Shown here: one piece after another, positions 1-64,000 of the stretch
How positions within the stretch are numbered: position 1 is the first letter of the stretch
Layout: every line of letters starts with the position of its first letter
Origin: Tidjanibacter sp.
GTDB lineage: Bacteria > Bacteroidota > Bacteroidia > Bacteroidales > Rikenellaceae
Direction of reading: 5' to 3'
Assembly: GCA_017466345.1 (NCBI GenBank)
Contig: JAFTUI010000017.1
Span: 62,001-126,000 of the forward strand
DNA length: 64,000 nt
Position numbers and translations under genes: made by a program
Notes under the pieces: generated by a model
Told to the model about the DNA's origin: nothing
Database searches by the model: none
The model's input: only the letters and a program-made list of their open reading frames with translations

Positions 1-1
1 T

Positions 2-265
2 GTCTACAAACTGTTCAGCGAGGGTAAGACCGGCTGTATGGTCTATGTGGCTCAGGATGGTCAGATTAGCCAACTCTACCTCAAAGACCTCCAAGACCCC
101 ACCACCGGCAAGATTCCTCCCCGTTTGGTTAATCCCGATGGCGACCAGTTCCAGGGCCTCGTGAACAACATTCTTTGCTACATTACCCCCGAGGATTACG
201 AGGCTGCGAAGGCTTATGTTGCTAATCCTGAGGAGTATGATTTTAAGCGCATTTTGAATTGGTAG
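2..265 (+). CDS. C-terminal fragment, possibly phosphofructokinase family
   Basis: An open frame runs in from the left edge and ends at TAG 263-265, so only the last 87 residues are visible. The motif GKTGCMV followed by a short strand and PPRLVNPDGDQFQ resembles the C-terminal end of 6-phosphofructokinases (GxTGxxVG... then RRVNPxG). The protein closes with DFKRILNW. The active site lies upstream of the window, so ATP or PPi dependence cannot be judged. The family assignment rests on these two short similarities only. Confidence 0.45.
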   Translation, partial: VYKLFSEGKTGCMVYVAQDGQISQLYLKDLQDPTTGKIPPRLVNPDGDQFQGLVNNILCYITPEDYEAAKAYVANPEEYDFKRILNW

Positions 266-299
266 CGAGCGAATCTCGCTGGTGAATTTTTCACCAAAT

Positions 300-700
300 T
301 TCAAAGGCGGCTTCCTCATTTACGCTTAGTAAACTGCGGAGTCGCCTTCTTATTTCGCAAAAAATTCCCTCAGCGATATTCTACTCGCGTTAGGTCTTGG
401 GTTTGGCACAAAAATCCCTCCGTTCTCTGCATTTTTACCGCTTGGGGAAGGCAAACTGCGGACTCCGCTTTCTCGTATGCCTTGCATCCATCACGTTATC
501 TGCGTTTTTACGGTCGGGAGTATTCCCTGCACAAAAGCGTCACTCTGACGCCTCATTTACGCTTAGTAAACTGCGGAGCCGCCTTCTTATTTCGCAAAAA
601 ATTCCCTCAGCGATATTCTACTCGCTGCGTTTAACGTCTAACGTCAATAGCCCTAAGGCATATAGGGCATATAGGGCATATAAGGCTTGTGGGAGTTATG
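300..700. repeat. Composite extragenic element, copy 1 (hairpins, 7-mers, 9-mers)
   Basis: This gene-free stretch is built from repeats. A 75-bp block starting at CCTCATTTACGCTTAGTAAA (314-388) recurs at 551-625 with a single visible difference. Each block holds an inner palindrome TTTACgcttaGTAAA; the first lies in a longer hairpin with AAGGCG/CGCCTT arms (304-348). A TAACGTC heptamer pair (about 634-650) and a 9-mer array of the AGGGCATAT type (about 655-690) follow. The same order recurs at 36316-36640 and 48943-49280. No coding sequence is supported here. Confidence 0.8.
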
Positions 701-738
701 GGAGCTGTCGCAAAGCGACCGAAGGGGGCGTGTGTCTG

Positions 739-770
739 TAAAAAAAGTGCGGCTGCAAAAGCAACCGCAC
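739..770 (-). terminator. Rho-independent terminator of adk
   Basis: On the minus strand GTGCGGTTGC and GCAGCCGCAC form a stem with a TTTT loop, followed by seven T residues. It lies about 35 bp beyond the adk stop codon. Confidence 0.8.
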
Positions 771-805
771 CTCAATTCTCAATTCTCAAGTCTCAATTCT
801 CAATT
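771..805. repeat. Heptamer array CTCAATT abutting adk stop
   Basis: About five tandem copies of CTCAATT with one variant unit lie between the adk stop codon and its terminator hairpin. The same unit recurs near 40353-40405, 54356-54416, 54786-54817 and 60045-60089. Confidence 0.8.
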
Positions 806-1381
806 CTATTGGAGTTTATCCACCGCTTCGCAGAGGCGGGCGAAAATCTCCTCCACCGTGCCTACACCATTGATTGCAACGTGCTTACCCTGCTGTGCGT
901 AGTAGTCTGCCACCACAGCTGTCTGCTCGTTGTAGATGCGTATGCGGTTGCGGATAACCTCCTCGGAGGCATCGTCTGCCCTGCCGCTCTCCTTGCCGCG
1001 CAACAAGAGTCGCTCCACGAGCTCCTCTTCGGGGACTTCGAGCGATAGCATAACATCCACCTTGCTTTTCCACTGCTCCATCAGCAGGTCGAACTGCTCT
1101 GCCTGATAGGTATTGCGGGGGAAACCATCGAAGATACTACCCTCCACATCTTGATGAGTGGACATAAAATTCTTTACAATCTCAATCACCAAGTCATCGG
1201 GTGCGAACTCGCCGCGAGCGATACACTCTTCGACCTGCTTACCGGCAGGTGTCTGAGCCTGAATTTCGTTCCTAATAACCTGACCTGTTGAAATATGGTT
1301 GAAGCCATATTTCTCTACTAATTTAACCGCCTGTGTGCCTTTGCCGGCTCCCGGAGGTCCAAATAATACGATGTTTTTCAT
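806..1381 (-). CDS. adk: Adenylate kinase
   Basis: Adenylate kinase interconverts AMP + ATP and 2 ADP in the cytoplasm. The 191-residue protein has the P-loop GPPGAGKGT at residues 8-16, the AMP-site run STGQVIRNEI, the DGFPRN motif near residue 89, and RGKESGRADD in a short LID region. No zinc-binding Cys quartet is present, so it is the short-LID form seen in many Bacteroidetes. It is divergent from thiL; a TACATTTG -7 box (reverse of 1414-1421) lies about 33 bp upstream of the start. A terminator and a heptamer array follow the stop. The identification is secure. Confidence 0.97.
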   Translation of the reverse strand: MKNIVLFGPPGAGKGTQAVKLVEKYGFNHISTGQVIRNEIQAQTPAGKQVEECIARGEFAPDDLVIEIVKNFMSTHQDVEGSIFDGFPRNTYQAEQFDLLMEQWKSKVDVMLSLEVPEEELVERLLLRGKESGRADDASEEVIRNRIRIYNEQTAVVADYYAQQGKHVAINGVGTVEEIFARLCEAVDKLQ

Positions 1382-1413
1382 TTACGCCGAAAATGTGACT
1401 TTTTTCACGAGTG

Positions 1414-1421
1414 CAAATGTA
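1414..1421 (-). promoter_or_regulatory. Promoter -7 box for adk
   Basis: On the minus strand the sequence reads TACATTTG, matching the Bacteroidetes TAnnTTTG -7 consensus, 33 bp upstream of the adk start. No well-spaced -33 box is obvious. Confidence 0.5.
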
Positions 1422-1466
1422 GTAATTAATCGGCAAAGTTCATACCCAATTAGTAAAAAATTTTAT

Positions 1467-1474
1467 TATCTTTG
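1467..1474 (+). promoter_or_regulatory. Promoter -7 box for thiL
   Basis: TATCTTTG fits TAnnTTTG and lies 22 bp upstream of the chosen thiL ATG at 1497. Its position supports that ATG over an in-frame start at 1299, which would place the promoter inside the coding region. Confidence 0.55.
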
Positions 1475-1496
1475 CACCAAATTGCATTTTAGAGAT

Positions 1497-2522
1497 ATGG
1501 AGAAGCGTACAGAGATTGCCGAGGTGGGACACTTCGGACTCATTGATAGACTGACACAAGGTACACAGAGTGCGAATGGTAGCACGGTTGTAGGAGTGGG
1601 GGATGATGCAGCAGTGATTGATGCGGGCGATAGGTATATGCTCGTCTCTACCGAACTGTTGCTCGAAGGAGTCCACTTCGATTTGACCTATTTTCCGCTC
1701 AAACATCTTGGTTATAAGTTGGTTGTGGCGGGTGCGAGCGACATCATTGCAATGAACGGTACGCCACGTCAAGTGACCGTTTCGATAGGCGTGTCGGCAC
1801 GCTTTTCGGTGGAGCACCTCGAAGAGTTGTACGAGGGCGTGAGGGCTGCGTGCAAAGATTACGCTATCGACCTTGTGGGGGGCGATACTACTGCCTCAAT
1901 CAATGGTCTTGCGCTGAGTGTTACCGCTGTTGGCGATGTGGCGAAGGAGAGGCTTGTGCGCCGCTCTGGGGCTAAGGTCAATGACCTCGTGTGCATAACG
2001 AGCGACCTTGGAGCCGCCTATATGGGCTTGCACCTCTTGGAGCGTGAGCGTATCGCTCTGGATGGTCATCCCAACCCCACGCCCGACTTCAAGGGGCACG
2101 AGTATATCCTGCGCCGCTGGCTCAAACCCGACCTTAGGACGGATATTGTGAAGGCTTTGGAGGCTGAGGGCATTGTACCCTCGGCGATGATAGACCTCAC
2201 GGATGGCTTGGCTTCGGATGCGCTGCAACTCTGCAAGGCTTCGGGCTGTGGTGTAAGGCTCTACTTGGAGCGCATACCCATTGCTGCCGAGACTCGCACT
2301 ATGGCAGAGGAACTCCACGCCGATCCCATTGTGGCTATGCTCAACGGTGGCGAGGACTACGAACTCCTCTTTACCGTTCCGTTGGAGATGAGGGATAAGG
2401 TGCTGCACTTTGGCGGTGTAGATGTTATTGGTCACATCACCGAACGAGGCGCAGTATTGGTTACTCCCGAAGGTGGCGAATTGCCCCTTACGGCACCAGG
2501 CTTCGCGAGTGTAGAAAAATAA
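1497..2522 (+). CDS. thiL: Thiamine-monophosphate kinase
   Basis: ThiL phosphorylates thiamine monophosphate to the active cofactor thiamine diphosphate. The 341-residue protein has the PurM/ThiL-type Mg-ATP motifs GVGDDAAVID near residue 40, LLEGVHFDLTYFP near 58, NGTPRQ near 84 and GGDTTAS near 125, plus DLTDGLASD in the C-terminal half. A longer frame opens at 1299, but its first 66 residues overlap adk and the promoter box and do not resemble ThiL, so ATG 1497 is preferred. A strong hairpin terminator follows. Confidence 0.95.
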   Translation: MEKRTEIAEVGHFGLIDRLTQGTQSANGSTVVGVGDDAAVIDAGDRYMLVSTELLLEGVHFDLTYFPLKHLGYKLVVAGASDIIAMNGTPRQVTVSIGVSARFSVEHLEELYEGVRAACKDYAIDLVGGDTTASINGLALSVTAVGDVAKERLVRRSGAKVNDLVCITSDLGAAYMGLHLLERERIALDGHPNPTPDFKGHEYILRRWLKPDLRTDIVKALEAEGIVPSAMIDLTDGLASDALQLCKASGCGVRLYLERIPIAAETRTMAEELHADPIVAMLNGGEDYELLFTVPLEMRDKVLHFGGVDVIGHITERGAVLVTPEGGELPLTAPGFASVEK

Positions 2523-2548
2523 CACGTTGTAGTGAGTCGATAGTAGAT

Positions 2549-2577
2549 GGCGAGCGCGATTGTGCTCGCCTTTTTTT
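2549..2577 (+). terminator. Rho-independent terminator of thiL
   Basis: GGCGAGC at 2549-2555 pairs with GCTCGCC at 2564-2570, followed by seven T residues. Confidence 0.9.
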
Positions 2578-3120
2578 GCCAACTGTTGATAGAATTCTCT
2601 ATCCTTTCTTGTTAAATTTTCATTCTGTCCAAAATGATAAATAAGTTTGCCCCAAATTATAAATAAGAAAGTTCTATTTCAATGTTGATTTTTGGGAAAG
2701 TTTAGCAGAAATTTGTACCCATAATCGCTATTATACCTATTTTTTTGTAGCAACAGTAAAATTGTCTGTCCATATACACATTTGTTTGAAAAAGTTTACT
2801 ATTTTTGTGGTGACATACTTTTTCTTGCAGAGAGTGTAAGTTTATTCTCACGATGGAATCTGGAAAATTCAAATGGGAGAGAATAGGCAGACATTTCCTG
2901 CGTCATATCCTGCAATGGGATGTGGCGTGGGGCTGTTGCTTATTTTATCCCAAAGGTAATCCAGAACCTCATCGTCAAAATAAGTCTTCCAGCACCACGC
3001 TTTCTTTGTATGTTGCAATAACTTACCATATTGGGTGCTGTGTGGGCTTAGGTTTATGTTTGGTAGATATTTTCTACCGGTTGAGGTGATACAATAAACA
3101 CAAAACATAGTAACCCGCAA
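2578..3120 (+). promoter_or_regulatory. Long leader region before lipoprotein locus, -7 box at 2800-2807
   Basis: This AT-rich gap of about 540 bp lacks a convincing gene. TATTTTTG at 2800-2807 matches the TAnnTTTG box and would give an untranslated leader of roughly 300 nt before the first lipoprotein. TTTG words at 2781-2788 are closer than the usual -33 spacing. A 78-residue frame at 2853-3089 has no recognisable features and was not called. Confidence 0.4.
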
Positions 3121-4269
3121 ATGAAAAAAGGTTTTATTACGTCACGAATAGTGGCGTTGCTGTCATTTTTGTTTTTAGGCTCTTGTGGCGAAAGCGAACC
3201 AATCGTTGTCTACAGCCTAACGCTCTCCGAAAGTAGTGTGGTGTTCGATGCCGAAGGTGGAGAGCGAATCGTAAGTGTAACCCCTTACCCAGAGAATGAG
3301 AGTTGGAAACTCAATGTTGTAGAGTCCGATTGGGTGGATGTTGTGGCGGTTGATGGTGGCGTGAAGGTCACTGCCGAGAGAAACATCACTTCTGAGGTAC
3401 GCACTACCTCCTTCTCCATTGTCAGTCCTGAGTCGAAATTCGACCCCTATAATGTTACCATCTCGCAAGAATGCGCCGAGGATGTGGTAGATGGCTTTAC
3501 AACAAGTGCTGCCGAGAGCTACACCTTCGACTCCGAGGGTGGCGAATACCGCTTTACGGTGGTCAGTGAATCGAAGCTTATGATTGAGCACAATGCCGAG
3601 TGGCTGACTATGGAGTACGATATGCGGTCGGGTGTTGTAACCCTCTCTGCCGAGCCCAACGAGGGCGAGGAGAGGCTTGCGACAACCCTCACTATCGCAT
3701 ACGAGATGGATGGCGAGCCACAGAGCGTGGAGATTGCGGTGGAGCAACAGACTCGTGCCGAGAACCCATACTATAAACTCGTGGGCAGGTGGTTGATATC
3801 TGCCAGCAAGTGGTTCTACTCGCCCAATGGCTCACTCAACTCGCTCGACTATGATCCCAATCCATCGGATTACTATCTCATCTTCGATATTGAGCAGGGC
3901 GAATATGGTAAAACACTCGTAATGAAGAACTTCCTCTATCCCTACACCTCCTTGGAAGTACGTTACGATGCTGCAACAGGAGGTTTTGTGATACCTTTCG
4001 GCTGGACGGTATACTCCTACAACGTCTTTTTCTATATCACACTTGTGGGTGAGCGTCAGTTTGCCTATGCAGCTGCCGAGGTGGATGTTGTACCCTCGGA
4101 GGACGGCACCATCCTCACCCTTAATATGCCTACGGTAAGTGGCTACAATTGGGTAGGCTTTGGTCTTTGGACCTACGATGAGGAGGAGAATAAAATCGCC
4201 CTCGGCTCCACTTATCGTCCCACAATGTTCCCAATGGGCAATGTTACTTTCAGAAAATACGAAGAATAA
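3121..4269 (+). CDS. BACON-domain lipoprotein
   Basis: The 382-residue protein is probably exported and lipid-anchored. It has a basic N-terminus, a hydrophobic stretch and the lipobox LGSC with Cys22, followed by GESEP, an acidic context typical of surface-exposed Bacteroidetes lipoproteins. Two BACON-like beta-sandwich domains lie at about residues 31-118 and 128-211; each has the FDAEGGE or FDSEGGE strand and the WVDVV or WLTMEY signature. Residues 215-382 form an aromatic-rich beta region of unknown fold, starting YYKLVGRWLIS like a lipocalin-type domain. It is the first gene of a same-strand lipoprotein run; the next starts 22 bp downstream. BACON domains are thought to bind carbohydrate or mucin; the ligand here is unknown. 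Confidence 0.85.
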   Translation: MKKGFITSRIVALLSFLFLGSCGESEPIVVYSLTLSESSVVFDAEGGERIVSVTPYPENESWKLNVVESDWVDVVAVDGGVKVTAERNITSEVRTTSFSIVSPESKFDPYNVTISQECAEDVVDGFTTSAAESYTFDSEGGEYRFTVVSESKLMIEHNAEWLTMEYDMRSGVVTLSAEPNEGEERLATTLTIAYEMDGEPQSVEIAVEQQTRAENPYYKLVGRWLISASKWFYSPNGSLNSLDYDPNPSDYYLIFDIEQGEYGKTLVMKNFLYPYTSLEVRYDAATGGFVIPFGWTVYSYNVFFYITLVGERQFAYAAAEVDVVPSEDGTILTLNMPTVSGYNWVGFGLWTYDEEENKIALGSTYRPTMFPMGNVTFRKYEE

Positions 4270-4291
4270 TAACCGAATAGGGTAGATTGCT

Positions 4292-7200
4292 ATGAAAATC
4301 CGTAATTTGATATATTGCGCTGCACTGATGATGGGTGTGGTGGCTTGCGCGGAGGATGTTCCACAAGAGATTGTGCCTCCCGTTTCGGATGGACGACTGA
4401 TGCTCGAAGTTAGTTCCGAGAGCCAGTTGCTTACGATGAACGAGTCGGGCACCGAGGGCGAAGTGTTGTTCCGCACCCGCGGTGGCGAACTCTTCGTTGA
4501 TGTTGTTGCCAATGTCGATGAGTGGCGTTGGAGTGCCGAGAATGCCGAATGGCTCACCATCGAGGAAGATGAGTATGGTCTGAGGCTTGTGGCTGAGGAG
4601 AATACTTCTGACGAAAGTTTGTCGGCTACAATCCTCATCACTGCCAACCGCTCGGAAGTGAATGCGGCTGTGGAGCTGACAGTTAAGCAAAACCACTCGG
4701 GCGTGCCCGAAATTGAGGCTGCCGAGAGTGCTCTGAGGATTAAGGCTCACACCGAACTCTCGCACCAGATTGAAGTTTTGACCAACCAAGAGGAGTGGTC
4801 GTTTGATTGCACCTGCCCCTGGCTGCTTGTGGAGCAACAGGACAATATGCTGGTGCTGACTGCCGACAATAATAAGGGCGAGGCGCAAAGGGAGGCTACC
4901 ATTACCATCTCCACCGCTCTGGGCGAACAGTCGGCTTCTTCGCAAATTGTGGTAAAACAAGATGGTACGGCATATCTCAGACTCGCATCGCACAACATCG
5001 CCACCGATGGCGAGGGTGCGACCAAGAGAGTGGAGATTGTGTCCAATCCCGAACTTGATTGGACCTTTGAGACCGATGGCGGCGAATGGTACTCGGCACA
5101 AAAGGAGGATAATGTCCTTGTTGTGACCATCCTGCCTAATTCGGCAGGCTTGGAGCGCTTTGGTAACCTTACAATTGTGGTGGGAGAGGAGGATAACAAC
5201 ACCTCGGCAACAATGAAAATCCACCAGATTGGTAGCGATACAGACGAACTTATCTATGAAATTGAGGTTACCGAAGTACCCTATACACACGTTGCTGCCC
5301 CTGTGGTGACAAGTGGTTATCAGATAATGGTGGATTGGGGTGATGGCTCCCAGGTGGAGAGTTTTGTGGAGAAGCGTGGTAGCCACGTCTATACCACCCC
5401 TGGTCTTTATACACTGTCTATTACGGGTAGTGCCCACAACTTCGAGTTTAGTGATGGCAAAAACCTCTGCCCAGAGATTAAGAACATCATCTCGTGGGGT
5501 CATTTCGAGCTGAAAAATGCTGCTGATATGTGCTTGGGTTGTAATAAGTTGGAAAGTATCCCCAACGATGTGGCAGGCACCTTTGCAAATGTTAAATCGT
5601 TTGCTGGCGCCTTCTCCATTTGTGAGAGTTTGCAGGAGATTCCTTCGGGTTTGTTCCGCTATGCCACACTGGCAAAGAACTTCGAGGATTGTTTTAGCCA
5701 CTCGGCATCCATTAGCGATATTCCCGAGGATCTGTTTGTGAATTGTACGGCTGCCGAGCGTTTCTCCTATGCTTTCTATGGCACGGGTACGGGTATTGTA
5801 AGTACCACCTCCACACTTGGTAATTTTAACGAAATTAAGGGTATGGTGGAGCAGGGTAGATTGAAGAGTATCCCCGAGGGACTCTTCCGCAATTGTGCCA
5901 ATGCCTTGAAGTTCGACTATGTCTTTGGCGCGACAGCCATTGAGAGCATCCCTGAGGGTATTTTCGCCCACAACTCATTGGCAACAACCTATATGGGTGC
6001 TTTCTCGGCTTGTGTTAATCTCAGCACTCTGCCTGTTGGTTTGCTGAAAAATGCGACTGCTGCCACCGACATCAAATATATGTTTGCAGGATGTAGCTGC
6101 GTGGAGAGTATCCCCGTAGGTATGTTTACTAACTGTGCGGCTGTTACAAATTTGGAGTATATATTCTATAAGACGGGCGTTAAGAAACTTTCGGCAGGTC
6201 TGTTCGAGGGACTTTCGGGTGTGAAGACTATGGGAGCTGTTTTCCAAGACTGCGTAGAATTGAGCGAGATTGAGGAGGGCGTTTTCGATGGTCTTGTTGC
6301 TGCCAAATCCTTTAAGTATTGCTTCTCGGGCTGTACAGCGCTGAGGACCATTCCCGAAGGATTGTTCCGTGGTCTTGACAAGGCTTTCGAGTTTGCCTCC
6401 ACCTTTGAGGATAGCGCGTTGGAGAGTGTGCCTGTCGGTCTGTTTGCCGATGCAAGGGACTACGACTCGGCAGACTTCTCCTATATGCTGGCGGGTTGTA
6501 GCAACCTCAAAACGGTTCCCGCTGGTCTGTTTGATAAGTTTACGACTGTTACCTCGCCCGGTTTTAGGTATTGCTTCACCGGCTCGGGCATCGAGAGTAT
6601 TCCCGCAGGTCTGTTTGCGAAAAATGTGAAGGTTTCCACCGGTTTTGAGAATGTGTTCTACAATTGTGCCAACCTGAAAACCATCGAGGGACCCATCTTC
6701 CCCGAATCTTCGAGTGTTTCGTCTATGAAGTATGCTTTTGCAGGTTGTACGGCTTTGGAGGCATTGCCCGCAGGGTTGTTTGACTCCATTGCGACCTCGA
6801 AGACCAATTTCACAGGTACCTTTGCACTTTGCCAATCGCTCCAAACACTGCCCGCAGGATTGTTTGCAAAAAATACGTTGGCAACAAACTTTACCAGCAC
6901 GTTCAATAGTTGCACCTCGCTTGCGGAGATTCCTGCCGACTTGCTCGGAAATAACGAGAAGATTACTTATGTGACAAGTATGTTCGAGAGTTGCTATGCT
7001 CTTAAAACCGTTCCTTCGGGACTCTTTGCCGGTTGCCCTGCAATTACAAGTTTCGAGGCTACGTTTGCGCTTTGCAAGGGCTTGGAGAGTGTTCCTGCCG
7101 ACCTATTTGCCGCCATTGGTACAAAGACATCGAGTGTGACTTTCTCGGAGTGCTTCTTGGAATGCGAGAGCCTCAAAACGATCCCTGCAAGCCTCTTCGA

Positions 7201-7441
7201 CACTATAAGTCGTATCAACTACGTTGATAACTGCTTCAATGGTTGCATCGCGCTCACAGGCGAGTCGCCCTATACGATTGTGACCGATGCAGAGGGTAAC
7301 GAAACAAAAGTACACCTCTATGAGCGCACACGAGGCGATGACTTCCCCAATGCTCCCATATCCGCCTCGGCACACGTTGGGTGCTTCGCGGGTTGCGTGG
7401 GACTTAGCGACTACGAAAACATCCCCGCAGATTGGAAATAG
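4292..7441 (+). CDS. BACON / leucine-rich-repeat (BspA-like) surface lipoprotein
   Basis: This 1049-residue lipoprotein has the signal MKIRNLIYCAALMMGVVAC with lipidated Cys19 and acidic residues after it. Three BACON-like domains span about residues 34-300. A PKD-like segment follows near 320-365 with VDWGDGSQ and HVYTTPGLYTLSI. Residues of about 385-1040 are a solenoid of roughly twenty repeats of 28-35 residues, each ending in IPxGLF or a variant and carrying a conserved Cys after an aromatic/AF segment. The repeats resemble the DUF285/LRR_5 proteins of the BspA adhesin group. Such solenoids commonly bind host or bacterial surface ligands; here that is inference. It lies in a co-directional cluster 22 bp after the previous gene. 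Confidence 0.87.
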   Translation: MKIRNLIYCAALMMGVVACAEDVPQEIVPPVSDGRLMLEVSSESQLLTMNESGTEGEVLFRTRGGELFVDVVANVDEWRWSAENAEWLTIEEDEYGLRLVAEENTSDESLSATILITANRSEVNAAVELTVKQNHSGVPEIEAAESALRIKAHTELSHQIEVLTNQEEWSFDCTCPWLLVEQQDNMLVLTADNNKGEAQREATITISTALGEQSASSQIVVKQDGTAYLRLASHNIATDGEGATKRVEIVSNPELDWTFETDGGEWYSAQKEDNVLVVTILPNSAGLERFGNLTIVVGEEDNNTSATMKIHQIGSDTDELIYEIEVTEVPYTHVAAPVVTSGYQIMVDWGDGSQVESFVEKRGSHVYTTPGLYTLSITGSAHNFEFSDGKNLCPEIKNIISWGHFELKNAADMCLGCNKLESIPNDVAGTFANVKSFAGAFSICESLQEIPSGLFRYATLAKNFEDCFSHSASISDIPEDLFVNCTAAERFSYAFYGTGTGIVSTTSTLGNFNEIKGMVEQGRLKSIPEGLFRNCANALKFDYVFGATAIESIPEGIFAHNSLATTYMGAFSACVNLSTLPVGLLKNATAATDIKYMFAGCSCVESIPVGMFTNCAAVTNLEYIFYKTGVKKLSAGLFEGLSGVKTMGAVFQDCVELSEIEEGVFDGLVAAKSFKYCFSGCTALRTIPEGLFRGLDKAFEFASTFEDSALESVPVGLFADARDYDSADFSYMLAGCSNLKTVPAGLFDKFTTVTSPGFRYCFTGSGIESIPAGLFAKNVKVSTGFENVFYNCANLKTIEGPIFPESSSVSSMKYAFAGCTALEALPAGLFDSIATSKTNFTGTFALCQSLQTLPAGLFAKNTLATNFTSTFNSCTSLAEIPADLLGNNEKITYVTSMFESCYALKTVPSGLFAGCPAITSFEATFALCKGLESVPADLFAAIGTKTSSVTFSECFLECESLKTIPASLFDTISRINYVDNCFNGCIALTGESPYTIVTDAEGNETKVHLYERTRGDDFPNAPISASAHVGCFAGCVGLSDYENIPADWK

Positions 7442-7477
7442 GGAGAGAATGAAGAGTAACTCACGAGAAAAAGTAGT

Positions 7478-9121
7478 ATGACGATGAAAAGATATTACCT
7501 ATATGTTATAATGGCAAGCCTCGCAATGTTTACTATGGGTTGCCAAACAGAACCCGCAGATGTGTTGCAGGCTGAGCCCGACTACGCAAATGTGGAACTA
7601 TCCTCGCGCTCGGTGGTGCTTGCGGCTGACGAGTGCGTCAAAACTGTGTTTGTTGCCACCAACCGCACCGAAATAGCAGTAGAGTATGCCGAAACGTGGC
7701 TGGATGTGAGCGTTGAGGGCAACGCTTTGACTCTCTATGTCGAAGCCAACGATGGCGTAGTAAACCGCGAGGCTGTGGTGGATGTGGTCGTAGGCACCGA
7801 GCCCGATGTGGCAAAGGCACGCCTTAGGGTGGTGCAGACGGCTGTCGGTTTGGTGGACCTCTCGGCAGAGGGTACGGCAAACTGCTATGTTGCATTGCCC
7901 AATGGCTCCTACTGCTTGGATGCGAGCATCAAGGGTAATGGCGGTGGCGATGGCAATAGCCGCTATATTGAGTTCGAGGGCTTGGAGATTGAGGGCGCAG
8001 CCTATGCCGACTTGGCGTGGGAGGCAACCTACGATGGCGACAAAACGCGCAGTACAAAGATTATCAGTGGCGCACCCATCTACTCGGCAGACGACCAGAA
8101 AATCTATTTTGCTACGGGCGAGAACGAGGGTAATGCCCTTGTGAGCCTCCACGCTGCCGATGGCACCATTCTTTGGAGTTGGCACATTTGGGTTACTTCG
8201 CAGGAGATTACCACCTCGGAGGGTAATGGCTTGGAGTGGATGGACCGCAACTTGGGCGCACTCACTAACGAGATTGGCGATGTTACCAATAGGGGTATGC
8301 TCTACCAATGGGGACGCAAGGAGCCTTTCCTGCCTTCGAGCGTGGCTTATATGGAGGTGCCCACCCACACCTACGATGAGGATTACAACCTCGCCGAAAC
8401 CGAAGAGGAGTACTACGCCATTCAGGCGGAGATTGAGGCTGCCCGCGAGGTGCTCAATGTGAATAACGAGCAGCGTGGCGATGGCTATGCCGAGTGGAAC
8501 TATGTGGGCGCTGTGCCTCCTGTGGCTTTGGCGGCACCTGGCAATATCGACTACGCACTGCAACACCCCACAACTTTCCTCGGTTGTAGAACTGATATTC
8601 CCATCGGCGAGTATGTCTTCGATTGGTACTTGCAGCAGGATTTGGAGGGCAAGGGCGGTCTTATGCAACAGTCGGCATCGAACCTTTGGGGCGATAGCGA
8701 GAAGTCGGAGGACTATAAGACCATCTTCGATCCCTGCCCTGTGGGCTATGTTGTTCCCCCCACCAACGCATTTACCAATATGCCTACCAACTACGCTTGT
8801 ACCTACCTGAGCGAGGATTGGACCAAGGAGGACTATGGTTGGACTTGGACCTACGGCAATGGCGACTACTTCCCCTCGGCTGGCAACTTCGATGTGTCGG
8901 GCCTGATTGGCGAGACGAGCGAGAAGATGCTCTATTGGACCGCCCAGACCTTTGGCTATGACTATCAGGGCTTTGGCAAGTCGGCACAACTCTTTGTGGC
9001 ATATAACGATATTTTCTATGGCATCTACCCCTTGTTGGAGGTGGAAGAGGCTGGCTCGTGGTACTCCTACGGTGCTCGCTGCATTGGTGCTTCGGTTAGG
9101 TGTGTTAGGGAGCAGAAATAG
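7478..9121 (+). CDS. Lipoprotein with BACON-like and FISUMP-like domains
   Basis: The 547-residue protein starts MTMKRYYLY; the second ATG at 7484 is an equally good start. The lipobox TMGC ends at Cys22. A BACON-like domain covers about residues 40-128 (ANVELSSRSVVLAADE, WLDVSVEGN). The C-terminal 300 residues contain GLEWMDRNLGA and GMLYQWGRKEPF, hallmarks of the Fibrobacter succinogenes major paralogous (FISUMP) type domain, and end YGARCIGASVRCVRE, also typical of it. The function is unknown; the architecture suggests a cell-surface protein. The gap to the upstream LRR gene is 36 bp, so the two are probably co-transcribed. Confidence 0.83.
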   Translation: MTMKRYYLYVIMASLAMFTMGCQTEPADVLQAEPDYANVELSSRSVVLAADECVKTVFVATNRTEIAVEYAETWLDVSVEGNALTLYVEANDGVVNREAVVDVVVGTEPDVAKARLRVVQTAVGLVDLSAEGTANCYVALPNGSYCLDASIKGNGGGDGNSRYIEFEGLEIEGAAYADLAWEATYDGDKTRSTKIISGAPIYSADDQKIYFATGENEGNALVSLHAADGTILWSWHIWVTSQEITTSEGNGLEWMDRNLGALTNEIGDVTNRGMLYQWGRKEPFLPSSVAYMEVPTHTYDEDYNLAETEEEYYAIQAEIEAAREVLNVNNEQRGDGYAEWNYVGAVPPVALAAPGNIDYALQHPTTFLGCRTDIPIGEYVFDWYLQQDLEGKGGLMQQSASNLWGDSEKSEDYKTIFDPCPVGYVVPPTNAFTNMPTNYACTYLSEDWTKEDYGWTWTYGNGDYFPSAGNFDVSGLIGETSEKMLYWTAQTFGYDYQGFGKSAQLFVAYNDIFYGIYPLLEVEEAGSWYSYGARCIGASVRCVREQK

Positions 9122-9169
9122 ACAAACAACAATCAATTAACTATAAAATTAAAATCAAACTTAACAACA

Positions 9170-9322
9170 ATGAGAGAGAAGAACGAATTGTATGAAGCGC
9201 CCTTTATGGAGGTCGCAGAAGTTGAAGTGGAGCGTGGCATAGCCACGAGCCCCTATGGAGCGGCTGGCGATGCTGGTCAAGACTCTGACTATATTGATTA
9301 TGGCGATGAATTTTACCTCTAA
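9170..9322 (+). CDS. 50-residue acidic peptide of Y-x-x-P-x-M-E type
   Basis: A short frame between two large lipoprotein genes encodes MREKNELYEAPFMEVAEVEV followed by ERGIATS, a Gly/Ala-rich turn and an acidic Tyr-rich tail ending DYGDEFYL. It has no signal peptide. Its pattern (a short charged start, YxxPxMEVxExE, then GIxTS and a Gly/Asp-rich tail) resembles small proteins commonly seen beside lipoprotein and fimbrillin-like genes in Bacteroidales; that resemblance is from memory and has no assigned function. It starts 48 bp after the upstream gene and ends 15 bp before the next. The tight packing, good ATG and ordered composition support a real gene. Confidence 0.7.
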   Translation: MREKNELYEAPFMEVAEVEVERGIATSPYGAAGDAGQDSDYIDYGDEFYL

Positions 9323-9337
9323 ACACTGGTTTGAGCT

Positions 9338-12300
9338 ATGAAAAAGATGATGAAAACTTTGGTCTTCGTTGCAGCAGCTGCAATGGGACTCACCGCTTGC
9401 CAGAACGATTTTGAGGAACAAATCGAGGCAAAAGATGCTGTTGTTGTTACCTTCGTTGCCGATTCGGCTGATAGCCGTACTTCGGTAGACACTTCTGGCG
9501 ACAAACCTGCTTTCGCTTGGGCTGAAACTGGCGAGACTTTCGCAGTTTTGGAGCAGACCGATGCACTTGCCGAGGCTACTGCTGTGGCTTACGAAAAAGA
9601 GGAAAGCAAAGCAAAGATTACCGCTACTTTCGACAATAACACAGGCAAGGAGTCGTATCAGTATGTTACCATCTACCCCGCAAGTGGCTATGTTAGTGCA
9701 GAGAACATCGAGGCAGCAACCCTCACTCTCCCTGCCGAGCAGACTATGGCAGAGGGCTCCTACGATCCCGATGCCGACCTTATGGTGTCGAAGGTTGTGA
9801 CCACCACCGCACAGCCCACCGAGGCTCAGATGGTGCAGTTCACTCGCTTGGCTGCTGTGGCTAAGATGTCGTTCAATGGCTTGGGTAGCCAGACGGTGGA
9901 GAGCGTAACTTTCACTGCCGAGGGTAAGACTCTTGCAGGCAAGGTTACTGCCAACCTCTCCGATCCCCACGCATTCGAGGCTCAGGAGGGAGGTAGCAAC
10001 ACTGTTACCGTTACCGCTCCCGAAGGTGGCGTTGAGGAGGTTTATTTCACACTCCTTCCCACCACTTTGGAGGCTGGCGACAGCTATTCTATTACCGTTA
10101 TCACCGACTCCAAAATCTACAAGAAGACAGCGGCCATCCCCGAGGGTAAATCGCTCGAATTTGCCGCAGGTATGGTTACCCGCTTTGGCGTGGACCTCAC
10201 CACCGCCACCGTCAGCGACAAGTGGGTACTCGTTAGGGATGTAAACGACCTCGAAGCAGGCGACATCGTGACCTTCGTTACTAATGACCTTAACTGGGCA
10301 ATGGGTAAACCTGGTAGCTACTACCACTATGCTTCCTATACCGAGGTTGTTAAGATGGGCGATTACTTCTTCCACCCCATCGCTGCGGAAAGCGAGTCAA
10401 ACAGTAGGGTACAGCAACTCGTTGTTGCTCCTCGTCCCGGCAAGGAGAATGCTTTCGACTTCTACAATAGAGCAGGTGAGTATAATGACGACAATTATAG
10501 TGGCTACATCCGTCCTCATAGCACAAACAACTATATAAAGTACGAAACAACTCCTAACCATAATACGTTGTTCTACACTACTATTGATGAGAATGGTGTG
10601 GCAACTCTTGAAGCTACCGATAGCGAGTACGACTATATAAAATTGGTATATAGGGCGTATAGCGGTGGAGGAACTACGGGCAACCGCAGGTTTGGATGTA
10701 CCAAAACTCTTACTAACGAGCACCACGACATCTGCATCTACAAGATTGCAGGTGGTGTGAAGGGTGTAGTGCCTGTGGCTAAGGCTAACATTACCGTACC
10801 CGATGAGGAAGAGCCCGTTGTGGTTGCCAAAGAGGGTGTAGCAGTGGCTACTGCAATTGACGCTGTTACTTTTGGTTATGTAGGTAATTGGACTATCAAT
10901 GTTTCGGACAATGCCGATTGGCTCGAAGTTTACTACGCAAACGAGCAACTTACCTACACTGCTACTGCAAACGAGGGCGAGGTGCGCAATGCAACCGTAA
11001 CCATCACTGCTACCCACGATGGCGAAAGCGATATCGTTGAGACTTTCAATGTCGTTCAGAAGGGTGCTCCCAAGAACGCTTCTATTAAGGATTTTAGCGG
11101 GTATGGCATTGATGAGAATACCGAATATCTCGTTACAGGTGTTATCACTACAAGGGTCACCAGCACAAGTTCCAATACTGTTCTTTCCGATGTAAACAGT
11201 AATACGGCCAACTTTAGGTATATCTATATGGAAGATGGTAGCAGCTTCTACAACAACGCTGCCAACACATTGGGCAATGTAGTTACCATTTTGGCATCCA
11301 AATCGTATAGTGCAAGCTATGGTGGTAGCAGCTCGGCTCACGCCATTTGCCAGGGCTACTACAACATCTCGGCAAGCGCAGACAAAGACTTTGTGGAGTA
11401 TGGTGGCGGTAGCGTGGATATTACCATTGAGAAAACAGGTACTTTGCAGCCCGGCACCATCAACGGTAGCGTGGATGGTAACTTCGCAGAGCTTACCGCC
11501 AATGGCGATAAGTATGTCCTCACTCTGAATGCCAACGATGGCGCACCTCGCCAGGTTGTGGCTACCTTCACAGATGGCTATGACACCACCTCTGTAACCG
11601 TTGTTCAGGCTGCCGACACAAGCAAGGGCAACACTTGGGAACTCGTAACCGATGCAAGCACTCTTGCAGCAGGCGACAAAGTGATTATCGCTGCTAAGGA
11701 CTACGATGTGGCTATGAGCACCTCTATCACTTCCAGCAAACGTAGTGCTGTTGCTGTTACTAAACTTGGTAACAAGTTCATCACTCCCGTAGTAGGTACC
11801 CAGACCTTCGTTTTGGGCGCAGGCTCCGTTGATGGTACATTCGTATTCTATGATGACACCAACAAAGGCTTCCTCGTTTCGAGCAATACCTCTGCCGAGC
11901 TCATCAATCAGGCCTACACCGATGAAAACACCTCGTTTGCTATCAGCATCGAGGATGGTGTAGCTACCATTGCTAATACCGCAGGCGATTTCAGCAGCAA
12001 TAAGTTGTCGTACTATTACAGTAGTGCCACCAGCAACTACTTCTGCAGTAGCAACTCTACTTCGACAACTTATAAACCCCTCTGCCTCTACCGCTTGGTA
12101 GGTGTTCAGGGTACTATTCCCGTAGTGGCTGCCGATTTTACTGTGGAGGATGCCGCTATTTCCGCAGCAGCTGCACCTACTCCTACTGCTATCCCCGAGG
12201 TTGTCTTCAACTACGTTGGCGATTGGACAATTACCGCTACCTCGGAGGATGAGTGGATTACCTCGCTCAACTACGACAAGACAAATAACTGCCTGACCTA

Positions 12301-13534
12301 CACCGCCGAGGCAAACGAGAGCACCTTCCGTGAGACTACTGTTACCATCACCGCAACTCACGCAAATGCGGAGAGTATCACTAAGGAGTTCACACTGCTC
12401 CAAAAGGGCTACACTCCCGTGATGACCATTGCTGAGTATTTGGCAATTCCCGCGGAAGATAGGAACGATAGTAAGTATGTGCGTTACCAACTGACCGGTA
12501 GGATCGAGAGCATTGAGAGCGTAAGTGCTGAAAATTCCAAATTCATTATGACCGATGGCACCGAAGAGGTTCAGGTATATGGTCTTATTACTGAGGATGG
12601 TGAGAAGGATTATGGCGACTTTGGTCTCAAAGTTGGCGATGTTGTGACCATTACCGCACCTCGTCTTACCAGCACTGTTAGTGGCGTTGAAACAGCAGGT
12701 AAGGGTAGCACCAACCCCGCTTACTACCTCTCGCACTACAACATTGCGGCTACCGCAACTGCTGCTGAGTATGTAGCTGGCTCCACCGCTACTATCAGCG
12801 TAACCACCACCTCGGGCTTGGATGTTACCTACGAGATGGAGGCTTGCGACTTTGCAACCATCGACTACTCGGCAGACTCTTCGCAGGAGAACACCACCGC
12901 AGTCGTAACCTTCAACTCCGAGAATACCGCAGAGCAGGCTCGCAGCGTGGATGTAACCTTCAGGACGGGTATGGCCTCGACTACCATCACTGTTACCCAG
13001 AAGATTGACCCCGCAAAGGTTAAGGGTTGGGTGCTTGTAACCGATGCAAGTGAACTCGCTGTTGGTGATGAGGTTATTATTGTTGCTAAAAACTACGATG
13101 TTGCAATGGGTTGCTTCACAAGTTCATCTACAAGTACCGCAAATAAGAACAAGAGCGATGTAGAAATAGTTGGAAACGCAATCACTACTGAGGAGGTTGA
13201 AACTAAGAGTGTTCAGAAGTATACTCTCGTAGAAGGTTATGTAGAGAATTCTTTTGCATTTGAGTTCACATACAACAATAGCACTTATTACCTGTATGCT
13301 TCATCTTCTGGTCTGGTGCTTAATTCGTCTAAGTCTTCTGCACTCCGTGCCTATAAAATAGAGATAGATGCGGATGGTAAGGCGGCAATTAAATCACAAG
13401 GTAGTACCACGTATGTAGTTACTTACAACTATAAGACAACCACTCCAATCTTCACTGCCTCTAAAACATCAGCAGCTTTGGCTACTGATAGTGAGGCAGG
13501 TGTTTGCATCTACAAAAACACGGAGAAAGAATAA
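9338..13534 (+). CDS. Giant modular lipoprotein: fimbrillin-like head, duplicated BACON/OB supermodules
   Basis: The 1398-residue protein has a signal peptide with lipobox LTAC (Cys21). Residues of about 30-290 resemble fimbrillin/Mfa-type heads (DSRTSVDTSGDKPAFAW, then a YPAS strand). Three copies of a W-x-L-V-x-D-x-x-x-L-x-x-GD module start near 293, 766 and 1230. Between them a BACON-like domain (near 490 and 925), an OB-like domain (IKDFSGYGIDENTEYLVTGV near 580; AEYLAIPAEDRNDSKYVRYQ near 1030) and an Ig-like segment recur in the same order. The period is about 468 residues, indicating an internal tandem duplication whose third copy stops after its first module. The role is probably extracellular binding or fibre display; this is inference. 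Confidence 0.83.
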   Translation: MKKMMKTLVFVAAAAMGLTACQNDFEEQIEAKDAVVVTFVADSADSRTSVDTSGDKPAFAWAETGETFAVLEQTDALAEATAVAYEKEESKAKITATFDNNTGKESYQYVTIYPASGYVSAENIEAATLTLPAEQTMAEGSYDPDADLMVSKVVTTTAQPTEAQMVQFTRLAAVAKMSFNGLGSQTVESVTFTAEGKTLAGKVTANLSDPHAFEAQEGGSNTVTVTAPEGGVEEVYFTLLPTTLEAGDSYSITVITDSKIYKKTAAIPEGKSLEFAAGMVTRFGVDLTTATVSDKWVLVRDVNDLEAGDIVTFVTNDLNWAMGKPGSYYHYASYTEVVKMGDYFFHPIAAESESNSRVQQLVVAPRPGKENAFDFYNRAGEYNDDNYSGYIRPHSTNNYIKYETTPNHNTLFYTTIDENGVATLEATDSEYDYIKLVYRAYSGGGTTGNRRFGCTKTLTNEHHDICIYKIAGGVKGVVPVAKANITVPDEEEPVVVAKEGVAVATAIDAVTFGYVGNWTINVSDNADWLEVYYANEQLTYTATANEGEVRNATVTITATHDGESDIVETFNVVQKGAPKNASIKDFSGYGIDENTEYLVTGVITTRVTSTSSNTVLSDVNSNTANFRYIYMEDGSSFYNNAANTLGNVVTILASKSYSASYGGSSSAHAICQGYYNISASADKDFVEYGGGSVDITIEKTGTLQPGTINGSVDGNFAELTANGDKYVLTLNANDGAPRQVVATFTDGYDTTSVTVVQAADTSKGNTWELVTDASTLAAGDKVIIAAKDYDVAMSTSITSSKRSAVAVTKLGNKFITPVVGTQTFVLGAGSVDGTFVFYDDTNKGFLVSSNTSAELINQAYTDENTSFAISIEDGVATIANTAGDFSSNKLSYYYSSATSNYFCSSNSTSTTYKPLCLYRLVGVQGTIPVVAADFTVEDAAISAAAAPTPTAIPEVVFNYVGDWTITATSEDEWITSLNYDKTNNCLTYTAEANESTFRETTVTITATHANAESITKEFTLLQKGYTPVMTIAEYLAIPAEDRNDSKYVRYQLTGRIESIESVSAENSKFIMTDGTEEVQVYGLITEDGEKDYGDFGLKVGDVVTITAPRLTSTVSGVETAGKGSTNPAYYLSHYNIAATATAAEYVAGSTATISVTTTSGLDVTYEMEACDFATIDYSADSSQENTTAVVTFNSENTAEQARSVDVTFRTGMASTTITVTQKIDPAKVKGWVLVTDASELAVGDEVIIVAKNYDVAMGCFTSSSTSTANKNKSDVEIVGNAITTEEVETKSVQKYTLVEGYVENSFAFEFTYNNSTYYLYASSSGLVLNSSKSSALRAYKIEIDADGKAAIKSQGSTTYVVTYNYKTTTPIFTASKTSAALATDSEAGVCIYKNTEKE

Positions 13535-13556
13535 TAACTAAAACTGAGCGAATAGT

Positions 13557-15038
13557 ATGAAATTCGTAAAACATTTGGCTTTGATGGCTATGGTGGCGTT
13601 GGCTGCCATAGCCAACACTGCGTGCGAGGAGCCCGAGGAGGAGGGTAAAAACCCCAATCTCAACCACTCCCTTACACTCACTGTCGATGTGGAGAACATT
13701 ACTGCTACCTCGGCAAAAGTGAAGGTCGCTCACGAGGGCAAAACCGCCGACAGCTGGTATGGACTCCTTACTACCGACACAACAACACGCATCGATGAGT
13801 TGGTGGTAAGCACTGTCGAAGAACTCAAAAAGGGCGACATCGGCTCGCAACTGATTTTTAGCAAAAACTACATCAAAATCTTTTCACCTCTGACACCCGC
13901 TACCAATTACAGGTACATCGCTTTCGGACTCTCCGAAGAGGGCGAAATCTATGGCGAGTATGCCTCCATCGACTTCACAACCCTCGCGCAGGGTAGTGGC
14001 AACACTGGCGGCAGTGGCGACAGCGGCGAAGACGAGGTGTACGGCACAATGATTGTCAATCCCGCGTGGAGCATCGCCTTTACGGGTGCAGGCACCATCG
14101 ATGGCGAAAGCTACAACAACATCGTGACCGTAACCAGCACCGACAACAACCCCTACACAATCGCTGTTGTCTATGCCAGCGAGTACGATGTGGCATATCT
14201 GCCCCAGCTGGGCGAGTACCTTTTGGAGGATCTGTACTCCTACCTCGAATCCTACAACAGTGCCTATGGCACCGAGTATGTGCTCAATGATATGCTCTAT
14301 CGTGGCAATGGTATGACCGCTTTCGATGAACTCGACCCCGGCTACTATATGGCTATCGCATTGGGTATCACCTCCAATGGCGAAATCAGCGGTCTGTATG
14401 CCGTTTCGTCAGTCTTCGAGATTGAGGAGGAGGTGCCAACCTCTATCTACAATGGTTGGATCGGCGATTGGGTTATCAATGGCGACAACGATAGGTCGTG
14501 CAATGTGGTTATCGCTCGCAGGTTCGCAAACCGCTCCTTCAATCTTATGGGCTTTATGGGGCTGCCTTTCAGCATCGTGGGCGAGTACTCCGCGGATCGC
14601 AACGACATCATCTTCTACTCGCAAATCGTGGAGCCCAACTACACCTTCGATGACGGCACGATGGCTAACATCTGCCTCGTTGGTGTAGATCAAGACGGCA
14701 GGACCTACGGCTTGGCAGAGAATGGCGAGTATGGCATCGCTATCGCAGGTGTCTTGGAGGGCGGTCAGAGGGCTATCGTTCGCTATGGCGTAAATCAGCC
14801 CGAATACCCCAAATTCAACGCTATGATGCTCGTGGCAGATGTGAATGGCAAATACTACTCCGTTGGCAACCTCGAAAAATGGCCCGCTTTCAATGTGATG
14901 GCAACCATTGACGCTCCCTCCACCACCGAGGAGGCTCAGGCTGTTGCTCCTATGAAGTATGTGGGCAGGATGAAAACCCTCTCTGCACCCTCAGCACGCC
15001 TCCGCCTCGGCGAGGAGATTGAGGTTGTGAAATTCTAA
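13557..15038 (+). CDS. Fibronectin-type-III-like lipoprotein
   Basis: The 493-residue protein has a hydrophobic signal and a lipobox-like NTAC (Cys23), then EEPEEEG, an acidic stretch of the kind linked to surface export of Bacteroidetes lipoproteins. An Fn3-like domain follows (about 37-145: SLTLTVDVENITATSAKVKV ... TPATNYRYIAFGL), then a Gly/Ser linker (GSGNTGGSGDSGED) and a second beta domain (about 160-290). The C-terminal 200 residues (NGWIGDWVINGDNDRSCNVV onward) form an unassigned beta-rich domain. It is the last gene of the lipoprotein run, 22 bp after the giant modular gene and ahead of a terminator. Confidence 0.78.
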   Translation: MKFVKHLALMAMVALAAIANTACEEPEEEGKNPNLNHSLTLTVDVENITATSAKVKVAHEGKTADSWYGLLTTDTTTRIDELVVSTVEELKKGDIGSQLIFSKNYIKIFSPLTPATNYRYIAFGLSEEGEIYGEYASIDFTTLAQGSGNTGGSGDSGEDEVYGTMIVNPAWSIAFTGAGTIDGESYNNIVTVTSTDNNPYTIAVVYASEYDVAYLPQLGEYLLEDLYSYLESYNSAYGTEYVLNDMLYRGNGMTAFDELDPGYYMAIALGITSNGEISGLYAVSSVFEIEEEVPTSIYNGWIGDWVINGDNDRSCNVVIARRFANRSFNLMGFMGLPFSIVGEYSADRNDIIFYSQIVEPNYTFDDGTMANICLVGVDQDGRTYGLAENGEYGIAIAGVLEGGQRAIVRYGVNQPEYPKFNAMMLVADVNGKYYSVGNLEKWPAFNVMATIDAPSTTEEAQAVAPMKYVGRMKTLSAPSARLRLGEEIEVVKF

Positions 15039-15087
15039 CCACCCACAGCCCCCCCCAAAAAAAGGGCAAAAGTGGTGCGAAATTTGC

Positions 15088-15124
15088 ACTCCCCGAAAGG
15101 TTCAACCATTTCGGGGAGTTTTTT
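15088..15124 (+). terminator. Rho-independent terminator of the lipoprotein locus
   Basis: ACTCCCCGAAA pairs with TTTCGGGGAGT across a 9-10 nt loop and is followed by a T tract. It closes the 3.1-15.0 kb lipoprotein run. Confidence 0.93.
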
Positions 15125-15188
15125 GTTGCTCGGTGGGCGTATCGAAGGATAAAATAATAGAAATTTGAAATTTGAGTTTTGAATTATG

Positions 15189-15270
15189 GCAAATGCGAGT
15201 AAGCGAGGGCAGAGATAACTTGTTTTCTCTGTCGAGCGAGAGCATTTTAGACAAAAAATTTTTTTTTGTC
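15189..15270. repeat. Dispersed element B, copy 1
   Basis: GCAAATGCGAGTAAGCGAGG... followed by a variable middle, GAGCATTTTAGACAAAA and TTTTGTC recurs at 40283-40362. The two ends are nearly identical and form inverted arms (AAATGC/GCATTT and GACAAAA/TTTTGTC), while the middle differs. It lies just upstream of the yceD promoter. Confidence 0.8.
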
Positions 15271-15281
15271 AATTTTCTTAG

Positions 15282-15289
15282 TATATTTG
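15282..15289 (+). promoter_or_regulatory. Promoter -7 box for yceD-rpmF-plsX
   Basis: TATATTTG matches TAnnTTTG, 20 bp before the yceD ATG at 15310. Confidence 0.6.
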
Positions 15290-15309
15290 CGGGCTAATTT
15301 TAGGCACTT

Positions 15310-15876
15310 ATGAGCGCACTGAGAGAATTTTGCATCCCCTTCAAAGGCTTGAAGAGTGGCTCGCACCACTTCGAGTTCAAAATTGACAAGGCTTTCTTGG
15401 AGGCTGTGGGCGATGAGGAACTCATTGATGCAGACGTGGATGTGGAGGTCGAGATGACCAAAACGGCGCAGATGCTCACCTTCGAGGTAGGGATGGAAGG
15501 CTCGGCTTGGGTGGAGTGCGATAGGTGTCTGGATGAACTCGAATATCCTGTGGAGGCTGACGACACACTCTATGTGAAGTTTAGCGAGGAGGAGATAGAG
15601 TTCGATGGCGAGGTGCTGTGGCTCAACCCTGCCGATGACGAGTTGGACCTTGCGGGCTACATCTACGAAACGCTCCTCTTGGCGTTGCCCTATCAGAGGG
15701 TGCACGAGAGTATTGAGGAGTGCAACCAAGAGATGGTGGCACGTTTCAGGATTGTTAGCGAGGAGGAGTTTGAGGAGATAGCCGAGCCTAAGGAGAATAC
15801 ACTCGCAGGAGGCGACAATGGCAATGCGCTTGCAGCACTCCGCAGCAAGTTGGAAGCAGAAGAGAAAGAAAAATAG
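15310..15876 (+). CDS. YceD / DUF177 family protein
   Basis: The 188-residue acidic protein belongs to the YceD (DUF177) family, whose genes almost always precede rpmF; the family is linked to 23S rRNA metabolism in some bacteria and plastids. The diagnostic CxxC (VECDRCLDELEYP, Cys70 and Cys73) is present, followed by WLNPADDELDLAGYIYETLLLALP, the usual C-terminal core. Its position 28 bp upstream of rpmF and ahead of plsX is the conserved arrangement. The highly charged C-terminal tail (KLEAEEKEK) is typical of Bacteroidetes members. Confidence 0.9.
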   Translation: MSALREFCIPFKGLKSGSHHFEFKIDKAFLEAVGDEELIDADVDVEVEMTKTAQMLTFEVGMEGSAWVECDRCLDELEYPVEADDTLYVKFSEEEIEFDGEVLWLNPADDELDLAGYIYETLLLALPYQRVHESIEECNQEMVARFRIVSEEEFEEIAEPKENTLAGGDNGNALAALRSKLEAEEKEK

Positions 15877-15904
15877 AATATAAACTTATAAAACACAAAC
15901 AATT

Positions 15905-16087
15905 ATGGCACATCCTAAACACAAGGTTTCGTCCACCAGAAGAGACAAACGCCGCACACACTATGTTGCTGCTGTTCCTACCGTAGCAGTTTGCTCGAAC
16001 TGCGGTTCGCCCGTTCAGTACCACCGCGTATGCCCCGAGTGTGGTTTCTATCGTGGCAAATTGGCAATCGAGAAAAAAGCCGAGTAA
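15905..16087 (+). CDS. rpmF: 50S ribosomal protein L32
   Basis: The 60-residue basic protein starts MAHPKHKVSSTRRDKRRTHY, the standard L32 N-terminus, and carries a zinc ribbon of two CxxC pairs (Cys30/Cys33 and Cys43/Cys46). It is therefore the zinc-containing C+ form. It lies between yceD and plsX, only 7 bp before the latter. Confidence 0.98.
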   Translation: MAHPKHKVSSTRRDKRRTHYVAAVPTVAVCSNCGSPVQYHRVCPECGFYRGKLAIEKKAE

Positions 16088-16094
16088 GGACTAA

Positions 16095-17078
16095 TTGACC
16101 ACTACCACGGTGCGCAATCTTCGCATAGGTATTGACGCTATGGGTGGCGACTTCGCCCCCGAAGCAGTCGTTAAGGGTGTGGTTGAGTCGCTGGCGTTGC
16201 TCGATGCTACCACCAAAGTGGTGCTCTTTGGCGACAAAGAGGCTATTGAGAGGTGCTTGCAGGCAGAGGGCTACGAGGGCGATAGGATAGAGATTGTGGC
16301 AACCTCGGAGGTTATCACAATGAACGACCACCCCGTGAAGGCTTTTCAGACGAAGGCTGATTCGAGTATTCGCAAGGGCTTCGAGTGGCTGAAAGCAGGC
16401 AAGATTGACGGCATCGCAAGTGCCGGCTCGACTGGTGCAATGATGGCTGGCGCAATGTTTACGGTCGGCACTACCGAGGGTGTCATCCGCCCCGCAGTGT
16501 CGGCAGCCATCGCAAATGTCAAAGGTGGCTACACGCTCCTGCTCGATGTGGGCTTGAATGTAGATTGCAAGCCCGAGGTACTTTGCCAGTACGGACTTAT
16601 GGGTAGCATCTACGCCAAGGACCTTTGGGGACTCTCCGAGCCACGAGTAGCACTGCTCAACATTGGCGAGGAGGAGAGCAAGGGAAATGCTCAGGCAAAG
16701 GCGGCATATCAGTTGCTTGCTGAGGACAAGAGAATCAACTTCGTTGGTAACATCGAGGGTAAGGATTTCTACTTGGGTAAGGCAGATGTAGTGGTATGTG
16801 ACGGTTTTATGGGCAATGTCCTGCTGAAACTCTCCGAGAGCCTTCGCTTTATCGCCAAGGCGAGGAAGATAGACGATGAATTCCTCGACAATCTCAACTA
16901 CGAGATTAAGGGAGGAACGCCCGCCCTGGGAGTAAACGATGTGGTAATAGTAGGTCACGGAGCCTCTTCGGTGTTGGCACTGAGGAATATGGTTCACCAG
17001 ACCGAACTCAGCATCAAGTCGGGCTATGCGGAGGATATACGCCGTGCGTTTGCCACAGAGAAAACTACTGCCGAGTAA
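16095..17078 (+). CDS. plsX: Phosphate acyltransferase PlsX (TTG or GTG start)
   Basis: PlsX converts acyl-ACP to acyl-phosphate at the start of phospholipid synthesis. The 327-residue protein has the family N-terminus LRIGIDAMGGDFAPEAVVKG, an AGSTGAMMAGAMF segment near residue 115 and NIGEEESKGN near 195. No ATG is available upstream of the conserved Arg-Ile-Gly, so the start must be TTG 16095, with AAGGA 5 bp upstream, or GTG 16110. TTG fits the spacing better. The gene is 7 bp from rpmF. Unlike many genomes, fabH does not follow; a tRNA gene lies 37 bp downstream. Confidence 0.95.
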   Translation: MTTTTVRNLRIGIDAMGGDFAPEAVVKGVVESLALLDATTKVVLFGDKEAIERCLQAEGYEGDRIEIVATSEVITMNDHPVKAFQTKADSSIRKGFEWLKAGKIDGIASAGSTGAMMAGAMFTVGTTEGVIRPAVSAAIANVKGGYTLLLDVGLNVDCKPEVLCQYGLMGSIYAKDLWGLSEPRVALLNIGEEESKGNAQAKAAYQLLAEDKRINFVGNIEGKDFYLGKADVVVCDGFMGNVLLKLSESLRFIAKARKIDDEFLDNLNYEIKGGTPALGVNDVVIVGHGASSVLALRNMVHQTELSIKSGYAEDIRRAFATEKTTAE

Positions 17079-17115
17079 TCGTTTCGGCACGAGGTCTTGG
17101 AAGTGAAGACCGCTT

Positions 17116-17190
17116 GGTTCCATAGTTCAACGGATAGAACGACAGTTTCCTAAACTGTAAATCTGGGTTCGATTCCCGGTGGGACTACCA
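17116..17190 (+). tRNA. tRNA-Arg (anticodon CCU)
   Basis: A 75-nt cloverleaf starts GGTTCCATAGTTCAACGGAT and ends with an encoded CCA. The anticodon arm is ACAGT / loop TTCCTAA / ACTGT, giving anticodon CCU, which reads AGG. The T arm is CTGGGTTCGATTCCCGG. The acceptor stem includes a G-U first pair. It follows plsX by 37 bp with no clear terminator between, so it may be co-transcribed. Its last 13 bases form part of a large palindrome described separately. Confidence 0.95.
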
Positions 17191-17235
17191 AAAAAGGAGT
17201 TAGCATTTGCTAACTCCTTTTTTGGTAGTCCCACC
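17178..17235. repeat. 58-nt perfect palindrome including tRNA-Arg 3' end
   Basis: GGTGGGACTACC plus AAAAAAGGAGTTAGCA (28 nt) is followed by TT and then by its exact reverse complement, ending GGTAGTCCCACC. The inner half (GGAGTTAGCA / TGCTAACTCC then TTTTTT) works as a tRNA terminator. The outer 12-13 bp duplicates the tRNA 3' end in inverted orientation, which a terminator does not need. Confidence 0.95.
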
Positions 17236-17430
17236 TCGTCTGCGATTTGTGGGTGTTTTCTGCGTTACGCTTGCGCTCGAAATGCTTATTTACGAAGCGT
17301 AAACTCCGCTTTCTTGCGCTACGCAAGCCTTGAAAACCCCTCACAAATCGCAGACGAGATTGCTTTGATGTTTCTCTGTATTTTTACTCCTAAGGATTAT
17401 AGGGCTTATAGGAGTTTAGGGAGTTTAGGG
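17235..17430. repeat. Composite extragenic element, copy 2
   Basis: Perfect 17-bp arms CTCGTCTGCGATTTGTG (17235-17251) and its complement (17342-17358) enclose nested shorter pairs (TGCGT/ACGCA; TTTACGAAGCGTAAA) related to the CATTTACGCTTAGTAAACTG core of copy 1. A run of 9-mer-like units (CCTAAGGATTATAGGGCTTA, then GGAGTTTAG variants) follows at about 17390-17430. No gene is seen in 17191-17475. Confidence 0.75.
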
Positions 17431-17475
17431 GCTTTCCGACTACCCTCGGGCACAAAAAAAGGGTCATTGCGACCC

Positions 17476-18687
17476 TTATTTTTTCAGTTTGAGTTTCAGT
17501 CTGCCAAGACCGCCCTCCGAGGTCTCTTTGTAGAGCGATGGGAGGTCGTGACCGGTGCGTTTCATAACGCTTACCACATCATCGAAGGGCACTCGGTGTG
17601 CGCCATCGGTGTAGAACGAGTATATCTGTGCGTCTATGGCGCGTGCAGCAGCCATAGCGTTGCGTTCGATGCAAGGTATCTGCACAAGTCCGCACATAGG
17701 GTCGCAGGTCATACCGAGGTGGTGTTCGAGAGCCATCTCGGCGGCGTACTCAATCTGTGCGGGCGAGCCACCCATTAGCTGACTTGCAGCTGCGGCAGCC
17801 ATAGCGCACGCCACACCTACCTCGCCTTGGCATCCCACCTCAGCACCCGACACCGAAGCATTTGCTTTCACAATAGCACCCACCAAACCCGCAGTCGCAA
17901 GTGCGCGGACAATCTGACTATCCGAAAAGTCGTACTCCTTCTGTAAGTGGTAGAGCACTGCGGGCACCACACCACTCGATCCGCACGTTGGAGCCGTCAC
18001 TACCGTACCTCCCGAGGCGTTTTCCTCGCTTACGGCAAGTGCATAGGCAAAGAGTAAACCTCGTGTGCGGAGATTGTCCTTGTAGCCTCGTGAGCGCACA
18101 TAGTAACTTGCAGCCTTACGGCGCAGGTGGAGCGGACCAGGCAGTACGCCCTCGTTGCTGATACCATTTTCCACTGCCATACACATATGACGCCACACGT
18201 TTATGAGGAAGTACTTAATATCTTCGCCCTCGTGCTCGTAGACATACTCCCAATAGGAACGCCCTGTGTGGTTGCACCACTCCATAATGTCGCTCATTGT
18301 GGTCAGCGGATAGAGTTCTTCGCCTTCGTATTGCTCTTCGCCCTCACATACAATGCTACCGCCACCTGTGCTGTAAATGGTTTGGCGGTCGGTGGTGCCA
18401 CCCTCGCTATCGAGCGACTCGAAGAGCATCGCATTGGGGTGGAAGGGGAGAAACTCCTGCGGACGCCATACGATTTCCAGAGGTGCTACACCCTTGAAAA
18501 CCTCCTCGATAGCCACATCCGTAAGGTGACCTTTGCCCGTTGCGGCGAGTGAGCCATAGAGCGTTACTCGGAATGCTGCTGCCTCGGGGTGGGCATCACG
18601 AAAGAGGAGTGACGCTTTGCGAGGTCCCATTGTGTGACTACTCGAAGGGCCCTTGCCCGTAACGAAAATATCCTTAATAGATTTCAT
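17476..18687 (-). CDS. sdaA: L-serine ammonia-lyase (iron-sulfur, single-chain)
   Basis: This enzyme deaminates L-serine to pyruvate and ammonia using an oxygen-sensitive 4Fe-4S cluster. The 403-residue protein fuses the beta-like N-terminal domain (GPSSSHTMGP at residues 13-22) to the alpha catalytic domain. It has TAPTCGSSG (Cys235), VGCQGEVG (Cys286) and CDPMCGLVQIPC (Cys328, Cys332, Cys339). By position, Cys286, Cys328 and Cys339 are the likely cluster ligands. Its length matches the single-chain SdaA/TdcG type. It fits the amino-acid-fermenting theme of this region. A TATCTTTG box (reverse of 18729-18736) lies 42 bp upstream. Confidence 0.96.
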   Translation of the reverse strand: MKSIKDIFVTGKGPSSSHTMGPRKASLLFRDAHPEAAAFRVTLYGSLAATGKGHLTDVAIEEVFKGVAPLEIVWRPQEFLPFHPNAMLFESLDSEGGTTDRQTIYSTGGGSIVCEGEEQYEGEELYPLTTMSDIMEWCNHTGRSYWEYVYEHEGEDIKYFLINVWRHMCMAVENGISNEGVLPGPLHLRRKAASYYVRSRGYKDNLRTRGLLFAYALAVSEENASGGTVVTAPTCGSSGVVPAVLYHLQKEYDFSDSQIVRALATAGLVGAIVKANASVSGAEVGCQGEVGVACAMAAAAASQLMGGSPAQIEYAAEMALEHHLGMTCDPMCGLVQIPCIERNAMAAARAIDAQIYSFYTDGAHRVPFDDVVSVMKRTGHDLPSLYKETSEGGLGRLKLKLKK

Positions 18688-18728
18688 AACCTCAATTTTC
18701 TAACCTTTGTGTGTTTCCTAACCAACTG

Positions 18729-18774
18729 CAAAGATAGTGCAGGAAGTCGAAAGTTGAAAATAACTCTTCAACTT
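18729..18774 (-). promoter_or_regulatory. sdaA promoter box and adjacent inverted repeat
   Basis: On the minus strand TATCTTTG (18736-18729) fits the -7 consensus. Just upstream in the transcript sense, AAGTTGAA (18751-18758) and TTCAACTT (18767-18774) form a perfect 8-bp inverted repeat with an 8-nt spacer, placed where a regulator could bind. The operator role is inference. Confidence 0.4.
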
Positions 18775-18828
18775 CCTTATGTGCAATATGTGTTGGGTAT
18801 GCTATGCGCTGTTGCGCCCCTCTCGCTA

Positions 18829-19317
18829 CTACTCCTCGATGCGGGTGTAGATTGTAGTAGGCGTCTTCTCGTTCGAGAGAGTGAGCGTGTCGCCTTCGAG
18901 GATGGCTGTATATGTCTGTGTATCTTGCCAACCGCTGATGATGTAGGTAATGATAAGAGTCTGTTCCTCGGCGCTATACCTATATGCTATGCTCTCGGTC
19001 AGCGAGGTGCCACCGTGCTCGGGGTGCTCTGTAAGGGAGTGGTAACTTCCTGTGCCATCGGCAGCAAAGGTGTATGTTTGAGTTCTGGTAATCTCCTCGG
19101 TCTCGGTTATGTTCTGCCAAGTGCCAACAAGTGGACTTACCTCCACATTCTCGTTGCCCTCGTTGTTCTCGCTACTGCCATTCTCCTCTTCGTTACCGTT
19201 GTTCTCACCGTTACCGTTTTGCTCGGTGTTGGGTTGGTCGTTGTTTTGAGGCTCCTCGCAAGCCACAAATCCCAATGTTAGTGCCGTTACAAGACATAAA
19301 GTGAAAATTCGTTTCAT
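18829..19317 (-). CDS. Small lipoprotein with lipocalin-like domain
   Basis: The 162-residue protein has a signal with lipobox FVAC (Cys20), then an Asn/Glu/Gly-rich low-complexity linker (about residues 24-58). The C-terminal domain of about 100 residues begins PLVGTWQNITETEE. The GTW motif, followed by alternating strands (TYTFAADGTGSY, TLIITYIISG, TLTLSNEK), is characteristic of lipocalin-like domains in Bacteroidetes lipoproteins. The acidic linker after Cys suggests surface export. No partner gene is evident. Confidence 0.75.
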   Translation of the reverse strand: MKRIFTLCLVTALTLGFVACEEPQNNDQPNTEQNGNGENNGNEEENGSSENNEGNENVEVSPLVGTWQNITETEEITRTQTYTFAADGTGSYHSLTEHPEHGGTSLTESIAYRYSAEEQTLIITYIISGWQDTQTYTAILEGDTLTLSNEKTPTTIYTRIEE

Positions 19318-19387
19318 ATCAATGTATTTTGTGTTAAAATTTGGGGAATATCAAACTTTGATACTCCCCAAATTGTTCGATTAATGA

Positions 19388-20596
19388 TTATTTAAGACCA
19401 AGTCTCTTTTTGGTTGCTTTGGGAAGCGCATCTTTGTGAACGATGATGTTCATAGTTTTGTAGCGTACAAATGCCTTCGAAGCGTACCATACGCCATCGT
19501 ATTTGCCGCTCTTGCCCCACGAGTTCTTGACCATATAGTACTCAGTACCCTCCTGGTCTACTGCCTTGCCATAGATAACCATACCGTGGTCATCGGTAGT
19601 CTCCCAGTTGTCGTAAGCCTGCTGACGCTCCTCTTGGGTGCACCATTTCTGAGGCTGGGGTTTGGTGGTAAGTTTCTTCTCGGCGGGCGAGAGTTTGAGC
19701 CAGCGAGCCATATCCGAGCCGCTGAGTTCCTGAGCTTTCTCCATATCGGGCATTACAGCAATACCATCGCGAGTGAAGCCCTGCTCGCTAACATCGCTAC
19801 CCCAAGCGATGGTGTAGCCGTTCTCGATAGCATTGTCGAACACTTCCATAAGTTCGTCAATGGGGAGGTTGTAGGACTGAGCCCAACGCCAGTTGTCCTG
19901 AATCTCCAACACGAAAGGCTCGTAGAAGGGGTGGTGGGTGTAGCTGGTAAGCGAAATGTAGTCGCTTGCCTTCAAACCGGTGGACTCGTAGAACGACTTA
20001 GGAGTGTACTCCTTGCCCTCATAAACGAAACTCTTGGGGCACTCGCCGAGGTAGATGTCGTGAACTGCCTCGATGGCTTTCTTCCAGAGAGGAAGACCAC
20101 TCTCGGGGTCGAGTTGCAGACTGCGGTGATTACCTTTTGCAATAGCAGCAACGATAGCATCACTTACTGCCGAGAGTTCGTTGTGATTGCTAAGCGAGTC
20201 GCCATACATAACACCGGGGCGCATCTCTGCCTCGGGTACCAAGCCGTAGTGCTCCATACCATAGATTACATCGTAGAACGAGCCACCCTGTGCGAAGGAG
20301 ATGTCGCCGTGGGTGCGCACTGCCTTGTCGGCACGGTCCTGATAGGTCTTGTGAACGATGTACATCTCCGAGAAGTCGTACTCGCCTTTGCCCATACGCA
20401 GCAACTCAGCCTCAATGAACGAGAGGGTAGAGTAGCACCAGCAAGTACCTGCACGGTTCTGATTTTTGATGCTTGTGATGGGGTTCTCCTTTACGGTAGT
20501 GAATACGAAACCCTCCTCCTGCTGGGGAGCCTCCTCCTGTGCGCTTGCGCTGTAAACGGCTGCAATGGCGCACAAAGCAACGATAAGTTTTTTCAT
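19388..20596 (-). CDS. Exported C1-family cysteine peptidase (bleomycin hydrolase-like)
   Basis: The 402-residue papain-fold peptidase has a cleavable signal (MKKLIVALCAIAAVYSASAQ), so it acts in the periplasm or outside. The catalytic site is visible: QNRAGTCWCYS with oxyanion Gln46 and nucleophile Cys52, then DDHGMVIYGKA with the catalytic His, and KNSWGKSG with the Asn. The spread of motifs and the insertions match the C1B (PepC/bleomycin hydrolase) branch rather than short papains. It is 46 bp downstream of the DUF4923 gene and close to pepT and the OPT transporter, consistent with a role in peptide scavenging. Confidence 0.92.
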   Translation of the reverse strand: MKKLIVALCAIAAVYSASAQEEAPQQEEGFVFTTVKENPITSIKNQNRAGTCWCYSTLSFIEAELLRMGKGEYDFSEMYIVHKTYQDRADKAVRTHGDISFAQGGSFYDVIYGMEHYGLVPEAEMRPGVMYGDSLSNHNELSAVSDAIVAAIAKGNHRSLQLDPESGLPLWKKAIEAVHDIYLGECPKSFVYEGKEYTPKSFYESTGLKASDYISLTSYTHHPFYEPFVLEIQDNWRWAQSYNLPIDELMEVFDNAIENGYTIAWGSDVSEQGFTRDGIAVMPDMEKAQELSGSDMARWLKLSPAEKKLTTKPQPQKWCTQEERQQAYDNWETTDDHGMVIYGKAVDQEGTEYYMVKNSWGKSGKYDGVWYASKAFVRYKTMNIIVHKDALPKATKKRLGLK

Positions 20597-20642
20597 TTGT
20601 TTTAGAAATTAGTGTGTTTGTTTATAATAATTGCTTTATTGA

Positions 20643-21293
20643 TTACTTGATTTTTTCACACTCGAAACCGATGTTCATACCATCGTAGGCTTTGGCAATA
20701 GCACCAATGGTTGCGAGAGTCGAGTTGCTCGATTTCTCGCTGACGGTTTTGATGAGTTCGAGGAGTTTGTCTGCCCCAAAGAGGATGCAGATGTTGTCGC
20801 CGCATACCACCATACGGGTTGTGAACTCCTTACCCTTGATGCCGAGCGTTACAACCTCTTGCTCTTTGTCAAACTTCCAAGTGCCACTAACGGTCTTTTG
20901 TGCGAGAGAGGTAGTTACGGTGCCATCCTCGTTGAATGTGAAGCTGAAAGCACCCTTTTGTATGCCCACTTTGGCGAGCATAGGGGCAATTTTGCCCTCA
21001 ACAGTCTCGGCAGCGACCTTGCCACCCGCCTTTGTGAGCGCATCCTCGCTCTCGAACTCCACCGCCACATCCACATAACTCCAAGTGCCGGGGATTTCCA
21101 CTTCGGGGAGCAGTGCGCCCAAGAGTTTCTGCAACCCTTCGGGCAGAGCCTCCTCTGCTGCGCTGCTGGTGGCATCGCCTGCCACCTCGCTGACAGCATC
21201 TTTTGCCTTATTCAAGAGCGACCCAAGGTCGAATTGTGCCCTTGCCGAAATGGTGCAGAGCAACAAACTAAGTATCAGAATAGTTCTCTTCAT
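20643..21293 (-). CDS. DUF4923 family exported protein
   Basis: The 216-residue protein has a signal peptide (MKRTILILSLLLCTISARAQ) with an AxA-Q cleavage context. The mature N-terminus FDLGSLLNKAKDAVSEVAG, the PGTWSYVDVAVEFESEDAL segment and the GTWKFDKEQ strand match DUF4923, a Bacteroidetes family of unknown function. It lies 23 bp downstream of pepT and 46 bp upstream of the C1 peptidase, suggesting co-transcription. The GTW strands suggest a lipocalin-like barrel, by inference. Confidence 0.83.
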   Translation of the reverse strand: MKRTILILSLLLCTISARAQFDLGSLLNKAKDAVSEVAGDATSSAAEEALPEGLQKLLGALLPEVEIPGTWSYVDVAVEFESEDALTKAGGKVAAETVEGKIAPMLAKVGIQKGAFSFTFNEDGTVTTSLAQKTVSGTWKFDKEQEVVTLGIKGKEFTTRMVVCGDNICILFGADKLLELIKTVSEKSSNSTLATIGAIAKAYDGMNIGFECEKIK

Positions 21294-21316
21294 TTATTTC
21301 AATTTTCAATTCCCTT

Positions 21317-22534
21317 TTATTCTGCCCAAAGTTTGATGAGGTTCACGATGGTCTGCACACTGCGGTACATACTATCGAGCGAAACATACTCAAACTTGCC
21401 GTGGAAGTTCATACCGCCCGTAAAGAGGTTGGGGCAGGGGAGTCCCATATACGACAGGCGGCTGCCATCGGTACCACCTCGGATGGGTTTAACGATGGGC
21501 TGTACGCCAGCCTGCTCCATAGCCTCCTTAGCCTTCTGGATGATTGCGGGGTGTGGCTCGACCATCTCACGCATATTATAGTATTGGTCTTTGAGCATCA
21601 GGTGTACATACTCGCCACCGTGTTTGGCATTTACATACTCCACAGCCCTCTGGATGAGTGCCTTCTTCTGCTCGAACTTCTCGCGGTCGTGGTCGCGGAT
21701 GATGTAGCTCATCTCGGCACCCTCAACCTCGCCTTTGATGCCTACAAGGTGGAAGAAACCCTCGTAGCCCTCGGTATGTTCGGGGCGCATAACTGCGGGC
21801 AAAAGGCTATTGACCTCCATTGCGAGTTGTATGGCATTGACCATCTTGTCCTTGGCCGAGCCGGGGTGGATATTCCTACCGCTGATGGTCAGTTTGGCAC
21901 CTGCGGCGTTGAAGTTCTCGTATTCCAACTCGCCCTCCATACCGCCATCAACCGTGTAGGCATACTTGGCACCGAAAGCCTCCACATTGAAGTAATCCAC
22001 GCCTCTGCCAATCTCCTCATCGGGAGTGAAGCCGATACGGATTTTGCCGTGTTTCACCTCGGGGTGGGCAAAGAGGTACTCGGCGGCGGTCATAATCTCT
22101 GCAACGCCCGCCTTGTCGTCAGCACCGAGGAGCGTTGTGCCATCTGTTGTGATGAGTGTATGTCCCTCGAAGAATTTGAGTTCGGGGAAGTCGCTTACTT
22201 TCATTGTAACCTCCTCGTTCAGAGCAATATCCTCGCCATTGTAGTTCTGAATAATCTGAGGCTTGATAGCCGCACCGCTCATATCGGGCGAAGTATCAAC
22301 GTGCGAGAGGAAACCGATCGTGGGGCAGTGTTCGTAGCCCTCCGAAGCCTCGATGGAGCCCATAACATAGCCGTGCTCGTCAATCGTTACCTCGGTCATA
22401 CCCATAGCCTCCATCTCCTCTTTCAGAGCCCTGAGGAGAATGAGTTGTTTGTCCGTAGAGGGGAATGTGACGCTATTTTCGTCACTTTGGGTATCAAAAC
22501 CCACATATTTCAAAAATCTATCTTGTAATTCCAT
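21317..22534 (-). CDS. pepT: Peptidase T (tripeptidase)
   Basis: Cytoplasmic dizinc aminotripeptidase, 405 residues, M20B family. The metal and catalytic motifs are present: SHVDTS (His78, Asp80), GADDKAG (Asp139), PDEEIG (Glu173, Glu174), YTVDGG near 195 and TGGMNFHGKFE near 378 with the last metal His. Its length matches E. coli PepT. It lies 93 bp downstream of the OPT transporter with an AT-rich heptamer array between; the pair would import and hydrolyse small peptides. Confidence 0.96.
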   Translation of the reverse strand: MELQDRFLKYVGFDTQSDENSVTFPSTDKQLILLRALKEEMEAMGMTEVTIDEHGYVMGSIEASEGYEHCPTIGFLSHVDTSPDMSGAAIKPQIIQNYNGEDIALNEEVTMKVSDFPELKFFEGHTLITTDGTTLLGADDKAGVAEIMTAAEYLFAHPEVKHGKIRIGFTPDEEIGRGVDYFNVEAFGAKYAYTVDGGMEGELEYENFNAAGAKLTISGRNIHPGSAKDKMVNAIQLAMEVNSLLPAVMRPEHTEGYEGFFHLVGIKGEVEGAEMSYIIRDHDREKFEQKKALIQRAVEYVNAKHGGEYVHLMLKDQYYNMREMVEPHPAIIQKAKEAMEQAGVQPIVKPIRGGTDGSRLSYMGLPCPNLFTGGMNFHGKFEYVSLDSMYRSVQTIVNLIKLWAE

Positions 22535-22550
22535 ACTATTCTTTCTTTTA

Positions 22551-22626
22551 ATTGAAAATTGAAAATTGAAAATGGAAAATTATGGTGCACCTACGGCGCG
22601 TAATTTTGAATTTTGAATTTTGAATT
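22551..22626. repeat. Opposed AT-rich heptamer arrays between pepT and OPT gene
   Basis: AAAATTG units (22551-22580) face TTTTGAA units (22601-22626) across a short GC-rich hairpin-like centre (GGTGCACCTACGGCGCG). Read on one strand the units are AAAATTG and AAAATTC, so they are related but not the same. Confidence 0.7.
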
Positions 22627-22627
22627 A

Positions 22628-24631
22628 TCACCTCTCGCTCTTCTTAGCGCGGAGCGAGTCCCAGATGAAGTAGCCGATGATTGCTACATAGGTGCCTACG
22701 CCAAGCCACTGTGCGCCGCTCGAAGCGTACCACTCGCTCATAAATGGATCTACACCAGCATATTTCAGCACTGCGCTCACTACGCCCATAAGTGCGCCAC
22801 CGGCAATGAAGCCCGAAGCGATAAGCGTACCGCGCGAGCCACGAGCCTGATTAACCTCTGCATCTTTCGAGCGGCTCGTTACGAACCAGCTGATAAGACC
22901 ACCCACCAACAGGGGAGCGTTGAGTTCCAAGGGGATGAACATACCCAGCGCGAAGGGGAGTGCAGGCACACCAATCATTGTGAGGATAAGTGCCAAAGCA
23001 GCACCCGCAAAGTAGAGCATCCAGGGGGTAGTGCCGCCCGTCATTAGGGGTTTGATAACCGCAGCCATAGCGTTAGCCTGAGGTGCCACAAGTGCACCCT
23101 CGCCCGTAAAGCCATAGGTCTTGTTGAGAATCATCATAACGCCTGCAACCGTAGCAGCCGACACAACTGTGCCGAGGAACTTCCAAGCCTCTTGTTTCTT
23201 GGGAGTTGTACCAATCCAGTAGCCGATTTTAAGGTCGGTAATGAAGCCGCCAGCCATAGAGAGTGCCGTACAAACCACGCCACCGATAATCATTGCTGCC
23301 GTCATACCGCTCTTGCCCTCCAAGCCTACACTAACGAGTACCAATGAGGAGAGAATAAGCGTCATAAGTGTCATACCGCTCACGGGGTTGGAGCCTACAA
23401 TGGCGATAGCGTTTGCAGCAACGGTCGTAAAGAGGAATGCGATAACGAATACCACAATCAGAGCCACTGCCGAGAGCCACCAATTCTCCAATACGCCCAC
23501 GCGGAAGAATACCAAAACTGCCACCAACACAGCGATAAGCACCGAGAGGATAACCTTCATCGAAATATCCTTGTCGGTACGCTTGGTTTCGCCTGCCGCT
23601 TTTTTGCCACTCAACTCGCTCACAGCCATACCGAGCGATTGTTTGATGATACCTGCCTGGCGGATGATGCCGATGATACCTGCCATAGCGATACCGCCGA
23701 TACCCAGAGGTTTGCCGATATAGGCAAAGAGGTTTTCGGGAGTGAAGATAAGTTCGGGATTAGCCAAAAGACGAGCGTCTGTGATGCCCAGCAGTGCGAT
23801 GAGGCTCTCAGGGTTGATACTTGCCTCAAACGAGCCCACCATAGGCACAATGAGGAACCATACGAGGAACGAACCTGCGCAGATGAAAGCCGCATATTTC
23901 AGACCTACAATATAGCCCAAGCCGAGAACGGCAGCCGAAGTGTTGAGTTTGAAGACGGTCTTGAAGTTGTCTGCCAAGTGTGCGCCCCAAGCGGTGATGC
24001 GGGTAGAGATGGTGTCGGTCCACAAGCCGAAGGTGCTCACGATGAAGTCGTAAAGACCACCAATCAAACCGCTAATTGCCAAGAGTTTAGCCTGACCTTT
24101 CTGTCCCTCGCCACTAACGAGTACCTCGGTGGTAGCCGTAGCCTCGGGGAAGGGATACTTGCCGTGCATATCCTTCACGAAGTACTTGCGGAAGGGAATG
24201 AGCAGCACTATGCCCAGCAGACCACCCAGCAGCGAGGAGAGGAAAATCTGGTAGAACTGAGCCTCCAAGCCGAGGATGTAGAGTGCGGGCAGAGTGAAGA
24301 TTGCACCCGCCACAATAACGCCCGAAGAGGCGCCGATGCTCTGGATGATAACATTCTGACCGAGCATATTCTTCTTGCCCGTCATTGTACCCACGCCAAC
24401 GGCGATGATAGCGATAGGAATTGCAGCCTCAAAGACCTGACCTACCTTCAAACCGAGGTAAGCGGCAGCGGCAGAGAAGATAATTGCCATAAGGATACCC
24501 ATACCTACCGAGTAGGCGGTTACCTCTTTGGGCTTTTCGCTTGCTTTCATCACGGGTACATACTCTTCGCCCTCGTTGAGTGGGCGGTAAGCGTTGTCCG
24601 CGAGTTTCTTAATCTGGTTGTTTTCTGACAT
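22628..24631 (-). CDS. OPT-family oligopeptide transporter
   Basis: The 667-residue integral membrane protein belongs to the OPT superfamily, bacterial branch. It has a short cytoplasmic N-terminus with PVMKASEKPKEVTAYSVGMG, the conserved segment SAAAAYLGLKVGQVFEAAIP in the first TM pair, and KYPFPEATATTEVL near residue 160, a hallmark of this family. Around 15 hydrophobic segments follow. Substrates are probably small peptides, though some OPT members carry metal chelates. It is upstream of pepT in the same direction, supporting a peptide role. Confidence 0.93.
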   Translation of the reverse strand: MSENNQIKKLADNAYRPLNEGEEYVPVMKASEKPKEVTAYSVGMGILMAIIFSAAAAYLGLKVGQVFEAAIPIAIIAVGVGTMTGKKNMLGQNVIIQSIGASSGVIVAGAIFTLPALYILGLEAQFYQIFLSSLLGGLLGIVLLIPFRKYFVKDMHGKYPFPEATATTEVLVSGEGQKGQAKLLAISGLIGGLYDFIVSTFGLWTDTISTRITAWGAHLADNFKTVFKLNTSAAVLGLGYIVGLKYAAFICAGSFLVWFLIVPMVGSFEASINPESLIALLGITDARLLANPELIFTPENLFAYIGKPLGIGGIAMAGIIGIIRQAGIIKQSLGMAVSELSGKKAAGETKRTDKDISMKVILSVLIAVLVAVLVFFRVGVLENWWLSAVALIVVFVIAFLFTTVAANAIAIVGSNPVSGMTLMTLILSSLVLVSVGLEGKSGMTAAMIIGGVVCTALSMAGGFITDLKIGYWIGTTPKKQEAWKFLGTVVSAATVAGVMMILNKTYGFTGEGALVAPQANAMAAVIKPLMTGGTTPWMLYFAGAALALILTMIGVPALPFALGMFIPLELNAPLLVGGLISWFVTSRSKDAEVNQARGSRGTLIASGFIAGGALMGVVSAVLKYAGVDPFMSEWYASSGAQWLGVGTYVAIIGYFIWDSLRAKKSER

Positions 24632-24738
24632 AAAAAAGTCTATTTTAGGTTAAAAATTTTCCAACTTACAAATATAATAAAAAGAATTGGTTTTGCAATT
24701 CTTTTTATTGTCGACCGCCTACTGCCTACCGACCTAAG

Positions 24739-24786
24739 CCCCCTTTGTTCACGGGTATTAAAAAAGATACCCGTGAACAAGAGGGG
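24739..24786. repeat. Hairpin with conserved apex GGGTATTAAAAAAGATACCC, copy 1
   Basis: TTGTTCAC (24745-24752) and GTGAACAA (24773-24780) flank the 20-nt apex. Outer C/G runs pair loosely. The same apex with a different stem occurs at 29386-29405. No plus-strand gene ends here, so it is not obviously a terminator. Confidence 0.8.
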
Positions 24787-24807
24787 TAAGTTTTTTCTTT
24801 TGAGTAG

Positions 24808-24838
24808 GTTGTTATTCCTCTAAATAGTCGTATATTTG
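24808..24838 (+). promoter_or_regulatory. Promoter for structured leader / two-TM gene
   Basis: GTTG at 24808-24811 and TATATTTG at 24831-24838, with 19 bp between, match the Bacteroidetes -33/-7 pattern. Transcription would start near 24845, just upstream of the structured region. Confidence 0.6.
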
Positions 24839-24890
24839 TAGTGAATTGCGGAATACGCAGTTCTTTTTGATGGCATTTAGGCTATTGTTG

Positions 24891-25011
24891 TTGTCAAGTA
24901 AAACGACCAAATTATTACTACGAACAAGCAATAGGCACACTAAATGCCCACGCATCGTTTGCGTGGGTGTGCTTATGTTCGTATGGGTGCTTGGTCGTAC
25001 CTTCTTGACAA
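24891..25011 (+). ncRNA. Candidate structured RNA or structured 5' leader
   Basis: Successive helices pair in strict nested order: TTGTCAAG (24891-24898) with CTTGACAA (25004-25011); CGACCAA (24904-24910) with TTGGTCG (24991-24997); TACGAACA (24919-24926) with TGTTCGTA (24976-24983); GCACA (24935-24939) with TGTGC (24968-24972); CCCACGCA (24947-24954) with TGCGTGGG (24960-24967) around a 5-nt loop. That is about 36 perfect pairs separated by internal loops of mostly 5-8 nt per side. It sits between a promoter and an AT-rich membrane-protein gene. The long rod with bulges recalls 6S-like RNAs, but no family assignment can be made by eye. Confidence 0.6.
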
Positions 25012-25102
25012 GTAAGCACTATCCACGCTTTTCTTTTATAGTTAAACGGTTGTCATCTGCTGACAGAGAAACTTTTGATGTTTAACTTAAATACATACCA
25101 CT

Positions 25103-25609
25103 ATGAACGAAAAGGCACAAAAATTTATTGATGAAGCAAAAGCGGCGCAAAGGGCTAAATTTGAATTGGAGCGAGATGAATTATTGGTTGAGTTGGGACT
25201 TATTGAGGGAGATAGAGTTTATTCAGATGATGCATTTAATCATCGCCATCGTCAATACGATGTAGATAAGCGTATGTGGTATTATGTTGAGCCAATTTCT
25301 GTAACGGACGAAGAGTTTGAGGAAATTAAGAAGTGGAATAAATCAACTGAATCAACTGAATCAACAAAAGAACATTTAATTGATAATGATGCGGAAAAAT
25401 TCCTCGGAGTATGCAATACTATTTTCTTGGTAATATGTATAATTGCAACTATTGTACTTCTAATTACAGCAATGTCTGTGTATAATGGAGGAGTATATTT
25501 GGTTATAGGGTTAGCACTCCTATTTATTTCATTGATATTTTGGGCATCTGCGAAGGTTGTTCTTAATATCTCCAATAACCTTCATCGCATCAATTCTAAA
25601 ATTAAATAG
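25103..25609 (+). CDS. AT-rich two-TM membrane protein of unknown function
   Basis: The 168-residue protein has a charged helical N-terminus (MNEKAQKFIDEAKAAQRAKF), a soluble region with HRHRQYDVDKRMWYYVEPIS, a Ser/Thr/Glu repeat (STESTEST near 93-100) and two hydrophobic helices (about 115-135 and 139-157). No family is recognised. Base composition and codon use are clearly more AT-rich than in the neighbouring genes, suggesting later acquisition. It is preceded by an unusual structured region and followed by a strong terminator, making it an isolated transcription unit. An effector or stress role is conceivable but unsupported. Confidence 0.75.
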   Translation: MNEKAQKFIDEAKAAQRAKFELERDELLVELGLIEGDRVYSDDAFNHRHRQYDVDKRMWYYVEPISVTDEEFEEIKKWNKSTESTESTKEHLIDNDAEKFLGVCNTIFLVICIIATIVLLITAMSVYNGGVYLVIGLALLFISLIFWASAKVVLNISNNLHRINSKIK

Positions 25610-25633
25610 TTATTTCTATAATAGAGGTGCTGG

Positions 25634-25660
25634 GGCTCGGCAATTTGCCGAGCCTATTTT
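25634..25660 (+). terminator. Terminator of the two-TM gene
   Basis: GGCTCGGC and GCCGAGCC pair around AATTT and are followed by TATTTT. Confidence 0.88.
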
Positions 25661-25740
25661 GATTTTCTTCTCTGCATACTTCCCATAAAGTGGGGGCGAA
25701 AGGCGGGGGGCGCCAAAGGCGCAGTCTAACGATAATTGGG

Positions 25741-25805
25741 AGAAACAGGGGTAACAGGGGCTTTGGTATCCTTGGTATCCTTGGTATCCCTGTTCTTCCT
25801 GTTTT
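25741..25805. repeat. Hairpin carrying a 9-mer array (TTGGTATCC x3)
   Basis: Arms AGAAACAGGGGTAACAGGG and CCCTGTTCTTCCTGTTTTTC pair imperfectly around three tandem TTGGTATCC units (about 25763-25789). The lengths of unit and arms are like the TATAGGGCT arrays elsewhere, but the sequence is different. Confidence 0.7.
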
Positions 25806-25849
25806 TCTTGTCAAATTCTCCTTTGCTGTCGCAGGTGCCGTCAGTCAAC

Positions 25850-25886
25850 AAAGAGAGCGGACTCGGCAATTTGCTAAGTCCGCTCC
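25850..25886 (-). terminator. Terminator of the dsbD-like gene
   Basis: GAGCGGACT and AGTCCGCTC form a long stem with an inner imperfect pair; on the minus strand a T-rich TCTTTG follows. Confidence 0.75.
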
Positions 25887-25919
25887 TTGTTGTTGGTGCC
25901 GAGGCACCTAATTATTTGT

Positions 25920-27887
25920 CTATTTGTGGAGTTCAAGACCCTTATTCATCCACTCAACAAAGGCATTGACGTTGAGGTCGTAGCCACGAGCATCGCCCAA
26001 CTGCTGACCCTCTGCATCGAGGATTACATAGTGGGGCTGTGCGTTAGCGCCGAACTTTTCGAGTGCAAATGCGGAGTTGATTTTGCCGAGGGTTTTGAGA
26101 GTCTTGCCATTCGAGGCAGTTACCCACTCGCTCTCGTCCAACTTGGTTTTGTCATCAACGTAGAGTGCGCAGATAACAAAATCGTTCTCCAATTTAGCCT
26201 TCACGGTGGGGTCGCTCCATACGCGGCTCTCCATCTCGCGGCAGTTTACGCAGCCGTGACCCGTAAAGTCGAGGAAGATGGGTTTGCCAACCTTTGCAGC
26301 GTAAGCCTTTGCCTCCTCCAAGTCGAAGAAACCGTCCAAGCCGAGGGGCAATTCGAGGAAGTCACCATACTTAACGGTGGTGATGTCGCTGTCGTTATTG
26401 GCGGTTGTGGTGGTGTGCGAGCCACTACCAATCACAAACTCCTGACTCTGCATAGGAGGCAGGTAGCCCGAAAGACCCCTCAGAGGCGCACCCCACATAC
26501 CGGGAATCATATATACCACAAAGGCGAAGACGCCGATGGCGGCAAACAAGCGGAAGGTTGAGATATACTTAACCTCCGAATCGTGTTTGAATTTGAGCTT
26601 ACCAAGCAGGTAGAAGCCCAGCAGAGTGAAGCATACAATCCAAATAGCGAGGTAGATCTCCCTATCCAGCAAGCCCCAGTGGTAAACCTGGTCGGCTGTG
26701 GAGAGGAATTTCAAACCAAGAGCAACCTCCACGAAACCGAGCACAACCTTAACCGAGTTGAGCCAGCCACCACTCTTGGGCATCTTGTTGAGCAAGCCGG
26801 GGAAGAGGGCGCACAATACGAAAGGAATGGAGAATGCCAGCGAGAACGCCATCATTGCGAAGATGGGGGTCCAAACCTCGCCCTGTGTAGCCTTGATAAG
26901 TACCGAGCCTACGATAGGACCTGTACAGGAGAAGGATACGAGCACAAGGGTAAGAGCAAGGAAGAACACACCACCCAAGCCCTTCTTCTTATCTACATTC
27001 TCGTCACTCTTATTGACAAGTTTCGAGGGCAATACAATCTCGAAAGCACCGAAGAACGATGCAGCGAAGATCATAAATACGATGAAGAATACGATGTTGG
27101 GGAGCCAGTGTGTAGCCAGCCAGTTGAAGATGTCTGCCGTAACAGCATCGCCACCCACTACGCGAGTGATGATGATGAGGGCTGCGATAGGCAGAGTGTA
27201 GAGTGCTACGATGAAGACACCGTACATAATGGCGCGGAACTTGGCTTTTGCCTTGTTCTCCGAACCCTTCATAAAGAACGATACGGTCATAGGCACCATA
27301 GGGAACACGCAAGGAGTCAAGAGTGCTGCAAAGCCCCAGATGATAGCCTCGATAATCATAGCCCAGAAGTTGCCACCATTGCTCTTAGCCTCTGCCGAAG
27401 CCACCTGAGCCTCCTCTTTGGGAGCCACAACAACCTCTTTGCCGAGTTTTACTTCGAGTTCAGCCTCGCCCATCTGGCAAGTGCCCTCGGTGCACTCCTG
27501 CCACTCTACGGTAATGGCTACCTTGGCGTTCTTTTTGTGAGCGGCAACCTTCTGAGTGAAAGTAACTTCGCCCGAGTAGTCGCCCATATCAATCATAAAG
27601 ATGTCATCGTAGTATGTGTGGGGCTCGCGCGAAGCGGTAACCTCGCCTTCGAGCGAGATTTTCTCCGACTCTACGGTGATGGTTGTGGGGTTGTAGCCAC
27701 CGAGTTCGCCCAAAGCGTAGATGTGGAGGTCTTCGGGAACCTGAGCGGTTACGTTGATGTTGTAGTAGCCCTCGCCAAGATTCTCCACTTCGGCACTCCA
27801 AGCGGTGCGGGTTGTACCCTCCTGAGCCATACCCATAGTCGCAAAGAGCGAGAAGAGAGCAGTAAGCAAAATTTTACTGAATTTCAT
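25920..27887 (-). CDS. DsbD-family thiol:disulfide interchange protein
   Basis: This protein moves reducing power from the cytoplasm to the periplasm. The 655-residue product has a signal peptide (MKFSKILLTALFSLFATMGM), an N-terminal periplasmic DsbD-alpha-like domain (about 25-150) and a central membrane domain with the redox Cys of LLTPCVFPMVPM and SFSCTGPIVGS. A C-terminal thioredoxin-like domain has FLDFTGHGCVNCREME, where CVNC is the active pair. All three parts of full-length DsbD are present. A TATATTTG box (reverse of 27950-27957) lies 63 bp upstream. It may support exported proteins such as the Cys peptidase and the lipoproteins. Confidence 0.93.
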   Translation of the reverse strand: MKFSKILLTALFSLFATMGMAQEGTTRTAWSAEVENLGEGYYNINVTAQVPEDLHIYALGELGGYNPTTITVESEKISLEGEVTASREPHTYYDDIFMIDMGDYSGEVTFTQKVAAHKKNAKVAITVEWQECTEGTCQMGEAELEVKLGKEVVVAPKEEAQVASAEAKSNGGNFWAMIIEAIIWGFAALLTPCVFPMVPMTVSFFMKGSENKAKAKFRAIMYGVFIVALYTLPIAALIIITRVVGGDAVTADIFNWLATHWLPNIVFFIVFMIFAASFFGAFEIVLPSKLVNKSDENVDKKKGLGGVFFLALTLVLVSFSCTGPIVGSVLIKATQGEVWTPIFAMMAFSLAFSIPFVLCALFPGLLNKMPKSGGWLNSVKVVLGFVEVALGLKFLSTADQVYHWGLLDREIYLAIWIVCFTLLGFYLLGKLKFKHDSEVKYISTFRLFAAIGVFAFVVYMIPGMWGAPLRGLSGYLPPMQSQEFVIGSGSHTTTTANNDSDITTVKYGDFLELPLGLDGFFDLEEAKAYAAKVGKPIFLDFTGHGCVNCREMESRVWSDPTVKAKLENDFVICALYVDDKTKLDESEWVTASNGKTLKTLGKINSAFALEKFGANAQPHYVILDAEGQQLGDARGYDLNVNAFVEWMNKGLELHK

Positions 27888-27949
27888 AGATGATAAAAAT
27901 GTGTATTGTTTATTTTTAGGTTTTATTAGTTTCAGCAGTTTTCAACACG

Positions 27950-27957
27950 CAAATATA
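27950..27957 (-). promoter_or_regulatory. Promoter -7 box for dsbD-like gene
   Basis: The minus strand reads TATATTTG, matching TAnnTTTG, 63 bp upstream of the start codon. Confidence 0.5.
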
Positions 27958-28089
27958 TCTATTTTTTCGGGATTACCCACCCCTTTACCGATTTATGGCA
28001 CTTTTTTGTACATTTTTGGCGACAAAAACGGATACTCCACGCCCTCTTGGGTACGTTTATTGTAAAAAAATCACAAAAATGTTCACACA

Positions 28090-29334
28090 ATGAAACGATT
28101 ACATCTTATTCCTATTCTTGCCCTATTGCTTATGAGCAACATCCCCTCCACCTTTGCACAGACACCTCGCGGCAACGCCCGAGATGGAAGTTTCTTTACC
28201 CCCGAAGCACTCCCTTACAGCGTGCTCAGAATGAGGGAGTTTATGCCCACCACCAATGTGCCGCGTGGTAACGAGGCTCGTATTACCTCATTCCGCTACG
28301 CCCTCCAAGAGGAGGCTATCGACCGCCTTAGGTTTGTTCCTATTGGCAAGACGGAGCCCATAACTTGGCTCCAATCGCTCGAAGAGAACTACACAGACGG
28401 CATAATCATCCTCCATCGGGGGCGAATAATATACGAGCGTTACTTTGGCGAAATGACCTCCGAGAGTCTTCACGCCCTTATGAGCGTTACAAAGTCCTTT
28501 ACGGGAACTCTTGCTGCTACATTAGTAGCCGAGGGTAAGTTGGACCCACAGGCGAGGGTTAGTTACTACCTGCCCGAACTTGCCGATAGCGGATTTGGTA
28601 CAGCAACGGTGCGCGAGGTGATGGATATGACCACCGCCATAGCCTATTCGGAGGATTACACCGATCCCAATGCCGAGGTGTGGGGCTTCTCTGCCGCAGG
28701 GAATGCTATGGTTGAGCACCCCGAAGGCACCCCGCAAGGTTATCACGACTTTATGCCTACGGTTAAACAAGAGGGTGTTCACGGCGAGAGGTTTGGCTAT
28801 CGCACCATAAATACCGATGTACTCGGTTGGATTGTTGAGCGTGTTGGCGGAGCACCTCTTGCTGAGCAACTCCGCGCCCGAGTGTGGAGTCGTATGGGTA
28901 TGGAGCAAGATGCTTACTATCAGGTAGATGCTACGGGTACTGCCTTTGCGGGCGGAGGGCTCAATGCTGCATTGCGAGATTTGGCTCGCTTTGGCGAGAT
29001 GATGCGCCGAGAGGGTAGATGGCACGGCGAGCAGATAATACCCCGAGAGGTGGTGCGTGATATACGTTTTGGTAGTAACATCGAACCCTTTGCCGCCTCG
29101 GACTATGGCAAAAAACTCCCAGGGTGGAGCTATCGCAATATGTGGTGGGTGACCAACAATCCCAATGGTGCCTTTATGGCTCGCGGTGTTCACGGTCAGG
29201 CTATCTACATAGACCCGACAGCCGAGATGGTCATTGTGCGTGCGGCATCTAACCCCATAGCCTCCAACACCCACAACGACCCTATCTCCCTGCCTGCCTA
29301 CCAAGCCGTTGCGGACTATCTAATGGGAAATTGA
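28090..29334 (+). CDS. Exported serine hydrolase (class C beta-lactamase family)
   Basis: The 414-residue protein has a signal peptide (MKRLHLIPILALLLMSNIPS...AQ) and the beta-lactamase-like serine hydrolase fold. The SxxK motif is SVTK at residues 132-135, the Tyr motif is GYRTINTD near 240 (normally YSN), and the third motif is VHGQAIYID near 378 in place of HxG/KTG. The substrate is unknown; relatives include esterases, D-amino-acid peptidases and 6-aminohexanoate-dimer hydrolase. The sequence gives no sign that it is a true beta-lactamase. Confidence 0.9.
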   Translation: MKRLHLIPILALLLMSNIPSTFAQTPRGNARDGSFFTPEALPYSVLRMREFMPTTNVPRGNEARITSFRYALQEEAIDRLRFVPIGKTEPITWLQSLEENYTDGIIILHRGRIIYERYFGEMTSESLHALMSVTKSFTGTLAATLVAEGKLDPQARVSYYLPELADSGFGTATVREVMDMTTAIAYSEDYTDPNAEVWGFSAAGNAMVEHPEGTPQGYHDFMPTVKQEGVHGERFGYRTINTDVLGWIVERVGGAPLAEQLRARVWSRMGMEQDAYYQVDATGTAFAGGGLNAALRDLARFGEMMRREGRWHGEQIIPREVVRDIRFGSNIEPFAASDYGKKLPGWSYRNMWWVTNNPNGAFMARGVHGQAIYIDPTAEMVIVRAASNPIASNTHNDPISLPAYQAVADYLMGN

Positions 29335-29371
29335 GAGTTCCCCATATCTCTTATTTCCCAATAAACGAACT

Positions 29372-29419
29372 CCCCCCTCATTCTCGGGTATTAAAAAAGA
29401 TACCCAAGAATGAGGGGGG
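29372..29419. repeat. Hairpin with conserved apex, copy 2 (convergent terminator)
   Basis: CCCCCCTCATTCT (29372-29384) pairs with AGAATGAGGGGGG (29407-29419) around the same GGGTATTAAAAAAGATACCC apex as at 24753-24772. It lies between convergent genes and could terminate the serine hydrolase transcript. Confidence 0.8.
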
Positions 29420-29430
29420 TGTTTGTTTAC

Positions 29431-29462
29431 TGACTGATAACTGATAACTGATAACTGATAAC
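29431..29462. repeat. Heptamer array TGATAAC x4
   Basis: Four tandem TGATAAC units lie just before the rlmH stop codon, with a different unit from the other heptamer arrays in the window. Confidence 0.85.
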
Positions 29463-29471
29463 CGCTGACCT

Positions 29472-29945
29472 CTACCTATGATGGTACGGCTCGTTGTTGA
29501 TTATAGTCAGTGAGCGGTAGAGTTGTTCGGCGAAGATTGCACGGACAATCTGGTGCGAGAAGGTCATCTTCGAGAGGGCGATTTTGCCATTGGCACGAGC
29601 GTAGACCTCCTCCGAAAAACCATAAGGTCCGCCTATGATGAATACAAGCCTCTTGCAACCACTTGCCATACGTTTTTGCATCCAATCGGCAAACTCCTCG
29701 CTGGTGAGCTGCACTCCTCGCTCATCAAGAAGTGTCACATAGTCAGAGGTTTGCAGTAGGCGTAAGATGCTCTCGCCCTCCACCTTTTTCTGCTCTGCCT
29801 CGCTCATCGAGCGGGTGTTCTTCACATCGGGAATGATGGTTATGCCGAAACGTGTGTAGTGCCCGATACGCCCTTTATATTCCTCCACAAGTGCGCCAAC
29901 CTCTCGCGAGTCGGTCTTGCCGACAACTATCAGTTCGATGTTCAT
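29472..29945 (-). CDS. rlmH: 23S rRNA (pseudouridine-1915-N3)-methyltransferase
   Basis: RlmH methylates pseudouridine 1915 of 23S rRNA in helix 69, using SAM. The 157-residue SPOUT protein has LLDERGVQLTSEEFADW, FIIGGPYGFSEEV (the SAM-binding knot) and the invariant ending SLTIINNEPYHHR. Its length matches the family. It lies 8 bp after the GH2-like gene and is probably co-transcribed with it. Confidence 0.97.
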   Translation of the reverse strand: MNIELIVVGKTDSREVGALVEEYKGRIGHYTRFGITIIPDVKNTRSMSEAEQKKVEGESILRLLQTSDYVTLLDERGVQLTSEEFADWMQKRMASGCKRLVFIIGGPYGFSEEVYARANGKIALSKMTFSHQIVRAIFAEQLYRSLTIINNEPYHHR

Positions 29946-29953
29946 ACCCTTGC

Positions 29954-31297
29954 CTATTGCAGTGCTTCGGGGAGCCTTAGGTCGCTATTCCACTCGCCAG
30001 AGCCATATACTACGGGGCGTTCCATCTCGCGCTCTTTGAGCCACTCGTAGCACTTGTACATATTGTAGCCACCACCCGAGTTGCCGCCCAAACTCCACGC
30101 CACAATCGAGGGATGGATGCGCACTCGGTAGTAGGAGGACTCCACACGCCCCAAAAACTCGTTGAGCCACTGAGGATTGTTGGCAAGTGTGCCTCGGCGT
30201 GAGCGGTCGCCCCCTTTGGGGTCGGTGTTTATATTTGCCTGCTCCACAACATACATTCCCACTCGGTCGCAAATATCGTAGAACCAATAGGGTTGGGGGT
30301 GGGGAGTGTAGAGGGTGTTTATGTTCTGTTTTTTGAGAGCCTTGATATCTGCCTCGGTGGTCTTGGCACCCGAAGTTGTGGTGTAGTGAGCCGCGCGAAT
30401 ATCAATTGGCTTGCCATTGCGCAAAATCTGCCCATCGGCATAGGTGGTAGTTCCGAATCCTACCTTTATATTTATATACTCCGAGATGATGCCGCTGCGT
30501 TTGAGGTATAACGTCACATCGTAGAGTTTGGGACTCTCGGCACTCCATAGGCGCTCCATAGCCCCATAAATGTTGGTTGAAAAACGCAGTGTGTCGAGCC
30601 CCATACCTGCCACACTAACCTCCCTCAGGTCGTAGTATTTGAGCTCCTTCTCGGGCGAGTAGATGTCGTAGCCTACGGAAATCTGCTCGGTGGTGCGGCG
30701 CGAACTGCTCACCACAACATCCATAGTGAGCACTCCATAGCGTCCCTCTTCGTTGGGCTTGGCACTAACCAAAATATCGTGAATGTGGATGGGAGGTTGC
30801 GAGTAGAGGAAGATTTGCTCTTCCAGAGGGTTTTCGCCCAGCATCTCCGCAGGGCGCAGGTCGCACTCGGCGGGCGAGATGATGGCTATCTGGGTGATTC
30901 CGTCCTTGATGTATTTGCTGATGAGAAATTCGCTTGGTGTGCGGTTGTCCCTGCAACTGCCAACCGTGGAGCCATTGACCTCAATCCTCTTCTCGGCGGC
31001 TCCACCCTCGGTGTGGAGGAAAATATCCCTATCGCGCCATACCAAAGGAATCTCCACCTCATAGAGTGCCACACGCTCCCCCGACTCGTTGGTCAAGGTC
31101 TGTGTCTGCTTATATTGGAGGTTGAGGTAGTAACGCTCCACTGAACGGTCGCCCTTCTCGGCAGCATTGCGAGTAGAGTAGGAGATAAATTCGGTGCGGC
31201 GAGGTGCTATACCCTCGTTGGTGTAACCATTGGAGCTTTGCGCCATTGCCGAAAGCGTCAGGAGTGACGCAAGGAGTGTAAGGAGCCTCTTTCTCAT
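29954..31297 (-). CDS. GH2-like protein lacking catalytic residues (probable pseudoenzyme)
   Basis: The 447-residue protein has a signal peptide (LLTLSAMAQ) and the order of a LacZ-type GH2 enzyme: jelly-roll (about 55-175), Ig-like domain (about 185-285) and the start of a TIM barrel (about 290-440). The barrel matches LacZ closely: YDICDRVGMYVVEQANINTD, then IHPSIVAWSLGGNSGGGYN. The expected acid/base Glu in SLGNESG is Asn406, and the Mg ligands Glu and His of ANIETH are Asn357 and Asp359. The protein ends before the nucleophile Glu region. It looks intact as a gene but catalytically dead; a carbohydrate-binding or scaffold role is inference. Confidence 0.85.
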   Translation of the reverse strand: MRKRLLTLLASLLTLSAMAQSSNGYTNEGIAPRRTEFISYSTRNAAEKGDRSVERYYLNLQYKQTQTLTNESGERVALYEVEIPLVWRDRDIFLHTEGGAAEKRIEVNGSTVGSCRDNRTPSEFLISKYIKDGITQIAIISPAECDLRPAEMLGENPLEEQIFLYSQPPIHIHDILVSAKPNEEGRYGVLTMDVVVSSSRRTTEQISVGYDIYSPEKELKYYDLREVSVAGMGLDTLRFSTNIYGAMERLWSAESPKLYDVTLYLKRSGIISEYINIKVGFGTTTYADGQILRNGKPIDIRAAHYTTTSGAKTTEADIKALKKQNINTLYTPHPQPYWFYDICDRVGMYVVEQANINTDPKGGDRSRRGTLANNPQWLNEFLGRVESSYYRVRIHPSIVAWSLGGNSGGGYNMYKCYEWLKEREMERPVVYGSGEWNSDLRLPEALQ

Positions 31298-31338
31298 CGT
31301 GGTAAAAAGTGAAAAAGTTGGTTGTTGGTTGTTTTGAA

Positions 31339-31374
31339 AAGAGCCTCCGAGAGTACTTGCCCTCGGAGGCTCTT
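31339..31374 (-). terminator. Terminator of tnaA
   Basis: GAGCCTCCGAG (31341-31351) pairs with CTCGGAGGCTC (31362-31372); on the minus strand TTTTC follows. Confidence 0.85.
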
Positions 31375-31405
31375 CGTGTTAGTTATTCTCTAAGAGAGTA
31401 GGGAA

Positions 31406-32788
31406 TTACTCCTCAATCTTTTCGAGTTTAACAGTGAAGTGACGGAGGATAGGAGCCTCCTCAACGATGCGGTAACCGTGGGTAATCTTGTCAGCCCTCG
31501 ATTTGATGTTCTTCAAAGCGGCTGCAATGACTGCCATATGGTTGTCGGTGTAAACCCTACGAGCGATAGCCAAACGGGTGAGTTCGAGATCGCTGTAACG
31601 GTTCTCGCGAGTAACGGGGTCGCGGTCTGCCAAGATGGAGCCAATCTCGCAAGCACGGATACCAGCCTCCAAGTAGAGCTCAACAGCCAAAGTCTGAGCA
31701 GCAAACTCCTCTTTGGGTACGTTGGGCAACATCTTCTTAGCATCTACGAAGATAGCGTGACCACCTGCGGGGCGCTGGTAGGGTACGCCGTAGCGGTCGA
31801 GAAGTTTGCCGAGGTATGCTACCTGACGCATACGAGCGTCAAGCTGCTCGAACTCGGTATTCTCGTCAAGACCTACTGCCAGAGCGTTCATATCGCGACC
31901 TGCCAAACCACCATAGGTAACGAAGCCCTCGAAGGAGATGCAGAAGCGTTTTGCAAGGTCATACTCCTCCTGAGTACGCATAGCGCAGAAACCACCCATA
32001 TTTACCATACCGTCTTTCTTTGCCGAGATGGTCATAAGGTCTGCATAGGAGTAGATCTCCTTGACGATCTGTTTGATAGATTTGTTACCGTAGCCGGGCT
32101 CGCGTTTTTTGATGAAGTATGCGTTCTCTGCAAAACGAGCCGAGTCGATAAGGAGTTTGACGCCATACTGGTGGCAGAGTTCCGAAGTCTCGCGGATGTT
32201 CTTCATCGATACGGGCTGACCACCTGCGGTGTTGTTGGTGATGGTCAGAACGCAGAAAGGAATCTTCTCCTTAGGATATTTCTCAAATACTGCGCGGAGT
32301 TTCTCGATGTCTACCTCGCCTTTGAAGGGAACCTCCAACTGGGTGTCTTTTGCTGCATCGATGGTGCAGTCGATAGCGGTTGCTTTGCGCGACTCGATGT
32401 GACCTTTGGTGGTGTCGAAGTGCGAGTTACCGGGAACGATGTCGCCCTCTTTTACCAAGCCCGAGAAGAGTACGTTCTCGGCAGCACGACCCTGGTGGGT
32501 GGGCAAGAAGTAGTCGAAACCAAAGATGTTCTTAACTGCTTTTTTGAGGTTGAAGTAGGAGGTTGCACCTGCATAGCTCTCATCGCCGGTCATCATTGCA
32601 GCCCACTGCTTGTCACTCATCGAACCGGTGCCAGAGTCGGTCAGAAGGTCGATGTAAACCTGCTCTGCGGGGAGGTTGAAGAGGTTGTAGTGTGCCTCTT
32701 TGATCCATTTCTCGCGCTGACGGCGAGTCGAAGGTTTGATAGCTTCTACCGTTTTAATGCGGTAAGGTTCTGCGTAAGGTAATTTCAT
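31406..32788 (-). CDS. tnaA: Tryptophanase
   Basis: This PLP enzyme cleaves L-tryptophan to indole, pyruvate and ammonia. The 460-residue protein has YIDLLTDSGTGSMSDKQW, PTHQGRAAEN near 96, TNNTAGGQPVSM near 184, DSARFAENAYFIK near 215 and the PLP-binding lysine in ISAKKDGMVNMGG (Lys258). The closest alternative is tyrosine phenol-lyase, but DSARFAENAYF and RACEIGS (TPL has DATRCVENAYF and MERG) favour tryptophanase. No tnaC-like leader peptide is seen. A TTGA-N20-TAACTTTG promoter lies upstream. Confidence 0.95.
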   Translation of the reverse strand: MKLPYAEPYRIKTVEAIKPSTRRQREKWIKEAHYNLFNLPAEQVYIDLLTDSGTGSMSDKQWAAMMTGDESYAGATSYFNLKKAVKNIFGFDYFLPTHQGRAAENVLFSGLVKEGDIVPGNSHFDTTKGHIESRKATAIDCTIDAAKDTQLEVPFKGEVDIEKLRAVFEKYPKEKIPFCVLTITNNTAGGQPVSMKNIRETSELCHQYGVKLLIDSARFAENAYFIKKREPGYGNKSIKQIVKEIYSYADLMTISAKKDGMVNMGGFCAMRTQEEYDLAKRFCISFEGFVTYGGLAGRDMNALAVGLDENTEFEQLDARMRQVAYLGKLLDRYGVPYQRPAGGHAIFVDAKKMLPNVPKEEFAAQTLAVELYLEAGIRACEIGSILADRDPVTRENRYSDLELTRLAIARRVYTDNHMAVIAAALKNIKSRADKITHGYRIVEEAPILRHFTVKLEKIEE

Positions 32789-32863
32789 AGTTCTTTTTTT
32801 TGTTTTTTAGGGTTAATTATATGATTTTAGCCTTGTTTTGCTTGTATTTGCTCAAAAATCGCA

Positions 32864-32894
32864 CAAAGTTACATCTTTTTTCCGCAACTCTCAA
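32864..32894 (-). promoter_or_regulatory. Promoter of tnaA
   Basis: On the minus strand TTG (32894-32892) and TAACTTTG (32871-32864) are separated by 20 bp, close to the Bacteroidetes consensus. Confidence 0.6.
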
Positions 32895-32907
32895 CTTTCT
32901 ACCCTCA

Positions 32908-32932
32908 ATTTTGAATTTTGAATTTTGAATTT
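32908..32932. repeat. AATTTTG heptamer array
   Basis: Three tandem AATTTTG units directly abut the DUF4954 stop codon region. Confidence 0.8.
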
Positions 32933-32934
32933 CC

Positions 32935-34701
32935 TCAATCTCCTCTTACGGCTCGGAAGTCGGCAAGTCGTTCCTCTTCGCTCAGGCAGTCGATGCCATA
33001 GCCCACTTGGGATACGGTTTCAAAATCTTTTTCGCGGTCTTTGTCGGCAAAGCGTTTAATCTTGGCGGCGTACTCCCTGCCGAGTCTGATGACCTCCTGC
33101 AACTCCTCTGCGCTGGGGGTGTGGGAGAGCATATCGCCCACAGCTCCCACAGCCCAATCGTAGGCGTAGTCATCGTAGTTGTCCATAATGTGGTCGAAGG
33201 CGGCTTTGAGCCCTTCGGGGCTATCAATGTCGCCAGCTTCGAGCCTGTCGAGAATTTTTGCCATCTCGCTGTGGGGCATAAACTGTCCGCCACAATCTAT
33301 CCAATGACCTCTGCCCGATATATCCTCCCTTGCACCACCTTTGGTAAGCATCTCGGCGAGGTATTTATAGAGTGCTTCCGTATAGAGAGCCTTGCCCTGA
33401 TAGGCCGCCTTGCGTGAGATTTTCATCCTGCCCCAGTTGATGATGTCGGGACCCTCTATTTCCTCAGGACCAATGAGTTGTTTGAGTGTAGCAATGGCTT
33501 TTGCAAAACGAACTGCAATATATGGGTTGCACTCCTCGAAGTTGATGTTGTCGCGCTTTGTGCCCCTACGCTTGTCCCTCTTAGCCCACTTCGCCAAGTC
33601 GCGCACAGTGCCATAACTCGTCAGGTTGCGTGCGGGCATAAGGTACGAATCGCCCTCTTTCTCCACCAAGTAGGAGTAGGGGAAGGTGTCGGTGTCGGCG
33701 TGGTTGCGATGGCGGCCCAAGACTATCGTGAAGGCACCATTGCAACAAGGGAGCATTGTGTAGGCATTGCTGCCAAACTTCACACCCCTGAGGTGTATGC
33801 CCTGATGTACCGCACCTGTGCGGAAGAGGTGGTTGGATTGGTTGGTGCCACTGCCCGCATTGAAGAACGAAAAGAGTCCTGCAATCAGCAGCGAAGAGGA
33901 GTGGTGCGACACCGTGAAAGGTCCCGCAAAGATGCTGCACGCCTCGCAGTTCTCCATATGGGAGTTGGCAAAGAGTGCCGAGTCGGTGGCAGTGAGGTTT
34001 TCGATTATCACGCTCTGCCCCACAAAGCACCTGCGCAGGAGTGAGCCATTGTCTATCGAGGAGCCATCCTGCACGATGAAGTCGTACATCTTCACATCCA
34101 CACCAATCTCGGTGCGCGAGACGGACGAGGAGAGTATGGTGCCATTTTGGAGTATGGAGGCTCCGAAAATCTCGGCTGCCTCGCCAATCCTCACGTTGCG
34201 TATGATTTTGCAGTCGCATACTCTTGCATCGTTGCCTATGGTGCCGATGGTGGAGCTGACCTCCTTGGCGTGAGCCTCAGCCATAGCGTTGAGCCTCTCC
34301 ACAACCACCGGGCGGTGGCGATAGAGGGCGCACATATAGGCTGCCTGTACGGTAAGGTTGTCGAAGATGCGGATGCTCCTGCCGCCATTTTCGTTTATGA
34401 CAGCCACCTCGCTACCATTGCCAAAAGAGGTGGTGCCTTTGGTTTCGAGGATACCTATGTTCACAATCTTCACCCTATCGCCAATCTCGTAGTTGGCAAT
34501 GAAGGATGTTACATCCTTTATGGTAACTCCTGCGCCAATCCTCACATCTCCCTTGAAGCGGCAGCGACATACGTTTTCGGGTGTGAAGCCTTCGGTGCTG
34601 ACCAACACCTTCGACCAGTCGTCAGCCTTGCACCCGTTAGTCGTCATTATTGCCACCTCTTGGGAGGTGAGTGGGCGATATTTCTTCTCTTCTTTCTGCA
34701 T
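32935..34701 (-). CDS. DUF4954 family left-handed beta-helix protein
   Basis: The 588-residue protein begins YRPLTSQEVAIMTTNGCKAD, typical of DUF4954, a Bacteroidetes family annotated as putative acyl/nucleotidyl-transferase-like. The middle (about residues 50-330) consists of short hexapeptide-like coils (VRIGAGVTIKDV, VRIGEAAEIFGASILQNGTI, GVDVKMYDFIVQDGSSIDNG) that should fold as a left-handed beta-helix. The C-terminal 180 residues are helical. The function is unknown; related folds act as sugar-nucleotide or acyl transferases. A TACATTTG box (reverse of 34732-34739) is 30 bp upstream. Confidence 0.88.
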   Translation of the reverse strand: MQKEEKKYRPLTSQEVAIMTTNGCKADDWSKVLVSTEGFTPENVCRCRFKGDVRIGAGVTIKDVTSFIANYEIGDRVKIVNIGILETKGTTSFGNGSEVAVINENGGRSIRIFDNLTVQAAYMCALYRHRPVVVERLNAMAEAHAKEVSSTIGTIGNDARVCDCKIIRNVRIGEAAEIFGASILQNGTILSSSVSRTEIGVDVKMYDFIVQDGSSIDNGSLLRRCFVGQSVIIENLTATDSALFANSHMENCEACSIFAGPFTVSHHSSSLLIAGLFSFFNAGSGTNQSNHLFRTGAVHQGIHLRGVKFGSNAYTMLPCCNGAFTIVLGRHRNHADTDTFPYSYLVEKEGDSYLMPARNLTSYGTVRDLAKWAKRDKRRGTKRDNINFEECNPYIAVRFAKAIATLKQLIGPEEIEGPDIINWGRMKISRKAAYQGKALYTEALYKYLAEMLTKGGAREDISGRGHWIDCGGQFMPHSEMAKILDRLEAGDIDSPEGLKAAFDHIMDNYDDYAYDWAVGAVGDMLSHTPSAEELQEVIRLGREYAAKIKRFADKDREKDFETVSQVGYGIDCLSEEERLADFRAVRGD

Positions 34702-34731
34702 TGTTCTCGTTGGGAGATAATAATTAACCTA

Positions 34732-34739
34732 CAAATGTA
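34732..34739 (-). promoter_or_regulatory. Promoter -7 box for DUF4954 gene
   Basis: The minus strand reads TACATTTG, 30 bp before the start codon. Confidence 0.5.
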
Positions 34740-34814
34740 GGGTTTTTTGTGCAAAATATCCATATTAAATGGGGAAATATACCTTTTTTTAATTCTTTTT
34801 TGGAAAAGAATGTG

Positions 34815-34822
34815 TACATTTG
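34815..34822 (+). promoter_or_regulatory. Promoter -7 box for asnS
   Basis: TACATTTG on the plus strand fits TAnnTTTG and leaves a leader of about 100 nt before the asnS ATG at 34932. Confidence 0.5.
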
Positions 34823-34931
34823 TGACCGCAATTTAGCTTGGCAAGAAGTGTACCCACGCGGCGTGATGGGTGCCAAACGACAAAATGCGAACAGTTAAGA
34901 ATTCAAAAAAACGAAAAATAGTATAGAAATT

Positions 34932-36314
34932 ATGACAGTACGAATCATTGATTTGCTCCGTTCCAAACCAGAGGGACAGGAGGTTGTTGTGAAAGGTTGG
35001 GTACGCACAAAACGCGGAAACAAAAACGTGGCGTTCATCGCTCTGAATGACGGTTCGACCATCAACAACATTCAGATTGTTGTCGATATGGCAACTGCCG
35101 ATGAGGCACTCTTGAAGGAGGTTACAACGGGTGCTTGCCTCTGTGTTAAGGGCGCACTTGTGGAGTCGGTAGGCTCTGGTCAGCCCGTAGAGGTGCAGGC
35201 AAAGGAGATAGAGATTTATGGTAAGGCAGATGGCGAGTACCCCTTGCAGAAGAAAGGACACTCGATGGAGTTCCTCCGCGACATCGCCTACCTGCGTCCC
35301 CGCACCAACACCTTCGGTGCAGTCTTCCGCATCCGCCACGCTATGGCTTATGCTATCCACAAGTTCTTCAACGACAAGGGCTTCTACTATTGGCACACCC
35401 CTCTCATTACCGCTTCGGACTGTGAGGGCGCAGGTGCAATGTTCAATGTCACCACTTTCGACCTCAATAATGTTCCCAAAGGCGAAGATGGCAAGGTAGA
35501 CTACTCGCAGGACTTCTTCGCACGTCAGACCTCGTTGACTGTTTCGGGACAATTGGAGGGCGAACTTGGTGCTCTCTCGCTCGGTCAAATCTACACCTTT
35601 GGTCCCACCTTCCGTGCCGAGAACTCCAACACTCCACGCCACTTGGCAGAGTTTTGGATGATTGAGCCCGAGATGGCATTCTACGACTTGGAGGATAATA
35701 TGGTGTTGGCAGAGGAGTTCATCAAATACTGCGTGCAGTACGCTCTGGATAACTGTATGGACGACCTTACGTTCCTCAACAATATGTTCGACAAAGAGCT
35801 TATCGAGCGACTCCGTGGTGTTGTGGCTTGCGACTTTGTAAGGCTCGACTACACCGAGGGTATCCGCATCCTCTCGGAGAGCGGCAAGAAGTTCGAGTTC
35901 CCCTGCACTTGGGGTTGCGACTTGCAGAGCGAGCACGAGCGTTATCTTGTTGAGGAGTACTTCAAGAAACCCGTCATCCTCATCAACTATCCTAAGGAGA
36001 TTAAGTCGTTCTATATGAAACAGAACGAGGACGGTAAGACTGTTCGCGCAATGGACGTACTCTTCCCCAAGATTGGCGAGATTATTGGCGGTAGCGAGCG
36101 CGAGGCAGACTACGCCAAACTCAACGCCATCATCGAGGAGCGCGGTATGAGCAAGGAGACCCTCTGGTGGTATCTCGACACCCGCCGTTGGGGTTCGGCA
36201 CCTCACAGTGGCTTCGGTCTTGGCTTTGAGCGTCTATTGTTGTTTGTGACGGGTATGGCTAACATTCGTGATGTGATTCCGTTCCCCCGCACTCCCAAAA
36301 ACGCCGAGTATTAA
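34932..36314 (+). CDS. asnS: Asparaginyl-tRNA synthetase
   Basis: Class II aminoacyl-tRNA synthetase charging tRNA-Asn; 460 residues. An N-terminal OB anticodon-binding domain ([20 protein letters not shown]) precedes the catalytic domain with [20 protein letters not shown] (motif 2) and [20 protein letters not shown] (motif 3). The segment [13 protein letters not shown] near residue 160 is characteristic of AsnRS. A composite hairpin element begins at the stop codon and may serve as its terminator. Confidence 0.97.
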
Positions 36315-36315
36315 T

Positions 36316-36645
36316 GAATGTATCTCGTGGGTGATTTTTGCACCAACCATCGCATCGCAAGTTCCTCATTTACGTCCTGTAAACTGCGGACTTGCTCGCT
36401 CGGTTGGCACAAAAATCCCTCCACGATATAGCATTCATTGCATCTGCGGCACGATATGCACTCGCGGAGAAATTGGAAATTATGGTGCAGGCTACGCCTG
36501 CGAGTATTTTATCCCTCCCCTATTAGGGGAGCAGAATAGGAAGGACAGGAACATTAAGGTCATTAAAGCCCTTAAACTCCTATAAGCCCTATAAGCCTTA
36601 GGACTATTGACGTTAGGCGTTAGACGTTAAACGTCAGCCCAAAAC
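36316..36645. repeat. Composite extragenic element, copy 3
   Basis: Nested arms (GAATG...CATTC; TCGTGG...CCACGA; GATTTTTG...CAAAAATC; CCAACC...GGTTGG; GCAAGT...ACTTGC) enclose CCTCATTTACGTCCTGTAAA, the family core, giving a palindrome over 36316-36436. Small hairpins (GCAGGCTACGCCTGC; CTCCCCTATTAGGGGAG) follow. Then come 9-mer units (CTCCTATAAGCCCTATAAGC) and TTAGACG heptamers in opposite orientation to copies 1 and 4 (36540-36640). No gene is seen in 36315-36716. Confidence 0.8.
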
Positions 36646-36716
36646 ATTAATGAATGAAGAGACCACCGCACACAATAAAGTGGTCTTTTTTTCACGTTAA
36701 AGTTATAGAATAAGTT

Positions 36717-38141
36717 ATGAGTTCATTTAGTCAAAAACAGGTATTGGGTCTGAGCCAGAAACTCTCGCCCCAGCAAATCCAGATGATTAAACTCCTCGAA
36801 CTCCCCTCGGTGTTGCTCGAACAGCGCATCAAGCAGGAGATTGAGGAGAATCCCGTATTGGAGGAGAGTGTGAGGGAGGAGAATGAGAGTGGCGAGCAGC
36901 GCAAGGAGATTTCCGTTGAGGAGTATCTGCGAGAGGATGACACGCCAGCCTACAAGATGCGCACCAACAACTACTCCAAAGATGACCGACAGCCTACGGT
37001 CTACATCTCGGGCGGCAGGTCGTTGCAGGAGTTCTTGGAGGAGCAGTTGGGCTACAAGGACCTCTCGGTGCGCGACAAGGCTATCGCCAAATACCTCATT
37101 GGCAGTCTTGATGATGACGGGTATCTGCGCCGCGACCTTGTGTCGGTGTCGGACGACATCGCTTTCAGCATAGGTCTTGACCTCTCGCCCGAGGAGTTGG
37201 AGCGAGTGTTGAGGGTTGTGCAAGAGTTGGAGCCTTCGGGTGTGGGTGCGCGGAATTTGCAGGAGTGTCTGCTGTTGCAGTTGCGCTCTATGGAGCCACT
37301 TGGTGAGGCTCAGCAGTTGGCAAAGCGCATCCTTACGGACTATTTTGACGATTTCGCAAAGAAACACTACGACCGTCTGCTCTCCCGCTTGGGAGTCGGG
37401 CGCGAGGAGTTTGCAGAGGCTATTGAGGAGATACGTCACCTCTCACCCAAGCCCGGCAACCTCTATGGCGAGGGCTCGGACGATGCGGCACCCTATGTTG
37501 TGCCCGACTTTATTCTTGACTATCACGAGGGCGAGTTTGACCTTAGGCTCAACTCCTACAATGTGCCCGACTTGAAGGTCAATCGCCGCTATATGGAGAT
37601 GCTGCGCAACTCTATGGCGGGTGGCACCACTGCCGAACAGGACAAAGAGGCGGTGCAGTTCGTAAAGAGCAAGATAGACTCCGCAAAGTGGTTTATCTCC
37701 GCCATAAAACAGCGTCACGACACCCTCTTGGGCACTATGACCGAGATTTTCAACTATCAAAGGGAGTATTTTATAGATGGCGACCCCAAGCGACTCCGAC
37801 CTATGATTTTGAGGGATATTGCCGACCGTACAGGGCTGGATGTATCGACCATTTCGAGGGTTGTGAACAGTAAGTATGTCCAGACTCACTTTGGTATCAT
37901 TCCGCTGAAAAGTCTCTTCTCGGAGGCTATGCAGACCGATAGTGGCGAGGAGGTGTCGTCCTACGAGATTAAGCAAATCCTCTCGGACTGCATTGCCGAG
38001 GAGGATAAGCAGCACCCTCTGACCGATGAGGCTCTTATGAACATTCTCAACGATAAGGGCTACCATATCGCCCGCAGAACGGTGGCTAAGTATCGCGAGA
38101 TGCTCAAAATCCCTGTTGCCCGCCTGCGTAGGCAGATATAA
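36717..38141 (+). CDS. rpoN: RNA polymerase sigma-54 factor
   Basis: The 474-residue protein directs RNA polymerase to -24/-12 promoters together with AAA+ enhancer-binding activators. Region I is Gln/Leu-rich (LGLSQKLSPQQIQMIKLLEL), with an acidic region II. The core-binding and HTH domains follow (DVSTISRVVNSKYVQTHFGI), and the RpoN box ARRTVAKYRE lies near the C-terminus. The length fits the family. No sigma-54 activator gene is in the window. The next gene follows after 12 bp. Confidence 0.97.
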   Translation: MSSFSQKQVLGLSQKLSPQQIQMIKLLELPSVLLEQRIKQEIEENPVLEESVREENESGEQRKEISVEEYLREDDTPAYKMRTNNYSKDDRQPTVYISGGRSLQEFLEEQLGYKDLSVRDKAIAKYLIGSLDDDGYLRRDLVSVSDDIAFSIGLDLSPEELERVLRVVQELEPSGVGARNLQECLLLQLRSMEPLGEAQQLAKRILTDYFDDFAKKHYDRLLSRLGVGREEFAEAIEEIRHLSPKPGNLYGEGSDDAAPYVVPDFILDYHEGEFDLRLNSYNVPDLKVNRRYMEMLRNSMAGGTTAEQDKEAVQFVKSKIDSAKWFISAIKQRHDTLLGTMTEIFNYQREYFIDGDPKRLRPMILRDIADRTGLDVSTISRVVNSKYVQTHFGIIPLKSLFSEAMQTDSGEEVSSYEIKQILSDCIAEEDKQHPLTDEALMNILNDKGYHIARRTVAKYREMLKIPVARLRRQI

Positions 38142-38153
38142 TAGCACCCTGCA

Positions 38154-38783
38154 ATGACCACCCACAATCAGTCCATACCCACCTTTTTGGCACGAATACT
38201 CTCGCTGCTGCTCCATCCGATGACGATGGTGCTGTGGATGTCGTTTGTGGCTCTCTTTGGACTCGTAGGAAGGCTCACTTACCCCTCTGCTGTAAGATGG
38301 TATGTTGTTGGTACGGTGGCTTTTATGACTATTTTTATCCCCTGCCTTTTTCTGTGGTTGCTAAGGGTATTCGTGGGCGCAAAGCGTGCGGATACAACGT
38401 CACGCCATACACGCCTTATGATGTTGGTGGCTGTGGCAGTGTGCTACACCTGCTGTGGGTGGGTGTTCGATAGTGTTGTGGTGCTCTACCTTGTGCGCAA
38501 GATGCTCTATACTGCTACTGCTGTGGTGGTGCTGCTTGCCATCTTTGAGTTTTTCTACCCTTTGAGCTACCACACAACAGCACTCGGTGCCCTCTTGGGA
38601 ATGATGTGGATGTTGCTGTTGGTGGGTAATACAGCTCTGCTCACACCCTTTATTGTGGGTGTGGTTGCTGTGGGGTTGCTTGCCACCTCTCGCATACACC
38701 TTAAAGGCTACTCGTTGGGTAGGGTAGCGTGGGGCGCACTCTTGGGCTTTGCCCTCGCAGCAGTGATATTGGTAATCATATAG
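38154..38783 (+). CDS. Multi-pass membrane protein, PAP2-like C-terminus
   Basis: The 209-residue protein has about six hydrophobic segments. The second half, SYHTTALGALLGMMW followed by TSRIHLKGYSLGRVAWGALLG, is laid out like the PAP2 phosphatase signature (SxHT ... SRxxxxxHxxxxxxxG), though the second His is replaced, so activity is doubtful. It is only 12 bp downstream of rpoN and likely co-transcribed. The function is unknown. Confidence 0.7.
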   Translation: MTTHNQSIPTFLARILSLLLHPMTMVLWMSFVALFGLVGRLTYPSAVRWYVVGTVAFMTIFIPCLFLWLLRVFVGAKRADTTSRHTRLMMLVAVAVCYTCCGWVFDSVVVLYLVRKMLYTATAVVVLLAIFEFFYPLSYHTTALGALLGMMWMLLLVGNTALLTPFIVGVVAVGLLATSRIHLKGYSLGRVAWGALLGFALAAVILVII

Positions 38784-38811
38784 TATAACACAAGTCGTCC
38801 CCAGCCACACC

Positions 38812-38986
38812 GCCTCCCCTACGAAAGGGGAGGTTGGGAGGGGTGGTCGAAATTGCGCTCGGCGTCCTCGCTGAGCAGGGATGGTGCCCGAAGGGCGGGA
38901 GAGGTCTGTTAAAAAGCCTCCCCTACGAAAGGGGAGGTTTGGAGGGGTGGTCGAAATTGCGCTCGGCGTCCTCGCCGAGCAGGGAT
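38812..38986. repeat. Tandem pair of 71-bp repeats
   Basis: Copies at 38812-38882 and 38916-38986 start GCCTCCCCTACGAAAGGGGA and end GAGCAGGGAT. Only two bases differ by eye (TTGGG/TTTGG and CTGAG/CCGAG). Each carries a CTCCCC/GGGGAG hairpin and a second pair (GCTCGGCG/CGAGC). The 33-bp spacer is unrelated. They lie between convergent genes. Confidence 0.85.
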
Positions 38987-39073
38987 TTAGGGGGTGGGTA
39001 ACACAGTGAAGTCCACAACCGTGATGGTAGTTACTGACTTGCAAAGGCGATTGTCTGGTGGTATTCATACTCC

Positions 39074-39118
39074 GCATCCCTCCTTATTTTTGGCATTGCC
39101 AAAAATAAGGAGGGATGC
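39074..39118. repeat. 45-nt perfect palindrome
   Basis: GCATCCCTCCTTATTTTTGG plus CA is followed by a single T and its exact reverse complement, a 22-bp arm on each side. No gene overlaps it. It may terminate one of the convergent transcripts, but the length is unusual. Confidence 0.9.
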
Positions 39119-39156
39119 CTCACGGCAACCCTCCTCCAATCAAACTTCTCTAACAC

Positions 39157-39303
39157 CTAATTCACTGCTTTGGCGAAACACTCGCTGAGCAACGTATCCA
39201 AAAAGAGCAGTTCGGGCTCTTCGCAAATGACGTGCTGCATCAGAAGTGCGTAATCTTCGCCATTGGAGCAGTTTTCCTTTTTTGAATAGTCAATCTCTCC
39301 CAT
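39157..39303 (-). CDS. Small protein after the ECF sigma gene
   Basis: A 48-residue frame starting at ATG 39303 encodes MGEIDYSKKENCSNGEDYAL and ends LLSECFAKAVN. It may extend upstream to GTG 39363 (68 residues). It follows the sigma-factor gene in the same direction. No TM segment and no known anti-sigma motif is seen. The position would suit a sigma-regulating partner, but this is a guess and the gene itself is only moderately supported. Confidence 0.4.
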   Translation of the reverse strand: MGEIDYSKKENCSNGEDYALLMQHVICEEPELLFLDTLLSECFAKAVN

Positions 39304-39398
39304 AGGCAACTTGCGGTTAAATGTTGTGGTTTTTAGAAAATCTCTTTCACATACATAACGCACCGCCTTGGGGTTTATTGTGAGAAACTACTTAAAAT

Positions 39399-39989
39399 TT
39401 ATTCGAGAGCGATATTTTTTTCTTTTATCATCTTCCTGAGGTTGATAAGGGCATAGCGCATACGCCCAAGGGCGGTGTTGATACCCACCTCGGTCTGCTC
39501 GGCAATCTCCTTGAACGATAGACCGCCATAGTAGCGTAGCCTTACGACCTCCTGCTGCTCTTCGGGCAGTTCGGCAACCAAATTCCTGAGGTCTGCCTCT
39601 ATCTGCTCGCCCACCATACGGTCCTCTATGGAGCCTTCTGTGAGTCGTTGTGTGGCGAGGATGTCGTAGCCCGCGCTACTCTCGTTTACACTCGGGTTGT
39701 GTTTCTCGGAGCGGAAGTGGTCAATGACCTGATTGTGGGCTATGCGCATAACCCACGAGAGGAACTTGCCACTCTCCTTGTAGCGTCCGCTGTCGATGAC
39801 GCGCACTACCTTGATGAATGTCTCTTGGAAAATATCATCGGCAAGCTCGGCGTCCTTGACCATCATACGGATATAGTCATAGACGCGCACACGATGACGC
39901 TCTATTAGTTGGGAGATAGCCTCTTTGTTGCCTGCAAGGTAAGCGGAGAGCAACTCGTTGTCGCTCCTACCTTGTGATTGTTGTAACAT
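39399..39989 (-). CDS. ECF-type RNA polymerase sigma factor
   Basis: The 196-residue sigma-70 family protein has region 2 (DDIFQETFIKVVRVIDSGRY, then FLSWVMRIAHNQVIDHFR) and region 4 (YYGGLSFKEIAEQTEVGINT, then ALGRMRYALINLRKM). It has no region 1 or 3, so it is an ECF (group 4) factor. A classical anti-sigma gene with a membrane segment does not adjoin it; only a very small frame follows. Such stand-alone ECFs in Bacteroidetes often respond to stress. Confidence 0.94.
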   Translation of the reverse strand: MLQQSQGRSDNELLSAYLAGNKEAISQLIERHRVRVYDYIRMMVKDAELADDIFQETFIKVVRVIDSGRYKESGKFLSWVMRIAHNQVIDHFRSEKHNPSVNESSAGYDILATQRLTEGSIEDRMVGEQIEADLRNLVAELPEEQQEVVRLRYYGGLSFKEIAEQTEVGINTALGRMRYALINLRKMIKEKNIALE

Positions 39990-40189
39990 ACTCTTTCTTC
40001 AAATGTTGGTTTATAAAGAGTAGATGTTTTCGATAGGCAAAAAGTGTTTAGTTGTACAAAAAGTCTAATTGAAACTGCGTGCAAGATAGAGATTTTTCCC
40101 CTAATTTCCAAATCAAACACGAGTTTTTACCGATTTTCTCCACCTCGACACGCAGTTCAACTCCATAGAGAACAAAACTTGTGCCAAAT

Positions 40190-40265
40190 TGGAGGTCTAA
40201 TGTCTAACGTCTAACGTCAATAGGCCTAAGGCTTATGGGAGATATGGGAGATATGAGAGATATGA
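40190..40265. repeat. 7-mer/9-mer arrays (TCTAACG; GGGAGATAT)
   Basis: GTCTAATGTCTAACGTCTAA, then the junction CGTCAATAGGCCTAAGGCTT, then 9-mers GGGAGATAT/GAGAGATAT repeat. This is the array half of the composite element without the hairpin half. The rest of 39990-40402 holds element B and another heptamer array but no gene. Confidence 0.8.
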
Positions 40266-40282
40266 GAAAATTTTCAATTTTC

Positions 40283-40362
40283 GCAAATGCGAGTAAGCGA
40301 GGGCAGAGGGCACTTGTGCACTATGCCGAGCGGGAGCATTTTAGACAAAACAAAGTTTTGTC
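40283..40362. repeat. Dispersed element B, copy 2
   Basis: GCAAATGCGAGTAAGCGAGG ... GAGCATTTTAGACAAAA ... TTTTGTC matches 15189-15270 at both ends. The centre here is a different short hairpin (GCACTTGTGC). Confidence 0.8.
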
Positions 40363-40402
40363 AATTCTCAATTCTCAATCCTCAATTCTCAATTCTCAAT
40401 TC
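40363..40402. repeat. CAATTCT heptamer array abutting chromate transporter stop
   Basis: About six CAATTCT units, one variant, run up to the stop codon of the downstream ChrA gene. Confidence 0.85.
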
Positions 40403-40924
40403 TCAATACAGGACTATTCCTGCCACTGCCGAGAGGATGATGAGCAGAATGGGGTTGACCTTCCTGACGGAGGCAACAAAGCACCCCGCAAAAATCACCC
40501 AACTCTTCCAATCTATGAACGTACTCTCGCCAAAGAGCATCAGTGCCGAGGAGAGTATCAGACCTATCATCATAGGCTGCATACCGCTCATTGCACCCTT
40601 GAATTGGCGATTGTCGCGAAGGCGGAAGTAGAACTTTGTGGCGAGCATCATCAGCGTCAGCGAGGGCAGGCAGACAGCAACGGTTGCCAGCAGCGAGCCC
40701 CACACATTGCCCGTAACGGTGTAGCCCACATAGGTGGCACAGTTGATGGCGATAGGTCCGGGGGTCATCTGTGATATGGCTGCCACATCGGCAAGTTCGG
40801 CTGCTGTGAGCCAGCCATTTTGCACGACCACCTCGTTATAGATGAGCGAAATCATAGCGTAGCCTCCTCCGAAGCCGAAGAAGCCTATTTTCAGATACGA
40901 TAGGAAAAGGTTTAAGTATATCAT
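40403..40924 (-). CDS. Chromate transporter family protein, C-terminal half partner
   Basis: The 173-residue single-domain CHR protein has YLKIGFFGFGGGYAMISLIY (the FGGGYAM signature), WLTAAELADVAAISQMTPGP and NCATYVGY. It overlaps the upstream paralogue by four bases (ATGA), so the pair is translated together. Short ChrA proteins work as heterodimers replacing one two-domain ChrA. Whether the substrate is chromate is unknown. Confidence 0.93.
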   Translation of the reverse strand: MIYLNLFLSYLKIGFFGFGGGYAMISLIYNEVVVQNGWLTAAELADVAAISQMTPGPIAINCATYVGYTVTGNVWGSLLATVAVCLPSLTLMMLATKFYFRLRDNRQFKGAMSGMQPMMIGLILSSALMLFGESTFIDWKSWVIFAGCFVASVRKVNPILLIILSAVAGIVLY

Positions 40925-41484
40925 CGTTCGCCCTCCTTTCTGCCCTCAGTACCAAGTTCGGGGCGGAACGAATAGCAGATACCCACAACAGCACCCGCAA
41001 AGATGAACCAGATGGGCGACACACCCAACAGCCATATAACCGCCGCCGCACCGAGTGCAAGGGCTATCTTCCACCAATTCATACCCTTAGCCATACTGAT
41101 GAGGGGTGCAGCAATGAGTGCCACAACGGCTGGGCGCATACCCTTGAAGGCGGCAGTGACAGTTGGGTTATCCTTAAACTCCGTAAAGACGGTGGCAATG
41201 AGCAGGATGATGACAAACGAGGGTATCACTACTCCCAAGAGTGCCGCAAAGGCTCCCTTCACGCCTCGGGTTTTGTAGCCCACAAATACTGCCGTATTAA
41301 GCGCAATGGGTCCGGGGATGCTCTGCGCAATGGTCAGCTGATTCCAGAACTCCTCGCGCGTGAGCCAGCCGCGTTTTTCAATCATCTCCGCCTCGATGAG
41401 GGGTATCATAGCATAGCCACCACCGAAAGTGAAGGCTCCAATCTTCAAAAACGAAGAGAATATGGTCCAAAGTGATGTATTCAA
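40921..41484 (-). CDS. Chromate transporter family protein, N-terminal half partner
   Basis: The 187-residue CHR-domain membrane protein starts with the signature FLKIGAFTFGGGYAMIPLIE. WLTREEFWNQLTIAQSIPGP and NTAVFVGYKTRG follow, and then hydrophobic segments. The C-terminus is charged (GTEGRKEGER). It is the first gene of the overlapping pair. Chromate export lowers sulfate-analogue toxicity in characterised members; many gut homologues have unknown ions. Confidence 0.93.
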   Translation of the reverse strand: MNTSLWTIFSSFLKIGAFTFGGGYAMIPLIEAEMIEKRGWLTREEFWNQLTIAQSIPGPIALNTAVFVGYKTRGVKGAFAALLGVVIPSFVIILLIATVFTEFKDNPTVTAAFKGMRPAVVALIAAPLISMAKGMNWWKIALALGAAAVIWLLGVSPIWFIFAGAVVGICYSFRPELGTEGRKEGER

Positions 41485-41612
41485 ATTGAAAATTGAAAAT
41501 TTAAAATTGAAAATTCAGAGTTGAAAGTTGAAAGTTTTCTCATAACTCCCATAACTCCCATAACTCTCATAAGCCTTAGGACTATTGACGTTAGACGTTA
41601 GACGTTAGACAA
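41485..41612. repeat. Heptamer and 9-mer arrays between chrA pair and rsmE
   Basis: AAAATTG and AAAGTTG units (41485-41535), then CATAACTCC 9-mers, then CTTAGGACTATTGACGTTAG followed by ACGTTAG heptamers. It is in reverse orientation relative to copies 1 and 4 and ends 10 bp before the rsmE stop. Confidence 0.8.
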
Positions 41613-41621
41613 AAATCCGTA

Positions 41622-42326
41622 TCATCCATTTACGAAGGCGGTAAACATTGCAGCGGCGAGTGCGGCGGTTTCGGTGCGCAAGCGGCTATTGCCGAGCGTC
41701 ACCTCCACAAAACCCGCCTTGCGTGCCGCCTCAATCTCCTCCCTCGAAAAATCGCCCTCAGGACCTATCAGCACCAATACGTTCTCGCCCCTATGTATCA
41801 TCTCGCCCATAAAGATGCGCTCCACGTCCTCCTCGCAGTGGGCGATGAGTTTTACCCCCTCGAAGGGCTCGGCAAGGAGTTGGCGCAATGGAGTCAGAGG
41901 GGCTATTTGCGGCAGGTAGGCTTTCAGCGATTGCTTCATTGCGCTGATGGCTATCCTTTCGAGCCTCTCGCCCTTTAAGACCTTGCGCTCCGAGTGGTCA
42001 CACAGCACGGGCACAATGCGGTCTATGCCACACTCGGTGGCTTTCTCCACAAACCACTCTATGCGGTCTATGTTCTTCGTTGGTGCCACTGCAACGGTAA
42101 GCCCATAGGGGCGCTTCTCCCACTCGTGGTGCTCCTCCACAATGCGGATGGTGCAGCGCTTGGGGTGGGGTTCCTCCACCACTGCGTGATAGAGCGTACC
42201 TCTGCCATCGGTGATGTGGAGCGAGTCGCCCACACCGAGGCGCAGTACCCTCACGCAGTGTCCGCTCTCCTCCTCGGGGAGAGTGTAGAGGGGTGTTGTT
42301 ATCTCTGGTGCGTAGAATAATTGCAT
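41622..42326 (-). CDS. rsmE: 16S rRNA (uracil-1498-N3)-methyltransferase
   Basis: RsmE methylates U1498 of 16S rRNA. The 234-residue protein from ATG 42326 begins MQLFYAPEI, the usual N-terminus; an upstream in-frame ATG would overlap its promoter. The PUA-like N-domain (HCVRVLRLGVGDSLHITDG) is followed by a SPOUT domain with LVLIGPEGDFSREEI, LGNSRLRTETAA and AMFTAF, the SAM knot. A TACCTTTG box (reverse of 42331-42338) almost touches the start codon, implying a very short leader. Confidence 0.96.
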   Translation of the reverse strand: MQLFYAPEITTPLYTLPEEESGHCVRVLRLGVGDSLHITDGRGTLYHAVVEEPHPKRCTIRIVEEHHEWEKRPYGLTVAVAPTKNIDRIEWFVEKATECGIDRIVPVLCDHSERKVLKGERLERIAISAMKQSLKAYLPQIAPLTPLRQLLAEPFEGVKLIAHCEEDVERIFMGEMIHRGENVLVLIGPEGDFSREEIEAARKAGFVEVTLGNSRLRTETAALAAAMFTAFVNG

Positions 42327-42330
42327 AGCG

Positions 42331-42400
42331 CAAAGGTATATATTTTCCAGATAATTTTCAATTTTCAATTTTCAATGTTCAATTCTAGATTGTACCTTTG
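42331..42400. promoter_or_regulatory. Divergent promoters of rsmE and YfhO gene with heptamer array
   Basis: TACCTTTG occurs on the minus strand (42338-42331) for rsmE and on the plus strand (42393-42400) for the YfhO-family gene. Between them lies a TTTTCAA heptamer array of about four units (42355-42382), so the repeat lies where upstream promoter elements would be. Confidence 0.55.
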
Positions 42401-42434
42401 TGGGTTATATTGGCATAATTTGACTTTGCACAAG

Positions 42435-44852
42435 ATGAAAAACGGGAAAAATATACCCTCGTGGCTACCCTATATGGGGGCTGTGGTGCTATTTTTGGCA
42501 CTCTCGCTCTTCTATTTTGCGCCCCAGATGGAGGGCAAAGAACTCTCTATGGGCGATATTACCCAATATGAGGGTATGAGCCGCGACATTAAGCAGATGC
42601 AAGCCGAGGGCGAGGACCCTCAATGGACGGGCAACGCCTTTGGCGGTATGCCTGCCTATATGATTAATATAGAGTATCCATCGATGCTCATAAAAAATTG
42701 GAGCACCGACCTCGCAAACACCTTCGGACGCCCTGCGGTGCTTATTTTTCTTGCTTTGGTGGGCTTCTGGGTTATGCTCCTGATGTGGGGCGTGAACCCT
42801 CTGGTGGCGATAGTCCCCGCCATAGCCTATGGTTTTTCGACCTATTCGATACTTATTATTGGTGCAGGACACATTACCAAGATGTTCGCCTTTGCCTATG
42901 CGCCACTGCTTGTGGGAGGTGTGGTCTATACCCTCCGAGGTGGGCGATTGGTGCTCGGTGGACTGCTGACGGCTCTCTTTGCGGCATTGCAGATTGGTGC
43001 CAACCATCCACAGATTACCTACTACTTCGCCATCGTCATCCTCGCAGTGTGGATAAACTATTTGGTGGTGGCTGTGAGGACAAAAGCGTTGGCTCATTTT
43101 GCAAAGGCTACTGCTGTGCTAGCACTTGCGGCTGTGTTGGCAGTGGGCGCAAACCTCTCGTCACTCTACTACACCGCTCAGCACCAACCCGACACCACAC
43201 GCGGAGGCTCCTACCTCGCCTCCGACAATGAGGGTGGCAAGGAGAATGAAGGACTCGACATCGCCTACGCCACAGCGTGGAGCTACGGACGTACCGAGAG
43301 CCTCAATATGTTCATCCCCAACCTTATGGGTGGCTCTTCGGCAGGCGGCTTTGCTTCCAATGGCGAGGTCGCTGATGCTCTGCGTCCCTATGGTGCTCGC
43401 TCCCTTGCAGGTAGCTTGCCCGCCTATTGGGGCGACCAACCCGGCACTGCGGGTCCCACCTATGTGGGTGCTGCGGCTATCTTCCTTGCTCTGCTGGCAA
43501 TGTTCCTCTTGAAGGGTAGGGAAAAGTGGTGGCTGTTGGTGGTGAGTGTCTTCGCACTACTGCTCTCGTGGGGTAGCAACCTGATGTGGTTTACGGAACT
43601 GATGTTCAAATATCTGCCTGCCTACGATAAGTTTAGGGCAGTGTCGACAGCCCTTGTGGTGGTGCAGTGGAGTGTGCCTCTGCTCGCGGCGCTGGTGCTG
43701 TGGCGTATCTGGAAGGGCGAGTATGACAAGCAGACCTTAATCAAAGGTATTGCGTGGTCGGCAGGTATTGCCGGAGGTGTGGCTCTTGTGGTGTGGCTTT
43801 TGGGCGAAGGTATGTTCTCCTTCTCGGCTCCCTATGATGCACAGATGGGCTTGCCCGAAGATGTGGTGCTGGCTATGGAGGCAGAGAGGGCTGCAATGCT
43901 CCGCAGTGACGCTCTGCGCTCGCTCGCTATGGTGGCACTCTCGGCAGGTGTGGTGGCACTCTTTGCGTGGTCGAAGATTAAGCGTGGAGCGATGCTCGTG
44001 CTCTTGGGAGCAATAGTAGCTATTGATATGGTGGGCGTGGATAGTCGCTACCTCTTCTGGGACGACTTTGTGGAGCCAACCAAAACCGAGATTGTGCCCA
44101 CCGAGGCAAACCTACAAATTATGGAGGATAAGTCGCTCGGCTATCGTGTGGCTAATTTTGCTGTGAGCACCTTCAACGATGCCACAACCAGCTACTTCCA
44201 CCGCTCGGTGGGTGGCTATCACGGAGCGAAACTCTCGCGCTATCAGGATCTCATAGACCGCCAACTGCTGCGCGGCAACCCAGAGGTGTATGATATGCTC
44301 AACACCAAATACTTCATTGTGTCAGACGAGCAGACGGGTGCTCCTGTGGCGATGCTCAACGAGGGCGCCAATGGCGCAGCGTGGTTTGTGGAGGATGTGG
44401 TCTTTGCCTCTTCGGCAGAGGAGGAGATGAGGCTCCTCGATGCCATTTCCACAAGCCACACAGCAATCCTCGGCGAGGAGTGCAAGGCTCAGTTGGAAGA
44501 TGTGACGCTTGGCGCAGGCGAAATAGAACTTCTTAAATACAGACCAAATAACCTCGTTTATCGTTATTCGTCTAAGGAGGGCGGCTTGTGCATCTTCTCG
44601 GAGGTCTATTACGACAAGGGTTGGAGTGCCTACATAGACGGCAGAGAGGCAGATTATATGCGTGCCGATTGGCTGTTGAGGGCTATGGTGGTGCCCGCAG
44701 GTAGCCACACCATAGAGTGGCGTTTCAGGGCTCCTGCCTTTGACCTTGTGGAGGGTGTGACACTTGCATTCTCGGTGATTATCTTGGGCGGTATTGCCCT
44801 GTGGGTAGTGACAGAGGTGCTCAAAAAACGTAAGAAAATAAAAACACAATAG
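42435..44852 (+). CDS. YfhO-family multi-pass membrane protein
   Basis: The 805-residue protein starts at ATG 42435 (MKNGKNIPSWLPYMGAVVLF); upstream in-frame codons overlap the promoter and rsmE. It has about 12 TM helices, an extracytoplasmic loop with YTAQHQPDTTRGGSYLAS and a soluble C-terminal domain before a last TM helix. This is the YfhO architecture, distantly related to GT-C glycosyltransferases; some members help glycosylate teichoic acid or lipoprotein-linked polymers. The role in Bacteroidetes is unknown. ftsX follows after 2 bp. Confidence 0.9.
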   Translation: MKNGKNIPSWLPYMGAVVLFLALSLFYFAPQMEGKELSMGDITQYEGMSRDIKQMQAEGEDPQWTGNAFGGMPAYMINIEYPSMLIKNWSTDLANTFGRPAVLIFLALVGFWVMLLMWGVNPLVAIVPAIAYGFSTYSILIIGAGHITKMFAFAYAPLLVGGVVYTLRGGRLVLGGLLTALFAALQIGANHPQITYYFAIVILAVWINYLVVAVRTKALAHFAKATAVLALAAVLAVGANLSSLYYTAQHQPDTTRGGSYLASDNEGGKENEGLDIAYATAWSYGRTESLNMFIPNLMGGSSAGGFASNGEVADALRPYGARSLAGSLPAYWGDQPGTAGPTYVGAAAIFLALLAMFLLKGREKWWLLVVSVFALLLSWGSNLMWFTELMFKYLPAYDKFRAVSTALVVVQWSVPLLAALVLWRIWKGEYDKQTLIKGIAWSAGIAGGVALVVWLLGEGMFSFSAPYDAQMGLPEDVVLAMEAERAAMLRSDALRSLAMVALSAGVVALFAWSKIKRGAMLVLLGAIVAIDMVGVDSRYLFWDDFVEPTKTEIVPTEANLQIMEDKSLGYRVANFAVSTFNDATTSYFHRSVGGYHGAKLSRYQDLIDRQLLRGNPEVYDMLNTKYFIVSDEQTGAPVAMLNEGANGAAWFVEDVVFASSAEEEMRLLDAISTSHTAILGEECKAQLEDVTLGAGEIELLKYRPNNLVYRYSSKEGGLCIFSEVYYDKGWSAYIDGREADYMRADWLLRAMVVPAGSHTIEWRFRAPAFDLVEGVTLAFSVIILGGIALWVVTEVLKKRKKIKTQ

Positions 44853-44854
44853 TT

Positions 44855-45730
44855 ATGAGTAGTAACAAGCAATTACGCAGAAAAGTGCGGGGCTCCTATG
44901 CCATATCTACGGTAAGCGTGGCTATGGTGCTGTTTCTGTTGGCAAGCGTGGGGTATATCATCTGGAACCTCTCGAAAGCCACCGACAACATCAAGGAGCG
45001 TATGACACTCTATGTGATGATGGAGCCTGCGGCTGCCGACCAAGTGGTAGAGGAGGTGGGCTTTAAGTTGCGCTCTATGGAGGAGATAAGGGAGGTAAAG
45101 TTCATCTCTAAGAGCGATGCCGCAGCCGACTTTCGGAACTTCGCGGGTGGTAACTTCGAGGAGTTCTTGGAGTATAACCCTCTGCCTGCATCCTTCGAGG
45201 TGCGCATAGCGGCCAGCGAGAGCCCCAAAGTGTTGGTGGCAACCATCGAGACACAAGCCCTCACTTGGAAAGGGGTAGATGAGGTCATCTATCAGCAGGG
45301 GGTGGTGGAGAGTATGGACTCCAACCTCGGTAAGTTCAAACTCCTGCTTGTGCTCTTTGGTGCGGTGCTGCTACTCATCTCGCTCATTCTGCTCAAAAAC
45401 ACTATCCGTATGAGTGTCTTCTCGCGCCGCGAGATTATAGCCACGATGAAACTCGTTGGAGCAAGCAAAGGCTTTATCCGCCGCCCCTTTATGTGGGATA
45501 GCTTCTGGATGGGCTTGGTGGCTGCAACCCTCGCCTCGCTGATGTTCTGGGGTATGTTGGTGGCTCTCTCGGAGGGTATGCCCTACCTTGCACTCATATC
45601 GGGTGGCAAGGTTATGGCTCTGATTTTCGGAGGTATCTATGTGGGCGGCGTGGTGCTCTCGATGCTCTTCACTTCGCTCACACTCGGCAAGTTCATAAGG
45701 ATGAATAGTGCAAAAGTACACATCTATTGA
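44855..45730 (+). CDS. ftsX: FtsX-like permease
   Basis: The 291-residue membrane protein partners FtsE and controls cell-wall hydrolases during division. TM1 lies at about 15-40, followed by a periplasmic domain with KFISKSDAAADFRN, and a C-terminal FtsX domain with SVFSRREIIATMKLVGASKG and three more TM helices. No ftsE is adjacent, as is common in Bacteroidetes. It heads the conserved run ftsX-DUF3098-uppP-truB-queA. Confidence 0.95.
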   Translation: MSSNKQLRRKVRGSYAISTVSVAMVLFLLASVGYIIWNLSKATDNIKERMTLYVMMEPAAADQVVEEVGFKLRSMEEIREVKFISKSDAAADFRNFAGGNFEEFLEYNPLPASFEVRIAASESPKVLVATIETQALTWKGVDEVIYQQGVVESMDSNLGKFKLLLVLFGAVLLLISLILLKNTIRMSVFSRREIIATMKLVGASKGFIRRPFMWDSFWMGLVAATLASLMFWGMLVALSEGMPYLALISGGKVMALIFGGIYVGGVVLSMLFTSLTLGKFIRMNSAKVHIY

Positions 45731-45742
45731 TTAGTGAAAGAT

Positions 45743-46003
45743 ATGGCAAAACAGACTAAAACAAGAGAGAAAAAAGCCACAGAGGAGATGGTCTTTTCGT
45801 GGGCTAACTATAAGTGGATGCTCGTGGGTGTGGTGCTGCTTGTTGTGGGCTTTGTGCTTATGGCGGGTGGCGGCAGTAGCGATCCCAATGTCTTCAATGC
45901 CGAAGAGATATTCTCGTGGCGCAGGATAGGCTTGGCTCCTATTGTGGTGTTGGCAGGATTTGGAGTGGTGGGGTACTCCATTTTCAAAAAAGACAAAAAG
46001 TAA
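45743..46003 (+). CDS. DUF3098 family small membrane protein
   Basis: The 86-residue protein (ATG 45743; a GTG lies 9 bp earlier) has a charged N-terminus, FSWANYKWMLVGVVLLVVGF, the GGGSSDPNVFNAEEIFSWRR loop and a second TM helix. This is the DUF3098 pattern, found almost always between ftsX and uppP in Bacteroidetes. Two TM helices in a hairpin, function unknown; the location suggests an envelope or division role. Confidence 0.9.
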   Translation: MAKQTKTREKKATEEMVFSWANYKWMLVGVVLLVVGFVLMAGGGSSDPNVFNAEEIFSWRRIGLAPIVVLAGFGVVGYSIFKKDKK

Positions 46004-46021
46004 TTTTTTGTCTTTTTTGAA

Positions 46022-46115
46022 AATGTCTAACATCCTAAGGCTTATAGGGCTTATAGGGCATATAGGGCTTATGGGAGTTATGGGAGGACTGAGAGATATG
46101 GGAGCCCCATAAGCC
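46022..46115. repeat. 9-mer array (TATAGGGCT type)
   Basis: GTCTAACATCCTAAGGCTTA then tandem TATAGGGCT/TATAGGGCA units, then GGGAGTTAT units. It repeats the array half of the composite element with a single TCTAACA unit in front. Confidence 0.8.
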
Positions 46116-46154
46116 TCTCCTAAGCAGAGCGGTAGGTAGTACCACTATTGGTTG

Positions 46155-46232
46155 GTGCACTAAAAGTTTTTGGCAGCACCTTTTTACAAAAAGGTGCGAA
46201 AAAGGGCGACTTTTTACAAAAAGTCGCAAAAG
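46155..46232. repeat. Element C, copy 1: paired TTTTTACAAAAA hairpins
   Basis: CACTAAAAGTTTTTGGC is followed by GCACC-TTTTTACAAAAA-GGTGC (46176-46197) and GCGAC-TTTTTACAAAAA-GTCGC (46206-46227). The two hairpins share the apex but differ in the closing stem. The second recurs at 59957-59978. Nothing else is seen between 46004 and 46265. Confidence 0.8.
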
Positions 46233-46265
46233 AAAGAGATAATTTTCAATTTTTAATTCGCGTTT

Positions 46266-47060
46266 ATGTCGATTTTTGAAGCTTTTATACTTGGTTTGGT
46301 GCAGGGCTTGACGGAGTACCTGCCCGTTAGTAGCAGTGGTCACTTGCAGATTGCAAAGGAACTGCTTGGTGTACAACTTACCGACAACATCGCCTTCGAT
46401 GTTATTCTCCACTTGGCAACGGTGCTGAGTACGGTGGTAGTGTTGTGGGGTAGTGTAAAGAGGCTCTTCACGGGCTTTTTCTCCTTCCGCAAGGGTCCCG
46501 ATATGACCTACGCACTGAAAATCATCGCCTCGATGGTGCCTGTGGGTATTGTGGGCTTTCTGCTGAAAGATACCTTCAACCAGATGCTCGCTTCGGACTA
46601 TGTGATGGTCGTGGTGGGCGGTATGTTGCTCCTTACGGCTCTGCTGCTGACCTTTGCGCAATATGCCAAACCACGCAAGAAGGAGAATATCTCGTGGGGC
46701 GATGCGATGATTATCGGCACGGCGCAGGCTGTGGCTACTATGCCGGGTTTGAGCCGCTCGGGTACCACCATCGCTACGGGCTTAATCTTGGGCAATAAAC
46801 GCTCGGTGGTTGCCGAGTTCTCGTTCCTGATGGTCATCTTGCCCATTGTGGGCGAGTCGCTCCTTGATATTGTGGGTGGCGATTTGGCAAACATTGGAGT
46901 GGAACTGTTGCCGCTGGCGGTGGGCTTTGTGACCTCGTTTGTGTCGGGCTGCTTGGCTTGTAAGTTTATGCTCAACATTGTCAATAGGGGCAAACTCATC
47001 TGGTTTGCTCTCTACTGCCTTGTTGTGGGTTTGATCTCTATTGGTAGCTACATCTTTTAG
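46266..47060 (+). CDS. uppP: Undecaprenyl-diphosphatase
   Basis: UppP (BacA) recycles undecaprenyl pyrophosphate for peptidoglycan and O-antigen synthesis. The 264-residue membrane protein has the two family motifs: QGLTEYLPVSSSGHL at residues 14-28 and PGLSRSGTTIATG near 163, with catalytic Glu, Ser/His and Arg. TM helices fill the rest. It overlaps no neighbour and is followed by truB after 3 bp. Members can confer bacitracin tolerance when overproduced. Confidence 0.97.
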   Translation: MSIFEAFILGLVQGLTEYLPVSSSGHLQIAKELLGVQLTDNIAFDVILHLATVLSTVVVLWGSVKRLFTGFFSFRKGPDMTYALKIIASMVPVGIVGFLLKDTFNQMLASDYVMVVVGGMLLLTALLLTFAQYAKPRKKENISWGDAMIIGTAQAVATMPGLSRSGTTIATGLILGNKRSVVAEFSFLMVILPIVGESLLDIVGGDLANIGVELLPLAVGFVTSFVSGCLACKFMLNIVNRGKLIWFALYCLVVGLISIGSYIF

Positions 47061-47063
47061 CCG

Positions 47064-47783
47064 ATGCGTCAGGTAATAACTCCCGATACTGCCTTCCCAG
47101 AGGGCGTTGTGGCTGTGGTCGATAAGCCACTCGGCTGGACCAGCAGCGATGTGGTGCGCAAACTCAAATACCTCTTGCGCAAACTCGGCTACCCAAAGAT
47201 TAAGATAGGACACGCCGGCACGCTCGATCCGCTGGCTACGGGTGTGCTGTTGGTATGCATCGGTAAGGCTACAAAGCGAGTTGCCGAATTGCAAGCGGGC
47301 GAGAAGGAGTATGTGGCAGATGTCGTTTTGGGTGCCACAACCCCAAGTGGCGATCTGGAACACCCCATAGATGCCACCTTCCCCACCGGCCATATCACAC
47401 GCGAGAGTGTTGAGGAGGCTCTACGCTCGCTTACGGGCGAAAGGCTCCAAACCCCTCCCGTTTATTCTGCCAAGATGATTGACGGCAAACGTGCCTACGA
47501 GTATGCCCGCGAGGGCGAGCAGGTGGAGATGCGTAGGGCACTTATCAATATCTTCGAGATGGAAATTTTGGAGTTCTCGATGCCCCTCCTGCGCATAAGG
47601 GTGCGTTGCAGCAAGGGTACCTATATCCGCTCGCTTGCCATAGAGATTGGCGAGGCTTTGCAGAGTGGTGCACACCTCTCGGCTCTTAGGCGAACTCGCA
47701 GTGGCGACCACCGAGTGGAAGATGCGTGGGCTCTCGATGAACTCGTGGCGGCTATGACTCGTCCCGAAGTGTCGGAAGAGTAA
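47064..47783 (+). CDS. truB: tRNA pseudouridine-55 synthase
   Basis: TruB makes pseudouridine 55 in the T loop of tRNAs. The 239-residue protein has GHAGTLDPLATGVLLVCIG with catalytic Asp55, YSAKMIDGKRAYEYAREG and RVRCSKGTYIRSLAIEIG. It is on the short side of the family, lacking a C-terminal PUA domain, as is usual in Bacteroidetes. It follows uppP by 3 bp. Confidence 0.97.
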   Translation: MRQVITPDTAFPEGVVAVVDKPLGWTSSDVVRKLKYLLRKLGYPKIKIGHAGTLDPLATGVLLVCIGKATKRVAELQAGEKEYVADVVLGATTPSGDLEHPIDATFPTGHITRESVEEALRSLTGERLQTPPVYSAKMIDGKRAYEYAREGEQVEMRRALINIFEMEILEFSMPLLRIRVRCSKGTYIRSLAIEIGEALQSGAHLSALRRTRSGDHRVEDAWALDELVAAMTRPEVSEE

Positions 47784-47894
47784 AATTTTGACCATTTTGA
47801 AACAAAAATCGTTTTCAGACGTATATAATTTGTTATGCCCATTCGTGGCGCACTTTTGTTTGAGAATAAGTAATATATAACACAATAAAAGACT

Positions 47895-48944
47895 ATGAAG
47901 TTATCGCACTACAACTACAACTTCTCTCCCGAACTCCTTGCACACTATCCCGCCGAACATCGTGACGAGTCGCGTATGCTCGTGCTCCACCGCAAAACGG
48001 GCGAAATAGAGCACAAACTCTTCAAGGATATTATCAACTACTTCGAGGAGGATGATGTATTCATTCTCAACAACACCAAGGTCTTCCCCGCACGCCTCTA
48101 TGGTAACAAGGAGAAAACCGGTGCCGAGATTGAGATTTTCCTGCTCCGAGAGCTCAACAAAGACCTCCGTTTGTGGGATGTGCTGGTTGAGCCCGCACGC
48201 AAAATCCGCATCGGCAATAAACTCTACTTCGGTGAGGATGACGCTCTGGTGGCTGAGGTTATCGACAACACAACCTCTCGTGGTCGCACCCTCCGCTTCC
48301 TCTATGACGGCTCCTACGAGGAGTTCCGCGAGGTGCTTGCCCAAATGGGCGAAACACCACTGCCTCGCTGGGTGAGAGAAAAAGTTGAAGAGTTGGACGA
48401 AGAGCGATACCAAACCATCTACGCAAAGGTGGAGGGCGCAGTGGCTGCTCCTACGGCAGGTCTGCACTTCTCGAAACACCTCCTAAAACGTATGGAAATC
48501 AAGGGTATAGACACTGCCGAAATTACCCTCCACGTTGGCTTGGGTAACTTCCGCACCGTAGATGTTGAGGACCTTACGAAACATAAGATGGACTCCGAGC
48601 AGATTTTCATTCCTGCGGCTACTGCCGAGCGTGTAAATCGTGCTAAGCAGAGCGGTCATCGTGTATGCGCCATCGGTACCACCGTACAGCGCACCATTGA
48701 GTCCTCCGTATCGACTAACGGTATGCTCAAACCCTATGAGGGTTGGACAAATAAGTTCATCTTCGCGCCCTACGAGTTCAGTGTTGCCGACTCTATGGTC
48801 AGCAACTTCCACCTCCCCGGCTCCACACAGCTGATGATGGTTGCAGCTTTTGGCGGTTACGACAATGTTATGAACGCCTACAAGGTTGCCATTGAAGAGG
48901 GGTATAGGTTCGGGACTTACGGTGACGCTATGCTGATATTATAA
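47895..48944 (+). CDS. queA: S-adenosylmethionine:tRNA ribosyltransferase-isomerase
   Basis: QueA transfers and isomerises the ribosyl part of SAM onto preQ1 in tRNA, the penultimate step to queuosine. The 349-residue protein starts [20 protein letters not shown] and has [33 protein letters not shown] and [12 protein letters not shown], ending in [20 protein letters not shown]. Its stop codon overlaps the first base of a long hairpin with AAAAAACGCA/TGCGTTTTTT arms. Confidence 0.97.
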
Positions 48945-49280
48945 AAAACGCATATAAGCGGCGTCTTTGGCGTTGCACCGCGATAAACCTCTGCCTCATT
49001 TACGCTTAGTAAACTCGGCAGAGGTTTTCTTGTGCGCCTAAAATACGCTCGCTTCTCTGCGTTTTTTGAAAAAACACATCTAACGGGTGCTTTTTGCACC
49101 AAAATTCAGAGAGCGGACTCCTCATTTGCGCAAAGCAAACTTCGGAGCCCGCTCCTTCTTTTGGCACAAAAATCCCTCCGTTATCTGCATTTTTTAGGTC
49201 TAACGTCTAACGTCTAACGTCTAACGTCTAACGTCAATAGTCCTAAGGCTTATGGGGCTTATAGGGCTTATAGGGCTTAT
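48943..49280. repeat. Composite extragenic element, copy 4
   Basis: Arms AAAAAACGCA (48943-48952) and TGCGTTTTTT (49058-49067) enclose a hairpin AAACCTCTGCC...GGCAGAGGTTT (48985-49027) whose loop is the family core CATTTACGCTTAGTAAACT. A second hairpin, GAGCGG...CCGCTC (49111-49154), has a variant core and is followed by GGCACAAAAATCCCTCCGTT, also found at 406-425. Five tandem GTCTAAC units (49198-49232), CAATAGTCCTAAGGCTTA and TATAGGGCT units complete it. Confidence 0.85.
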
Positions 49281-49445
49281 AGTGTTGCGAGCAATGGCGA
49301 CACGATGACCCTTATTACGACGGCAGAGGGCGAATCTACCACTTCTACCATTGCGCAACTTGATGATACCACTCTTGTGATTGTTCAGGATATTGTGGAA
49401 GATGGTATGACAGTGTCTTCGCGAATGACATTGACCAGAGTGTAG
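49281..49445 (+). pseudogene. C-terminal remnant of a lipocalin-like lipoprotein gene
   Basis: Directly after the last TATAGGGCT unit, a frame reads SVASNGDTMTLITTAEGEST, TSTIAQLDDTTLVIVQDIVE and DGMTVSSRMTLTRV, then stops at TAG. The alternating strands with LDDTTLVI and a final RMTLTRV look like the last third of a lipocalin-like domain. No start codon, signal peptide or upstream part exists; the 9-mer array replaces it. It is followed by a good terminator, so it is probably the retained 3' end of a former gene. Confidence 0.7.
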
Positions 49446-49469
49446 CGTGGGGTTACGCTCCAAAAGAAA

Positions 49470-49503
49470 GGACCGACTTTTTCAGTCGGTCCTCTCTTTT
49501 TTG
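49470..49503. terminator. Bidirectional terminator
   Basis: GGACCGACT (49470-49478) pairs with AGTCGGTCC (49484-49492), with T-rich tracts downstream on both strands. It serves the remnant gene and the ABC exporter. Confidence 0.88.
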
Positions 49504-51342
49504 TTAATTAACCTGTTGCAGGGCAACGAGTTTGGCGTAGATGCCGCCGCGTTCTATCAGTTCGTTGTGTGTGCCCTCCTCTGCGATGCGTCCCTGGTCA
49601 ATGACGATAATCTTGTCGGCATTCTTGATGGTACTCAGTCGGTGGGCAATGATGACCGAGGTACGACCTGCAAGCAGTTTATCCAGAGCCGCCTGAACGA
49701 GTTTCTCGCTCTCGGTGTCTAAGGCGCTTGTCGCCTCATCGAGGATGAGGATGTCGGGGTTTTTGAGTACTGCACGGGCGATGCTCAGTCGCTGTCGCTG
49801 ACCACCCGAGAGTTTCGTACCCCTATCGCCCACATTGGTCTGGTAGCCTTCGGGGCTCTCCACGATGAAGTCGTGAGCATTTGCCACACGGGCAGCCCTC
49901 TCAATCTCCTCCATTGTGGCGGAGTCGTTGCCGAGTCGAATGTTGTTCTCTATGGTGTCGTTGAAGAGGATGGTCTCCTGCGATACGATACCCATCGCTT
50001 TGCGTAGCGAGGGTAGGTTGTACTCCTTGATGTTGGTGCCGTCAATCAGTATCTCGCCCGAGGTCACATCGTAGAAGCGTGGGATGAGGTCGGAAGTGGT
50101 CGATTTGCCGCCGCCCGAAGGACCAACAAGTGCCACCGTCTCGCCCTTACGGACTGTGAAGTTAATGCCCCCCAGCACCTCCCTATCGCCCTCGTAGCAG
50201 AACCTCACGTTGCGGAATTCGATGCTGTCGGAGAACTGAGTGAGCTCTTTGCCACCATCTTTGGGCGAGGTTATATTACTCTTAGTATCAAGCAGTTCGA
50301 GCACCCTGCCACCCGCAGCAATACCCTGATTGATATTAGCAAAGGCATCCATAAACGAGCGCATAGGGCGGGTAATCTGTGTGAAGATAGCGATGTAGGC
50401 AATAAAGCCGCTACCGTCCAAACCGCCGTTTCCACTGAGCACCAACGTACCGCCAAAAATAAGCAGACCTGCGGCAGCAGCAATGCCCAAAAATTCGCTC
50501 ATAGGCGAAGCCATCTGCTGTCGGTACATCATACGGCGAGAGATGTCGGAGTACTTGCGGTTGATGCTCTTGAAGCGGTTGCGGAAGAAGCCCTCGGCAC
50601 CGTAGGCTTTGATGACCTTCACACCCGTGAGCGACTCATCGAGCACGGAGGTCAGTTCGCCAAAATTTTCTTGTGCTTTCAGCGCAGGGTGGCGCAATTT
50701 CTTCACAACCCTGCCGATGATCAGAGCAATAAGGGGTAGGTAGATAATCGAAAAGAGCGAGAGCTTCCACGAGATGGAGACCATCGCCACGATGTAGCCA
50801 ATGATGAGGAACGGCTCACGAAAGACCACCTGCAAAGTATTTACTATACAGAACCTTACGGTCTGCACATCGGAGGTTATGCGCGACATCATATCGCCCT
50901 TGCGTGCCGAAGAGAAGTAGGAGAGGTTGAGCCCCATTACGTTGTCGAACACTGCGTTGCGTATGCTCTGCAAAGAATTTATCCTAAGGTTTTCTATGGT
51001 GCGCTGTCCGAGGTAGCGGAAGACGTTGCTCAGCAGTGCCGAGCAGGTCACAAAGGCGGCAAGGAACACAAGGATGTTCATCGTGTTGTACTCCGAGCCA
51101 TAGAGGCAGTAGAGCCAATAGTTCAGCAGTTCGGTAAGATAGTCCACACTCAACTCAAATGGGGGTGGGGTGGTGACCACTTCGAGCATTGCCCCCTGGT
51201 CGAAGAGGGTGCGCAACAGAGGGATAATCAACACAAAGTTGCAGGTGTTGAAAAGCGCATAGAAGAGCGTGTAGAAAAAGTAGGGTATGGCATATTTCCC
51301 CAGTGGTCGTGCAAACGACAGTAATCTCCAATATATCTTCAT
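49504..51342 (-). CDS. ABC exporter (MsbA-like ATPase/permease half-transporter)
   Basis: The 612-residue protein from ATG 51342 (MKIYWRLLSFARPLGKYAIP) has a six-TM domain (about 15-320) fused to an ATPase domain: Walker A GPSGGGKSTT, Q-loop, signature LSGGQRQRLSIARA, Walker B ILILDEATSALD and H-loop IIAHRLS. It forms homo- or heterodimers. Lipid A or lipid-linked substrates are typical of this group, but sequence does not prove it. A longer frame to 51471 would cross the promoter region, so ATG 51342 is preferred. Confidence 0.94.
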   Translation of the reverse strand: MKIYWRLLSFARPLGKYAIPYFFYTLFYALFNTCNFVLIIPLLRTLFDQGAMLEVVTTPPPFELSVDYLTELLNYWLYCLYGSEYNTMNILVFLAAFVTCSALLSNVFRYLGQRTIENLRINSLQSIRNAVFDNVMGLNLSYFSSARKGDMMSRITSDVQTVRFCIVNTLQVVFREPFLIIGYIVAMVSISWKLSLFSIIYLPLIALIIGRVVKKLRHPALKAQENFGELTSVLDESLTGVKVIKAYGAEGFFRNRFKSINRKYSDISRRMMYRQQMASPMSEFLGIAAAAGLLIFGGTLVLSGNGGLDGSGFIAYIAIFTQITRPMRSFMDAFANINQGIAAGGRVLELLDTKSNITSPKDGGKELTQFSDSIEFRNVRFCYEGDREVLGGINFTVRKGETVALVGPSGGGKSTTSDLIPRFYDVTSGEILIDGTNIKEYNLPSLRKAMGIVSQETILFNDTIENNIRLGNDSATMEEIERAARVANAHDFIVESPEGYQTNVGDRGTKLSGGQRQRLSIARAVLKNPDILILDEATSALDTESEKLVQAALDKLLAGRTSVIIAHRLSTIKNADKIIVIDQGRIAEEGTHNELIERGGIYAKLVALQQVN

Positions 51343-51399
51343 ACTTAAATTCGTGGTATTTGTATTCTCGCTTAGCGCATTTTGCACTAAAAATGTACG

Positions 51400-51448
51400 C
51401 AAAAGTACATAAATAATTGTGTTTATTGGCAAAGAAAGTGTATTTTTG
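51400..51448. promoter_or_regulatory. Overlapping divergent promoters of the ABC exporter and trpS
   Basis: Minus strand: TTTG (51433-51430), 22 bp, TACTTTTG (51407-51400). Plus strand: ATTG (51416-51419), 21 bp, TATTTTTG (51441-51448). The two promoters interleave, so polymerase could not occupy both at once. Confidence 0.6.
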
Positions 51449-51491
51449 TGGATTAGAACCCAGAAAAACAAATAGAAACAAGTAGATATAT

Positions 51492-52487
51492 ATGAAAAAA
51501 CGTGTACTCAGTGGTATCCGCTCAACCGGTCAGTTGCACCTTGGTAACTATTTTGGTGCATTGCGTAACTTCGTAAGACTCCAAGACGAGGCAGAGTGTT
51601 TCTTCTTCATTGCCGACTACCACTCGCTAACTACCCACCCCGATCCAACAGTTCTCCACTGCAACGTCCGTAATATCCTCTCGGAGTATCTCGCAGCAGG
51701 TATCGACCCCGAAAAGGCAACCATATATGTGCAAAGTGACGTGCCCGAGGTGGCAGAACTCTCGCTGTTGCTGGGTATGCACGCCTATGTGGGCGAACTC
51801 TCGAAGACCGCATCATTCAAAGACAAGGTGCGTAAGAACCCCAACAACGTGAATATCGGTCTGCTGAACTACCCCGTGCTGATGGCATCCGACATTCTGC
51901 TCCATAGGGCAGACTACGTTCCCGTAGGTAAGGACCAAGAGCAGCACTTGGAGATGACACGCCACTTGGCGCACCGTTTCAACCAAATCTACAAGACCGA
52001 CTTCTTCAACGAGAAGGTCGCCCCCTTCAACTTTGGCAAAGACCTTGTGAAGATTCCCGGTTTGGATGGCTCGGGCAAGATGGGCAAGAGCGAGGGCAAT
52101 GGTATCTACCTCTCCGACCCCGACAACGTAATTCGCAAGAAGGTTATGAAGGCAGTGACCGACAGCGGTCCTACGGAGCCTAATTCGCCCATTTCGGAGC
52201 CTATACAGAACATTTTTACCATTATGGAGGCGGTGTCTGCGCCCGACACTATCGAGTACTTCAAGGAGAAATACGCCTCGTGCGAAATCCGCTATGGCGA
52301 CCTGAAAAAGCAGTTGGCAGAGGATATTATCGCTACCGTAGCCCCCATTCGTGAGCGCATAGAGGATATTCGTGCCAACGAGAAATACCTCCACGAAGTG
52401 ACAGAGATGGGTGCCGAGAAGGCTCGCCGCAGTGCTCGCGCAACCATCGAAGAGGTGCGCCGCATAATGGGTATCTATAAATTCTAA
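51492..52487 (+). CDS. trpS: Tryptophanyl-tRNA synthetase
   Basis: Class I synthetase charging tRNA-Trp, 331 residues. It has GIRSTGQLHLGNYFGALRNF with the HIGH-type HLGN, LLNYPVLMASDILLHRADYV, PVGKDQEQHLEMTR and GKMGKSEGN (the KMSKS-type motif). The C-terminal helical domain is complete. It is transcribed divergently from the ABC exporter through overlapping promoters. Confidence 0.97.
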   Translation: MKKRVLSGIRSTGQLHLGNYFGALRNFVRLQDEAECFFFIADYHSLTTHPDPTVLHCNVRNILSEYLAAGIDPEKATIYVQSDVPEVAELSLLLGMHAYVGELSKTASFKDKVRKNPNNVNIGLLNYPVLMASDILLHRADYVPVGKDQEQHLEMTRHLAHRFNQIYKTDFFNEKVAPFNFGKDLVKIPGLDGSGKMGKSEGNGIYLSDPDNVIRKKVMKAVTDSGPTEPNSPISEPIQNIFTIMEAVSAPDTIEYFKEKYASCEIRYGDLKKQLAEDIIATVAPIRERIEDIRANEKYLHEVTEMGAEKARRSARATIEEVRRIMGIYKF

Positions 52488-52553
52488 AAGAGACGCACAA
52501 ATATCGCCCCGCCCGAGCGCGGGGCTTGAACAATCATAAGAGAGAGAAGAGTG

Positions 52554-54356
52554 ATGACGGGAAGTAATACGGAGCGTATGGGACAAGTGGAGCGATTGCT
52601 CCTGTGGCTCAACGTGCAGACCAGACGCATCAGTGGCAGACAACTGACCTTTGTGCTGGCGATTGTTGTCGGCTTGGTGTCGGGAGGCGTGACTTGCATC
52701 TTCGAGTGGTTGCTGGGGCTCATTAAGGACGGACTGACGAGCTGGTTTCCAAAGGAGAATGTGGGTTGGCTCTACCTCTTGTACCCTATGGTGGGTATCA
52801 TCTTGGCGAGTCTTTTTGTGAGGTTTATCGTGAAGGACGACATCTCGGAGGGTGTGACGAAGGTTTTGAAGGCTATGAGTACCTCCTCCTCGCAGATTAA
52901 ACCCCACAACTGCTACTCTTCGGTGGTGGGTGGTGCGCTGACCATCGGCTTTGGTGGTTCGGTAGGTCCCGAGGCTCCTATTGTCCTGACGGGTGCAGCC
53001 ATTGGCTCCAATATAGGCAGGCTTATGAGGCTCAACTACCGCAATATGACGCTTATGCTGGCGTGCGGTGTTGCGGCAGCACTCTCGGCAATCTTCAAGG
53101 CTCCCATCACGGGTGTGATATTCGTTATGGAGATACTGCTGCTCGATATGAGTATGACTGCCATTATCCCGCTCATTATATCCTCTGTTACGGCTGTGAC
53201 GCTTACCTTCTTCGTAAGAGGTTTTGAGCCTATGCTCTCGGCAAGTACGGTTGGCGACCTCTCGTTCTCGCATATCCCCATCTACACACTCCTTGCGGTG
53301 CTCTGTGGTCTTATGTGCTACTACTTTATGAGGGTAAACTTCCGCGTGAAGGGAGTCATCGACCGCCTCGGCAAGCAATGGAAAAAGTGGATTGTGGGTG
53401 GTTTGGCTCTGGGTGTGATGATTATGCTCTTCCCCCCGCTCTATGGCGAGGGCTATGGCATCTTCCACCACTTTATGAAGGGCGATGTGCAGGCAGTCTT
53501 CGACAACTCGGGCTTCTACGATTTTAGGGAGAACCATTGGGTGGTCTTGGGATACCTGCTCGCCATTATGTTCGTGAAGGCTATCGCTATGGCTGTCACG
53601 AACGCTTCGGGAGGTGTGGGCGGTACTTTCGCACCCTCACTCTTTGTGGGTGCCTTTATGGGTGCTATTGTGGCATACGTTGGCAACACCTTCTTCGATG
53701 CCGACCTCTCGATTGCCGCCTTCTCGTTAGTTGGTATGGCGGGCTTGATGTCGGGCGTTATGAAGGCTCCGCTTACGGCAGTCTTCCTCATTGCCGAGAT
53801 TTCGAGTGCCTACCAACTCTTTGTTCCTCTGATGCTTGTGTCGTGCGTGTCGTATGTCATCAACCGCTACTTGGAGCCCGACAGCATCTATACCAAAACA
53901 CTCCGACAAAAGGGACAACTCCTCACACACGACAAGGACCAAGCCGTTAGTGTTGTGCTCTCCATTCGCTCTCTAATAGAGACCAACATCCTCAGCATAG
54001 GCGAGTACGACACGCTGGGAGATATGGTCGTAAGGGTTATTCCGCATACTACGCGAAACATCTTCCCCGTTCTTAACTCGGAGGGCAAATTGCTGGGCGT
54101 GGTAGAGTTTGATAAGTTGCGCAAGGATATGTTTGACCAAACGAAGTACCCCAACTCTGTGCAGCGTTATATGATTACCCCTCCCGATGTTATTATTGAC
54201 AATGAGTCGGCATCGAGCGTTTTGGAGAAGTTTGAGAATACGGGCGCGTGGAACCTGCCCGTAACCGATAAGGAGGGACGCTATGTGGGTTTTGTGAGTA
54301 AGTCGCGCATCCTTACCGCCTACCGCGAGAAACTCAAAGAGATGACACAAGAGTAA
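52554..54356 (+). CDS. ClC-type chloride channel/antiporter with CBS domains
   Basis: The 600-residue protein (ATG 52554, preceded by GTG 52551) has a ClC membrane domain with FGGSVGPEAPIVLTGAAIGS (gating Glu kept, flanking Arg/Gly replaced by Pro/Ala), AAALSAIFKAPITGVIF and GVGGTFAPSLFVGAFMGAIV. Two CBS domains follow (about 450-600) with FPVLNSEGKLLGVVEFDKL and WNLPVTDKEGRYVGFVSKS, which often bind adenine nucleotides. Channel or H+/Cl- exchange mode cannot be told from sequence alone. Confidence 0.95.
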   Translation: MTGSNTERMGQVERLLLWLNVQTRRISGRQLTFVLAIVVGLVSGGVTCIFEWLLGLIKDGLTSWFPKENVGWLYLLYPMVGIILASLFVRFIVKDDISEGVTKVLKAMSTSSSQIKPHNCYSSVVGGALTIGFGGSVGPEAPIVLTGAAIGSNIGRLMRLNYRNMTLMLACGVAAALSAIFKAPITGVIFVMEILLLDMSMTAIIPLIISSVTAVTLTFFVRGFEPMLSASTVGDLSFSHIPIYTLLAVLCGLMCYYFMRVNFRVKGVIDRLGKQWKKWIVGGLALGVMIMLFPPLYGEGYGIFHHFMKGDVQAVFDNSGFYDFRENHWVVLGYLLAIMFVKAIAMAVTNASGGVGGTFAPSLFVGAFMGAIVAYVGNTFFDADLSIAAFSLVGMAGLMSGVMKAPLTAVFLIAEISSAYQLFVPLMLVSCVSYVINRYLEPDSIYTKTLRQKGQLLTHDKDQAVSVVLSIRSLIETNILSIGEYDTLGDMVVRVIPHTTRNIFPVLNSEGKLLGVVEFDKLRKDMFDQTKYPNSVQRYMITPPDVIIDNESASSVLEKFENTGAWNLPVTDKEGRYVGFVSKSRILTAYREKLKEMTQE

Positions 54357-54416
54357 ATTGAGAATTGAGAATTGAGAATTGAGAATTGATAATTGAGAAT
54401 TGAGAATTGAGAATTG
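54357..54416. repeat. Heptamer array AATTGAG upstream of four-helix-bundle gene
   Basis: About eight tandem AATTGAG units, one changed to AATTGAT, fill the gap between the ClC stop codon and the next ATG. CTCAATT units in opposite orientation occur at 54786-54817 on the other side of that gene. Confidence 0.9.
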
Positions 54417-54779
54417 ATGCAAGGAAAAAACGTCATACAGGAGAAAAGTAAGCGGTTTGCAATACGCATAGTGCGTTTTTCGCAGTATTTACAGAATGAT
54501 AAAAAGGAGTATGTTTTATCTAAGCAGATATTGCGTTGCGGCACAAGTATAGGTGCAAATATTTTTGAGAGTAGAAATGCACAAAGTAAAGATGATTTTA
54601 TACACAAGCTTTCAATTGCATTAAAAGAAGCAGATGAAACAAACTATTGGCTTGAAGTTTTACTTGGGGCTGATATTATTAATAGCAGCGAATACGATTC
54701 ATTATATACTGATTTGGACGAATTAATATCGTTATTGGTGTCAATCATTAAGAGCTTGAAAAATAACAAAGAGAAGTAG
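54417..54779 (+). CDS. Four-helix-bundle protein (23S rRNA intervening-sequence type)
   Basis: The 120-residue protein (ATG 54417) has KSKRFAIRIVRFSQYL, LSKQILRCGTSIGANIFESR, KDDFIHKLSIALKEADETNY and WLEVLLGA. These are the hallmarks of the four-helix-bundle/S23 family (PF05635-type), first seen inside 23S rRNA intervening sequences and related to the Avd accessory proteins of diversity-generating retroelements. No reverse transcriptase or rRNA is nearby. Base composition is clearly AT-rich compared with both neighbours. Opposed heptamer arrays flank it, giving the look of a small inserted cassette. Function unknown; an RNA-binding role is inference. Confidence 0.92.
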   Translation: MQGKNVIQEKSKRFAIRIVRFSQYLQNDKKEYVLSKQILRCGTSIGANIFESRNAQSKDDFIHKLSIALKEADETNYWLEVLLGADIINSSEYDSLYTDLDELISLLVSIIKSLKNNKEK

Positions 54780-54785
54780 AGATTA

Positions 54786-54817
54786 TAATTCTCAATTCTC
54801 AATTCTCAACTCTCAAT
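54786..54817. repeat. Heptamer array CTCAATT downstream of four-helix-bundle gene
   Basis: About four CTCAATT units, with one CTCAACT variant, lie just before the glycosyltransferase ATG. They are the reverse complement of the array upstream of the four-helix-bundle gene. Confidence 0.88.
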
Positions 54818-54821
54818 TCAA

Positions 54822-55958
54822 ATGAAAATTTCATTCATTGGTCCTGCGTACCCGTATAGGGGTGGGCTGGCGACAATCATAGAACGCCTTGCGAGGGTGT
54901 TTCAGCAGAGGGGTGCGGAGGTTACGATAAAGACCTTCTCGCTCCAATATCCTCGTTTGCTCTTCCCCGGTAAGAGTCAATACCGCACAGGAGAGGCTCC
55001 CGAAGGACTTGTCATAACTCGCGAGGTTAGCACCATAAACCCCATCTCGTGGTGGCGTGTGGGAAGAGGGTTGCGCAGAGAGGCTCCCGATATGCTCATC
55101 TTGAAGTATTGGACCCCCCTGATGGCTCCCGCATTTGGCACCATCTGCCGCTTGGCACGCAAAAATGGCAAAACAAAAGTCATTGTTCATCTCGACAACA
55201 TCACTCCCCACGAGCCACACTTCTACGACCGCCCGCTGAACCGCTACTTCCTTCGCTCGGTGGATGGCTTTATCTATATGTCGGAGGCTGTAAATGACGA
55301 CCTGCGCACCTACCTGCCCAATGCTAAGGCACTCTTTTCGCCCCATCCGCTCTTCGACAACTATGGTAAAAAACTGCCCCGCGAGGAGGCGTGTGGTAGG
55401 TTGGGCTTGGACTCTTCGCTCGGCTATGTGATGTTCTTTGGCTATGTGAGGGACTACAAGGGCTTGGATATACTGCTCGATGCGTGGGCAAGGCTCAAAG
55501 CCGAGGGTAAGACCGAGCGAAAACGCCTGCTTGTGGTGGGCGAGGTCTATGGTGCGGATGATAAGTACCACGCTCAAATAGAACGACTTGGATTGTGTGA
55601 GGATGTGGTATTCCACAATCGCTTTGTGCCAGATGAGGAGGTTGCCGAGTGGTTCTCGGTGGCTGATATGGTGGCACTTCCTTATAAGTCTGCCACTCAG
55701 AGTGGTGTTACGCAGGTGGCATACGCATTCGAAGTGCCTATGGTCGTAACCCGTGTGGGCGGCTTGGCTGAAATGGTGCCCGATGATGTGGTGGGCGTGC
55801 TCTCGGAGGTCAGCGCAGAGAGTGTTGCCGCAGCCATCGCGAAAGTCTACGAGGGGAACAATCTGGAACGCTATCGCGAAGGTGTCCGTAACGAGAAGCA
55901 CCGCTTCTCGTGGGAGGCTACGGCAGACAAAATTGAAGAACTGTACGAAAAATTGTAG
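54822..55958 (+). CDS. Glycosyltransferase family 4
   Basis: The 378-residue GT-B enzyme has the N-terminal GPAYPYRGGLATIIERLA loop and, in the C-terminal half, FFGYVRDYKGLDILLDAWAR, LVVGEVYG and FVPDEEVAEWFSVADMVALP. The donor-binding motif is variant (SATQSGVTQVAYAFEVPMVV, with no Glu-x7-Glu). The acceptor is unknown; surface polysaccharide is the usual target. It is a single gene rather than part of a polysaccharide cluster. Confidence 0.92.
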   Translation: MKISFIGPAYPYRGGLATIIERLARVFQQRGAEVTIKTFSLQYPRLLFPGKSQYRTGEAPEGLVITREVSTINPISWWRVGRGLRREAPDMLILKYWTPLMAPAFGTICRLARKNGKTKVIVHLDNITPHEPHFYDRPLNRYFLRSVDGFIYMSEAVNDDLRTYLPNAKALFSPHPLFDNYGKKLPREEACGRLGLDSSLGYVMFFGYVRDYKGLDILLDAWARLKAEGKTERKRLLVVGEVYGADDKYHAQIERLGLCEDVVFHNRFVPDEEVAEWFSVADMVALPYKSATQSGVTQVAYAFEVPMVVTRVGGLAEMVPDDVVGVLSEVSAESVAAAIAKVYEGNNLERYREGVRNEKHRFSWEATADKIEELYEKL

Positions 55959-55987
55959 GCTATTGCCATATTAACTATAAGGTAAGA

Positions 55988-56022
55988 AGTGGGCGCGAAT
56001 TTTTCGTGCCCACTCCTTTTTT
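55988..56022 (+). terminator. Terminator of the glycosyltransferase gene
   Basis: AGTGGGC pairs with GCCCACT around a short internal bubble and is followed by CCTTTTTT. Confidence 0.88.
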
Positions 56023-56045
56023 AACCTATAATTAATGCCAAAAAT

Positions 56046-56076
56046 TTTGGAAGTTATTAGAATTATATTAATTTTG
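56046..56076 (+). promoter_or_regulatory. Promoter of the Fn3-like lipoprotein
   Basis: TTTG (56046-56049), 19 bp, TAATTTTG (56069-56076): a full match to the Bacteroidetes TTTG-N19-TAnnTTTG pattern, 40 bp before the ATG. Confidence 0.75.
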
Positions 56077-56116
56077 TAGTAAATAAAAATTACAGTAATA
56101 CTTAATTGCTAAAACA

Positions 56117-57409
56117 ATGAAGAGAAATTTTTTACTTATTGCGTTTGTGATGCTCCTTTCGATGTCGTTTGTGGCGTGTGAGACGCCCGACAGCGGAGGT
56201 GGCGATGAGATTGAGAATGGCGGCGAGAACGGAAAAGAGGATGAAGAGACTCCCGCACCCGAGCCCCCTGCGCTCACTTTCGACATTGCGCTGGAAGATA
56301 TTGGTGTTAATTCGGTAACTATGAGTGTAACACCCTCCGACAATGAAGCGGTATATCTCTACGATATTCTGCAAGTAGAAATTTTGGAACAGTATCACGA
56401 GGGTAGCGTTAAGACCTATGTCCAAAACCTTGTGGCAAGTGCCCTCGAAGAGATGGACCTTGAAGCGGTCTATTATCGCATAGGAACGATGGGTGCAGAC
56501 TCCTATACCTATCAATCTCTCGCGCCAGACACTGAGTATATCGCCTTTGCGGTGGCTATCAACGTGAACTGCGAGGCGATAGGCGAGGTGGCATCCGAAC
56601 TCTTCTCCACACAGCCACTTCCCACAACATTCTCGTGGGATGTTACTTTCGATGAGATATTCTACGGGGGTGTATCCTTCACGATTACTCCTTCGGACGA
56701 GAGCGTACCATACTACTTTACGGTGCGTCCTTATGTCTCCCACGGTAGAGTGATGAACGATGAGGAGTTGTTGGAAACAATTATTGCGGAGGACTATATG
56801 ATGATTCCATTCTATGCGTCCAAAGGAACTCAGACTTCGGTTTATGACGAGAGTGCCGACTTCAACGACTTCATTCTCTGCTCCGATACGGGCTACGAAC
56901 TCTTGATATTCGCATTTGCCGATGGCGCACCTCTCTCGGAGATACAGCGCTTCCCCTTCCGTACCCTCAAACCCGATGTGGAGAGTTTTAGTTTCGACAT
57001 CACCGTAACGCCCGGTGTGAATAATGCTGAGGTGGCTGTTGCACCCTCCGACAAGCACACAATGTATCTGTGGGAAGTGGTGTCCAAGAACAATTTAGTA
57101 TCGAACTACAATGGCGATATGGCAAAATATGTAAAAGCCTACATCGACAATATGATTGGGTCTCAGGGACTCTATGAACTTGATTTTGCGCGTATTATGG
57201 GCGATGACTCCTACAACTTCCCAATGTCGTTTGAGCCTTCTACGGATTATATAGTTTGGGCTGCTCAGGTGGACGAGTATGGTAAGGTTGTGGGCGATAT
57301 AGCCTTAAAGCCATTCAAAACCCTTGCCGAAGACACCCCTGCTGAGGCTCCCCAGAAGAGCCACGCAGCCCCCTCTGTCAAGAGTCGCAAAGTGGCTATT
57401 AGACAATAG
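56117..57409 (+). CDS. Lipoprotein with three Fn3-like repeats
   Basis: The 430-residue protein has lipobox FVAC (Cys21), then ETPDSGGGDE and a Glu-rich linker (surface-export type). Three related domains of about 120 residues follow, each with a strand like FDIALEDIGVNSVTMSVTPS, FSWDVTFDEIFYGGVSFTIT or FSFDITVTPGVNNAEVAVAP and later PDTEYIAFAV or STDYIVWAAQ. This is an Fn3-like layout. The Ser/Lys/Arg-rich tail (SHAAPSVKSRKVAIRQ) is basic, unlike the rest. It resembles the 13557-15038 gene in its domain type. No partner genes are seen. Confidence 0.8.
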   Translation: MKRNFLLIAFVMLLSMSFVACETPDSGGGDEIENGGENGKEDEETPAPEPPALTFDIALEDIGVNSVTMSVTPSDNEAVYLYDILQVEILEQYHEGSVKTYVQNLVASALEEMDLEAVYYRIGTMGADSYTYQSLAPDTEYIAFAVAINVNCEAIGEVASELFSTQPLPTTFSWDVTFDEIFYGGVSFTITPSDESVPYYFTVRPYVSHGRVMNDEELLETIIAEDYMMIPFYASKGTQTSVYDESADFNDFILCSDTGYELLIFAFADGAPLSEIQRFPFRTLKPDVESFSFDITVTPGVNNAEVAVAPSDKHTMYLWEVVSKNNLVSNYNGDMAKYVKAYIDNMIGSQGLYELDFARIMGDDSYNFPMSFEPSTDYIVWAAQVDEYGKVVGDIALKPFKTLAEDTPAEAPQKSHAAPSVKSRKVAIRQ

Positions 57410-57433
57410 AGTGTAGCCTTAAAGGTAAAAATG

Positions 57434-57467
57434 AAAGTGCGCTCCCGAAAGCGAGGGGCGCACTTTT
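57434..57467 (+). terminator. Terminator of the Fn3-like lipoprotein gene
   Basis: AAAGTGCGC and GCGCACTTT pair with extra C/G pairs inside, followed by TTTTTC. Confidence 0.85.
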
Positions 57468-57631
57468 TCGGCGGTGAATTTTATTTCATCGCCTATTTTG
57501 TTGATATACATTGCATTAGGTTGTTGCGTTGTGAAACGACTTTTTGTGCAAAAATGGTTTAAGCGTTGATTTTACCCTTTTGCGTGTAGTCTTCTATGTA
57601 GTATAAATTAAGTATAATTAAGATAAAAATC

Positions 57632-57662
57632 ACTTTTTGTGATACATCGTATCACAAAAAGT
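57632..57662. promoter_or_regulatory. Perfect 14-bp inverted repeat, operator-like
   Basis: ACTTTTTGTGATAC and GTATCACAAAAAGT are separated by ATC. TACCTTTA (57664-57671), one base from TAnnTTTG, lies immediately downstream, so the palindrome could be a regulator site at a promoter. A hairpin in RNA is the alternative. Confidence 0.55.
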
Positions 57663-57698
57663 ATTACCTTTACACATTGAAATTGAGTGACTTGGGCT

Positions 57699-57803
57699 AT
57701 GAATAACTTGTTGGCGACATACCGCAATGCTGTGAACTGCACCTATTGTGCAGTCGTTGCATCGTGTGCCACAAATACCCCCCCCCATTGCTCAATGTTC
57801 TAA
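57699..57803 (+). CDS. 34-codon Cys-rich leader frame with C9 tract
   Basis: ATG 57699 opens a frame MNNLLATYRNAVNCTYCAVV continuing to TAA 57803, with four Cys and a run of nine C residues (57778-57786). It lies between the operator-like palindrome and a terminator-like hairpin, the layout of a leader peptide. Coding is uncertain; it may instead be part of a small RNA. Confidence 0.3.
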   Translation: MNNLLATYRNAVNCTYCAVVASCATNTPPHCSMF

Positions 57804-57840
57804 TAATCAAATAGTTAGAGGATATACACCATTTTATAGT

Positions 57841-57879
57841 TGGCGTTATGGCTTATCGTGAGCCGTAACGCCATTTTTG
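57841..57879 (+). terminator. Terminator or attenuator before the lipoprotein gene
   Basis: TGGCGTTATGGCT pairs with AGCCGTAACGCCA (one G-U) around TATCGTG, followed by TTTTTG. It is 44 bp upstream of the next ATG and so may control read-through into that gene. Confidence 0.75.
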
Positions 57880-57922
57880 TGCTTACATATCAATAAACAT
57901 AACAATAAAAAAAAGAGTAATT

Positions 57923-58834
57923 ATGAAGACATTTAGAATGATTGGAATGGCCCTCGTGGCTGTGGTGCTCGGCTTTGCGATGAGCAGTTGTGAAAATGAC
58001 GATGATGTGGACCCATATAAGGACTATCCGCAGCTGATTGTGGGTAAGTGGTTTAACTTTACGCCGGAGGCGAGTATGTTCTTGAATTATCAAGCAGATA
58101 ATACCTATAATATGGTAGGTTGGGATAAAGAATTTGGTTGGTTGGAAATGTCCGGCACCTATCGTTTGGAAGGTAATAAACTTACAGAATCATATACCTG
58201 GACTGATGGTTCACAACTTCAAACGCCTCAACTAATTGAAATAAAAGATGATAGGCTGGTATTTCTATCTAATTTAGATATGCCTGAAGTTGGTGAAAAA
58301 ATCAACTACCGCGTACAAGAATCTTTTGATATCAAGGGCAATTACACCTATCTTAACTCAGCGGTAAAAGTAGAACCTATCGAAGGCAAGACCGCTCTTC
58401 AACTTCCCGAAGGTGTTCTCTTCCAGGGTCAGAACTATATCCCGGTAGATGCAATGCACGGTGACCGCATTATCGATGTGATGAAGAAGTTCTTTGCAGA
58501 TGCTACTTTCGCTGCTGATGGAAAACTTAACCACACACTCGATGGTGAGGCAAAGGTAAAGAACTACACCCTGAATGGCAACAACCTTGTATTCAACCTC
58601 TACGAAGGCAGCGATACTTATAAGGTAAATGCTACCTCATTCCCCGACGAGGATGGCGACCGCCTCTTCATCATCATTCCTAAGCAGACCGCTTGGCTCG
58701 GTGGTATGGTGGACCTTGTAGAGAAAGAGAACGAAGGTTTGAGGCTCGATGCAGCGCAGATTGCAGCATTGGGAAAGGAGTTTATGGATACCTTCGAATC
58801 CTTCACTGTGATTCTGAGTTTGAGCAAGAAGTAA
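57923..58834 (+). CDS. Lipocalin-like lipoprotein
   Basis: The 303-residue protein has a lipobox-like MSSC (Cys23) followed by ENDDDVD, an acidic surface-export-type stretch. A lipocalin-like domain begins PQLIVGKWFNFTPE and continues MSGTYRLEGNKLTESYTW to about residue 135. A second beta-rich domain (about 145-300) begins DIKGNYTYLNSAVKVEPIEG. The function is unknown. It is isolated, with an upstream attenuator-like hairpin and a downstream terminator. Confidence 0.78.
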   Translation: MKTFRMIGMALVAVVLGFAMSSCENDDDVDPYKDYPQLIVGKWFNFTPEASMFLNYQADNTYNMVGWDKEFGWLEMSGTYRLEGNKLTESYTWTDGSQLQTPQLIEIKDDRLVFLSNLDMPEVGEKINYRVQESFDIKGNYTYLNSAVKVEPIEGKTALQLPEGVLFQGQNYIPVDAMHGDRIIDVMKKFFADATFAADGKLNHTLDGEAKVKNYTLNGNNLVFNLYEGSDTYKVNATSFPDEDGDRLFIIIPKQTAWLGGMVDLVEKENEGLRLDAAQIAALGKEFMDTFESFTVILSLSKK

Positions 58835-58853
58835 GAGAATAGTCTATACACAA

Positions 58854-58902
58854 AAATTGGTGCGTGTAGGGAATGATGTAGTCCCGTCACGCACCAATTT
58901 AT
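58854..58902 (+). terminator. Terminator of the lipocalin-like lipoprotein gene
   Basis: AATTGGTGCGTG pairs with CACGCACCAATT around an inner GGGA/TCCC hairpin, followed by TATTTTATT. Confidence 0.85.
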
Positions 58903-58998
58903 TTTATTCATACCGCATCAGCGGAAAATGTTTGCGTTCAGCATTTTGCAGTTTTTGCAAAAACTAACACTGAAAATCAATCAGTTAAAAATTAAAAG

Positions 58999-59040
58999 AC
59001 CTCTCCCAAAAGGGCGCACTTTTTGTTGGTTGCAGAGAGG
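58999..59040 (-). terminator. Terminator of era
   Basis: On the minus strand CCTCTC and GAGAGG close a loop with its own pairing, then TCTTTTAATTTTT follows. Confidence 0.65.
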
Positions 59041-59046
59041 CGTTTG

Positions 59047-59946
59047 CTACTCCATATAACCATATTTGCGTAGTCCGCGGCTGCTGTTGCGCCAATTCTC
59101 GTCTACCTTGACGTGCAGTTGCAGGAATATCTTCTTGCCCACAAACTTTTCGAGTTCCAGGCGTGCTGCCGTGCCAACCTTTTTGAGCATCTCGCCCTTG
59201 CGACCTATGATGATACCCTTCTGCGAGTCGCGGGCGACATATATGACGGCACTGATACGGTCGATGGTGGGCTCCTCCTTATACTCCTCAATGACAATCT
59301 CCACCGAGTAGGGTATCTCCTTGTCGTAGTTGAGAAAGACCTTCTCGCGTATTATCTCGCTCGCAAAAAACCTCATTGGTCGGTCGGTGAGAGTGCCCTC
59401 CTCGTAGTAGGGTGCACCCTCGGGCAGAAGAGTCATAATGTTGTCGAAAACACCGCTGATGTTGAACCCTTCAAGTGCCGAAACAGGGATGATACGAGCC
59501 TCGGGGAGCCTCTGGTGCCACAACTCCACAAGAGCCTCCAAGCCCTGTTGATTTGAGAGGTCAATTTTGTTGATAACCACAATGGTGGGTATGGCGCTGA
59601 GTTTTATCTTCTCGACAATCTCCTCACTCGCCTCATCGCCCTTCTCCACAGTGTCCGTAACATAGAGTATCACATCGGCATCTTTAAGGGCACCCCTCAC
59701 GAAGCCCATCATACTCTCTTGCAACTTATACGAAGGGCGCAGAATACCCGGGGTGTCGGAGTAGACAATCTGGAAGTCCTCGCCTCCAACGATACCCATA
59801 ATCCTGTGGCGCGTGGTCTGCGCCTTGGCAGTGATGATGGCGAGCCTTTCGCCCACCAGAGCATTCATCAGCGTAGATTTACCCACATTGGGGTTGCCAA
59901 TGATATTCACAAAACCGCTCTTAAACTTTTTCTCTTTATTTTCCAT
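59047..59946 (-). CDS. era: GTPase Era
   Basis: Era helps assemble the 30S subunit, binding the 3' end of 16S rRNA. The 299-residue protein has G1 GNPNVGKST near residue 17, G3 DTPG, G4 NKID and a C-terminal KH domain with EEPTIDRISAVIYVARDSQK and the GxxG-type IIGRKGEMLKKVG. The length matches the family. It lies downstream of the MATE gene in the same direction, with hairpin element C in between. Confidence 0.97.
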   Translation of the reverse strand: MENKEKKFKSGFVNIIGNPNVGKSTLMNALVGERLAIITAKAQTTRHRIMGIVGGEDFQIVYSDTPGILRPSYKLQESMMGFVRGALKDADVILYVTDTVEKGDEASEEIVEKIKLSAIPTIVVINKIDLSNQQGLEALVELWHQRLPEARIIPVSALEGFNISGVFDNIMTLLPEGAPYYEEGTLTDRPMRFFASEIIREKVFLNYDKEIPYSVEIVIEEYKEEPTIDRISAVIYVARDSQKGIIIGRKGEMLKKVGTAARLELEKFVGKKIFLQLHVKVDENWRNSSRGLRKYGYME

Positions 59947-59956
59947 TTTTCTTCTT

Positions 59957-59996
59957 GCGACTTTTTATAAAAAGTCGCCCAAAAATTTTTAGTGTA
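59957..59996. repeat. Element C, copy 2
   Basis: GCGAC-TTTTTATAAAAA-GTCGC (59957-59978) then CCCAAAAATTTTTAGTGTAG. In reverse complement it matches 46155-46232: ACTAAAA, TTTTTGGGCGACTTTTT and AAAAAGTCGCAA. Confidence 0.8.
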
Positions 59997-60003
59997 GCCT
60001 ATG

Positions 60004-60090
60004 CTCAACCCTAATGGGAGATATGAGAATTATGAGAAAACTTTAATTTCTCAATGCTCAATTCTCGCTTCTCAATTCTCAATTCTCATC
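60004..60090. repeat. 9-mer and CTCAATT heptamer arrays
   Basis: CTCAACCCTAATGGGAGATA and GAGAATTATGAG 9-mer-like units, then imperfect CTCAATT units up to the MATE gene stop codon (60072), partly overlapping its end. Confidence 0.65.
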
Positions 60091-61382
60091 AGTAGTTCCG
60101 TATTCATACCCTTTGTTGCTACCAGCATAAGCACAAACCTGACCACAATGAAGCCTATGAAGGCCACCCATAAGCCCCTATTGCCGAGCACTCCACGCAG
60201 GGCGAAGTAGAGCACAAAGAACGCCACAAGTGCCCAGAAGGTTGTGTTGCGCATAATGCGTGTCTTGGTGGCGCCGATTAGTATGCCGTCAATGAGGAAG
60301 GGGATGAAACCCACCAAGGGCACCATAATTATCCACCATATATACTCCCCAGCACACGCCATAATCGTGGGGCTCGAAGTGAAGAGACTGAGGATGGGCT
60401 CCCACCAGAAGATATAGGCGACAATGTAAATCGCTGCTACCACCGCGCACCACACCAGCAGCAGCCTCACGCACCTGCGGAACGCCTCGCGGTTCCTCTC
60501 GCCTATGAACCTACCTGTCAGCGACTCGGCAGCGTAGCAGAAACCATCGAGCATATAGCTAAACAGCATAAAGAGGTTCATCAGCAGTTCGTTGGTGGCA
60601 AGTATGGTGTCGCCGAAGCGTGCCGAGAATGCCGTAAAGCAGGTGTAGACAGTGCATACACACAGCGTGCGCAAGAAAGCGTCCGAGTTGATGCGGAAGA
60701 ATCTTACCAGGGGTTCCATATTGAGGCACTCGCGGAGCGACATCTCCCTAAGGTAGGCTTTGTAGCGCACGGAGATGAAAATCAGCGTTATGAGCAGTGC
60801 TGCATACTGCGCCACCACCGTTCCGAGGGCTATGCCCGCAACACCCATATCCATACCAAAGACAAACCACAGCGAAGCTCCTACGTTTATCAGGTTGTTC
60901 AGTATGGAAACCACCATAGGCGTTGTAGCGTCCTGCATACCCGTCAGCCAGCCGTGCAACGAGAAGATGCCTATGGCTGCGGGGGCTGCCCAGATGCGCA
61001 CAAAGAAGTACTCCGCCGCCAAGGTCATAACACCCTCCGATCCCTCCATAATTTTCATCGCCAAAGTCCCTATGGGGCGGTTGAAGAGGAGCAACAGCAG
61101 GGCAATGCCGAAGGCGACAAGCATAGAGCGCCCCAGAATGCTTGCGCACTCGCGTTTGTCGTCAGCACCGTAAGCCTGTGCCGCCAAGCCACTCGTGCCC
61201 ATCCTGAGGAAGGCGAAGTTCCAATATATGAAGTTGAAAATTGCGGTGCCGATAGCCAACGCACCGATAGTTGCATCATCGCCAATCCTGCCCGCAATGG
61301 CAATGTCAATCATACCCAGCAGAGGGATAGTAACATTGCTCACTATATTTGGCACCGCAAGGCGCAGGATGGCTTTATTCAT
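60072..61382 (-). CDS. MATE-family efflux transporter (DinF-like)
   Basis: The 436-residue protein has about 12 TM helices in two six-helix halves. It has MNKAILRLAVPNIVSNVTIP, IDIAIAGRIGDDATIGALAI and LRMGTSGLAAQAYGADDKRE, the DinF/NorM-like N-half signatures. Such proteins export cationic drugs or metabolites using Na+ or H+. The stop codon is reached inside a CTCAATT array, so its last residues (LMRIEN) come from repeat sequence. It follows rsmF by 17 bp. Confidence 0.94.
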   Translation of the reverse strand: MNKAILRLAVPNIVSNVTIPLLGMIDIAIAGRIGDDATIGALAIGTAIFNFIYWNFAFLRMGTSGLAAQAYGADDKRECASILGRSMLVAFGIALLLLLFNRPIGTLAMKIMEGSEGVMTLAAEYFFVRIWAAPAAIGIFSLHGWLTGMQDATTPMVVSILNNLINVGASLWFVFGMDMGVAGIALGTVVAQYAALLITLIFISVRYKAYLREMSLRECLNMEPLVRFFRINSDAFLRTLCVCTVYTCFTAFSARFGDTILATNELLMNLFMLFSYMLDGFCYAAESLTGRFIGERNREAFRRCVRLLLVWCAVVAAIYIVAYIFWWEPILSLFTSSPTIMACAGEYIWWIIMVPLVGFIPFLIDGILIGATKTRIMRNTTFWALVAFFVLYFALRGVLGNRGLWVAFIGFIVVRFVLMLVATKGMNTELLMRIEN

Positions 61383-61399
61383 AATGTTTCTATCTGCTC

Positions 61400-62779
61400 T
61401 TAGAAATTTTGACTTAGTATGCGCAACTCTTTGGGCAACAAAGAGTTTGTGCGTGAACCGATACGCTTAGTGAAGCCTATGGGCTGACCCTCGAAGAGTA
61501 GGAGGTTGAGTCCCTCGCCGAGTGCCGACACGCACGAGAGTTCCTCCCTGCGGAAGTAGCGCAGCATATCCTCCTCTGTGAGTTCAACTCTCTGGAAAGC
61601 CTCCATATTGAGGTGTGCCGAGAGTGCTAGCGAGTGGTCGGGGCGGAACTTTTTGCCAAACATCTCGCCCACCTTCACGCCCGAAAAGAGGACACTCATC
61701 TGCTCTGCAACGGTGCGTATATCCTCCCACAGCGGGGCAGGATAGGCGTAGATACTCTCGCCAATGGTCGCGAGGTGGAGTGGGGTGGAGTCTTGTAGGT
61801 AGCCTGCAATCTCCTTTGCCACCCTCTTATCGACCTCCCCGAAGGGATTTTTGCGGGCCTTCTTGGGGGCTTTGCGGCGCGATGTACTCTCACCACCTTT
61901 GCGCACAATGGCAGCAAACAATCCCTCGCCTTCGGTGCGGTGGGGATAGAAGTGAAAACACTCTGCAACACCTGCCTCGGTGCGGGCTATATTCCACTCC
62001 TCGGGACAGATAATCTCTATCCTCTCGCAGTCAAACTCTCCGCACAGCCACTCCATATTCTCCTCATTCTCAGCCCTGTTGAATGTGCAAGTGGAGTAGA
62101 TGAATATGCCGCCCTCGCGGAGCGAAGCCCAAGCATCTGCCATAATGCGTCTTTGGCGTGTGGCACAGAGCCTTACGTTGTCGAGGCTCCAATTCTCGCG
62201 CGCCTCCTCGCTCTTGCGGAACATACCCTCGCCCGAGCAGGGCGCATCCACAGCCACCACATCGAACCACCCCTCCAAAGAGCCTGCAAAGTGAGAAGGG
62301 TCGTTGGAGGTGACAACCGTATTGCCCACGCCCCAGCGCATAATGTTGTCGGCAAGCGTCAGAGCCCTCGCGCGTATGACCTCATTGGCAACCACAAGTC
62401 CTCGCTCGCCCACAATGGAGCTATAAAGTGTAGATTTACCCCCTGGTGCGGCGCACATATCCAAGAGGCGCAACCCCTCTGTTTTCTCGCCTCCCAAAGC
62501 CTGCTCCAAAAGGTGGCCCACAAACATCGATGATGCCTCCTGCACATAGTAGCCTCCTGCCTGAAAGTGTCCATCACGAGTAAAAGAGGGACGCTCGGCA
62601 AGGTAGCGACCCCAACGACACCAACCAACCTCCCTGCCCTCAGGAGCGGGGTAGGGCTTGTGGGGATTGAGCCTTATGGAGGTGGGCTGTGGCGCACTCT
62701 GCAAAGCCTCAATGAGCCTCTGCACCTCCTCTTCGGGCATCTGCTCCCTCAGGAGTGTTATGAAGTCGGTGTTGGTCAA
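61400..62779 (-). CDS. RNA cytosine-C5-methyltransferase (RsmF/NOL1/NSUN family)
   Basis: The 459-residue SAM-dependent enzyme has LLDMCAAPGGKSTLYSSIV (SAM site), DAPCSGEGMFRK (motif IV Cys) and YSTCTFNRAENEENMEWL (motif VI catalytic Cys). The C-terminal half resembles the RsmF PUA-like region (SLALSAHLNMEAFQRVELTE). The target is probably 16S rRNA, but C5 position and substrate cannot be settled by eye. It overlaps nothing and lies 5 bp after dNK. Confidence 0.94.
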   Translation of the reverse strand: MTNTDFITLLREQMPEEEVQRLIEALQSAPQPTSIRLNPHKPYPAPEGREVGWCRWGRYLAERPSFTRDGHFQAGGYYVQEASSMFVGHLLEQALGGEKTEGLRLLDMCAAPGGKSTLYSSIVGERGLVVANEVIRARALTLADNIMRWGVGNTVVTSNDPSHFAGSLEGWFDVVAVDAPCSGEGMFRKSEEARENWSLDNVRLCATRQRRIMADAWASLREGGIFIYSTCTFNRAENEENMEWLCGEFDCERIEIICPEEWNIARTEAGVAECFHFYPHRTEGEGLFAAIVRKGGESTSRRKAPKKARKNPFGEVDKRVAKEIAGYLQDSTPLHLATIGESIYAYPAPLWEDIRTVAEQMSVLFSGVKVGEMFGKKFRPDHSLALSAHLNMEAFQRVELTEEDMLRYFRREELSCVSALGEGLNLLLFEGQPIGFTKRIGSRTNSLLPKELRILSQNF

Positions 62780-62784
62780 TTTTC

Positions 62785-63420
62785 CTAAAACCCAATGGTT
62801 CGTACCTCTTTGCCCTCGGCTTGGTTGAGCTCTTCGAGGTTGCGGATGATGGTGTCTATAATCTCGGGTTTGCCCACAAAGTCTATCTCGTCAATGTTGA
62901 TAGTAAGCAACTTACCTTTATAAGAGGCAATCCACTCGTTATAGCGGTTGTTAAGCCTTTCGAGATATTCGAGGTCGATATTCTTCTCGTACTCTCTGCC
63001 TCGTTTGAGAATTTGGCGTACGAGGGTAGGAACGCTCGCTTTGAGATAGATGAGAATGTCGGGCGAGGGCACAAGGTCCGTAGCCAGAGTAAAAATCTTC
63101 ATATAGGTGCCATAGTCCCTGCTGCTCATAAGTCCCATTTGGTGGAGGTTGCCCGCGAAGATGTGTGCATCCTCGTGGATGGTTCTGTCCTGCACCACGT
63201 TGCCCGTACTCTCGGCGAGCATTTGGAGTGTCTGGTTGATGCGGCTGCCGAGGAAGAACATCTGGAAGTTGAACGACCAACGGTTCATATCCTCATAGAA
63301 GTCGGCGATGTAGGGATTGTCAATATCCTCGTAGTATGCCTTTGCTCCGTAGTGGGCGGAGAGTATTTCGGTCAGCGAGGTCTTGCCGCTACCGATGTTG
63401 CCTGCAATTGCTATATACAT
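62785..63420 (-). CDS. Deoxynucleoside kinase
   Basis: The 211-residue salvage kinase phosphorylates deoxynucleosides, probably dA/dG. It has the P-loop GNIGSGKTS at residues 7-15, YYEDIDNPYI near 30, the DRTIHED motif near 78 (ERS-type Arg) and LKRGREYEKNIDLEYLERLN (the LID). It closely follows the GH3 gene (26 bp) and precedes rsmF (5 bp), so the run looks like one operon. Confidence 0.95.
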   Translation of the reverse strand: MYIAIAGNIGSGKTSLTEILSAHYGAKAYYEDIDNPYIADFYEDMNRWSFNFQMFFLGSRINQTLQMLAESTGNVVQDRTIHEDAHIFAGNLHQMGLMSSRDYGTYMKIFTLATDLVPSPDILIYLKASVPTLVRQILKRGREYEKNIDLEYLERLNNRYNEWIASYKGKLLTINIDEIDFVGKPEIIDTIIRNLEELNQAEGKEVRTIGF

Positions 63421-63446
63421 AATAAGTTTAGGTGTTGTATGTGTTG

Positions 63447-64000
63447 TTAGTCTTGTTTATTACTGTTTATCCTCGCATTGTGGAACTCTTTGAGCCTTTC
63501 GACATAGTCCCTTGTGCCATTCAGGCGGGGAATTTTGATTTGTCCGCCGAGCCTGCCATCCAAGCGCAACAGCTCCTCGAAGGTGTCTTCCGCAACTACG
63601 GTAACTATGGGGCGTAGGAGCGTAAAGTTATTCTTGCGTTTGGCGGCGTAGTCGCTATTCTGTTCCTGCATAGCTCTGTCGAGCGCATCGGTAAAGTGTT
63701 CCAACGAGTCGGGTTGCTTGTAGAAAGTTACAACCCACTCGTGCGAGCCCTTAGCCATTTCGCCCTCAATCTCGCCCATAAAAACGGGTGCCATCGTATA
63801 CTCCTTAATCTCCGCTCCACATTCGTGACACGCCTGCTCCATAGCCCTCTCGGCATTGTCGATGATTATCTCCTCGCCAAAGGCGTTCACAAAGAGTTTT
63901 GTCCTGCCCGTGAAGCGGAACTTGTAGGGCGAGGTTTGTGTGAAGCGTATCGTGTCGCCAATCATATACCTCCACAAACCATTGCTCGAAGTGATAAGTA
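63447..64000 (-). CDS. GH3-family adenylating enzyme (C-terminal part)
   Basis: The frame is open through the right edge (visible reading LITSSNGLWRYMIGDTIRFT at its start), so only about 184 residues are seen. GLWRYMIGDTIRF and FTGRTKLFVNAFGEEII are signatures of the GH3 auxin-responsive-like acyl-adenylate family, which in bacteria may join carboxylic acids to amines. The function in Bacteroidetes is unknown. The last residues (NARINSNKQD) are complete. It leads the GH3-dNK-rsmF-MATE run. Confidence 0.92.
   Translation of the reverse strand, partial: LITSSNGLWRYMIGDTIRFTQTSPYKFRFTGRTKLFVNAFGEEIIIDNAERAMEQACHECGAEIKEYTMAPVFMGEIEGEMAKGSHEWVVTFYKQPDSLEHFTDALDRAMQEQNSDYAAKRKNNFTLLRPIVTVVAEDTFEELLRLDGRLGGQIKIPRLNGTRDYVERLKEFHNARINSNKQD

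Follow-up and report, generated by a model that had tools for sequence, protein, structure and literature searches.

Four places in the window, by which we mean the whole 64,000-nucleotide stretch of the Tidjanibacter sp. contig analyzed here, carry hairpins with a nearly constant core and stems that differ in sequence and still pair. What kind of element these hairpins represent, and whether their pairing is maintained at the level of RNA or of DNA, are the questions addressed in this study.

The hairpin and its tandem module

The initial annotation described a core shared by the four intervals and flanking stems that differ but remain complementary, and both parts of this description were borne out. 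The 19-nt core was found exactly at 317-335, 554-572, and 48997-49015 in the window (0.01 occurrences expected by chance), and variants of it were found at 17289-17304 and 36369-36384. All four arm pairs quoted earlier were present, namely AAGGCG/CGCCTT (from 304), GCAAGT/ACTTGC (36357), GAGCGG/CCGCTC (49111), and AACCTCTGCC/GGCAGAGGTT (48986). We used a covariance model, R1, built from 82 copies (alignment A1), and the four intervals contained six matches to this model. The hairpins and the modules that accompany some of them are as follows:

261-397, + strand: hairpin element 1, directly after the TAG at 263-265 (R1, 113 bits)
498-634, + strand: second tandem hairpin, diverged or recombinant (R1, only 51 bits)
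631-690, + strand: heptamer-like units, the joint CAATAGCCCTAAGG (645-658), and TATAGGGCA-type 9-mers
17232-17366, + strand: D-type hairpin element, 3' of a tRNA-Arg and its palindrome (R1, 101 bits)
36310-36447, + strand: A-type hairpin element, the outer arm of which (AATGAATG/CATTCATT) takes in part of the asnS stop region
36560-36634, - strand: inverted composite module of heptamer-like units, the joint CAATAGTCCTAAGG (36596-36609), and 9-mers
48940-49075, + strand: C-type hairpin element starting at the TAA of the gene at 47895-48944; found by the whole-genome model scan only, since it overlaps 49066-49203 and the window scan lists one of the two
49066-49203, + strand: A-type hairpin element, second of a tandem
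49199-49283, + strand: five TCTAACG heptamers, the joint CAATAGTCCTAAGG (49235-49248), and TATAGGGCT-type 9-mers

The core proved to be the tip of one long imperfect hairpin of approximately 51 bp over approximately 130 nt, with a mean energy of -50 kcal/mol (82 copies, 51-pair structure). The conserved bulged tip is CTCATTTRCGNNNAGYAAACTGCGG; its bulged C and its T/C mismatch occur in at least 90% of the aligned copies. The first base of the apical loop is G in 81 of 82 copies, its last base is A in 73, and one inner pair exists in two states, A-T in 51 copies and G-C in 30. The apical loop might conceivably be a protein site in the manner of boxB. Below the tip, the arms fall into types that we named A, B, C, and D, which have apparently also recombined with one another; for the outermost arms, AAAAACGCAT/ATGCGTTTTT and GCGAG.../...CTCGC are frequent sequences. 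Element-like hairpins with other tips were observed at L310 2349-2483 (- strand), L241, and L242 (CATAG-GCAA-CTATG, CATAC-AGCAA-GTATG, and CATAC-ATAGA-GTATG); the tip may therefore be exchanged as a whole. Directly before the D-type element of the window, 17178-17235 forms a 28-bp perfect palindrome, in which the last bases of the tRNA-Arg (GGTGGGACTACC) and the terminator arm that follows them recur in inverted form immediately afterwards.

The genome comprises 1,824,793 bases in 30 contigs (95.6% complete, 4.09% contamination). A search with the 19-nt core, allowing up to 3 mismatches, returned 74 matches in this genome and none for the reversed pattern, and R1 identified at least 143 matches at E<=0.001 in the 1.82 Mb, a lower bound because 150 of 516 candidates were scored. 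Alignment A1 contains 82 of 83 references, the one left out being an antisense match that overlaps another copy (L052); a larger alignment, A3, covers the same stretches with 135 matches, short of the 143, and includes at least one antisense match. The flanks of at least four copies recur in another contig (C19:127490 and C27:26655 are examples), and the count of distinct copies is accordingly slightly lower. Three contig pairs of this genome (C17/C26, C19/C27, and C25/C28) have identical element flanks, which suggests redundant contigs in the assembly. Only one copy overlaps a predicted gene, and the family is otherwise intergenic. Eight 3' halves and four 5' halves were found, compared with 103 full copies; solo halves as signs of hairpin cleavage were too few, and this idea was dropped. 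The family recognized from four intervals thus extends beyond them, and the earlier failure to name a known class for it agrees with our comparison against Rfam 15, in which tRNA alone reached its threshold in the window and in five element loci and no family did so over the elements. The MIR5638 microRNA model gave 23.1 bits over an Anaerophaga element, against a cut-off of 500.

The initial annotation also claimed that the hairpins are followed by TCTAACG heptamers, a joint, and 9-mers in a fixed order and in either orientation. The order holds, and the inverted module of the copy at 36316 confirms that either orientation occurs; the claim fails for the copy at 17235, which has only ACTCCTAAGGATTATAGGGC and lacks the heptamers and the exact joint. 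In the 432 kb around the elements, 64 joints were found with at most one mismatch, compared with none for the reversed control; a TCTAACG-like heptamer stands before 61 of them and a TATAGGG-like unit after 51, so that the order TCTAACG, CAATAGTCCTAAGG, TATAGGG is kept. An element lies within 700 nt of 57 joints, and the other seven are further away. Because 51 of the 57 are downstream in the same orientation as the element and only six are inverted (five downstream and one upstream), a shared orientation predominates. The module is found with only some of the hairpins. It also seems to occur alone, since joints CAATAGNCCTAAGG were observed at 40218-40231 (+) and 41574-41587 (-), in a part of the window with no model match.

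Placement behind stop codons

The placement of the copies relative to genes was analyzed with our own simple dicodon gene finder, with no annotation. The results revealed that the upstream gene has the orientation of the element in 128 of 143 copies (binomial p 1.5e-23) and the opposite orientation in 15. Among the 128, 89 start at most 12 nt from the stop codon, 15 start at 13-30 nt, and 24 start further away, 19 of these 24 being the second or third copy of a tandem array. The most frequent distance from stop to element is 3 nt (34 copies), negative values meaning that the stop lies inside the arm. For the lead copies with both neighbours known, 84 of 113 start within 12 nt of the stop, whereas 2000 runs with positions and strands drawn at random in the same gaps gave 5.0 on average and never more than 13. 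The stops at the 105 gene ends that carry an element are 59 TAA, 43 TAG, and 3 TGA; those of the predicted genes in the same stretches are 169 TAA, 111 TAG, and 37 TGA. A similar placement was found in other genomes, where 70 of 84 copies have the orientation of the gene and 50 of these start within 12 nt of the stop (87 of 140 hits were taken, three of them without an upstream gene, and the hits include near relatives and are not all independent). This placement is a new fact, as the earlier description held neither the anchoring at stop codons nor the Anaerophaga form presented below. We infer that the polarity must involve transcription, through either selection on 3' ends or the way in which copies arrive. 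Small palindromic repeats are frequent in bacterial genomes; with well over 100 copies within a few bases of stop codons and in one direction, whether such repeats are parasites or adopted 3'-end signals becomes directly testable.

Orthologous gene ends were compared among the matches listed. The same stop codon can carry another element type: the B-type copy at C1:20412 corresponds to A-type copies in L083, L116, and L211. The element-free orthologue L092 has an ordinary terminator at the same spot (TAA-AAAAACGCGGGCTAC-AAATCA-GTAGCCCGCGTTTTTTT); several other element-free orthologues listed have a hairpin near the stop, and in others no hairpin lies at such a short distance from it. The comparison of the genome with these orthologues yielded no clean empty site with a duplication, and no target duplication was established in the genome itself.

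These observations bear on the explanation that the elements are oversized intrinsic terminators or stabilizers of mRNA 3' ends, selected as RNA and held to a common sequence by gene conversion, with mobility not the main factor. The polarity, the position a few nucleotides behind the stop, and the ordinary A-tract/T-tract terminator at the same spot in L092 are consistent with this explanation, as are the constant ends of the apical loop (G first in 81 and A last in 73 of 82 copies). A stretch of TTTT is present at the 3' side of 72 of 137 full copies, which on this sequence feature could be intrinsic terminators, and an A-tract and a T-tract occur together in 50 of 137. The other 65 copies have no T-tract, and 7 of 23 genus-mates have no match to the model. 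Moreover, a terminator does not need a conserved tip in common with Anaerophaga, and G·T pairs are not enriched over A·C in the stems, as described in the next section. On this evidence, we consider it unlikely that termination or stabilization selected in RNA accounts for the family.

Origin of the complementarity between the arms

Covariation was analyzed with the 51-pair structure derived by folding. Standard pairs occupy 78.7% of the cells, compared with 64.2% when partners were shuffled, and fall to 38-46% when partners were slid by 1-3 columns. Changes on both sides were found in 681 cells, compared with 262 in the shuffles, and in 42 of the 51 pairs, compared with 36.5. In the orthologous interval between asnS and rpoN, the arms differ yet match in G000 (the genome of the window), G005, and G020, reading GCAAGTT/ACTTGC, GCAACAT/GTGTTGC, and GTAAGTT/ACTTAC, respectively. 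The compensatory change claimed from the four intervals is therefore a genome-wide property of the stems, and the asnS end shows it at one orthologous place. At the same gene end, loci L230, L232, and L233 of genus-mates were observed to carry short purine-rich repeats in tandem with an inverted complementary copy behind them, and these minisatellites form long hairpins there.

The initial annotation concluded that the folded form is probably selected. Selection on the sense RNA predicts that G·T pairs should outnumber A·C mismatches. At positions with at least 60% Watson-Crick pairs, we counted 94 G·T and 140 A·C among 2939 cells in A1, and 140 G·T and 223 A·C among 5008 cells in A3; at the 80% level, the counts were 42 and 48 in A1 and 53 and 53 in A3. 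Given that these cells are statistically dependent and that an inherited A·C in a few columns has a strong influence, the counts are read as no preference for the sense fold and not as proof of a fold of the other strand. If RNA was meant, the conclusion of a selected fold is not supported by this result, since G·T is no commoner than A·C in the sense strand. The finding further suggests that strong covariation need not mean RNA, and palindromes maintained or rewritten as DNA could mislead scans for structured RNAs.

We further analyzed the order in which the stems change and the relation of the outer arms to the host gene. Close pairs of copies in A3 differ first by one-sided changes, and two-sided Watson-Crick changes increase with divergence, from 4 of 53 changed pairs at 9-12 differences to 112 of 359 at 19-24, so the process does not appear to be purely one-step rewriting. 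Within a copy, the duplex between the outer 5' and 3' flanks has a mean of -29.1 kcal/mol, compared with -21.5 kcal/mol for swapped flanks (102 copies); in only 18 of the 102 does no other copy offer a better partner. Among the matches listed, some arms extend across the stop codon and into the final codons of the gene, as at C25:102016, where gccAAAAAAGCATAACACGAG pairs with CTCGTGTTATGCTTTTTTGG. A reverse-complement match of at least 9 nt between the last 24 nt of the gene and the downstream sequence was found at 18 of 251 gene ends, compared with 6.0 expected from swapped ends. Matches of at least 12 nt were found at five gene ends, compared with 0.7 expected, and an element lies inside in three of the five.

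A mutational origin would explain part of this pattern: fold-back template switching at replication would repeatedly rewrite one arm after the sequence of the other and extend hairpins at 3' ends into the adjoining gene, and complementarity would be a by-product. The locus-specific outer arms, the arms that run through stops into codons, and the lack of a preference for G·T over A·C all point in this direction, and the 28-bp perfect palindrome, in which the 3' end of the tRNA-Arg recurs inverted behind its terminator, is a further case of the kind. Repeated correction of this type would, however, erase the bulged C and the T/C mismatch that at least 90% of the copies retain. Few two-sided changes separate the closest copies, and their share grows with divergence; the own partner arm is seldom the best one, and template switching leaves both the anchoring at stops and the common tip unexplained. 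As an explanation of the whole family we therefore regard it as possible but rather doubtful. The lack of a G·T preference and the host-derived arms nevertheless suggest that copying at the DNA level contributes to the complementarity, and the conserved bulges indicate that such copying is not the whole story. In a combined scenario, a mobile hairpin would specifically colonize the base after stop codons, or the terminator hairpin at that place, in the direction of the gene, and its arms would be re-templated from the host gene end, which would give each gene a custom 3' hairpin that includes the stop; we judge this scenario improbable.

Distribution, mobility, and related elements

Matches to the model were found in 16 of 23 genus-mates (15 with at least 14 and one with a single match) and in none of the other seven; these numbers are lower bounds, with at most 54 candidates scored per genome. 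Outside the genus, three matches were found in one of 13 genomes that represent other genera of the family, and 7 of 24 genomes from other families of the order had 1-6 each. A phylum-wide search of 395 genomes, our own included, revealed four others with one core hit each and four with one control hit. Among named genome contigs, at least 109 stretches had matches; the 80 titles listed are mostly Rikenellaceae, Alistipes, Tidjanibacter, Bacteroidaceae, and Muribaculaceae, many of them from ruminant gut, and the remainder includes Anaerophaga, two Bacteroidota assemblies whose source is not stated, and Pseudoalteromonas. The Pseudoalteromonas match (L112 2601-2733, - strand, in the gammaproteobacterium Pseudoalteromonas sp. 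T1lg48) scored 42.7 bits and lies 10 nt behind a stop codon; spread beyond the phylum is unproven, as this genome has two pattern hits and one control hit. Viral contigs gave no exact match of one core pattern, and carriage by phages was set aside on this result.

Anaerophaga thermohalophila (Marinilabiliales) yielded 395 core hits with at most 2 mismatches and no control hit. In the approximately dozen copies that we examined, the tip and D-type arms lie inside an element with the inverted-repeat ends AGTGTCTGTCCATAAAGT ... GCACT. Where both ends were found, AGTGTCTGTCC...GCACT, the length was 164-166 bp; three more copies had no recognisable 3' end. Flanking 4-mers, which we read as target duplications, were identical in 7 of 9 evaluable copies, compared with 11 of 72 swapped combinations. 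The Anaerophaga copies lie in either orientation to neighbouring genes, and one (L375) starts at a stop codon in the direction of its gene, unlike the rest. This link is one of similarity of the tip and the D-type arms, not of phylogeny, and the Anaerophaga inverted repeat was absent from the element regions of our genome. MITEs are defined by terminal inverted repeats, a length of 50-1000 bp, and the lack of a transposase gene; the elements of our genome measure approximately 130 nt, and their outer arms pair towards the ends. They are likewise intergenic and of high copy number (at least 143).

On the basis of these findings, we hold with moderate confidence that the family is a MITE-like, small, non-autonomous mobile hairpin that became adapted as a 3'-end element abutting stop codons. 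The hairpin would have multiplied in this Rikenellaceae lineage, where it would now mostly be the first thing after the stop and in the direction of the gene, and the far relative Anaerophaga would retain the classic MITE form. The element may act at the transcript 3' end, by terminating transcription or protecting the end, and such a role would account for the polarity. Copies may spread, or one may supplant another, at terminator-like sites adjacent to stops, and the complementarity of the arms would be kept partly by rewriting at the DNA level (template switching or conversion) and not by selection on RNA alone. The hairpin would thus be kept mostly where it is useful, or harmless, as a 3' end directly behind a stop. 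The supporting observations are the family itself, its copy number, the covarying arms, the polarity, the anchoring at stops, the locus-specific outer arms, the patchy distribution, and the repeats and duplications in Anaerophaga. Against this reading stands the absence, in our genome, of an established target duplication, a clean empty site, the Anaerophaga repeat in the element regions, and any Y1_Tnp or DDE_Tnp_1 match. Further points against it are the T-tract in only 72 of 137 copies, the G·T counts, which do not exceed those of A·C and weaken a role as RNA, the 15 of 143 copies in the opposite orientation, the link to Anaerophaga by similarity and not by phylogeny, and the contamination and repeated flanks of the assembly.

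We searched for an enzyme that could mobilize the hairpin in the families Y1_Tnp, RVT_1, and DDE_Tnp_1. The initial annotation had proposed a search for a RAYT-like or other transposase; no Y1_Tnp was found in our genome, although the E. coli control was detected, and the single positive among 24 genus genomes (G007) has no elements. RVT_1 was found once in our genome and in 4 of 24 genus genomes (G000, G005, G013, and G019), all with elements. A reverse transcriptase was nevertheless rejected as the enzyme: 12 of the 16 element-rich genomes (our own and 15 genus-mates) lack RVT_1, which therefore does not explain the family. DDE_Tnp_1 was absent from G000, G005, and G014; the two found in Anaerophaga lie at loci without the repeat and were set aside as partners.

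The palindrome with a conserved asymmetric bulged tip, the high copy number, and the intergenic position would also fit single-strand DNA elements of the REP or IS200/IS605 kind, mobilized by a Y1 (HUH) transposase. Two-ended inverted repeats with 4-bp duplications, as found in the Anaerophaga copies, are not expected of Y1 transposition. Together with the Y1_Tnp results, on which a RAYT/IS200 origin was set aside, this makes movement by such an enzyme very improbable. REP palindromes are also 20-40 bp in size (PMC3733652, as far as its available text states), compared with approximately 51 pairs over approximately 130 nt here.

The open-access literature, a scope that leaves most subscription journals outside, yielded no description of this hairpin family. 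By their descriptions, of which the accessible parts were compared, the closest in kind are YPAL, BrickBuilt, SPRITE, and palindromic RNA candidates of Bacteroidetes. ERIC, RUP, and Correia/NEMIS are mobile intergenic palindromes of approximately 107-155 bp and resemble the hairpin in being palindromic and intergenic; they are described with terminal inverted repeats, target duplications, and TA at the termini, and the accessible description mentions no anchoring at stop codons (PMC2229807). YPAL/RU-2 of Yersinia is an abundant intergenic palindrome of approximately 168 bp, the targets of which span or adjoin dyad symmetry; it is said to be expressed with upstream genes, and its mobility was deduced from empty and filled sites (PMC2229807). 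Our hairpin is likewise palindromic, abundant, and intergenic. YPAL/RU-2 differs in its internal inverted repeats and its target duplications of 3-26 bp (PMC2229807), none of which was established in our genome. It belongs to another phylum, and the same accessible description mentions neither covarying arm types nor anchoring at stops (PMC2229807), by which we set it apart.

SPRITE of Streptococcus pneumoniae is a dispersed terminator-like repeat that clusters with other repeats, as the hairpin does (PMC10969869, compared by the accessible description); it belongs to another phylum, and only 72 of 137 of our copies have a T-tract. HMP2_4205 and HMP2_1032, structured-RNA candidates and predicted terminators, are Bacteroidetes palindromes of a similar kind, 106-132 bp long, for which the accessible description mentions neither dispersal by copying nor anchoring at stops (PMC8040213). 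BrickBuilt of Porphyromonas gingivalis is a MITE carrying a minisatellite (PMC4596501) and is intergenic (PMC10969869). Its inverted repeats resemble ISPg1 and ISPg9 (PMC4596501), in contrast to the lack of a partner here among the families searched, and our hairpin also occurs without the tandem module and is tied to stops, so that the two are set apart by the accessible descriptions. The composite of hairpin, heptamers, and 9-mers nevertheless resembles BrickBuilt in its phylum, its minisatellite, and its intergenic position.
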